This document shows positions 1 to 33,451 of a DNA stretch of 33,451 bases, piece after piece (position 1 is the stretch's first letter; every line of letters begins with the position of its first letter). Position numbers and translations under genes: made by a program. The DNA comes from Sulfurimonas sp. (GTDB lineage: Bacteria; Campylobacterota; Campylobacteria; Campylobacterales; Sulfurimonadaceae): positions 1 to 33,451 of the forward strand of contig QNZS01000063.1 in assembly GCA_003978465.1 (NCBI GenBank), read 5' to 3'. The notes under the pieces were generated by a model. The model had not been told where the DNA came from and ran no database searches. It was given only the letters and a program-made list of their open reading frames with translations.

Positions 1-2
1 AA

Positions 3-62
3 GAGAAACTTCAAGAGTTGTATGAAGTGAATTTTGAGAAGTTTGGAGTACAGTTTGCTTAA
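3..62 (+). CDS. C-terminal end of an upstream gene (partial)
   Basis: The third forward frame is open from the window edge to TAA at 60-62 and encodes a plausible charged C-terminus, ending LYEVNFEKFGVQFA. The other two frames stop at 23-25 and 28-30. It overlaps the start of the next gene, as in a translationally coupled operon. It is probably another part of the same ABC importer, for example the binding protein, but 19 residues cannot identify it. Confidence 0.5.
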   Translation, partial: EKLQELYEVNFEKFGVQFA

Positions 63-1020
63 AGCCCTTATCTGGATTTCACTTGTAGCAATTGTCTTTG
101 TGTCTCCTTTTTTAGGAGCAGTGAGTCTCTCTTTTAATGAAATATTTAATGTAAGTTCCTTAGACTCACTAATCTTTTTTGACCTGCGTTTGCCTCGCCT
201 TTTTTTTACACTATTTGCAGGAGCTATTTTAGCATTATCTGGTCTTCTATTTCAAACACTCTTTAGAAATGCCCTGATGACACCTTATACTTTAGGTATC
301 TCAAGTGGGGCAGTTTTAGGAGCAGGAATTGCTATAAAACTTGGACTAACCTCTCTTTTATTTGGCATTACTGCTATCTCTCTTTTTGGATTTTCAGGGG
401 CGATACTTACAGTCTTTTTACTTGTTTATCTCTCACAATTTTTAAGAAGTTCTCAGCATGAGTCCCTGTTACTTTTAGGAATAGCACTCTCACTCTTTTA
501 TACATCTGCATTAATGGTCGTTTTTTATCTGGGAAGTAGTGTTCAAAATGATGTGCTCATTCGTTTTACTATGGGTTCTCTCTCTATCATTGGTTGGCAA
601 CATCCTATACTACTTGGATTGATGGCATTTATTTTAATACTAACTATTTATATTTATCGTTATGAGTTGCAGCTCTTGAGCATATCTGATGAAGGTGCTC
701 AGCTCAGAGGAGTCAATACAAAAAAAGTAACTTTAATACTATTAGTTGTCTCTTCACTTGCCATCGGAATTTTGGTTAGTATAAGTGGACCTATCGGTTT
801 TATTGGGCTTGTTGTTCCTCATATTGTCATCAAACTCTACCCCCTTACAGTTGAAAAACGCATATTTAAAACAGCTCTTTTTGGAGCACTATTTTTAGTA
901 TTTTGTGATACACTCTCACGTTTAATTCAAACACAGAGTGAACTTCCTATTGGTATAGTTACAGCTATTATCGGTGGTCCGTTTTTTATTTATTTAATTA
1001 TTTTAAGAAGCTCTAAATAA
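34..1020 (+). CDS. FecCD/BtuC-type ABC transporter permease
   Basis: This is an inner-membrane permease for uptake of iron-siderophore, haem or cobalamin across the cytoplasmic membrane, working with a periplasmic binding protein and an ATPase. It is hydrophobic throughout, with about nine or ten membrane segments in 328 residues, the usual length for the family. The family signature GPIGFIGLVVPH lies near residue 252, and an early LRLPR segment followed by GAILALSG is also typical. The start is uncertain. TTG at 34 gives the longest frame, but TTG at 55 has GGAG six bases upstream and overlaps the preceding stop by only 8 bases, so 55 may be the true start. No ATPase gene follows; it may lie upstream of the window. 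The substrate cannot be read from the sequence. Confidence 0.9.
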   Translation: MRSLEYSLLKALIWISLVAIVFVSPFLGAVSLSFNEIFNVSSLDSLIFFDLRLPRLFFTLFAGAILALSGLLFQTLFRNALMTPYTLGISSGAVLGAGIAIKLGLTSLLFGITAISLFGFSGAILTVFLLVYLSQFLRSSQHESLLLLGIALSLFYTSALMVVFYLGSSVQNDVLIRFTMGSLSIIGWQHPILLGLMAFILILTIYIYRYELQLLSISDEGAQLRGVNTKKVTLILLVVSSLAIGILVSISGPIGFIGLVVPHIVIKLYPLTVEKRIFKTALFGALFLVFCDTLSRLIQTQSELPIGIVTAIIGGPFFIYLIILRSSK

Positions 1021-1030
1021 CAAGGAATTT

Positions 1031-2296
1031 ATGATCCGAAGAATATTCATTTATGCCATATTTATGGCATACTTTACACTAAATACTTCAGCATATGCAC
1101 AAACTGCTATGGAAATTAATTGTATCCCTATAGAGAGGATACACTCTTCCAAAAAAGCTATTGACGGTATTTCAAAAATTGAAAATAAAGAAGTCTCAAT
1201 TGTAAATAACTTTAATAATATGTTTTTAGATGCAGAAGTTAGTGGTCAAGTAAAAATAATGTACGGTGATTACAACTATAAAAATAAGAACGACACTTAT
1301 GCAACTGCGATAGGGGGCATAATAAAATATGAGTTAGCCTCTTTAAATGGTTTTAATGCAGGAGGAGCAGTTTATACTTCGCATGATATCTCTTTTGCAA
1401 CAGGAACTGGAATAAATCAAAATAGTGAACCCTCTTCCCAATCAGGTTCTTACACTGAGATAGCAGAAGCATATATAAACTATAAGTATAAAGATTTTAA
1501 CTTTAGAGCAGGTCGTCAATTAATAGCAACACCCTTAGCCGATAATGATGACCAGCGTATGATTCAGAACACTTTTGAGGCTTATGTAGCAACTTATAAC
1601 CTAAAAGGTTTTGAAATAATGGCGGGTTGTATTCAACGTTGGCAAGGTTTTGATACTGGACTTGAGACACCTTGGGTTAAAACAGGTGACAATGGTACAT
1701 ACTTTGGTGGTGTGACCTATAGTGATGGAGTATCATTTAACCTTTGGTTCTATAATATCACAGGCAATACAAATGCTTTTTATTTTGATGGAGGGTTTGA
1801 GTACTCCCTTAGTGAAGATATCGTCCTACATACAGTGGTACAATTCTTAGATGAAAGTGAGTTAAACCAAAGCGGTACTGAGGCAACTATTTATGGTGGA
1901 CTTTTTGAGCTAACGGTTTATGATATAGGTTTTAACATTGCATATGATAAAGCACTGATAAATGAAAATAAATCAAGTTTTATTGGAACAGGTGGAGGAG
2001 CACTTTTTACAAATATGGACACGATAGGTCTTGATAATATTACAAACAACTCTGATGCTGAAGCCATTGTTGCTGGTATTGTGTATAGTATGAATGACTT
2101 TGAATTTTTATATGCTTACGGGAACTTTTTAAGTAAAACTGAACATATAAAAGAACAAAATATTGGCATGGAGTATAATTTAAATGATGAGTTTTTAGTC
2201 ACTGGTGTTTATGTGATGCAAGAGGATTTAAAAAAAGATACTAAAACTGACTTTGATTTTGATAGATTTCAGCTCATAGTAAATTATAACTTTTAA
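1031..2296 (+). CDS. Outer-membrane porin, Campylobacterota Opr type
   Basis: This is a predicted beta-barrel porin of 421 residues. Residues 1-23 form a signal peptide ending AYA before QTAMEI. The rest alternates polar and aromatic residues as in transmembrane strands, and the last residue is Phe, the usual outer-membrane assembly signal (VNYNF). The GRQLIATPLADNDDQRM segment is typical of the OprD-like porins of this phylum. AAGGA precedes the ATG. It follows the permease by 10 bases, so it may be its outer-membrane partner, which is inference. It overlaps the next gene as TAATG. Confidence 0.82.
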   Translation: MIRRIFIYAIFMAYFTLNTSAYAQTAMEINCIPIERIHSSKKAIDGISKIENKEVSIVNNFNNMFLDAEVSGQVKIMYGDYNYKNKNDTYATAIGGIIKYELASLNGFNAGGAVYTSHDISFATGTGINQNSEPSSQSGSYTEIAEAYINYKYKDFNFRAGRQLIATPLADNDDQRMIQNTFEAYVATYNLKGFEIMAGCIQRWQGFDTGLETPWVKTGDNGTYFGGVTYSDGVSFNLWFYNITGNTNAFYFDGGFEYSLSEDIVLHTVVQFLDESELNQSGTEATIYGGLFELTVYDIGFNIAYDKALINENKSSFIGTGGGALFTNMDTIGLDNITNNSDAEAIVAGIVYSMNDFEFLYAYGNFLSKTEHIKEQNIGMEYNLNDEFLVTGVYVMQEDLKKDTKTDFDFDRFQLIVNYNF

Positions 2297-3027
2297 TGTT
2301 TGAAAATTATTGCCTTGAAATACTCTATGAAGATGAGTATCTTGTAGCTATAAATAAACCTACAGGACTTTTAGTGCATAAGTCGATGATAGATAAACAT
2401 GAGATATATTTTGCAATGAAGATGCTTCGTGATCAGATAGGTAAGTGGGTTTATCCTATTCATAGGCTTGATAAACCTACATCAGGTGTTCTTCTTTTTG
2501 CACTTGACTCTCATACAGCAAAACTGATGGGGGAGCAGTTCTCTTCCCATACTATCGAGAAAATATATATTGCTATTGGACGGGGATATGTAGAGAAAGA
2601 GGGTGTGATAGAACATGCTCTTCTTGAAAAACTTGACAAAATAAGTGACAGAGATAAGAGTGCAGATAAAGAAGCTAAAGAGGCTGTAACTGAATTTAGG
2701 TGTTTAGGACAAATTGAGATAGATGCAAGTGTAGGAAGATACGATACTGTCCGTTACTCACTTGTAGAACTTAAACCGTATACAGGTAGAAAACATCAAC
2801 TTCGTCGTCATATGAAACATATAAACCATCATCTTTTAGGTGATACAAAATATGGAAGGGGGGAACATAATAAGTTTATGAGAGAGAAGTATGATATGAA
2901 TAGACTTATGCTTCATGCTCTGAGATTAGAGATAAAACACCCATATACACAGGAAAAACTTGTAATTCAAGCTCCTCTTGATAAGGTGTTTACACGAATA
3001 TTAAATGAGTTTAAATTTACTATTTAA
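2296..3027 (+). CDS. truC: tRNA pseudouridine(65) synthase TruC
   Basis: It isomerises a uridine in tRNA to pseudouridine in the cytoplasm. The RluA-family catalytic motif HRLDKPTSGVLLF is at residues 56-68, with Asp59 as the nucleophile. The start LEILYEDEYLVAINKPTG and the segment YTGRKHQLRRHMKHINH match E. coli TruC closely from memory. It is 243 residues, against about 260 in E. coli. The ATG overlaps the porin stop codon (TAATG), so translation is probably coupled. It could be another RluA-family enzyme with a different target, but the alignment favours TruC. Confidence 0.85.
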   Translation: MFENYCLEILYEDEYLVAINKPTGLLVHKSMIDKHEIYFAMKMLRDQIGKWVYPIHRLDKPTSGVLLFALDSHTAKLMGEQFSSHTIEKIYIAIGRGYVEKEGVIEHALLEKLDKISDRDKSADKEAKEAVTEFRCLGQIEIDASVGRYDTVRYSLVELKPYTGRKHQLRRHMKHINHHLLGDTKYGRGEHNKFMREKYDMNRLMLHALRLEIKHPYTQEKLVIQAPLDKVFTRILNEFKFTI

Positions 3028-3042
3028 ACCATGTATTTACGA

Positions 3043-3228
3043 TTACCTGAAATAATCTAAGGAGTGAGTCCTTGGAACCATATTCCCTGATGTTCCTAGA
3101 ACTAACTCACTTTCTTTAACAAGAATCTGAAGTTATATCTCTTGTTTTTCTGAAGTAGTTTCTGTGTTACATGCACTAAAGCCTATTGTTATTGTAAGTG
3201 CTAATGTGATTTTTAAGATATCTGTCAT
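3043..3228 (-). pseudogene. Remnant of a substrate-binding lipoprotein gene
   Basis: ATG at 3228 opens a frame with a lipoprotein signal peptide ending GFSAC (Cys at residue 20), which reaches TAA at 3133-3135. The same frame continues past the stop with VKESELVLGTSGNMVPR and ends at TAA 3043-3045. ELVLGTSGNM is the usual first beta-strand of periplasmic solute-binding proteins (SBP_bac_3 type). The piece is therefore the first 60 or so codons of such a gene, broken by a nonsense codon and truncated. A functional 31-residue lipoprotein is possible but less likely. The 278-base gap between truC and pepN holds nothing else clear. Confidence 0.5.
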
Positions 3229-3304
3229 CCTTTATATTTTGATTTTGTTATAATACATTCAATTTCTTATTAAAAGAAAACGAAAAATAATAAAAAGAGA
3301 ATAT

Positions 3305-5860
3305 ATGAGTGAAATAACAGAGATATACCTACATAACTATAAAAAACCAGCCTTTAGTATAAAGAACATAAACCTAGTATTTGAGTTGTTTGAGCAATAT
3401 GCTTTAGTTACTTCAAACATGCAGATACAAAGAAATGAGTCAGATGAATTGCACTTAAGACTTGATAGTATTGATTTAGAATTAGTATCTCTTTACATAA
3501 ATGATTTGAAGTTAGATGATAGCCGTTATATTATAGAGAAGGAGAGTTTAACTATACTTAATGTTCCAACTGACTTTAGTATCAAAATAAATAATAAAAT
3601 TTATCCACAAAACAATACAGAACTAGAGGGACTTTATAAGTCAGGCGATATATTTTGTACTCAAAATGAGCCAGAAGGTTTCCGCCGTATTACGCCGTAC
3701 TTAGACCGTCCAGATGTTATGAGTGTTTTTACAACAACTGTGATAGCCGATAAAGAAAAATACCCTGTACTTTTAAGTAATGGTAATAAAAAAGAGTCTC
3801 TTGATATCACTGATGGACGACACTCTGTTACTTGGCTAGATCCACATAAAAAACCTTCTTACCTTTTTGCACTTGTAGCAGGAAACTTAGGAAGCATAAA
3901 CGATGAGTATCTAACAGCCTCAGGAGAGAATGTAGAACTCAATATCTACTGTGATAAAGGTAATGAGTCTAAATGTCACCATGCAATGAAGTCTCTTAAA
4001 GAAGCAATGCTTTGGGATGAAGAAAAATATGGCCGTGAGTATGACTTAGAGATTTATAACATCGTTGCAGTAGATAGTTTTAACATGGGTGCAATGGAAA
4101 ATAAAGGCCTTAACATCTTTAACTCTGCTTATGTTTTAGCAGATACAGATACTGCGAGTGATGCTAACTTTATGGGTATACAGTCTGTTATCGCACATGA
4201 GTACTTTCATAACTGGACAGGAAACCGTATAACTTGTCGTGACTGGTTTCAACTGACACTTAAAGAGGGTCTAACAGTTTTCCGTGACCAGTGTTTTAGT
4301 GCGGACTTAAACTCAAAAGAGGTACAACGAATAGAAGATGTAAAATCCCTTCGTGAACGACAGTTTGTTGAAGATGCTTCACCAACATCTCATCCTATAC
4401 AACCAAAGTCTTACATCAGCATGAACAATTTCTATACGGCAACTGTGTATGAAAAAGGTGCAGAAGTGATACGAATGATTCATACTCTTTTAGGTGAAGA
4501 GAACTATAGAAAAGCGACTGATTTATACTTTGAGAGTTTTGATGGACAGGCTGTAACTACAGATGACTTTCTTTGGGCTATGAGTAAGGCTAGTGGAGTA
4601 GACTTAAGTGCATTTAAAAACTGGTATGATCAGAGTGGAACACCAAAACTCTCTGTTAGTGAGAGATTTTTTGATGGAATCTATTCTTTAACACTAACTC
4701 AGACTATACCAAATACAGTAGACGGTGTAGAACAACAAGCTTTTTACTATCCTTTAAAGATAGCACTACTTGATGTTGAAGGCAAAGAAGTTATAAATGA
4801 GATACTTATTATCTCAAAAGAGACAGAGACATTTAACTTTAAAGACTTGAGTGAAAAACCGGTTCTCTCTATTAACAGAGACTTTACCGCACCAATTATA
4901 GTAAATCAAAAAAATACAGATTTCGCATTTTTGATAGAACATGATACAAACAGTTTTATAAAGTATGAGGCTGCTCAAACTTTTGCAGTTGAAACTATAG
5001 AGGCAATGATGCAAGGTGCTGATATAAATCCTGCATTTAGTGATTCATTTTCTAAATTACTTAGTTTAGATATAGACCTTTCATATAAGGCACTTCTTTT
5101 AGAACTTCCATCAGTTTCTACTCTTATGCAAAGACAAACAGAAGTTGATTTTGAGCCTATTTATGAAGCGAAAGCAAAACTAGCGAAGCATTTAGCGATT
5201 ACCTATAAAGAAGAGTTACTTTCTCTTTACGATGAGCATCATCAAGTAGACTCTGAGTTAGATAGTCTAAGTATGGGTAAACGCAGCCTGAAAAATAGAG
5301 TACTCCATATTCTTAGTGGGAACGAGACACAAGAGTTAGCGGAGCTTACAAGAAAACAGTATAAAGAGTCAAAAAGTATGAGTGATAGAGTTATTGCTTT
5401 AGACATTTTAGAAAACTTTCACCCTGAATTTGCACAGGTTGCCAATGCTGATTTTTACTCTAAATATAAAGATCAGACACTGGTTATGAACAAGTACTTC
5501 TCTATCTTAGCCTCATCAAATAGAGAGGGAACACTGAATCGTGTTCAAGCTTTACAAAGTGATGAAGTCTACGATGAAAAAGTACCAAATTTAGTTCGTT
5601 CACTCATAGGAGTATTTGCAAGAAACTATAAGCACTTTCATACAAAAGATGGACATGGTTACTCTTTTATAGCAGATAAAATCATAGAAATAGATAAGAT
5701 AAACGCACAAATGGCTTCAGGCCTTTCAGGTGCTTTTAAAATCTATACTCGAATGAATAAAACAAATAAAGAACTTATGAAAAAAGAGTTAGAGAGAATT
5801 GTAGCAACTAAGGGACTCTCTAAAAATAGTTTTGAGATAATTAGTAAAATCCTTAAATAA
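3305..5860 (+). CDS. pepN: Aminopeptidase N (M1 zinc metallopeptidase)
   Basis: It removes N-terminal amino acids from peptides in the cytoplasm and completes protein turnover. The M1 exopeptidase motif GAMEN is at residues 262-266. The zinc site HEYFHNW has His298, Glu299 and His302, and the distal zinc ligand Glu321 lies 18 residues further on in LTLKEGLT. There is no signal peptide. The length of 851 residues is close to E. coli PepN (870). AAGAGAA precedes the ATG. The gene ends exactly where the convergent nucleotidase ends. Confidence 0.95.
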   Translation: MSEITEIYLHNYKKPAFSIKNINLVFELFEQYALVTSNMQIQRNESDELHLRLDSIDLELVSLYINDLKLDDSRYIIEKESLTILNVPTDFSIKINNKIYPQNNTELEGLYKSGDIFCTQNEPEGFRRITPYLDRPDVMSVFTTTVIADKEKYPVLLSNGNKKESLDITDGRHSVTWLDPHKKPSYLFALVAGNLGSINDEYLTASGENVELNIYCDKGNESKCHHAMKSLKEAMLWDEEKYGREYDLEIYNIVAVDSFNMGAMENKGLNIFNSAYVLADTDTASDANFMGIQSVIAHEYFHNWTGNRITCRDWFQLTLKEGLTVFRDQCFSADLNSKEVQRIEDVKSLRERQFVEDASPTSHPIQPKSYISMNNFYTATVYEKGAEVIRMIHTLLGEENYRKATDLYFESFDGQAVTTDDFLWAMSKASGVDLSAFKNWYDQSGTPKLSVSERFFDGIYSLTLTQTIPNTVDGVEQQAFYYPLKIALLDVEGKEVINEILIISKETETFNFKDLSEKPVLSINRDFTAPIIVNQKNTDFAFLIEHDTNSFIKYEAAQTFAVETIEAMMQGADINPAFSDSFSKLLSLDIDLSYKALLLELPSVSTLMQRQTEVDFEPIYEAKAKLAKHLAITYKEELLSLYDEHHQVDSELDSLSMGKRSLKNRVLHILSGNETQELAELTRKQYKESKSMSDRVIALDILENFHPEFAQVANADFYSKYKDQTLVMNKYFSILASSNREGTLNRVQALQSDEVYDEKVPNLVRSLIGVFARNYKHFHTKDGHGYSFIADKIIEIDKINAQMASGLSGAFKIYTRMNKTNKELMKKELERIVATKGLSKNSFEIISKILK

Positions 5861-6811
5861 CTAGTTCTTTAATTTAGAGTGTGATGGGTATAAAACTTTT
5901 CCAGATGGAACAACTAAAGATGAGTTCTTTAAATGTACATCTTGGTCATCAAAAAAGATATGTGCACGAAAAGATTTTAGAATCTTACTCTTCTCTAAAC
6001 CACCTAAGAAAAATGCTTCATCTACATAGACTCCCCAGTGTCTTAGTGTTTTTATAACTCGTAAGTCAGAGGGTGCATTTCGTGCTGTAACTATGGCGAT
6101 ACGAATAGGAGAGAACTCCATCTTCCTTGGCAGTCTCTCTTGAAGTTTTGCTAATTTGATGAGAAATGCAGCAAATGGTCCCTCCTTCATAGGTGTATTC
6201 TGTGCTTCATTTTCATTTTTATGAAAAGCTTCTATCCCTTCTTCCTTATACACAAGTTCACTGCTTTCATCAAAAAGAACTGCATCCCCATCAAACGCAA
6301 TGCGTACTTGTTTATCATCTGTATTACATTGATACTCTGGTGGTATGTCTAAAACAGCAGATGCACAGACAGCACTATCTATAACTTTTTGGGCATCACT
6401 CTCGTTAGTTGTAAGAAAAAGGTCAACATCAAAGGCTTCAAGATAATCAGCACTAGACTCTCCCGCAGTAAATGCAGAGCGAGTGATATTTAGTCCGAGT
6501 TCACGGATAGTGTTTAATACTTGCATACCGGTATCAGGAGAGTTTCTTGACATAATAACAACTTCAACAAGGGGTGCCTCTCCCTCTTTTTGGTATCTGT
6601 TTAGATTGAGAAGGGCTTTGACTAGTGGAAAACCGATACCCTCACGAAGTACTATATCTTCATTTTTAAGCATAAATGCACGATAAATTTCAATGGCAGT
6701 GTCAGGATGTTTGTGAACCTCTTCTTTGAAAAGTTTATCTGCCTTAGAAAGATCAAAAAGTGCAGTAGCCGAGATGCCTATAACGAGTGTTTTATCGAGT
6801 GTAAATGCCAA
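5861..6811 (-). CDS. Cytosolic 5'-nucleotidase, NT5C1 family
   Basis: It is predicted to dephosphorylate nucleoside 5'-monophosphates. The whole 316-residue protein resembles the 5'-nucleotidase family PF06189. LVIGISATALFDLS is near the start, IAFDGDAVLFDESSELV lies mid-protein as the HAD-like phosphatase core, and FFLGGLEKSKIL and HIFFDDQDVHL come near the end. The start is TTG at 6811 with AAGGA six bases upstream, and no ATG fits. It converges on pepN with no spacer. Substrate preference is not visible. Confidence 0.85.
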   Translation of the reverse strand: MAFTLDKTLVIGISATALFDLSKADKLFKEEVHKHPDTAIEIYRAFMLKNEDIVLREGIGFPLVKALLNLNRYQKEGEAPLVEVVIMSRNSPDTGMQVLNTIRELGLNITRSAFTAGESSADYLEAFDVDLFLTTNESDAQKVIDSAVCASAVLDIPPEYQCNTDDKQVRIAFDGDAVLFDESSELVYKEEGIEAFHKNENEAQNTPMKEGPFAAFLIKLAKLQERLPRKMEFSPIRIAIVTARNAPSDLRVIKTLRHWGVYVDEAFFLGGLEKSKILKSFRAHIFFDDQDVHLKNSSLVVPSGKVLYPSHSKLKN

Positions 6812-6835
6812 TATTTATCCTTGTTTTGTACTCTA

Positions 6836-6912
6836 TGTAAAGTACTTAATATTATACATTACAAATATAGTTTTGTAAAGAAAGGAATTTTAAAGTCAAC
6901 AAGTACTTTACA
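6836..6912. repeat. 12-base inverted repeat upstream of the 5'-nucleotidase
   Basis: TGTAAAGTACTT at 6836-6847 is the exact reverse complement of AAGTACTTTACA at 6901-6912, with a 53-base loop. It lies just upstream of the nucleotidase start and could be a paired operator or chance in AT-rich DNA. The rest of the gene-free stretch 6812-7248 holds only a weak minus-strand 79-codon frame at 6941-7180 (hydrophobic, no ribosome binding site), which is not supported as a gene. Confidence 0.3.
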
Positions 6913-7248
6913 AAATATATCTAAGTTTAGTTTTCCTGAATCAGCATGTGTAAGACTGAGATTTGACATTATTTACAAATAAAGGAAGAACTAGATTTCC
7001 ATTATAAGAAAATAATTGTGAAGATAACTTAAACATGGTATTTCTCTTGTAAATAATGAAGACGAAAAGTGTTCTGTCTAGTATTGTGAGGATCCCTAGA
7101 AGTAGAGGTTCACTTTTATAAATATATAAAATACTACAAATAAGAGCTGTATACTTAAAGAATGTAAATATAAATGACATTATATTACTTAAGTGAAAAG
7201 GCTTATAAATAATAGTATTATTACATTATTAAAGAACTTAGGAAGATA

Positions 7249-7494
7249 ATGGCTTATTTCGTTTACATACTTAAATGTAGTGATGATACTCTCTATACTG
7301 GAATCACTACAGATATTAGTCGGCGTTTAGATGAGCATAACAACTCAGCCAAAGGAGCGAAGTACACAAAACTTCGTCGTCCAGTAATGCTAGTTTATAG
7401 TGAAGATAGTGAGGACAGAAGTTCTGCTTCAAAACGCGAGTATACCATCAAAAAACTATCTAGAAAAGAAAAACTGGAGCTTATAAATGTTTAA
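7249..7494 (+). CDS. GIY-YIG nuclease-superfamily protein (YhbQ/UPF0213 type)
   Basis: This is a small single-domain protein of 81 residues. The GIY-YIG core reads VYILKCSDDTLYTGIT (residues 5-20), followed by the conserved Arg in DISRRLDEHN and the Glu in SKREYTIKKL. UPF0213 proteins of this size are linked to DNA metabolism, but their role is poorly defined. AGGAAG lies ahead of the ATG. The last 8 bases overlap the DUF188 gene, so the two are probably co-translated. Confidence 0.88.
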   Translation: MAYFVYILKCSDDTLYTGITTDISRRLDEHNNSAKGAKYTKLRRPVMLVYSEDSEDRSSASKREYTIKKLSRKEKLELINV

Positions 7495-7936
7495 AATATA
7501 TGTAGATGGGGATGCTTTCCCAAACCTTCTAAAACCAATTCTACTCAAACAAATCGAGCGTTTAGGGATAGAGACAATAGCAGTAGCAAATAAAAAAATA
7601 AGCCTAGGTAAAAGTAAATATGTTTTATACATGATAGTTGAAGCCGGAGCAGATGAAGCTGACCATAAGATAGTAGAAATGGTAGAAGAAGGTGACTTGG
7701 TTATAACTGCAGACATACCCTTAGCAGACCGTATCATTAGTCAAAATGCTCATGCCATTGATCATCGTGGTGAGTTGTATAGTGCTGATAATATTAAACA
7801 GTATTTAGCGATGCGAAACTTGATGGAAAAAATTCGTGAGAGTGGAGAGATGACTAAGGGTCCTAAAGCTTTTGGAGTAAAAGATGCAGCATCTTTTGCA
7901 AATCAGCTCAATGCTTTTTTAGGTCGAAAGGTCTAG
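7487..7936 (+). CDS. YaiI/YqxD family protein (DUF188)
   Basis: This is a 149-residue PIN-like fold protein of unknown biochemical role. Family hallmarks are the N-terminal YVDGDAFP, the central VEAGADEADHKIVEM, DLVITADIPLAD, and the C-terminal GPKAFGVKDAASFANQLNAFL. Family members often sit with RNA-processing genes. It starts inside the end of the GIY-YIG gene. Confidence 0.9.
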   Translation: MFKIYVDGDAFPNLLKPILLKQIERLGIETIAVANKKISLGKSKYVLYMIVEAGADEADHKIVEMVEEGDLVITADIPLADRIISQNAHAIDHRGELYSADNIKQYLAMRNLMEKIRESGEMTKGPKAFGVKDAASFANQLNAFLGRKV

Positions 7937-7981
7937 CATCGGAGTCTCAATTCTTCTTTAATAGTTCTACCTGAAGAGGCA

Positions 7982-8475
7982 TTATTTATATAAGTCTCTT
8001 CTCATTCTTGTTTTTGAAGAGCTTCTTTGTCCTTTTGATTGCATTTCCATAACTCGAGGACTTAAAGCTACTGAAAAGTCCTGTGAAAAAGGGTAACCAG
8101 CAGCAGCTGCTACTGAGGCAACTTTGTAAGTATTTTGTATAGTTTCTTCAAAAGATGAACTTTGAGGCATTGAGATAGAGACTTCTCACCGATTACATAC
8201 AATTTTCCATCTGTACCTTGCTAAAGGGATAAGCAGCACACCTGCTGCTAAACCACAAGAACTTGCTTGGTTTGTAAATAAATGTGCTCTTACTTAAGAG
8301 TTACTGGCAGCGATGTCTTTTGCTAAATACACTTCTTAGGTGCTTAACTCTTCTTATGAAGAATTCTTTTTAGATTTCTCAGTTTTTTTCTTCTTCTTCA
8401 TTAGAAGCCACTTTAGCTTTGGCTACTGGGTCTTTACCCAGAACAAGAATCTGATTCTCATTGAGTCTGATTATC
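7982..8475 (-). pseudogene. Broken SprA-related putative metalloprotease gene
   Basis: Reading the minus strand with frame changes gives the pieces of an SprA-family protein (PF12118, the putative metalloprotease CJM1_0395 family of Campylobacter) in the right order. These are a charged N-terminal part (LVLGKDPVAKAKVASNEEEE), VRAH plus a stretch ending GLAAG, TDGKLYVIGE, VSISMPQSSSFEETIQ, and SQDFSVALSPRVMEMQSKG. Intact members carry VRAHExxH followed by a Gly-rich stretch. Here it reads VRAHLFTNQAS, so both the catalytic Glu and the second His are gone. Several stops and frameshifts separate the pieces. The family assignment is from memory of the motif order. The gene is clearly dead, and the stretch 7937-8582 holds nothing else. 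Confidence 0.7.
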
Positions 8476-8582
8476 TAAATTGAACCGATGTTATATAAAA
8501 AGTTTAAGCCTATCTGTATAATCTCTATTATAGTAGTTAAATGATATAATTTCTGTAATAAAAATATTAGGACAATAGTATA

Positions 8583-8804
8583 ATGATGCAATTTGAACTT
8601 AAAGATGAGTATATAGAACTTTTTAAACTGATAAAAGTACTAGACTTAGTAGATAGTGGTGCACAAGCAAAAATGATAGTTTCAGATGGTTATGTAATGA
8701 GAAATGGTGAACCAGAACTGCGTAAACGTGCAAAAATCATTGCAGGAGATAAGTTAGTAATCGGTGGTGATGTAGAGATTGATATAGTAGCTGGAAAAGA
8801 ATAA
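8583..8804 (+). CDS. S4-domain RNA-binding protein, YbcJ-like
   Basis: The 73-residue protein is one S4 RNA-binding domain: LIKVLDLVDSGAQAKMIV, GYVMRNGEPELRKRAKI, and GDKLVIGGDVEI. E. coli YbcJ has the same architecture and is thought to act on ribosomal or other structured RNA. Two ATGs in tandem (8583 and 8586) follow AGGA. Its TAA is shared with the first base of the likely start of the exonuclease gene (TAATT). Confidence 0.88.
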   Translation: MMQFELKDEYIELFKLIKVLDLVDSGAQAKMIVSDGYVMRNGEPELRKRAKIIAGDKLVIGGDVEIDIVAGKE

Positions 8805-9625
8805 TTAAAGCGATAGAACTGATAGCCAATGAAAAACGCCTTGATCTAATAGAGAAGTTTGCTGGCAAAGAGACTATAAAAGATCTAGATAAGGCTATAT
8901 CTGATATTTTTGCTAATGGCTCTGATTCTCTTAAGTTGATAACAGAATTTTTCTCACTCCTTGATACACCTAAATCTGATGAAGATAAACTTTTACCAGA
9001 GTACACGGTAGGAAGTAGAAAAGTGACTATTGTCCAGACTACACAAGAGTTAGAGTTAGCAATAGAGTCACTTAAAAAGACTAAACTTATTGGCTTTGAT
9101 AGTGAACAAAAACCTACATTTAAAAAAGGTGAAAAAGCAAATAAGATTTCACTTATCCAGTTAGCAAATTCAAGAGAGTGTTACCTCGTGCAAGTATTCA
9201 AAATAAAAGATATAACACCCCTTTTAGAGTTTATTAGAGATAGAAACTTTGTTAAAATTGGGATCAATTTAGTAGGGGATAAAAAAGCTCTCTATGATGA
9301 GTATAAAATTCATATGAAAGGTACACTTGACCTTGATGGAGTTTTAACAAAACTTACTTCCAAAAATAGTATAGGCGCAAAAAAAGTAGCCAAAGTTTTT
9401 CTCAAAAAAAACTTACTAAAATCAAAAAAGATGAGTGTATCTAATTGGGAAGCCGAAGAATTGTCTCAAAACCAGATTAAGTATGCTTCAGAAGATGCTA
9501 CTGTCGTGTATGACACAATCTTACATATTATAAATGAGTACCCATTTGTTCTAGAAGCTATGCCTCAGTGGTTTGAAGTTAACTTTAACAATGGCAAATA
9601 TAGTACTAATCCTTTAAGTGTGTAA
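8804..9625 (+). CDS. DEDDy-type 3'-5' exonuclease (RNase D-like), unusual start
   Basis: The DnaQ-like exonuclease fold shows Asp-x-Glu in GFDSEQKPTF, KIGINLVGDKKAL, TLDLDGVLTKL, and the closing YASEDATVVYD (Tyr-x3-Asp). The target (RNA or DNA) is not visible. The first conventional start is TTG at 8936, with no good ribosome binding site. The frame stays open and protein-like for 44 more codons upstream (for example NEKRLDLIEKFAGKETIKDL). It reaches ATT at 8804, overlapping the S4 stop as TAATT, with GGAAAAG at the right distance. That is exactly where a TAATG overlap would be expected, so I take 8804 as the real start. CTG at 8819 is an alternative. Confidence 0.75.
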   Translation: MKAIELIANEKRLDLIEKFAGKETIKDLDKAISDIFANGSDSLKLITEFFSLLDTPKSDEDKLLPEYTVGSRKVTIVQTTQELELAIESLKKTKLIGFDSEQKPTFKKGEKANKISLIQLANSRECYLVQVFKIKDITPLLEFIRDRNFVKIGINLVGDKKALYDEYKIHMKGTLDLDGVLTKLTSKNSIGAKKVAKVFLKKNLLKSKKMSVSNWEAEELSQNQIKYASEDATVVYDTILHIINEYPFVLEAMPQWFEVNFNNGKYSTNPLSV

Positions 9626-9627
9626 GA

Positions 9628-9650
9628 GCTATTTTTTAAATAGCCTGTTC
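9628..9650 (+). terminator. Weak hairpin terminator after the exonuclease
   Basis: GCTATTT, a three-base loop and AAATAGC form a perfect 7-base stem at 9628-9644, directly after the stop codon. The downstream tract is only partly T-rich, so termination may be inefficient. Confidence 0.4.
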
Positions 9651-9690
9651 TGGGTTTTACTTATGGATAGGTTTTAAAATAACAACTACA

Positions 9691-9861
9691 TTAAGTAGAG
9701 GTATACTTTTTAAAGTTTTCATCCGACCACTCTTTATCCATATTGTATATATCATCATACCTTTCTATTTGTTCAAGAAAGCTATGCTCTTTCTAGAGAA
9801 CCTTCTTTAGAGTTTTTCTTAAGTATGAAAGCGATAAAACAATTTTTCTACTAAACAAGGA
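9691..9861 (-). pseudogene. Unidentified gene remnant
   Basis: One minus-strand frame of 57 codons is interrupted by a single TAG (9793-9795). After the stop it reads HSFLEQIERYDDIYNMDKE and then WSDENFKKYTST before TAA. The composition is protein-like, unlike the surrounding DNA, but there is no start codon or ribosome binding site and I do not recognise the family. The rest of the gene-free stretch 9626-9979 shows only AT-rich sequence. Confidence 0.35.
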
Positions 9862-9979
9862 CTAATAGTAGAGTATGTATTTTACAATATTTATCAGAAT
9901 GTAAAAAGTTCAATACTGTTTGTAGTAAAACATATAGTAAAGCTTTTAAATTCTTAAGCTTAAACCTCTTAAATAAGGG

Positions 9980-10687
9980 CTAAATAACAAAAGAAGAGAT
10001 TAGTCCGATTAGTCCACCAAAGACACCACCCCAAACTACTAACCAATCAAGATGCTCTTTTATGAGCTTTTGAACCATCTCTTTTACGAGCTCAGGTGAG
10101 AGCTCATTTAAACGTAAGTCAATAACTGACTCAATAGAATTTATCATATCATCATTAAGAGAAGAGTTTTGAAGATGCTTTTGCATAGTGTCATTAAAAG
10201 CATCTGAATTTACAATTTTTATGACGGCTGTTCTCATTTTAGAAGAAAATGGCTCACGCAAATTTTCAAGTGCAGACTCTCCTCCAAACATACCAAGCAT
10301 TCCACCAAATGATGACTCCATTACTGTTTTACTTAGTGCATCGAAGGCTGGAGAAAAATCTGTCTCTTCTATGATAGGTTCTAAGTTGATTTTTTGCTCT
10401 TCTTTTGCAAAAAAACTATCTAATTGTTCTTTAGTAAAAAACTCACTCATCATAAGGTTTTTTATAGATGCTTTAAATGCTTCAAAACGTAGGGGGATAA
10501 CACCGCTTCCATATAGAAGGGGTACTTTCTCAAAAAGCATATGAATAGCAAGCTGGTTCGTAAGTGCTCCAGAGAGGGCAAATAGCCCTGTAAATAGTAG
10601 GGAATTATGTAAGTCCAAAAAGACAAAAGACAATCCTATTAGGGCTAGTGCTATGATATTTGTACTATAACTTTTATTTAAATTCAT
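9980..10687 (-). CDS. DUF445 family membrane protein
   Basis: This 235-residue protein has two N-terminal membrane helices (residues about 10-28 and 30-50), a long soluble amphipathic helical middle, and a C-terminal membrane helix in WGGVFGGLIGLISSFVI. FALSGALTNQLAIHMLFEK followed by LLYGSGVIPLRFE is the DUF445/YheB-type signature. The function is unknown. The ATG at 10687 has GGAGT three bases upstream, which fixes the start. Confidence 0.85.
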   Translation of the reverse strand: MNLNKSYSTNIIALALIGLSFVFLDLHNSLLFTGLFALSGALTNQLAIHMLFEKVPLLYGSGVIPLRFEAFKASIKNLMMSEFFTKEQLDSFFAKEEQKINLEPIIEETDFSPAFDALSKTVMESSFGGMLGMFGGESALENLREPFSSKMRTAVIKIVNSDAFNDTMQKHLQNSSLNDDMINSIESVIDLRLNELSPELVKEMVQKLIKEHLDWLVVWGGVFGGLIGLISSFVI

Positions 10688-10736
10688 ATGACTCCAATAT
10701 TTAACTTAACATATTTTTTGTAAGTATATCAAAAGT

Positions 10737-10930
10737 TTATATAGTACCTCCACCAATCATAAAAGATGCTACTAAAGAATCATATGTGGTGCCATTAAAA
10801 CATAAATAAGGTACGACTAAACCTATTAAAGGACTAATAAACCCTTTTTTAGTACCAATATACTATAGTTTAAACGGTATTTTATCTACCAGCACTCTAT
10901 GCGATGGTAAATGACATCACTGCTATTGGA
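10737..10930 (-). pseudogene. Broken membrane-protein gene of unknown family
   Basis: The minus strand reads KPYPIAVMSFTIA, stop, SAGR, stop, NTV, stop, TIVYWY. It then continues in another frame as KKGFISPLIGLVVPYL with a final VASFMIGGGTI before TAA at 10737-10739. The pieces are hydrophobic and consistent with the C-terminal half of one membrane protein hit by at least three nonsense changes and a frameshift. It lies just upstream of the DUF445 gene on the same strand. I do not recognise the family. Confidence 0.45.
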
Positions 10931-10936
10931 TAGGGT

Positions 10937-12031
10937 TTACTTTACTATTTTATTATATTTAGTCAGGAACATTAAAAGTACACCTATAAAGACTATAAAA
11001 GCAGTGAGGTAAAGGCTTGTGTTAAAGTTTCCAAACTCAGCTATGAGTGCTACACTATATAGAGGTGCTCCAATTTGACCTATACTGTAGGCGGCTGTCA
11101 TTGAGCCCATTAGTATAACGGGATTGTGTTTAGAAATCTGTCCCCCAAGGTTCATAAAAAGTGCTACAAGGCCTATAAAAGTGCTTCCATATAAAGCCGC
11201 ACTTAAAAGGTTAATATATATGTTAGTGCTGAGTGTTGGCAGGAGTATGCCTATGACTTGTAGTAAGAGTGCAAAGATTATAATATCTACACTGTTAAAC
11301 CTATGTGCTAAACGCATCCAAAGTATGGAAGAGGGGATTCCTGCGAGTCCGACTATAAGCCATGCTAGGTTTCCTTTTCCCTCTAAACCCTCAAGAGAGT
11401 TTACTATTTCAGGTAAAAAAGTTCCTTGAACTACAAAACCTACACCTTCAGTTAAGTATGCAAGTATAAGTAAAACTACATAAACAGAAAAAACAGACTT
11501 TGTACTCTTTTGATAAAGAGTTTCTTTATGTAGCACTTTATCAAATGAAAGAATATGAATAATATAAAAAGCAAAAATAAATGCTATAAATGCGAGAACT
11601 AACCAAGCCTCACTCCAGGAGTGCTTCTCTAAAACTATCTGTGATACTAATTCACTTATTACAATAGCAAAACCGATACCACTAAAGTGAATACCCATAG
11701 CTTTTGTTTTGTGTTGTAAATTTAGTTTAAGCATGACTAACGAAGCACCGACTAAAAGTATCATGGCTGAGCCAAATCCTGCTAAAATACGAGAGATTAT
11801 CCATAAAATTTCATTGTGTGTAGTCCCAAGTATAATAGATGTACATATGCTCAAAACTATACCTATACGGAAGTAAAAAACTTTTTTTTGTATGTTTTGG
11901 AGTGAAACTGAAAAAAGTGAACCAGATAAATAACCAACAAAATTAAGTGAAGCCAAAATACCAGCCTGTGTGACAGAGAGGTAATCTTCAAGCATAGATG
12001 GTAAAAGTGAGGTAAATGCAAAACGTGCCAC
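10937..12031 (-). CDS. MFS transporter, YbfB/YjiJ family
   Basis: This is a major facilitator with about eleven or twelve membrane segments. The family start is normally LAG followed by a Gly-rich stretch and then RFAFTxLLPxM, and here RFAFTSLLPSML follows the first residues. The substrate is unknown. The first usable start, GTG at 12031, lies inside membrane segment 1. The same frame continues upstream with NSNANILLAGILSIIIGVGV, the expected missing half of that segment, but has no ATG, GTG or TTG before an in-frame TAA. The original start may have been lost, or translation may depend on coupling with the small gene 12090-12215. Confidence 0.8.
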   Translation of the reverse strand: MARFAFTSLLPSMLEDYLSVTQAGILASLNFVGYLSGSLFSVSLQNIQKKVFYFRIGIVLSICTSIILGTTHNEILWIISRILAGFGSAMILLVGASLVMLKLNLQHKTKAMGIHFSGIGFAIVISELVSQIVLEKHSWSEAWLVLAFIAFIFAFYIIHILSFDKVLHKETLYQKSTKSVFSVYVVLLILAYLTEGVGFVVQGTFLPEIVNSLEGLEGKGNLAWLIVGLAGIPSSILWMRLAHRFNSVDIIIFALLLQVIGILLPTLSTNIYINLLSAALYGSTFIGLVALFMNLGGQISKHNPVILMGSMTAAYSIGQIGAPLYSVALIAEFGNFNTSLYLTAFIVFIGVLLMFLTKYNKIVK

Positions 12032-12089
12032 ACCTACACCTATAATAATAGAGAGAATACCTGCAAGAAGTATATTGGCATTAGAGTTT

Positions 12090-12215
12090 TTATTTAATAA
12101 GGAGAAGATAGAGTATACCCCAGAGTAAAAATATTAAAAAACCTAAAACAGTAAAAGTTATAATCAGTCTGAGTATAAAGTGGTATAAGAATCTTACAAA
12201 GGGAGATGCTCTCAT
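12090..12215 (-). CDS. Small single-pass membrane protein (41 residues)
   Basis: An ATG two bases after the rhodanese stop opens a 41-residue frame. It has a basic N-terminus (MRASPFVRFLYHF) and one long hydrophobic helix containing TFTVLGFLIFLLWGILYLLL, ending LIK. Placement between the rhodanese and MFS genes on one strand suggests an operon. No clear ribosome binding site is present, so translation would depend on coupling. It has no recognised family. Confidence 0.5.
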   Translation of the reverse strand: MRASPFVRFLYHFILRLIITFTVLGFLIFLLWGILYLLLIK

Positions 12216-12217
12216 AA

Positions 12218-12616
12218 CTATTTTTTGTAAGGATGAACTTTTATTTTAAGTTCTTTTATTGCATACTCCATACCACCTAAAATATTTGTAACATTATAGT
12301 TATGCTTTTGTGACAGCCAAGGAGCTATAACAGATGTTCTATTACCTTTTCGGCAGATAATGGCAAAAGGTTTTGTAGTATCTACCTTTGCATTTAAGTC
12401 TGTTAAAAAAGCATTTATATTGTATTTCCCTTTTTCGTTATAAAACTCTATGGGTATTGCATTTTTTAAAATACCTTCATTCTTCCACTCTCCAACAGTT
12501 CTAACATCCACGATAGGAAGGTCTGAATTTAATATTTCTTGTGTTAAATATGAGTTTTTAAGCTCAGCTAAAAGTGAAGCTGCTAAAAGTATTAATAGTA
12601 AAATAATTTTTTTCAA
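12218..12616 (-). CDS. Periplasmic rhodanese-like protein
   Basis: A single rhodanese domain follows a signal peptide (hydrophobic LLLILLAASLLA, likely cleaved after the AELKNS region). LPIVDVRTVGEWKNEG is the entry motif, and the active-site loop CRKGNRT carries the catalytic Cys. Such proteins transfer sulfane sulfur or sense thiols in the periplasm, which fits a sulfur-oxidising host. I chose TTG at 12616 because GGAG lies six bases upstream. An in-frame TTG at 12628 would add four residues but would contain that ribosome binding site. Confidence 0.85.
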   Translation of the reverse strand: MKKIILLLILLAASLLAELKNSYLTQEILNSDLPIVDVRTVGEWKNEGILKNAIPIEFYNEKGKYNINAFLTDLNAKVDTTKPFAIICRKGNRTSVIAPWLSQKHNYNVTNILGGMEYAIKELKIKVHPYKK

Positions 12617-12719
12617 TTTATTCTCCAATAGTGTTAGAATTTATGTACTTACAGAGCATAAGGAGTAATGCAAGAAAGCTCTTGTATAATTATACCTATA
12701 ATATCTAAATAGGAATACA

Positions 12720-13091
12720 ATGGCAGCTTCTCAAAAAGCGATAGACAATGCAAATAGACTCAGGTATATCAGAGCACTAGAGCGTTTTCATAAGGGTATG
12801 ATTTCATTTTTATTAAATACCCCTGAACTTACACATAAAAGTCTCAATAAAAAGATAGATAACTCTGTAAAACTACTTAAACGTATAAATGAGATAGATT
12901 TATATAAGGGTGAGTTAAAAGACTTACAACTTTTAGTAAAAAAAATTATTTCATATAAAGATTCAGAAGAAGATATCAATAATATAAAAGAAGCACTTCT
13001 ATATGCTTCAAATCAGTTAGATAAGAGTAAAAATGCTAAACGCTATAAAAAAGACAAACATGCAAACTCAATGTTTGATGACTGGGAATAG
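12720..13091 (+). CDS. Hypothetical helical protein (123 residues)
   Basis: The protein is soluble, strongly basic and almost entirely alpha-helical by composition (RLRYIRALERFHKG near the start, then repeated Lys/Leu-rich helices). It ends with an acidic MFDDWE. AGGA lies upstream of the ATG, and codon use matches its neighbours. I do not recognise a family. It is followed after 9 bases by the dead response regulator, which may once have been its operon partner. Confidence 0.65.
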   Translation: MAASQKAIDNANRLRYIRALERFHKGMISFLLNTPELTHKSLNKKIDNSVKLLKRINEIDLYKGELKDLQLLVKKIISYKDSEEDINNIKEALLYASNQLDKSKNAKRYKKDKHANSMFDDWE

Positions 13092-13100
13092 TGTAGTAAA

Positions 13101-13430
13101 ATGGCTAAAATACTCCTTTTAGATGATGATATCACTTCTACTGATATTCTTCTAAACTCTTAGAGTCAGAAGGATATAAAGTTAATTGAGTGACTCATTG
13201 TCAGGATGTTTTAGACTTAATAGCAAGTTGGAGTTTTGAGTTGATACTTTCTGATGTTAATATTCCAGACTTTAATGGTTGTGAAGTTAGCACAGATGAC
13301 TACCTAAAAAAACTTTTGATTTTGATAAGTTAATCGTTCGTGTAAAAGCTCTACTGAGAAAGTCTTTTCAATCTACAGATAATAAAGTCAAGTATAAAGA
13401 CTTATTCTATAGTAGGTGAAGAGACACTTA
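13101..13430 (+). pseudogene. Broken OmpR-type response regulator gene
   Basis: The receiver begins MAKILLLDDDITSTDILL and meets TAG at 13161-13163. One frame over it continues LESEGYKVN, TGA, VTHCQDVLDLIASWSFEL, then the phosphoacceptor ILSDVNIPDFNG. About 35 codons are then missing. The sequence resumes with DDYLKK and, after another frameshift, FDFDKLIVRVKALLRK, the end of the receiver. Scraps of the winged helix (KDLFYS, LLRTP) follow before 13499. The acidic pocket, the Asp and the Lys are all still readable, so the identity is firm. No cognate kinase is nearby. Confidence 0.85.
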
Positions 13431-13499
13431 TAATTATTAGACTTTCATAACTATAAGTTATTCTGTAGTTTACTAAGAACTCCTAGATAAAGAGTTTAT

Positions 13500-13946
13500 T
13501 TATCCCATCTGAACAGAATCTATCTCACCTTTAAACTCAATAATTGAGAAGGTAACTTGATTCGCAATTGATTCAGGTGTATTTCTTCTCAGTGCTGTAT
13601 CTCTTAAACGAATTTTACGTGTAGGTTTATTGTAGTCACCTATGACATAAGTTACCATGAAGTAAGGATCGGCATGGATATCGCAGTTTGAAAGTGTTGA
13701 TTCAATATCAGGTACACAATAGTCAATCTCAATATCAGGATCTACCATTGATTTCTTGACAAGTTCTAGAACTTGTGCAAGTCTATCGTGAAGGTTTTCT
13801 TTTGCCCCTTCAATCTCTTTTGGGTCATTAAGAAGTGATAGAATTCTTTCTACTTTTTCTTTAATCTCCTTTTCCTCTACAGTATTTTCTGTATCATTGA
13901 GAAGTGTAACAACTTCTTCAAGTTTTTCTTTTATTACTCGTTCCAT
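13500..13946 (-). CDS. Unknown protein, tandem paralog 2 (helical repeats)
   Basis: This 148-residue soluble acidic protein has an N-terminal half of three similar helices: IKEKLEEVVTLLNDTE, IKEKVERILSLLNDPKE and LHDRLAQVLELVKKSM. The C-terminal half starts IDYCVPDIESTLSNCD and contains YFMVTYVIG and KPTRKIRLRDTAL, which suggests a small beta domain. It is homologous over its full length to the gene at 14086-14529. AGGAG lies seven bases before the ATG, the same layout as in the paralog. No known family is recognised and there are no membrane or export signals. Confidence 0.75.
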   Translation of the reverse strand: MERVIKEKLEEVVTLLNDTENTVEEKEIKEKVERILSLLNDPKEIEGAKENLHDRLAQVLELVKKSMVDPDIEIDYCVPDIESTLSNCDIHADPYFMVTYVIGDYNKPTRKIRLRDTALRRNTPESIANQVTFSIIEFKGEIDSVQMG

Positions 13947-14085
13947 AATAATTCTCCTAAAATAATTTAATTAGTTAAACATATATATAGACTGTACTAT
14001 GTGAAAAGACAGTTGGTTCTTTAGTACTGGCTATAACGAATGTTACTTGGTTTAAGTCTAGTAGATATAGACTTTGCAAACCTTT

Positions 14086-14529
14086 TTATCCCATTCTTAT
14101 ATCGTCAGATTCTTCTTTAAATACTTCTATTGCTTGTAGAATATGTAGTGTTAAATCTTTAGGAGAACTCTGTAGTGCTGTTTTACCTAAACTTACCTTA
14201 CGAGTTCTCGTCGTATATTGATCTTCACTATATGTTAATAATATGTGTGCGTCACCACCCATATCACAACTTGTTGCATCTGTAACTAAATCAGGGATAC
14301 AATATTCAACCTCTACCTCAAGATCAATCATTGCTTCATCAACGAGTGTTTTGATCTCCGCCAATCTTGATTTTAGTTCTGTCTTTTCAGTAGTCAATTT
14401 ATCAGGATTAGATAATAGTGATAAAACTTTTTCAAGTTTTTGTTTTACCTCTTGATCTAATACAACTTCATCGGAGTCATTGAGAAGTGTTACCACTTCT
14501 TCAAGTCTCTCTTTAATTTCAGTTCTCAT
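14086..14529 (-). CDS. Unknown protein, tandem paralog 1 (helical repeats)
   Basis: This is a 147-residue paralog of the gene 140 bases downstream. Its helices are IKERLEEVVTLLNDSDE, VKQKLEKVLSLLSNPDK and LKSRLAEIKTLVDEAM. The conserved centre is VEYCIPDLVTDATSCD, and both proteins end in MG. A longer frame would start at 14607, but AGGAG with a seven-base spacer to ATG 14529 and the match to the paralog fix the start. The pair arose by tandem duplication. The function is unknown. Confidence 0.75.
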   Translation of the reverse strand: MRTEIKERLEEVVTLLNDSDEVVLDQEVKQKLEKVLSLLSNPDKLTTEKTELKSRLAEIKTLVDEAMIDLEVEVEYCIPDLVTDATSCDMGGDAHILLTYSEDQYTTRTRKVSLGKTALQSSPKDLTLHILQAIEVFKEESDDIRMG

Positions 14530-14672
14530 AATGAATCTCCTAAATTTAATACAGCCAGAATAAGAATTTTTATCTGTGCTTAAAAGAAGTCTATCATAAA
14601 AAAACAAAAAGTTATAATAAATTATAATTTAATATTTATCTTTTGAAAATATATAAATTTAGGAGCATAAAC

Positions 14673-14735
14673 ATAAAAATCATATTTATATATGTTGTAT
14701 CAGTATTACTAATGGCATTGGCAAAAGGCTTTTAA
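14673..14735 (+). CDS. Possible 20-residue membrane peptide with an ATA start
   Basis: AGGAG (14661-14665) sits seven bases before ATA, which opens a frame reading KIIFIYVVSVLLMALAKGF to TAA: one hydrophobic helix with basic ends. The good ribosome binding site suggests a real tiny gene whose ATG became ATA, or one translated weakly. It may equally be a dead relic. Confidence 0.25.
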   Translation: MKIIFIYVVSVLLMALAKGF

Positions 14736-14773
14736 TATTTACAACAAGAGCATACTAAATATTTTCTAAAGAG

Positions 14774-15550
14774 TTACTCACTTGTATTACATGGAATAAT
14801 AGGGAAAGTACTGTCAAAAAGAAAGTATTCACTTCTTGAAATTGTTTCAAGTAAAACCCTGCTCTCAACAATAACCATAGCAGAAAATATTCAATCTCCC
14901 TTGTAGTAATGAAACTTTGCCATTGTAGTATTAAGTTGTAAATCTTGTATATCTGTGAAATATGGTCGTTTACTGTCAAGAGAATTTATTACATCAGTTA
15001 ATTTGATACTATCTGAATTTTCTCAAACAACAATGTGACGACCGTTTTTGCATCCAAGTTTTTTGTGAAACTACCTTGATATAGGTATCATCAAGATACA
15101 GTTATGTCTGGTATCTATCTAAAATATTCTGATTGTAATTATTTTAGCTATTCATATCATAAAAAGTATCACCAAATATTAGGATTTTCCAAGTATTTGA
15201 GAGTTTTGTATCAAACTGGAGACTAAGTACTTATTTGGGCTTGGTTAAATTCTGAATATTCTATACCTTCACTGTCGAACTTATTTGCTTTTACTTTATG
15301 CTCCTTATATACATAGTTTGTTTTAAAGATTAGGTTTTCCAAAAGAGTACAAGCGCTTGATCTTTGTTCTATAATTTCAACAACACTAAGGTCTAGACTG
15401 TATCATTATAAAAAGTATCTATATCTTCTCCAAATCTCTCCAAATGACTCTCACTACTTTTCCCTACATCAAAACAATTTAAGTCAGTTTCAATTATATC
15501 TTCTGCATGAAGAGTTGAGGGTAGCAATAGAGTAATAAAGAAAAATCCAT
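14774..15550 (-). pseudogene. Broken gene for a secreted protein of unknown family
   Basis: TAAGGAGAAT precedes ATG 15550. After a one-base shift the frame reads a signal peptide (FFITLLLPSTLHA) and mature sequence EDIIETDLNCFDVG. It then runs on in order with SLDLSVVEIIEQRSSACTLL, FDTKLSNTWKILIFGDTFYD, LYLDDTYIKVV, KNGRHIVV, SIKLTDVINSLDSKRPYFTD, and AMVIVESRVLLETISRSEYF. It ends NTSE and TAA at 14774-14776. At least five nonsense codons and three frameshifts break it. About 259 codons long, it would have been periplasmic. I do not recognise the family. Confidence 0.7.
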
Positions 15551-15580
15551 ATTCTCCTTATTGTGATACAATATATGATG

Positions 15581-15599
15581 TTTAATTTAATTTAATTTA
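15581..15599. repeat. TTTAA short tandem repeat ahead of gdhA
   Basis: Nearly four copies of the 5-base unit TTTAA lie 12 bases before the gdhA start, next to its ribosome binding site (TTAGGA). A change in copy number would alter the promoter or leader spacing. Chance in AT-rich DNA is possible. Confidence 0.35.
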
Positions 15600-15610
15600 G
15601 GAATACTAAT

Positions 15611-16978
15611 ATGTCATGCGAACTATATATATCACAAGATAAAATAAATAAATTTGGAAAATATGATTGTCAAGAAGATGATATATTCTATCAGGCGATG
15701 GAGGAGGTCATCTGTTCTATCGCACCACTTTTAGAGTCTGACACTAAGTATAAAAGATATGCAATACTTGAACGTTTAGTTATTCCAGATAGAACGATAA
15801 AATTTAAAGTTACATGGTTAGATGATAATAATGATATACAAGTAAACACTGGTTATAGAGTTCAGTTTAATAATGCACTTGGGCCTTACAAAGGTGGCCT
15901 GCGCTTTCATCCAACTGTAAACGAGGGCATTCTGAAATTTTTAGGTTTTGAGCAGATTTTAAAAAACTCTCTTACTGGACTTCCTATAGGTGGAGGAAAA
16001 GGTGGAAGCGACTTTGACCCTAAGGGTAAAAGTGATTTCGAAATTATGAAATTTTGTTCTGCATTTATGACAGAACTTCATAAGTATATTGGCCCTCGAA
16101 TTGATATACCTGCTGGAGATATAGGTGTAGGTGCTAGAGAAATAGGCTTTTTATTTGGCGAGTATAAAAAAATCACTTCATCATATGAGGGTGTACTTAC
16201 TGGAAAACCTTTTGTATTCGGTGGTTCACTTATGCGTCCAGAAGCTACAGGCTATGGTGCCGTTTATTTTACACAACAGATGCTTGAGATAGAAGGAAAG
16301 GAGTCTCTTAAAGGTAAGGTATGTGTCGTAAGTGGTGCAGGAAATGTAGCCCTTCATGTAATAGAAAAACTTCAGCAAATCGGTGCAATACCTGTTAGTT
16401 GTACAGACTCAAAAGGAACAATATATGATCCTCGTGGGGTTGATTTATTACTTTTAAAAGAGTTAAAACTTGAACGTCGTGCTTCTTTAGAAGAGTATGT
16501 TATAACTCATGAAAGTGCACAGTATATACCAGTCTCAGAGTACTCAGAAAATGTACATGCTGTTTGGGATATCCCATGTTATGCTGCATTTCCTTGTGCT
16601 ACACAAAATGAGTTAAATGAAACAGATGCACATAACTTAATAACTAATGGTTGTGTGAGTGTAACAGAAGGTGCAAATATGCCTTCAACACCTGATGCAA
16701 TAGCTGCAATTCATTCACATAGTTTATGTTTTGCACCTGGAAAAGCAGCAAATGCAGGTGGTGTAGTTGTGAGTTCATTCGAAATGTCTCAAAATGCAGC
16801 TATGAGTAGATGGACTTTTGATGAAATTGATGAAAAACTTAAACTTAATATGCAACAGATTTGTACTCGTGTTGCTCTCACTGCTAAAGACTATGGAGTA
16901 GAAGGAAACTATGTTGATGGTGCAAATATTGCAGGATTTAAAAAAGTAGCTGATGCTATGATTGCAGAAGGTATTTAA
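15611..16978 (+). CDS. gdhA: NADP-type glutamate dehydrogenase
   Basis: It interconverts 2-oxoglutarate plus ammonium and glutamate in the cytoplasm, and is probably used for ammonium assimilation. The substrate site PYKGGLRFHP has Lys94, and the catalytic Lys130 lies in LPIGGGKGGSDFDP. The nucleotide-binding motif VVSGAGNVALHV is followed by CTDSKG, with no acidic residue at the strand end where NAD enzymes usually have one, which suggests NADP. The length of 455 residues is typical of the hexameric enzyme. TTAGGA lies ahead of the ATG. It overlaps the MscS gene as TAATG. Confidence 0.93.
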   Translation: MSCELYISQDKINKFGKYDCQEDDIFYQAMEEVICSIAPLLESDTKYKRYAILERLVIPDRTIKFKVTWLDDNNDIQVNTGYRVQFNNALGPYKGGLRFHPTVNEGILKFLGFEQILKNSLTGLPIGGGKGGSDFDPKGKSDFEIMKFCSAFMTELHKYIGPRIDIPAGDIGVGAREIGFLFGEYKKITSSYEGVLTGKPFVFGGSLMRPEATGYGAVYFTQQMLEIEGKESLKGKVCVVSGAGNVALHVIEKLQQIGAIPVSCTDSKGTIYDPRGVDLLLLKELKLERRASLEEYVITHESAQYIPVSEYSENVHAVWDIPCYAAFPCATQNELNETDAHNLITNGCVSVTEGANMPSTPDAIAAIHSHSLCFAPGKAANAGGVVVSSFEMSQNAAMSRWTFDEIDEKLKLNMQQICTRVALTAKDYGVEGNYVDGANIAGFKKVADAMIAEGI

Positions 16979-18798
16979 TGTATATTGTAAAATTAATAAT
17001 TCTTTCTTTAATTTTTAGTTTATTTGCATTCGCAGAAAATATTACATATACTCCTTCTATTGTGTCTCAGATGAGTATAGTAGAGCGAATGGCAGAGAAT
17101 AATGCTACACATGAGAGCATTGCCTCTCTTGTAAAAGTTCAAAATGCATTATATGAAAAATCTATAAATTCCATTCTGTCAAATAAAAATAGATTTACAA
17201 ATGATATAGAACAATATGAAGATGAAATATTTTCACTTAATAAAATCATGGTAATAAATAAACGTGCAGGTAATGACTTGGCTGTTTCACGTGATGAAGT
17301 TGCCATTAAAATATACTTAATTTTACGTAATCAAAATAGAGTGATAAAAGCAATACTGCTCGCTTTAAACTCTGATAGTATCGAAGAGTATGAGACAAAA
17401 CTTAATGAGATTATAGGAAATTATCAAGAAGAGATACAAGCTTATTTTCAAAAAGATTATACAGAGATTCTAGTACTAAATAATCAGAGTAAAATTTTAC
17501 AAGTAACGAAAAAAAATATTCATGACTTATCTGTTCTTCAAGGTGTAACCTCAAACTTAGTAGGGTATCTTTACAAATTTAGTGTAAAAATGTACAGGTT
17601 AAATAAGTATTCAAAATACCATCTTATATCTATAGCCATATATCTTAACTCTTTATCAATAGTTGAAGGACTTAATCCTGTCTTAGAAGTGTATGGTTTA
17701 AGTGTGATTAAACTCATTTCAATGTTACTACTTATATTTATTATATACTTTTTTAGAAAAGTAGTCTATGTCTCTTTCGAACGTTATATTTTGAAGGTGG
17801 AGCTACTCAGTGAATATTCAGTAGAGATATCTGAAAAAATTAAGGGTTCTATAGAGTCACTTATTATTATTATCAATATAAATATGATTATATATGTCTA
17901 TCTTGATTTTAATTCTATAGAAATCGTTTCAAGATTTTTTAACATCTTATATGGTTTTTTCTTAACATTACTTTTTTATAAGATAGTAAATACAGTAGCA
18001 AAAATAAAACTCTCAACTGCACCAAGTGAGAAGGGAAATATCAAGAATGATTTAGTTAATGTAGGGATTAAAATAATTAATTTTAGTATTTTACTTATCG
18101 GACTTTTAATTATGCTCTTTTATGCAGGAGTAAACTTAACAGCAGTTCTTTCAGGTCTAGGTATTGGTGGTTTTGCAGTAGCATTTGCTGCAAAAGATAC
18201 GATAAGTAACTTTTTTGGGACACTTTCTATTCTTTTCTCAGATGTATTTTCACAAGGTGATTGGATAGAGATAGATGGACATCAAGGTGTGGTTGTAGAA
18301 ATAGGTCTACGAGTTACAACTATACGTACATTTGATAATGCCCTGATAGCAATTCCAAATGGAATTTTTGCTTCTAAAGATGTGAAAAACTGGGATAAAC
18401 GTATACTTGGTCGTCGTATAAAGATGCACATAGGTGTTAAGTACGACTCTAAAAGCAAAGATATTAAGAATGCGATTGAGGAGATACGTGTTATGCTTGA
18501 TAAGCACCCATCAATCGCAACAAAAGCAACACAGTACTCACACCATAACGAGAGAACACATACTGCTAAATTGGTCTCAAAAGATGATTTAGAAGGGGTC
18601 AAAAACAACCTCCTCGTTTATCTGGATGAGTTTTCAGATTCAAGTATAAATATTCTAGTTTACTGCTTTTCTAAGTCTGTAAAATGGGCAGAATGGTTGG
18701 AAACTAAAGAAGATGTTATGCATAAAATTATGGCCATTTTAGAAACTAATAATTTAGAATTTGCCTTTCCATCTTTGTCTATTTATAATGAAAAGTAA
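16978..18798 (+). CDS. Large MscS-family mechanosensitive channel
   Basis: This inner-membrane channel opens under membrane tension to release solutes. Residues 1-20 form a signal peptide (ending AFA), and about 220 periplasmic helical residues follow. Then come membrane segments and the pore region VLSGLGIGGFAVAFAAKDTI with the Gly/Ala-packed pore helix. The beta domain GDWIEIDGHQGVVVEIGLR, RTFDNALIAIPN and the C-terminal domain complete the MscS fold. The length of 606 residues makes it a longer class than E. coli MscS (286). It is co-translated with gdhA. Confidence 0.92.
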   Translation: MYIVKLIILSLIFSLFAFAENITYTPSIVSQMSIVERMAENNATHESIASLVKVQNALYEKSINSILSNKNRFTNDIEQYEDEIFSLNKIMVINKRAGNDLAVSRDEVAIKIYLILRNQNRVIKAILLALNSDSIEEYETKLNEIIGNYQEEIQAYFQKDYTEILVLNNQSKILQVTKKNIHDLSVLQGVTSNLVGYLYKFSVKMYRLNKYSKYHLISIAIYLNSLSIVEGLNPVLEVYGLSVIKLISMLLLIFIIYFFRKVVYVSFERYILKVELLSEYSVEISEKIKGSIESLIIIININMIIYVYLDFNSIEIVSRFFNILYGFFLTLLFYKIVNTVAKIKLSTAPSEKGNIKNDLVNVGIKIINFSILLIGLLIMLFYAGVNLTAVLSGLGIGGFAVAFAAKDTISNFFGTLSILFSDVFSQGDWIEIDGHQGVVVEIGLRVTTIRTFDNALIAIPNGIFASKDVKNWDKRILGRRIKMHIGVKYDSKSKDIKNAIEEIRVMLDKHPSIATKATQYSHHNERTHTAKLVSKDDLEGVKNNLLVYLDEFSDSSINILVYCFSKSVKWAEWLETKEDVMHKIMAILETNNLEFAFPSLSIYNEK

Positions 18799-18878
18799 AG
18801 AGGTTAATATAAAAGTATAAAGCTGACTTCAGTCAATTTGGATAAAATAATTCTTTAAATTCCATATAAAGATAGTTT

Positions 18879-19496
18879 ATGCAACAGACACAATCAAGAA
18901 TAAACATTTATGCACTTCTTTCTCGTATTATGCTCCAAGAGTTAGATGTAGAGATGTTAAAGATGATAAAAAATGATGAAACAATGTTAGACTTTTTCCC
19001 AACATTTAAAAAATGGGCTCCTCTAAGCCTATTTGATGAGAAAAAACTTTTAGAAGAGATGATCAATCCTGATTTTGTAAACCTTTCAGTTCTTCACCTT
19101 ATTCCATATGAAACTTTTTACACTAGAGATGATCAGATGATAGAGACGGGTGGTGCAAACCCTGTTACAGATATCTACTCTGCTTATGACTTTATGGTTG
19201 ACTACGAAGTGGCTCGTACACTTTCCTCTGATCACATTGGTGTTGAATTAGAGTTTATGCATCATTTAGCGACTGCTGAACTTAAAGCTTTTGAAGATAA
19301 AAATATGAATGTAGTAAAAGAGTTAAGAGAAACTCAACACGAGTTCTTAAATAAACACTTACTTCAGTGGGCTCCTCTATATCTTATAAATATGAAATAC
19401 GAAGCAAGAACACCACTTTACTTTGATGGTGCTGAGATGGCACTAGAGTTTATACTTAGTGATAATGAGTACTTAACAAGTGAACTTAGTACATAA
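18879..19496 (+). CDS. TorD/DmsD-type chaperone
   Basis: This cytoplasmic redox-enzyme maturation protein binds the twin-arginine leader of molybdoenzymes and helps cofactor insertion. It is an all-helical protein of 205 residues with the family pattern: RINIYALLSRIML at the start, HLIPYETFYTRDDQM mid-protein, VELEFMHHLATAE, and HEFLNKHLLQWAP near the end. The stop codon abuts the next ATG, so it leads a tight operon of four genes. No molybdoenzyme gene lies in the window. Confidence 0.85.
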   Translation: MQQTQSRINIYALLSRIMLQELDVEMLKMIKNDETMLDFFPTFKKWAPLSLFDEKKLLEEMINPDFVNLSVLHLIPYETFYTRDDQMIETGGANPVTDIYSAYDFMVDYEVARTLSSDHIGVELEFMHHLATAELKAFEDKNMNVVKELRETQHEFLNKHLLQWAPLYLINMKYEARTPLYFDGAEMALEFILSDNEYLTSELST

Positions 19497-20591
19497 ATGT
19501 TAAAGTTAAATGCAGGCTTATGTGTACGTTCACTTAGTGTAGAAAGCGAATGTAACAAGTGTGAATTAGTATGTCCTACTACTGCTATAGCTATTGGAGA
19601 GAGTAACCTTCCTGCAATTAATTTTTCAGAGTGTGTTACTTGTGGTGCTTGTACGGCAATATGTCCGAGTGAAGCACTAACTTTAGATGAGTTTGATGCT
19701 ACAAACTTCTTTTTTGACTTTGTTGAAGATAAAGAAAATCTTCTCTCTTGTCGTAAAAATGTTCCATGTATTTCTGCTTTGAGTGTTGAGCATATCATCT
19801 CTTTAGCAGTTCTAAAAAAAGAGATAGTTTTTGACATGGGTTATTGCGATGGTTGTGATATTTCTCACACTTGTTATACTCAAATAATGAAAAACTATGA
19901 AGAAGCGACTTATCTTTTGGAAGCTATGGAAAATGAAGCAGTCATAAAGTTAGAGAATGTTTGTTACGAGGACGAATCAAAAGATTCTAATCGTCGAGAT
20001 TTTTTAAATGGAGTAAACCTTCTAACCGTAGCGAAAGTGAAAAAAAGCTTTGAAGATGAAGTACAAAAAGCAAGTGATGAACTTACTGAGCATACTTTAG
20101 AAAAAACAGATATAGTACTTTTAAGAAAAAAAACGATTCCAAATCGCCGTAAGATATTTTTTACAGCTATTAAAAGAGTTGAGAAACCTTCACAGTTTCA
20201 TGTAGTAGATGCAAGAGAGGTGAGTTTTACTTCTCAAAAACTAATGGACGAAGAAGCTTGTACTGCATGTCAGATGTGTTACCGTGTTTGTCCAACCGGT
20301 GCTTTAGTCTCAGATGTAAAAAACTCTAAGATAGACTTTGACCCATTTTTGTGTATAAAGTGTCATATCTGTCATGATGTATGTGAGCCAAATGCAATTA
20401 CACTAGCAGATTCATATAATGTAAAAGAGTTTTTTGAGCCAAAGGTTCAAAACCTCATGGGCTTTAATGTTCGTCGTTGTGATGAGTGTGATACTTTTTT
20501 TAGTACAACTACTAGTGATAGGATGTGTTATAGATGTAAATGTGAAGAGGAAGAAGCAAGAGAACTTTGGGGTATTACAGATGATATGTAG
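19497..20591 (+). CDS. Polyferredoxin with four [4Fe-4S] motifs and a zinc-ribbon tail
   Basis: Four cluster motifs are visible: CNKCELVCP, CVTCGACTAICP, CTACQMCYRVCP and CIKCHICHDVCEP. They form two ferredoxin pairs, one at each end of a 364-residue protein. Extra cysteines sit between them (CRKNVPC, CDGCDISHTC), and a C-terminal rubredoxin-like knuckle reads CDECDTFF with CYRCKC. There is no signal peptide, so it is cytoplasmic. Linked to the TorD-like chaperone, it probably feeds electrons to, or helps assemble, a molybdoenzyme such as formate dehydrogenase. That role is inferred from context. Confidence 0.85.
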   Translation: MLKLNAGLCVRSLSVESECNKCELVCPTTAIAIGESNLPAINFSECVTCGACTAICPSEALTLDEFDATNFFFDFVEDKENLLSCRKNVPCISALSVEHIISLAVLKKEIVFDMGYCDGCDISHTCYTQIMKNYEEATYLLEAMENEAVIKLENVCYEDESKDSNRRDFLNGVNLLTVAKVKKSFEDEVQKASDELTEHTLEKTDIVLLRKKTIPNRRKIFFTAIKRVEKPSQFHVVDAREVSFTSQKLMDEEACTACQMCYRVCPTGALVSDVKNSKIDFDPFLCIKCHICHDVCEPNAITLADSYNVKEFFEPKVQNLMGFNVRRCDECDTFFSTTTSDRMCYRCKCEEEEARELWGITDDM

Positions 20592-20606
20592 AGAAGGAAA
20601 GATAGT

Positions 20607-21365
20607 ATGATGAATGATGACAACCAGATTTCACGAGTGACAAAACTCTTTGGATTTATTGGAATAGAAGCTGGAGTAAGTAGATTCTCCGCTATTATGA
20701 ACAAAAAGTTCAAAAGCAATGATGATGATACTATGATAATACCGATGAACATTAGAGAAGATGACCTCTACTTTACTGTGAGTAATATGAAAGAATCACA
20801 GGTAAATGGTGCTGTCATATCTAGTGAATTTGTAACTAATGTAGTTGATATACTTGATAACTCATCTGAGATGGTTAAACACAGTGGTATGTGTGATATT
20901 CTCTACCGTGAGGGTAAAACACTTCGTGGAGACATCTTTAGTGTTCGAGTTTTAAGTGAACACCTTAAAGACATGATGGTCAGCAAAATTGCTATCATCG
21001 GGACAAATCATTATTCCAAAGCATTTTCACTTTTAGCTTGTGGTTTTAATATAAGTTATTTTAACGATTCACTTGAAGAGTTAATGGTGTTTACACAAGA
21101 GTTAGAGCTAAAAGATGTAGATATTAATCGTATAGCGAGTGATATATCTGTAGACTTTTCAAGTTTTGATCTTGTACTAGATTTTTCTGATTTTGAATCT
21201 TTAGGTATGATAGAAAAATTACCAAAACTTTCAATGGATATGAAAAATGATAAACAGTTCTCGATTCTAAAAAAGAGAGCCTTCGAATTAAACGCAGAGT
21301 ATGTAAGTTATGATGGAATTATTGATAAACTTACAGCTGCAGCATATATAAAAATTAAAAAATAG
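20607..21365 (+). CDS. Shikimate-dehydrogenase-fold protein lacking the catalytic motif
   Basis: The 252-residue layout follows AroE: KLFGFIG near the start, SRFSAIMNKKF where AroE has SPxxHN, EDDLYFTVSNMKESQVNGAV, DILYREGKTLRGDIFSVR in place of GKLxGxNTDxxG, and a second domain starting VSKIAIIGTN. The AroE catalytic stretch NxTxPxK is replaced by VISSEFVT (residues 70-77), so the key Lys is missing. The Rossmann loop GTNHYSKAF also lacks the normal Gly pattern. It is probably not a shikimate enzyme but a recruited binding protein in the TorD operon. GAAGGA precedes the start. Confidence 0.65.
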   Translation: MMNDDNQISRVTKLFGFIGIEAGVSRFSAIMNKKFKSNDDDTMIIPMNIREDDLYFTVSNMKESQVNGAVISSEFVTNVVDILDNSSEMVKHSGMCDILYREGKTLRGDIFSVRVLSEHLKDMMVSKIAIIGTNHYSKAFSLLACGFNISYFNDSLEELMVFTQELELKDVDINRIASDISVDFSSFDLVLDFSDFESLGMIEKLPKLSMDMKNDKQFSILKKRAFELNAEYVSYDGIIDKLTAAAYIKIKK

Positions 21366-21377
21366 AGGAGAGAGACT

Positions 21378-21881
21378 ATGAATGAAGATTTAAGTGATTT
21401 AAGAGCAGAGTTTGATAAGTTTCTAAAACAAGAGTGTGCTGTCGGTGAAGATGGACAGATAGAGCAAAACAAAGATGGTGGTGATCAAGCTGATGATGAG
21501 CCAGTTCCCCAGTTTGTTGATGCACTTACAGAGAGATTACTTGCTCCTGCTATTAGTGGTGTGTATCTTTCTCGTATAGATATCAAACGTGTGGCTGAAG
21601 CTATTGATGAGTCTATTCCTATAAAAGAGCGTACGAAGATGGTAAGAGCACTTTTCCGTCATACGACAACAAAAGACTACCTCAGTGGAGCATTTACTGA
21701 GATAACAAAACATATAAATGGTCGTGTTTTAATTTATACTGAACTAGCAGAAGCTTTCCCTGCTTCTAAGTCTATTTTTGAGGCAAATATTACTAAGGCA
21801 AAGAAGATGGCTAAAATGTTTGAAACTATAATAAATGATTTTGAAGAGATTGAACCTACTTCTGATCCATTAATGGTATAA
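21378..21881 (+). CDS. Unknown 167-residue protein of the TorD operon
   Basis: This is an acidic soluble protein. Residues 1-50 are charged and probably disordered (EQNKDGGDQADDEPVPQF). The rest is helical, with VDALTERLLAPAISGVYLS, RIDIKRVAEAIDESIPIKER, MVRALFRHTTTKDYLSG and a final coiled helix. GGAG lies ahead of the ATG, and it follows the AroE-like gene by 12 bases. It belongs to the operon by spacing. No family is recognised. Confidence 0.7.
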   Translation: MNEDLSDLRAEFDKFLKQECAVGEDGQIEQNKDGGDQADDEPVPQFVDALTERLLAPAISGVYLSRIDIKRVAEAIDESIPIKERTKMVRALFRHTTTKDYLSGAFTEITKHINGRVLIYTELAEAFPASKSIFEANITKAKKMAKMFETIINDFEEIEPTSDPLMV

Positions 21882-21890
21882 TAATTGAAA

Positions 21891-22085
21891 ATGTTAGATA
21901 ATACTAAACGAAAAAATATTAAACATGGTGATTCTGTTGCGATTGTTTTAAAACAAGACCAAGATACAGGGCACTTGACTGATGGCATTGTTCGTGATCT
22001 TTTAACTAAATCATCTTCTCATCCTCATGGGATAAAAGTAAGATTAATGAGTGGTGAAGTAGGGCGGGTTAAAGAGATATACTAA
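21891..22085 (+). CDS. YwbE family protein (DUF2196)
   Basis: This small protein of 64 residues matches B. subtilis YwbE along its length: NIKHGDSVAIVLKQDQDTG, LTDGIVRDLLTKSSSHPHG, and IKVRLMSGEVGRVKEI. The fold is probably a small beta barrel, and the function is unknown. I chose the ATG at 21891 over the in-frame TTG at 21885. It follows the TorD operon closely. Confidence 0.88.
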   Translation: MLDNTKRKNIKHGDSVAIVLKQDQDTGHLTDGIVRDLLTKSSSHPHGIKVRLMSGEVGRVKEIY

Positions 22086-22102
22086 TTAAAAAGGTATTTC
22101 TT

Positions 22103-22619
22103 ATGAAAAAACGCACAAAAATTATAGCCACTATTGGGCCCTCTAGCGACTCTTTAGATATACTTATTCAGCTTATAAATGCAGGGGTTAATGTGTCTTT
22201 CGTTTAAACTTCTCTCACGGAGCCCACGAACAACACATTACCGTTTTACAAAGAATACATAAAGCTATGAAGGAACAGGTATTGTAATTGGAGTACTTCA
22301 AGATATAAGTGGTCCTAAAATTCGTATTGGGGATATTAAAGAAGACTTCTCTTTAAAAGAAAATGATACCCTTATTCTTAGCTCTACAAAGGTACTAGGT
22401 AAACAACTCTCTCATAAGACTTACCAGGTCAGTATAAATTACCCAGAAATTTTAAAACAGCTAAATGTAGTAAATAAATTTATGAGAAGAGGTTTAAAAG
22501 AAGGCTCTATAAAAAAAGAGAATTCTTATATACTTACAGCCGGAGACCCAATAGGTAAGGCTGGTTCTACAAATATGATACGAGTAATCTCAAGTGAAGC
22601 TATAAAAGAGTTTACTTAA
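22103..22619 (+). pseudogene. pyk: Pyruvate kinase pseudogene with the centre deleted
   Basis: The N-terminus is unmistakable: MKKRTKIIATIGPSSDS. A frameshift follows at VNVSF, then RLNFSHGAHEQH, another frameshift, LQDISGPKIRIGDI and YQVSINYPEILKQL. After that roughly 300 codons, including most of the barrel and the ADP/Mg site, are missing. The sequence resumes in a C-terminal end with SYILTAGDPIGKAGSTNMIR and TAA at 22617-22619. It cannot make an active enzyme. It converges on pgpA, sharing its last bases. Confidence 0.92.
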
Positions 22620-23122
22620 ATAAGTTCTGATAGATAAAGATAAGCTTGCCAGATAGCAGACGTAGAGATACCAGCTGCAACACCTGCAATAATATCATCA
22701 CCCATAACTCCAACTCCACCCTTCGCTTCTCTATCTATGCGACCAATGATAGATGGTTTAGTTATGTCAAAGTATCTAAAAAGAATAAATGCTAAAATAG
22801 ATTGAATTAAAAAACCATTTTCAAAGTTCATTACTTCATTCATTGTAACTCCAAATGCAGGTGCTATGCTTAAGGCTAACCACATTCCCACTAGTTCATC
22901 TATAACAATATTTTGAGAGTCATGTGTTTTACTCGCCTCTTCGTATTTGTTTATAGCTTTTATTGCTATAAGTGTAATGAGTATAGTTGCTAAAAAAAGA
23001 GTGTTTGTGTCAAAGTAGATAAGGATAAGCATACCAATAGGTAAAGAGATAAGTGTTCCCACTGTTCCTGGTGCTTTTGGTGCAAGCCCGCTATATCCAA
23101 GTGTTAAAAAAAACCAGTTCAT
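22616..23122 (-). CDS. pgpA: Phosphatidylglycerophosphatase A
   Basis: This inner-membrane enzyme removes the phosphate from phosphatidylglycerophosphate to give phosphatidylglycerol. The family motif GLAPKAPGTVGTL is at residues 12-24, IVIDELVGMW is the second conserved block, and GGVGVMGDDIIAG the third, between four hydrophobic segments. The 168-residue length is normal. AAGGA precedes the ATG. It is the last gene of the ispDF operon, 8 bases after the ATP-sulfurylase-like gene. Confidence 0.93.
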   Translation of the reverse strand: MNWFFLTLGYSGLAPKAPGTVGTLISLPIGMLILIYFDTNTLFLATILITLIAIKAINKYEEASKTHDSQNIVIDELVGMWLALSIAPAFGVTMNEVMNFENGFLIQSILAFILFRYFDITKPSIIGRIDREAKGGVGVMGDDIIAGVAAGISTSAIWQAYLYLSELI

Positions 23123-23130
23123 TGTTGTCC

Positions 23131-24321
23131 TTATGTGAGAGAAGATGTTTGATAAAGTTTCATAAGTTCAAGATAAAAATCTTTTTCCGAATGTTCTTCA
23201 AGTAAGCCTTTCGTGGCGAAGGTGTCATAATATATTTTTTCTAAGTTTTTAAATCTAGCAGGATAAAGTTTTGAGAGTAAAAAGGAGCTAATCTCTTTTC
23301 TAATGAGAACGGCTGGAGGTAAAAGACCTACTTCAAGGAGTTGTAGAATTGACTCTGAATGATAAGAGATTTGATGGTGTTGCCCATGAGGACAAGTGTT
23401 TTTACTTACAAGTGTTGTACACTGATCACAGTAAACATACTCACTCGCAATTTGAATCTCAATATCTAAACCAATAACACGATCCACAATAGACTTGTTT
23501 GAGTTACAATCATAAAACATTCCAAGTCCAGCATGGTTAGGACCTATTGTAAGCCTATCACAACCATAGTTATTAGCAACAATTGCATCAAGGATGATTT
23601 CATTATAGCCAGCAAATATATAAGAGTTTTCTAGAGGAATAATAATAACACGATTTTTTGGTAAAAAGTTGTTTAGGTAGTACTCTAGAGCTTCATATCT
23701 AATTTCATAATTAATATTAGTTTTATTATAAGGTTTAAGAAGAAAAATAACGAGTAAATCAGTATTATCAAGTGTTTGACGAATAAGACGCTCATGTCCA
23801 CGATGCAAAGGATTTGCTGCCATTACTAAAGAGCTAGTATGTTTAGCATCTACTCTTTTTTTTGCATTTAAAATATCGATTTTACCCTTGTTGGGTTTTG
23901 TTTTTATAAGTGTATATTCTCCAGATATCGCCCATGAACCAAGTCTTTTCATTGTTGCTTGAACACCAGGATGTGTCTCATCATCAGTACCATAGATATG
24001 TTTTACTCTTTGATGTGGGTCTATTTGAAAAGTCTCTTCAACATGTAAGCTTGCAAACTCTTCTCCGTCAGAGAGTAAAATAATATCTTCTCCAGTCCTC
24101 AAAGCAGAAATTATTTCTTCATTTTTTTGACCACTTGGTGCAAGTATAAAAGGAAAAGGAAATGATTTTCCATCAATAAGTCCTGTTTCAAGAACTTGTT
24201 TTGACTCTGCTTCACACATAAGTTTTGTAACAGGTAGTAATAATCCATCTGCAACAAGTTCTAGCACAGAGGCTGCTTCTTTATCTATATAAAGTGTTTT
24301 ATTTTTTCTTGATAATGTCAT
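23131..24321 (-). CDS. ATP-sulfurylase-like protein lacking sulfate-binding arginines
   Basis: The fold is that of sulfate adenylyltransferase: an N-terminal PUA-like domain to about residue 155, then the nucleotidyltransferase domain with ANPLHRGHERL (HxGH at 173-176). Zinc-type cysteines C298, C301 and C310 with H312 are kept as in bacterial enzymes. True ATP sulfurylases have QTRNPxHRGHE and GRDHAG. Here these read MAANPLHRGHE (167-177) and GPNHAG (260-265), so both arginines that hold sulfate are gone. It resembles Cj1609 by context. It probably adenylylates another substrate. The 23-base overlap with the regulator gene implies coupling. Confidence 0.8.
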   Translation of the reverse strand: MTLSRKNKTLYIDKEAASVLELVADGLLLPVTKLMCEAESKQVLETGLIDGKSFPFPFILAPSGQKNEEIISALRTGEDIILLSDGEEFASLHVEETFQIDPHQRVKHIYGTDDETHPGVQATMKRLGSWAISGEYTLIKTKPNKGKIDILNAKKRVDAKHTSSLVMAANPLHRGHERLIRQTLDNTDLLVIFLLKPYNKTNINYEIRYEALEYYLNNFLPKNRVIIIPLENSYIFAGYNEIILDAIVANNYGCDRLTIGPNHAGLGMFYDCNSNKSIVDRVIGLDIEIQIASEYVYCDQCTTLVSKNTCPHGQHHQISYHSESILQLLEVGLLPPAVLIRKEISSFLLSKLYPARFKNLEKIYYDTFATKGLLEEHSEKDFYLELMKLYQTSSLT

Positions 24322-25192
24322 ATTTTTTACGTTTTTCCCATAAGCTTTTACGACTAATACCGAGTTTTTTCGATAATTCTGTATCAGGGTATTTGTTTTG
24401 ATATGTAAGTACTATATATTTGACATAGTCTTCAATTAGTAAAATCTCACCCTGCTCAAAGATATTGTTGTCATTTTTGATTTCTAAAATAGGATATGCT
24501 ACTTCTTCACTATCTATTTTGTCAGTACTTGATATAATAACTTGTTTTCCTGAGATAAGGTCAGAGAAATTTTTCCTATCACTTTTTTTGAGTAGTTGAA
24601 AATCAATAATATAAATAAGAGTGTTTTGTGGTAAAAGCTCAACTTCATTTATAGCCTTAGAATTACTGAGTGTAATAAAATGTATTGGTAAATTATTTTT
24701 TTGTGCATATTCAAAAGCGAATGCATCAGAGTACTTTTGAAAACTTGAACTTACAAAAAGAGGGAGTTCTACATTATCAAGAGATCTTTCATGTTGTGTA
24801 TTTAAAAATGTATGTGTAAGATATTTTTCATAAGCAGCTGTCCGTTTCTTTAATTTTTCATAGTCTTGATAGTGATTTATTTTACGGACAAGTTCTTCTA
24901 TCATAAAAGGTTTTAGTATATAGTCTTTTGCTCCTGCAGCAAGAGGTTTAGAAACTGTATCGTTACTGATATACGAAATCATAAGTATAATGATAGAACT
25001 TTTAAATGTCTCAATAACAGGAATGAAGTCTTGACCATTTATATTTGTAGAGAGTAACACAACATCATAATTATGACCTCTAATCGCATCTTTAGTAGAG
25101 GTGCACATTTCACAAATATGACCTATTTCACCTAGTTTAGTTGCTATACTTTGGGCTAAATAAATTTCGTTTTCTATAATTAATATTTTCAT
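24299..25192 (-). CDS. HP1021/Cj1608-type atypical orphan response regulator
   Basis: This 297-residue protein has a receiver domain (1-120), a middle domain and a C-terminal Fis-like helix-turn-helix (KKLGISRKSLWEKRKKYDI). The phosphoacceptor Asp is replaced by Ser48 (YDVVLLSTNING). The acidic pocket is E7/E9 and Lys94 is kept. H. pylori HP1021 and C. jejuni Cj1608 have the same length, layout and operon position. They act without phosphorylation on replication origin and metabolic genes, and HP1021 responds to redox state. Cys27 and Cys30 here form CEMC, a possible redox pair. The homology call rests on memory and synteny. Confidence 0.85.
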   Translation of the reverse strand: MKILIIENEIYLAQSIATKLGEIGHICEMCTSTKDAIRGHNYDVVLLSTNINGQDFIPVIETFKSSIIILMISYISNDTVSKPLAAGAKDYILKPFMIEELVRKINHYQDYEKLKKRTAAYEKYLTHTFLNTQHERSLDNVELPLFVSSSFQKYSDAFAFEYAQKNNLPIHFITLSNSKAINEVELLPQNTLIYIIDFQLLKKSDRKNFSDLISGKQVIISSTDKIDSEEVAYPILEIKNDNNIFEQGEILLIEDYVKYIVLTYQNKYPDTELSKKLGISRKSLWEKRKKYDIIKKK

Positions 25193-25193
25193 C

Positions 25194-26318
25194 TTATCCT
25201 ACTACCTTCCAATTGAAGTATTTTAAATTTGCATTTGAGGTAACTGCAATCCCTTCTTCTCTTCCAACAAAGCCTAGTTTTTCAGTTGTTGTCGCTTTTA
25301 CATTAACTCGACTCATATCAATTCCAAGTATCAGTGAAATTACTTCTCTCATCTGAGTCTTGTATTTAGCAATACGAGGTTTTTGTGCAGCTATTGTTAT
25401 ATCTGCATTTATAATTACAAAACCAAAACTGTTTAGTTTTGTAACAACTATTTTGAGCAGTTGTTTAGAGTCTATTCCTTTATACTTATCATCATTATCA
25501 GGAAAGAGCATACCTATATCACCCATTCCAGCTGCACCTAAAAGGGCATCTATAAGTGAGTGTAGGGCTACATCACCATCACTATGTGCTAAAAATCCGT
25601 AATCAGATTCTATCTTTACACCACCAAGCCACATTTCACCTGATGTATCAAAAGCATGGACATCAAAGCCATTACCACTTAAGGTATCACTTGAAGGTGC
25701 ATCCAAACAGGGGATAGTATTTAAATCTTTAATATAGGTAATTTTATGTGCATCTTCATCACCTAAGATAAAAGTACGCTTACCACCGTTTGCTACAATA
25801 GCACTGCTCTCATCTGTAAACTCTATATCTGTATTAAGAGCATCTCTTAAAACATCTGTTGAGGAGAGTTGCGGTGTCTGAATTCGCTTAACCTTATCTC
25901 TATCTATAGTCTCGTTCTCATATACAATGGTATCAGTTACATTGAGGTAGGGTACAATGCAGTCACTTTGACCTTTATGAGCGATTATATGTTCTAAAAA
26001 ATCTTCATTAACACAGGCTCGTGCGATATCACTTACTAATACATATTTGCTCTTTACTGAAGTGAGCGCATTTTTTAAAGATTCTTGTCTTGTCTTTCCA
26101 CCTTTGACAAAAGTGAAACTTGCATAATTTTTCATAAAAGCTATATCTTCATCAGAAGAAACAAGAATAATTTGTGAGAATTTTCCTGTTTTTTTGAGCT
26201 TTTGTGCTACAAATTGCCACAGTGGCTGATGATTTATACGTAGCCAGTGCTTTTTTACACCCATTGAAAACCGGCTAGAATTACCAGCAGATAATAAGAT
26301 TAAAGATAAATCAGACAA
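25194..26318 (-). CDS. ispDF: Bifunctional IspD/IspF isoprenoid enzyme
   Basis: It carries out two steps of the MEP pathway to isoprenoid precursors in the cytoplasm. The IspD cytidylyltransferase (about 1-210) shows LILLSAGNSSRFSMGVKKHW and VLVSDIARACV. The IspF cyclase (about 215-374) shows GNGFDVHAFD with the metal ligands, GFLAHSDGDVALHSLIDALL, and ATTTEKLGFVGREEGIA. The fused form is typical of Campylobacterota. The start is TTG at 26318 with GAGGTGA well placed upstream. It heads the operon with the orphan regulator. Confidence 0.95.
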   Translation of the reverse strand: MSDLSLILLSAGNSSRFSMGVKKHWLRINHQPLWQFVAQKLKKTGKFSQIILVSSDEDIAFMKNYASFTFVKGGKTRQESLKNALTSVKSKYVLVSDIARACVNEDFLEHIIAHKGQSDCIVPYLNVTDTIVYENETIDRDKVKRIQTPQLSSTDVLRDALNTDIEFTDESSAIVANGGKRTFILGDEDAHKITYIKDLNTIPCLDAPSSDTLSGNGFDVHAFDTSGEMWLGGVKIESDYGFLAHSDGDVALHSLIDALLGAAGMGDIGMLFPDNDDKYKGIDSKQLLKIVVTKLNSFGFVIINADITIAAQKPRIAKYKTQMREVISLILGIDMSRVNVKATTTEKLGFVGREEGIAVTSNANLKYFNWKVVG

Positions 26319-26459
26319 TAAATCACCTCAAAATAGTTATGTGTTACGAAATTATACACTTAATAATCTTTTCCTACCTTTAGGAACTACTTTTATACCC
26401 ATATATAAATTAAATATGTAGATAACCTATTAACTTTAGCTTAGATTAACTTTATTTGA

Positions 26460-27896
<1,437 letters not shown>

Positions 27897-27987
27897 ACTA
27901 AAACTTAAAAAAGTAATATTTAAATAAGATAATACTAGTCTTGTTTAAATATGCTAGTATGCGAAAATAAATTAAAGGAAAATTTTA

Positions 27988-29163
27988 ATGACTGAAGAAA
28001 TAGTAAGAACAGCACTTTCAAAAGTAATGTATCCAGGATTTACAAAGGATATCATAACTTTTGGTTTTGTTAAAGATATAAATATTGATGGTACAGCAGT
28101 AAGTTTTACTGTTGATATTACATCAAGTGCACCAGAAGTTGCACAAGAGATCAAAGATAAATCGGCTGAAGCACTTAAAGATGCTGGTGCTACTACGATT
28201 AATTGTAATATTAAAGCACCTGTACTACCTAAAGAATCTTCATCTCAAGGTAAGAATATTGCACCACAAGTTAAAAACTTCTTGATGGTAAGTTCAGGTA
28301 AAGGTGGAGTTGGAAAATCAACTTCATCAGTAAATATTGCAGTTGCTCTCGCTGCACAAGGACTTAAAGTAGGTCTATTAGATGCAGATATTTATGGTCC
28401 AAATATCCCTCGTATGATGGGTTTAAACGGTGTTAAACCAGAAGTTACTGGAAACAAAGTTATGCCTCTTAAAGCTTATGGTATCGAAATGATGTCTATG
28501 GGTGCACTTATGGATGAAGGTCAAGCTTTAATATGGCGTGGATCTATGATAATGAAAGCAATTGAGCAATTCTTACGTGATATTTTATGGTCAGAGTTAG
28601 ATATTCTAGTTATCGATATGCCACCAGGAACTGGTGATGCTCAGCTTACTCTTGCTCAGTCTGTACCGGTTACAGCTGGTATTACAGTAACAACACCTCA
28701 GAGTGTTTCTTTAGATGACTCACGTCGCTCATTAAGCATGTTCAAAAAACTTGATATTCCAGTTGCTGGAGTTATTGAGAATATGAGTGGGTTTATTGCT
28801 CCCGATACTGGTGTTGAGTATGATATCTTTGGTAAAGGAACATCTAAGCCTATGGCAGAAGAATTCGATACTAAAGTTATCGCTGAGATACCAATAGAAC
28901 CATCAATCAGAACTGGTGGAGATGAAGGTAAACCTATTGTTTTTGCTAATCCAACTTCTGAGTCTGCAAAACGCTTTATAGCTGCTGCTGCTTCAATTTG
29001 GGCAACAATCGAAGAGATTAATGCAAATGGTGGAGTTGATAATAAAGGTGTTCAGCCTACAACACCTCCAGGAGTATCTGCTTGTTCAACTGGTGCTGCA
29101 CCAGAACCTAAAAAAGAAGCATCATCTGATGAGTCTTGTGGTACAGGATGTGGTTGTCATTAA
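27988..29163 (+). CDS. mrp: Mrp/ApbC-type iron-sulfur carrier ATPase
   Basis: It carries iron-sulfur clusters to target proteins. An N-terminal FSCA/DUF59 domain (about 5-70) precedes the deviant Walker A SGKGGVGKST (103-112) and the DADIYGPNIPRM switch. In many Mrp proteins a CxxC follows ENMS, but here it reads ENMSGFIAPDTG, with Ala271 and no cysteine. A Cys-rich tail (CGTGCGCH) ends the protein and may bind the cluster instead. AAAGGA precedes the ATG. It follows thiC by 91 bases. Confidence 0.93.
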   Translation: MTEEIVRTALSKVMYPGFTKDIITFGFVKDINIDGTAVSFTVDITSSAPEVAQEIKDKSAEALKDAGATTINCNIKAPVLPKESSSQGKNIAPQVKNFLMVSSGKGGVGKSTSSVNIAVALAAQGLKVGLLDADIYGPNIPRMMGLNGVKPEVTGNKVMPLKAYGIEMMSMGALMDEGQALIWRGSMIMKAIEQFLRDILWSELDILVIDMPPGTGDAQLTLAQSVPVTAGITVTTPQSVSLDDSRRSLSMFKKLDIPVAGVIENMSGFIAPDTGVEYDIFGKGTSKPMAEEFDTKVIAEIPIEPSIRTGGDEGKPIVFANPTSESAKRFIAAAASIWATIEEINANGGVDNKGVQPTTPPGVSACSTGAAPEPKKEASSDESCGTGCGCH

Positions 29164-29185
29164 TTGACAGTTTGTCTTTACTTTA

Positions 29186-29224
29186 AAAAGCCAGTAGCTA
29201 CTTTTGTAGTTACTGGCTTTTTTT
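29186..29224 (+). terminator. Rho-independent terminator after mrp
   Basis: GCCAGTAGCTAC and GTAGTTACTGGC form a 12-base stem with one G-T pair around a TTTT loop. They are flanked by AAAA upstream and followed by seven T. It is the strongest terminator in the window, and it closes the conserved part before the accessory array. Confidence 0.92.
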
Positions 29225-29332
29225 ATACCAAAAAATTAGTTAATATCAGTATCTGATGTTAACTGAATATGAAATTTTTATGTAGTTACAAGATCTTTTG
29301 ATAACATTATGAGAAATTTGATTAAGAAAGTC

Positions 29333-29530
29333 TTAGTATTTATTCATGATATCATTTACGATGTGTGTTGTGAGCCCATCTTTTACAACTAAAGCAGTTA
29401 TAGTTACTTTCCCAACTGCTCCTTTGATGCTGAGGGATACAAAGTTTAAAGAGACATTTATAATTGTTGCTTCAGCAAGGGCTAAAAGTATAAGAGTAAC
29501 GATTAGGAGCAATGTAAATTTTGTATGCAT
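29333..29530 (-). CDS. Possible small exported protein
   Basis: From ATG 29530 the frame gives a signal-peptide-like start (MHTKFTLLLIVTLILLALAEA) and about 44 more residues rich in Val, Ile and Lys (SIKGAVGKVTITALVVKDG). There is no ribosome binding site and no recognised family, so it may be the start of a dead gene. Apart from this, 29225-29766 is AT-rich with no supported gene. Confidence 0.3.
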   Translation of the reverse strand: MHTKFTLLLIVTLILLALAEATIINVSLNFVSLSIKGAVGKVTITALVVKDGLTTHIVNDIMNKY

Positions 29531-29766
29531 GAAGCACACTAACTATTGAAATATAGTCAAGACTAACAAAAAACTTTTAAATATTAAATGAGAGTTTATA
29601 GGAATAAGTAAATATTATTCGATTGAAATGGAATAGATTTAACTACATAATCTTTTGTTAATAAATTTACAGTAAATATTTATTCCGTATTTCTATCTAA
29701 TATATCGTAACCAAGAGACTTATTGTTATTATCTTTCCATTAAATCTAAATTTTATAATCCCAAGT

Positions 29767-29940
29767 CTATTTCTCAGTTTTATTATATGCTGCTTTTTTC
29801 ATTGCATCAAATTCTTTTTGCATCTCTCCAACAAGTATATCTTTTTCTCTTTCTGCTTCTTCTATTTTTTTAAGAATTTCTCTTCTTTCTTTTTCCATTT
29901 CCGCAATACTTGCATTTATCTCTGGTAGTGTTCGTTGCAT
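29767..29940 (-). CDS. Small coiled-coil protein, array family A copy 1
   Basis: This 57-residue protein begins MQRTLPEINASIAEMEKE and continues as one charged helix (ILKKIEEAEREKDILVGEM) ending NKTEK. It is predicted to be a coiled coil. The start at 29940 is set by AAGGA upstream and by the paralog at 30726-30890, which shares start, ribosome site and promoter. The MxRTL opening loosely recalls the oligomerisation helix of H-NS-like proteins, but no DNA-binding part is present. Function unknown. Confidence 0.6.
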   Translation of the reverse strand: MQRTLPEINASIAEMEKERREILKKIEEAEREKDILVGEMQKEFDAMKKAAYNKTEK

Positions 29941-29969
29941 GTTTATATTATTCCTTCTATATGTTATTT

Positions 29970-29990
29970 GTTTCACACTAATTATAGGTA
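29970..29990 (-). promoter_or_regulatory. Array promoter copy 1
   Basis: Read on the minus strand this is TACCTATAATTAGTGTGAAAC, carrying a TATAAT -10 box about 35 bases before the coiled-coil gene. Near copies lie at 30925-30945, 31292-31312 and 32135-32155, each upstream of a different minus-strand gene. Confidence 0.55.
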
Positions 29991-30000
29991 GTATTTCTTA

Positions 30001-30144
30001 ATGAATGGTGTACAGTTAGTAAGAATAAAAGGTATATATAAAAGTAAATTAGATGATAAGGGAGAATCCATTGAAGATGTACTTCCTGGTGTAAGTAAAT
30101 CTTCAGTTAGTTTGATAAAAGGAAAAAGTTATCAAACATATTAG
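30001..30144 (+). pseudogene. Serine recombinase C-terminal HTH fragment, copy 1
   Basis: ATG 30001 opens 47 codons. After an altered start the sequence is KGIYKSKLDDKGESIEDVL, then VSKSSVSLIKGKSYQTY and TAG. The pattern (basic KGxYKSKLD, then a helix-turn-helix SKSSxSxI) matches the DNA-binding tail of serine resolvases and invertases. The recognition helix is damaged and the frame stops early compared with copy 2. It could be expressed as a tiny protein, but it looks like a relic. Confidence 0.5.
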
Positions 30145-30319
30145 TTATTGTAATAAGGATAAATGGATAATCGAATTATATGAAAGTAATGCTTTTAATC
30201 TACTTAAATATTGGAGGTAACTAGAAAAGCTTATATTTTTGTTTCTATAATATACATCATTTAATTTTATGGGTCATTGATTTTCTTAAGAAGTTGCCTT
30301 TTTTCTATTTACATTTTTA

Positions 30320-30430
30320 CTAATACATTTTATATTTTATATTATGAGTATTGAGGTATTCGGATATCTCTTTCGTTGTAAGACCATTTGAATGAAGTCT
30401 ATGAATTAAGTTTAATTGGAATTGTTGTTT
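30320..30430 (-). pseudogene. HTH remnant of a recombinase or transposase
   Basis: A 37-codon minus-strand frame without a start reads QQFQLNLIHRLHSNGLTTKE and then ISEYLNTHNIKYKMY before TAG. This is the HTH often found in recombinases (LxxLHxxGLTxKEISxYLN, with N and I following). It lies in the otherwise gene-free stretch 30145-30523. Confidence 0.35.
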
Positions 30431-30523
30431 TTAAGGGAGAATATATTTACAGTTAACGCTTTAGTTATAGTTGTGACATTATATTCTACTACACCAACAT
30501 CTAGGTAACAATTTATATAATGA

Positions 30524-30722
30524 AACCTACTTCACCCTCACAATGTTGTCCAGTTGGGAAGAAGAAAAGGTATATATAAAAGTAAGCTAGATGATAAGGG
30601 AAGACATATTGAGGAGTTCCTTAGCAAATGTGTTAGTAAATCTTCAATCAGTAAGATAATAGATGTCAAGTATCAAACATTAGTCAGCTATTGTAATAAA
30701 AGAGAAATAGGGTCTTATCTAT
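30524..30722 (+). pseudogene. Serine recombinase C-terminal HTH fragment, copy 2
   Basis: This is an open frame of about 66 codons with no start codon. It reads QLGRRKGIYKSKLDDKGRHI, then EEFLSKCVSKSSISKIIDVK and YQTLVSYCNKREIGSYL to TAG. It is the complete DNA-binding tail of a serine recombinase (GRRKG linker plus helix-turn-helix) without the catalytic domain. It converges on the coiled-coil gene 30726-30890 with 3 bases between the two stops. Confidence 0.65.
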
Positions 30723-30741
30723 AGTCTAAAATCTATTTCTC
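30702..30741. terminator. Inverted-repeat junction between convergent genes, copy A
   Basis: GAGAAATAG (30702-30710) pairs with CTATTTCTC (30733-30741) across the stops of the recombinase fragment and the coiled-coil gene. It could act as a two-way terminator. Of the 32 bases from 30704, 30 are identical to 32553-32584 in a different gene pair. Confidence 0.5.
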
Positions 30742-30890
30742 AGTTCTCGACTTAACATTGCTGCTTTTTTCATCTCTGCGGCGATGATAACTTTTTCTCT
30801 TTCTGCTTCTTCAATTTTTTTAAGAATTTCTCTTTTTTCTTTTTCCATTTCCGCAATAATTGTGTTTATCTCTGATAGTGTTCGTGGCAT
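30726..30890 (-). CDS. Small coiled-coil protein, array family A copy 2
   Basis: This 54-residue paralog of the protein at 29767-29940 starts MPRTLSEINTIIAEMEKEK, continues ILKKIEEAEREKVIIAAEM and ends SRELRNRF. It has the same AAGGAATAATA ribosome site and the same promoter as copy 1. The near-identical N-terminal two thirds and divergent tails suggest a segment duplication followed by tail replacement. Confidence 0.6.
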   Translation of the reverse strand: MPRTLSEINTIIAEMEKEKREILKKIEEAEREKVIIAAEMKKAAMLSRELRNRF

Positions 30891-30924
30891 GTTCTTATTA
30901 TTCCTTCTTTATTTTATTTTAATT

Positions 30925-30945
30925 GTTTCATACTCATTATAGGTA
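30925..30945 (-). promoter_or_regulatory. Array promoter copy 2
   Basis: The minus-strand sequence TACCTATAATGAGTATGAAAC has a TATAAT -10 box upstream of the second coiled-coil gene. It matches copy 1 at 18 of 21 positions. Confidence 0.55.
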
Positions 30946-30972
30946 TTATTTCCTAATGAATGGTCTATCCTT

Positions 30973-31257
30973 CTAAACTTTTAGAAATAATTTCTTTAAA
31001 AAAGTCCCGGTCTTTGCTCTCAAAGTAAATGATAATATATTCAGTATAATATATATAACAGTGGTAAGTCGATCAGTAAAAATATCGTATTCCGATCCAA
31101 GAATATTTGCTAACCACCTTACAAAACTTCCATCTTGAAAATTAAAATACAATCCATAATACGAATAAGTATCTTTTGTTTCTATATTCCACATAATAAA
31201 CAAGATCACTACAGGAACACACAATCCTATCCATCTCCATGTTCTTTCTACTTCCAT
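30973..31257 (-). CDS. Small membrane protein of the array
   Basis: This 94-residue protein has a membrane helix near the N-terminus (WIGLCVPVVILFIMW), an external Tyr/Asp-rich loop (DTYSYYGLYFNFQDGSF), a second helix (TTVIYIILNILSFTL) and a basic tail (LKKLFLKV). AAAAGG lies eight bases before the ATG, and a copy of the array promoter lies upstream. No family is recognised. Confidence 0.6.
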   Translation of the reverse strand: MEVERTWRWIGLCVPVVILFIMWNIETKDTYSYYGLYFNFQDGSFVRWLANILGSEYDIFTDRLTTVIYIILNILSFTLRAKTGTFLKKLFLKV

Positions 31258-31291
31258 ATTATTGCCTTTTTATTTTGTTATTATTTATTTT

Positions 31292-31312
31292 GTTCTAAAC
31301 TAATTATACCTA
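31292..31312 (-). promoter_or_regulatory. Array promoter copy 3
   Basis: The minus-strand sequence TAGGTATAATTAGTTTAGAAC, with a TATAAT -10 box, lies upstream of the 94-residue membrane protein gene and is similar to copies 1 and 2. Confidence 0.5.
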
Positions 31313-31344
31313 TATATCTTATATGCAATAAAGAAATTTATCAG

Positions 31345-31562
31345 TTACCTATTCTTATAATGTGGATGTTTATATATTAGCTCTGGCATTGAAGTGTTTT
31401 CTGATTCAAGTCTAATGTATTCCCGATATTTACTATATGCATTATTAATCTGAGTATCAGTGACTTGGAGATAGTGTTTAAGTACACCTTGTGGAGCATG
31501 CCTAGACAGCTGTCAGCAACCATCCCCTCAATCTGGAAGTCAATCATCACATTCATCAACAC
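31345..31562 (-). pseudogene. C-terminal remnant of a tyrosine recombinase
   Basis: One frame gives DFQIEGMVADSCLG. With a one-base shift the sequence continues HAPQGVLKHYLQVTDTQI, then NNAYSKYREYIRLES and a stop at 31345-31347. LGH followed nine residues later by HY is the box II plus Tyr nucleophile layout of phage-type integrases. The upstream catalytic Arg region is absent, cut off at the junction with the third serine recombinase fragment. It is a dead piece of an integrase. Confidence 0.6.
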
Positions 31563-31565
31563 TCG

Positions 31566-31650
31566 TCTTCAATCAGTAAGATAATAGATGTCAAGTATCT
31601 AACACCAATCAGTTACTGTAATAAAAGAGAAATTGGATGTACTTTTTAGT
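31566..31650 (+). pseudogene. Serine recombinase C-terminal HTH fragment, copy 3
   Basis: The bases from 31566 to about 31633 closely match 30642-30709. They encode SSISKIIDVKYLTPISYCNK and REIGCTF before TAG. Only the last helices of the recombinase tail remain. As in copy 2, it ends just before the 3' end of a convergent minus-strand gene. Confidence 0.55.
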
Positions 31651-31658
31651 TCCTACTC

Positions 31659-32111
31659 TTATCCTTTATTGTACATCTTTTTATAATATTTATATTCACC
31701 TTTTGTTTCGCGATACTCTGTTTTTACTTCTTTCAGATAGTTCTCTACAAGGTATTCAATTCCATCAATTCCTTCATCTTCTAAAGTTTTAAGACGCTCT
31801 TCAAGTTGCCCTGAATATATATATAAGTCATCGACTAAACAGAAATCTAAAGTTTCCATGGACTCAATAAAATTCATTTTTTCGCTTTTAGATTCCTCTA
31901 TCATTTCTTGTAAGAATTCTTCCATTTTCTTTTCTATTTTCAATTTCTTATAGCGTTTTAGACCTCTTTCTTCCAGACCCCCACCATCGCTATCTTGATC
32001 AAACTCATCTACTTCACAAATAAAGAGTTTTAGACCTAACAATTTTCGCATGTTTGGATGATTTCTTAATTTGTCTAGTAGCGGTGTCTTGCTTGTTTTA
32101 TTCTTGCTCAT
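31659..32111 (-). CDS. Unknown acidic protein, array family B copy 1
   Basis: This is a 150-residue soluble protein. The conserved opening is TPLLDKLRNHPNMRKLLGLK followed by LFICEVDE. A charged helical middle (LEERGLKRYKKLKIE), SGQLEERLKTLEDEGIDGIE and a Tyr-rich end (EYKYYKKMY) follow. It is homologous along its whole length to the gene at 32575-33045. Small acidic helical proteins in arrays are sometimes immunity or antitoxin proteins, but nothing here proves that. A weak AAAAGG site precedes the ATG. Confidence 0.65.
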   Translation of the reverse strand: MSKNKTSKTPLLDKLRNHPNMRKLLGLKLFICEVDEFDQDSDGGGLEERGLKRYKKLKIEKKMEEFLQEMIEESKSEKMNFIESMETLDFCLVDDLYIYSGQLEERLKTLEDEGIDGIEYLVENYLKEVKTEYRETKGEYKYYKKMYNKG

Positions 32112-32134
32112 CTTATGCCTTTTCTATTTTATTT

Positions 32135-32155
32135 TACCATACTTATTATAGTGCT
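32135..32155 (-). promoter_or_regulatory. Array promoter copy 4
   Basis: The minus-strand sequence AGCACTATAATAAGTATGGTA, with a TATAAT -10 box, drives the family B gene. It is similar to copies 1-3 and sits back to back with the plus-strand promoter at 32175-32200. Confidence 0.5.
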
Positions 32156-32174
32156 TATTACTTTTAGTTTACTA

Positions 32175-32200
32175 AGAGTATAATAATTTAATAAAGGAGA
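32175..32200 (+). promoter_or_regulatory. Plus-strand array promoter and ribosome site
   Basis: AGAGTATAATAATTTAA, with a TATAAT box, is followed by TAAAGGAGA and the ATG at 32204. The first 17 bases are identical to 33333-33349, upstream of another membrane protein gene. The distance from the TATAAT box to the ATG is only about 20 bases, so the leader is short. Confidence 0.55.
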
Positions 32201-32203
32201 TTT

Positions 32204-32548
32204 ATGGACATAGATAGAATGGAATTTAAAGTTAACAATTTAAAAGAAAGAGTAGAAGAGCTATGTGATAAATCTAGTGCTTATGTTCGATATATAGTTT
32301 TAAGTGTATTGGGACTAGTCATCTCCCTGGGAAATATTATATCAAATATGTTATTTGGTTTTGATAATTTATATGAACATGGCGATTTTATTATTTATAT
32401 GTTGATCTTTTCAAGTTTCGCTTTTTTCATGATTAGAGCAATGAAAAGAGATGTGGATAGAGATCATTTAATTGCTAACAGCATTTATATGAGTGCTTTG
32501 ATAGAAATAGAAAACATGAAAAATAAATCTGAAACTTCTACAGAATAA
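32204..32548 (+). CDS. Small membrane protein with two helices
   Basis: This 114-residue protein has an N-terminal charged helix (MEFKVNNLKERVEELCDK), two membrane helices (YIVLSVLGLVISLGNII and FIIYMLIFSSFAFFMI), and a charged helical tail ending SETSTE. Both ends are probably cytoplasmic. AAAGGAGAT gives a strong ribosome site. It is divergent from the family B gene, with which it shares the promoter region, and is a candidate partner of it. No family is recognised. Confidence 0.65.
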   Translation: MDIDRMEFKVNNLKERVEELCDKSSAYVRYIVLSVLGLVISLGNIISNMLFGFDNLYEHGDFIIYMLIFSSFAFFMIRAMKRDVDRDHLIANSIYMSALIEIENMKNKSETSTE

Positions 32549-32551
32549 AAA

Positions 32552-32589
32552 AGAAATAGGGTCTAATCTATAGTTTAAAATCTACTTTC
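32552..32589. terminator. Inverted-repeat junction between convergent genes, copy B
   Basis: AGAAATAG (32552-32559) and CTACTTTCT (about 32583-32591) form an imperfect repeat around the stops of the membrane protein and family B copy 2. The plus strand also encodes the last residues of the recombinase tail (KKEIGSNL, stop), so this is a fourth, minimal relic of that fragment. Confidence 0.45.
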
Positions 32590-33045
32590 TCCAACTTTGA
32601 GTTTGTCATACTGCTCTTTGTGATATTCGTATGAATCTATCTCAACACTATAATCTGTCCTTGCAACTTGTAGGTAGTATTCTATAAGGTCTGTGATTCC
32701 ATCCACTTTACTCCATTCATATAATTTAAGTCGTTCTTCAAGTCGACATGAATCTACATAAAATGTATTCTCTAACCCTTCATTGAAGTCGTTTAGAAAG
32801 TCAATATAATTCACATTTTCACTTTCGCTTTCTAATAATAATAATTCTAAGTCTTTTTCTTTTTCTGCTTCTATCCCCAATTTCTTATATAGTTCTGAAC
32901 CTCTTTCCTGGAGATCCTCACCGTTACCATTATCCACCAACTCGTCTACTACACAAGTAAAGAGTTTTAGATCTAATAACTTTCTCATTTGTGGATGATC
33001 TCTTAATTGGTCTAGTAGTGGTGTTGTACTTTTTTCATTTTTCAT
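32575..33045 (-). CDS. Unknown acidic protein, array family B copy 2
   Basis: This 156-residue paralog of the protein at 31659-32111 opens TPLLDQLRDHPQMRKLLDLK followed by LFTCVVDE. It continues with LQERGSELYKKLGIEAE, SCRLEERLKLYEWSKVDGI, IEYYLQVARTDYS and YEYHKEQYDKL. It is acidic and helical, with no export signal. The two copies differ most in the middle, so the ends are the constrained parts. Its ribosome site is poor (TAGGTATAAAA before ATG). Confidence 0.65.
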   Translation of the reverse strand: MKNEKSTTPLLDQLRDHPQMRKLLDLKLFTCVVDELVDNGNGEDLQERGSELYKKLGIEAEKEKDLELLLLESESENVNYIDFLNDFNEGLENTFYVDSCRLEERLKLYEWSKVDGITDLIEYYLQVARTDYSVEIDSYEYHKEQYDKLKVGESRF

Positions 33046-33126
33046 TTTTATACCTATTTTATTTTAGCATATTATTTAATGCTTACTCTCAATCCTTTTC
33101 ATAGAAGTATGGTTCTGCGATATGTA

Positions 33127-33273
33127 TTATTTCTTTTGATCTAAATATGCTTTTGCTTTTGCTATTCGCCCACTTATCTGAATATCAGTTTCAGTTAATT
33201 TCTTTTGCTCTCGATATGCTTTTGCTTTTGCAAGTCTCTCAGTTCTTTGAGTATTATCTTCTTTTAATGCCAT
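33127..33273 (-). CDS. 48-residue protein built from an internal repeat
   Basis: ATG 33273, with AGAGAAGC upstream, opens 48 codons ending in TAA. The body is two copies of one motif: RLAKAKAYREQKK (residues 13-25) and RIAKAKAYLDQKK (residues 36-48), joined by LTETDIQISG. It is highly basic and helical and could bind nucleic acid. The linker TETDIQI resembles VTDTQI in the tyrosine recombinase remnant. It is divergent from the membrane protein at 33362. Confidence 0.5.
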   Translation of the reverse strand: MALKEDNTQRTERLAKAKAYREQKKLTETDIQISGRIAKAKAYLDQKK

Positions 33274-33332
33274 TGCTTCTCTTTATATCTAATTACATAA
33301 TCTTAGCATATAATTTAATACATACTCTCATT

Positions 33333-33355
33333 AGAGTATAATAATTTAAGAAAGG
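33333..33355 (+). promoter_or_regulatory. Plus-strand array promoter, second copy
   Basis: AGAGTATAATAATTTAA is identical to 32175-32191 and is followed by GAAAGGA ahead of the ATG at 33362. Confidence 0.55.
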
Positions 33356-33361
33356 ATTATT

Positions 33362-33451
33362 ATGGAAGTACTTTTAAAGTTGGGATTTGTTTTATTAGTA
33401 ATATGGATAATAAGTGGTTTGATAAATAAAAGGAAAGTTGAAAAAGAAACA
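33362..33451 (+). CDS. Small membrane protein, cut by the window end
   Basis: Thirty codons are visible: MEVLLKLGFVLLVIWIISGL, then INKRKVEKET, open to the window edge. It is one N-terminal membrane helix with a basic cytoplasmic side. AAAGGA lies seven bases upstream. It repeats the array pattern of a plus-strand membrane protein divergent from a minus-strand soluble protein. Confidence 0.55.
   Translation, partial: MEVLLKLGFVLLVIWIISGLINKRKVEKET

Follow-up and report, generated by a model that had tools for sequence, protein, structure and literature searches.

A mosaic block of duplicated orphan genes and broken recombinase ends beside mrp in Sulfurimonas, probably the cargo of a decayed tRNA-associated integrative element

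Directly past the mrp terminator, a Sulfurimonas contig turns into a run of small genes in mixed orientation, which raises the question of whether such a locus is a working cassette system, a resident cluster that duplicated in place or the remains of a mobile element. The window, i.e. the whole stretch of DNA analysed, is the entire contig C15 (33,451 bases) of a genome (G000) that is 82% complete in 74 contigs. The closest relative in the comparison is Sulfurimonas sp. UBA2011 (G009, contig DDCH01000010.1), and homology between the two ends at 29240, immediately after the terminator. From about 29.24 kb to the contig end at 33451, which cuts it off, the window carries a small mosaic block of duplicated cargo genes and broken recombinase ends (Table 1). 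A literature search by title and abstract found no mention of this locus. An earlier note on this DNA, made from the sequence alone, described an array of divergent gene pairs. The array is real, but the pairing is not general: 30160-30540 carries no convincing gene, and the 94-aa gene stands without a partner on the plus strand. A unique 0.5-kb stretch (29240-29767) separates the mrp terminator from the array; a 68-aa ORF within it (29333-29539, minus strand) has a signal-peptide-like stretch at its start. Elsewhere in the window, the minus strand of 13500-14607 carries a tandem pair of paralogous genes (148 and 173 aa; DNA identity 74% over 129 bp).

Table 1. Features of the array in the window, with counterparts in UBA2011 where present.
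Feature	Position	Strand	Remarks
Coiled-coil small protein 1 (coil1)	29767..29940	-	57 aa from ATG; 69 aa if GTG at 29976
Serine-recombinase C-terminal (HTH) piece, copy A, decayed	30001..30144	+	80% aa vs UBA2011 piece; dN/dS 1.6
Filler without convincing gene	30160..30540	.	stops crowd the frames
Serine-recombinase C-terminal piece, copy B	30542..30724	+	PRK13413 match; aligns with full recombinases
3' junction motif, repeated	30695..30745	.	this copy with hairpin GAGAAATAG...CTATTTCTC
Coiled-coil small protein 2 (coil2), 54 aa	30726..30890	-	UBA2011 counterpart 91% aa, dN/dS 0.39
598-bp insert	30968..31565	.	replaces ~90 bp of recombinase tail that UBA2011 has
94-aa membrane protein, within 598-bp insert	30973..31257	-	leader coil-like
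Possible tyrosine-recombinase end	31330..31490	-	by eye only; no database support
Serine-recombinase C-terminal piece, copy C, last 27 codons	31566..31649	+	93% aa vs UBA2011 piece
150-aa acidic helical protein	31659..32111	-	99% aa in UBA2011; paralogue of 156-aa gene
114-aa protein, two hydrophobic stretches (likely membrane)	32204..32548	+	paralogues in both genomes
3' junction motif, repeated	32544..32591	.	91% identity to 30695-30738
156-aa acidic helical protein	32575..33045	-	83% aa in UBA2011, dN/dS 0.29
48-aa ORF, 69-nt tandem repeat inside	33127..33273	-	leader resembles that of 156-aa gene
Small membrane-protein ORF (TM2), start only, cut by contig end	33362..33451	+	leader resembles that of 114-aa gene

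Self-BLAST of 29700-33451 returned direct repeats scoring 238, 167, 98 and 97 bits, while the maximum over 100 dinucleotide shuffles was 34.6 bits. Because these scores far exceed the shuffle maximum, the repeats are not AT-rich background. They include the pairs 29814-29969 / 30764-30919 (88% identity), 30641-30725 / 31566-31650 (85%) and 31864-32105 / 32801-33042 (72%). Two protein families occur twice, as had been proposed: the coiled-coil family, coil1 and coil2 (61% aa identity), and the 150/156-aa family (46%). The 3' junctions had also been called near copies, and a shared motif (AATAAAAGAGAAATAGGGTCT...) indeed lies immediately beyond the 3' ends of the coil2, 150-aa and 156-aa genes.

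Similar leaders also stand ahead of non-homologous genes. The likeness is strongest between the 156-aa and 48-aa genes (z=7.3), followed by the 114-aa gene and TM2 (z=6.4) and by the 150-aa gene and coil1 (z=5.2); it is weakest between the 94-aa gene and the coils (z=3.3-3.8). Three leader groups result: coil1, coil2, 94-aa and 150-aa; 156-aa and 48-aa; 114-aa and TM2. The claim of near-copy promoters stands as far as the leaders are alike, but their identity as promoters gained nothing from a general sigma-70 scan, which found no more sites than chance (27 against 27.2 expected). We infer a promoter role for the divergent regions from leaders that are common to several genes.

Comparison with UBA2011 places this block in an evolutionary context. 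The UBA2011 array (L027 7459-9255) is collinear but shorter, with the genes coil2, recombinase tail, 150-aa, membrane protein and 156-aa in the same order; window positions 30682-30967 and 31566-32455 correspond to L027 7459-7741 and 7832-8721. The earlier note had reasoned that a fixed gene order without gain or loss of units would speak against its reading. UBA2011 keeps the core order, and the two arrays differ by whole units and lie at different sites. The window has an additional coil-tail unit on the left and the 48-aa/TM2 unit on the right, and the 598-bp insert, which breaks a recombinase tail and brings in the 94-aa membrane gene, is absent from UBA2011. In UBA2011 the 114-aa gene has lost about 76 bp, so that its frame continues into the junction motif.

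The UBA2011 array adjoins groES, not mrp; there, only about 217 bp without an array separate mrp from glmS. Contig C26 of the window genome has groES together with just one tRNA-Met/tRNA-Asn pair, without an array. Since contig C19 of the window genome starts at the 3' end of glmS, the array is placed between mrp and glmS. Each genome therefore has an empty site where the other has the array, a comparison that rests on these two genomes. From the two sites and the whole-unit differences it follows that units have been gained and lost and that the block has been relocated.

Divergence along the array is uneven. Segment identities to UBA2011 are 98.3% (31566-32455, 890 bp), 95.4% (30682-30967), 89.2% (32520-33065) and 87.6%, and the core reference, taken across 6.4 kb of neighbouring DNA, is 90.3%. 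The 98.3% segment suggests a recent exchange between the lineages. Several hundred bases of the flank outside the UBA2011 island likewise reach 99-100% identity, and exchange was therefore not limited to the array.

These comparisons bear directly on the simplest alternative, that a resident cluster underwent local tandem duplication and decay without any mobility. The duplicated families do lie in tandem, and the coil-150-TM-156 order is kept in both genomes. This explanation is nevertheless unlikely: unless there is an assembly error, it is contradicted by the different sites with reciprocal empty sites, and it does not fit a 98.3% segment against a 90% core.

The surroundings of the UBA2011 copy point to another origin. 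A copy of the tRNA-Met/tRNA-Asn pair stands on either side of the array there (7061-7237 and 11021-11197), a 24-bp direct repeat lies near both ends of the island (at 7420 and 10970), and a tyrosine integrase at 10009-10931 is frameshifted across three frames (PF00589, 3.6e-11; PF20172, 1.5e-6). Such a layout characterises a tRNA-associated integrative element in decay. Tyrosine integrases are a feature of tRNA-associated islands, such as the asparagine-tDNA islands of Klebsiella (PMC4891358), and the UBA2011 island shares with them the tRNA-Asn/Met site, duplicated tRNA flanks, the integrase and lineage-specific cargo. It differs in being only about 4 kb long, with the integrase frameshifted, and its tRNA-pair duplication (185 bp) is longer than the usual attachment core. 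The window copy differs further: it sits at mrp-glmS, and no integrase, tRNA or attachment repeat was seen beside it on a contig that ends inside the array, and the window as a whole contains no tRNA.

We consider it likely that the array was carried as cargo by a tRNA-associated integrative element that has since decayed, a small genomic islet. As such, it is a further example of an already known kind of locus, a decayed genomic islet with orphan cargo. The observations underpinning this are the two locations, the empty sites, the collinear core, the gain and loss of units, the uneven divergence and the loss of the catalytic domain from the recombinase pieces (see below). We infer both the past transfer of the block by a tyrosine integrase, since broken, and the direction of that transfer. 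The coil1/coil2 and 150/156 units would have arisen by tandem duplication and other units by insertion or replacement of entire segments, with breakpoints within the repeated leaders, 3' junctions and recombinase tails. Later reshuffling may have proceeded by homologous or illegitimate recombination at the repeats. Across the two genomes, the locus clearly exemplifies a small islet that lies at different chromosomal sites, has gained and lost units and carries gene families for which these searches gave no further occurrence. It would illustrate how orphan genes can spread and diversify in Sulfurimonas via decaying integrative elements.

The recombinase pieces inside the array belong to a different enzyme class from the UBA2011 integrase. 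The earlier note had recognised fragments of a serine recombinase, and three plus-strand pieces do represent the DNA-binding C-terminus of a single serine recombinase of the Mpi family. For copy B, the match to NCBIfam PRK13413 covers residues 143-197 of 203 (E=1.5e-6), and copies A, B and C all align to the C-terminal HTH of full-length recombinases of the family in other genomes. Every copy begins downstream of the catalytic domain, which is absent throughout, and the N-terminal catalytic resolvase domain (PF00239) has no match in UBA2011 or in the 82% of the window genome that is assembled. A tyrosine-recombinase fragment had also been proposed for the window. The minus-strand reading at about 31330-31490 (RHAPQGVLKHYLQVTD) resembles an integrase end by eye, and it has no match in Pfam, PHROGs, plasmids, phages or IMG/VR; this candidate was dropped. 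The genuine, decayed tyrosine integrase is the one in the UBA2011 island.

Could a serine recombinase still be swapping units at the recombinase 3' end or the junction motif? Such an active modular cassette system would account for the recurrence of the recombinase tail and junction motif at unit borders and for the one unit gained within a tail between the two genomes. Living exchange of this kind is very unlikely because the catalytic domain was not found in either genome; moreover, the breakpoints vary in position, and no good inverted repeats were found at unit flanks, those within 450 bp being short, of low identity or close to AT-rich expectation (an estimate made without a shuffle test). 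The suggestion of a cassette-exchange or duplication locus thus holds for duplication and for gain and loss of units, but not for dedicated exchange machinery, since PF00239 and good inverted repeats are missing and the breakpoints lie in ordinary repeats. Invertible promoters of the Mpi type were set aside on the same estimate of the inverted repeats. The array pieces resemble Mpi-family (master DNA invertase) recombinases in their C-terminal HTH; unlike that family, they all lack the catalytic domain and have no convincing invertible-promoter repeats nearby. Chromosomal integron cassette arrays likewise combine small uncharacterised ORFs and repeated boundaries, but an integron array was rejected because the units here are divergent or convergent on mixed strands, not head-to-tail.

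Alternatively, co-option might have turned the detached HTH domains into small DNA-binding proteins that regulate the divergent promoters. In UBA2011 the tail forms an intact ORF of 61 codons that starts with ATG and diverges from the coil gene, and copy B and its UBA2011 counterpart show a dN/dS of 0.17 although both lack the catalytic domain. That constraint may predate truncation, however, and in the window copy A has a dN/dS of 1.6, copy B has no ATG and the insert interrupts copy C; nor does the UBA2011 ORF have an evident ribosome-binding site in front. Judged from sequence, co-option has a slender chance at best. The extended version, in which HTH domains kept as regulators of a repeated divergent-promoter module with slots for orphan genes would form a recombinase-derived cassette platform, is the least probable of all the explanations considered.

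The cargo of the proposed islet is largely orphan. Its families gave no significant match in Pfam, PHROGs, NCBIfam or PADLOC, and the tentative idea that they might be conflict or immunity genes finds no backing in these four resources; in particular, the PADLOC defence models identified no known anti-phage system. The 150/156-aa family is present in two of 135 genus genomes, the window genome and UBA2011. Outside the genus sample it was absent from IMG/VR, PLSDB and INPHARED, and the single GTDB contig recovered is that of UBA2011 itself. In a 399-genome sample of the order, from which UBA2011 was excluded, the membrane-protein and coil families had no relatives beyond their own genome save for a weak match in one genome (G369, E=1e-3), and neither these families nor the 94-aa membrane protein had relatives in IMG/VR. 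DNA matches in other genus genomes (43-49 bits) were set aside as AT-rich noise. The AlphaFold2 model of the 150-aa protein has a pLDDT of 54, too low for a fold search, and the protein has no sequence relatives in the PDB. Paralogues of the 114-aa protein adjoin a hydrogenase operon in both genomes (G000:C7 and G009:C15).

Between-species dN/dS suggests that the cargo genes are translated and mildly constrained: the ratio is 0.42 for the 114-aa paralogues, with the 156-aa and coil2 genes at the lower values in Table 1, and mrp gives 0.06. In the 150-aa pair, differences are too few for an estimate. Because ratios of 0.29-0.42 indicate purifying selection, part of the cargo is probably functional.

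The UBA2011 island contains further elements of its own. An orphan purD RNA motif (RF01069, 72 bits; L027:9401-9534, minus strand) lies upstream of the 156-aa gene in the same orientation, without purD; this copy (268 bp) shares 95.5% identity with that adjoining UBA2011's own purD. A 66-aa gene (MLVFENEELCEEEVARAE...; L027:9654-9986) has a 93% match to the tRNA-Ser island of the window genome, and its 5' part is found again within a longer gene on G009:C7 and on G000:C52. On G000:C7, an island of about 7.9 kb (L004:2100-9990) extends from tRNA-Ser to the 114-aa paralogue, two features that lie about 160 bp apart in UBA2011; its genes include AAA-ATPase-like, ankyrin-like and VWA (DUF2201) members.
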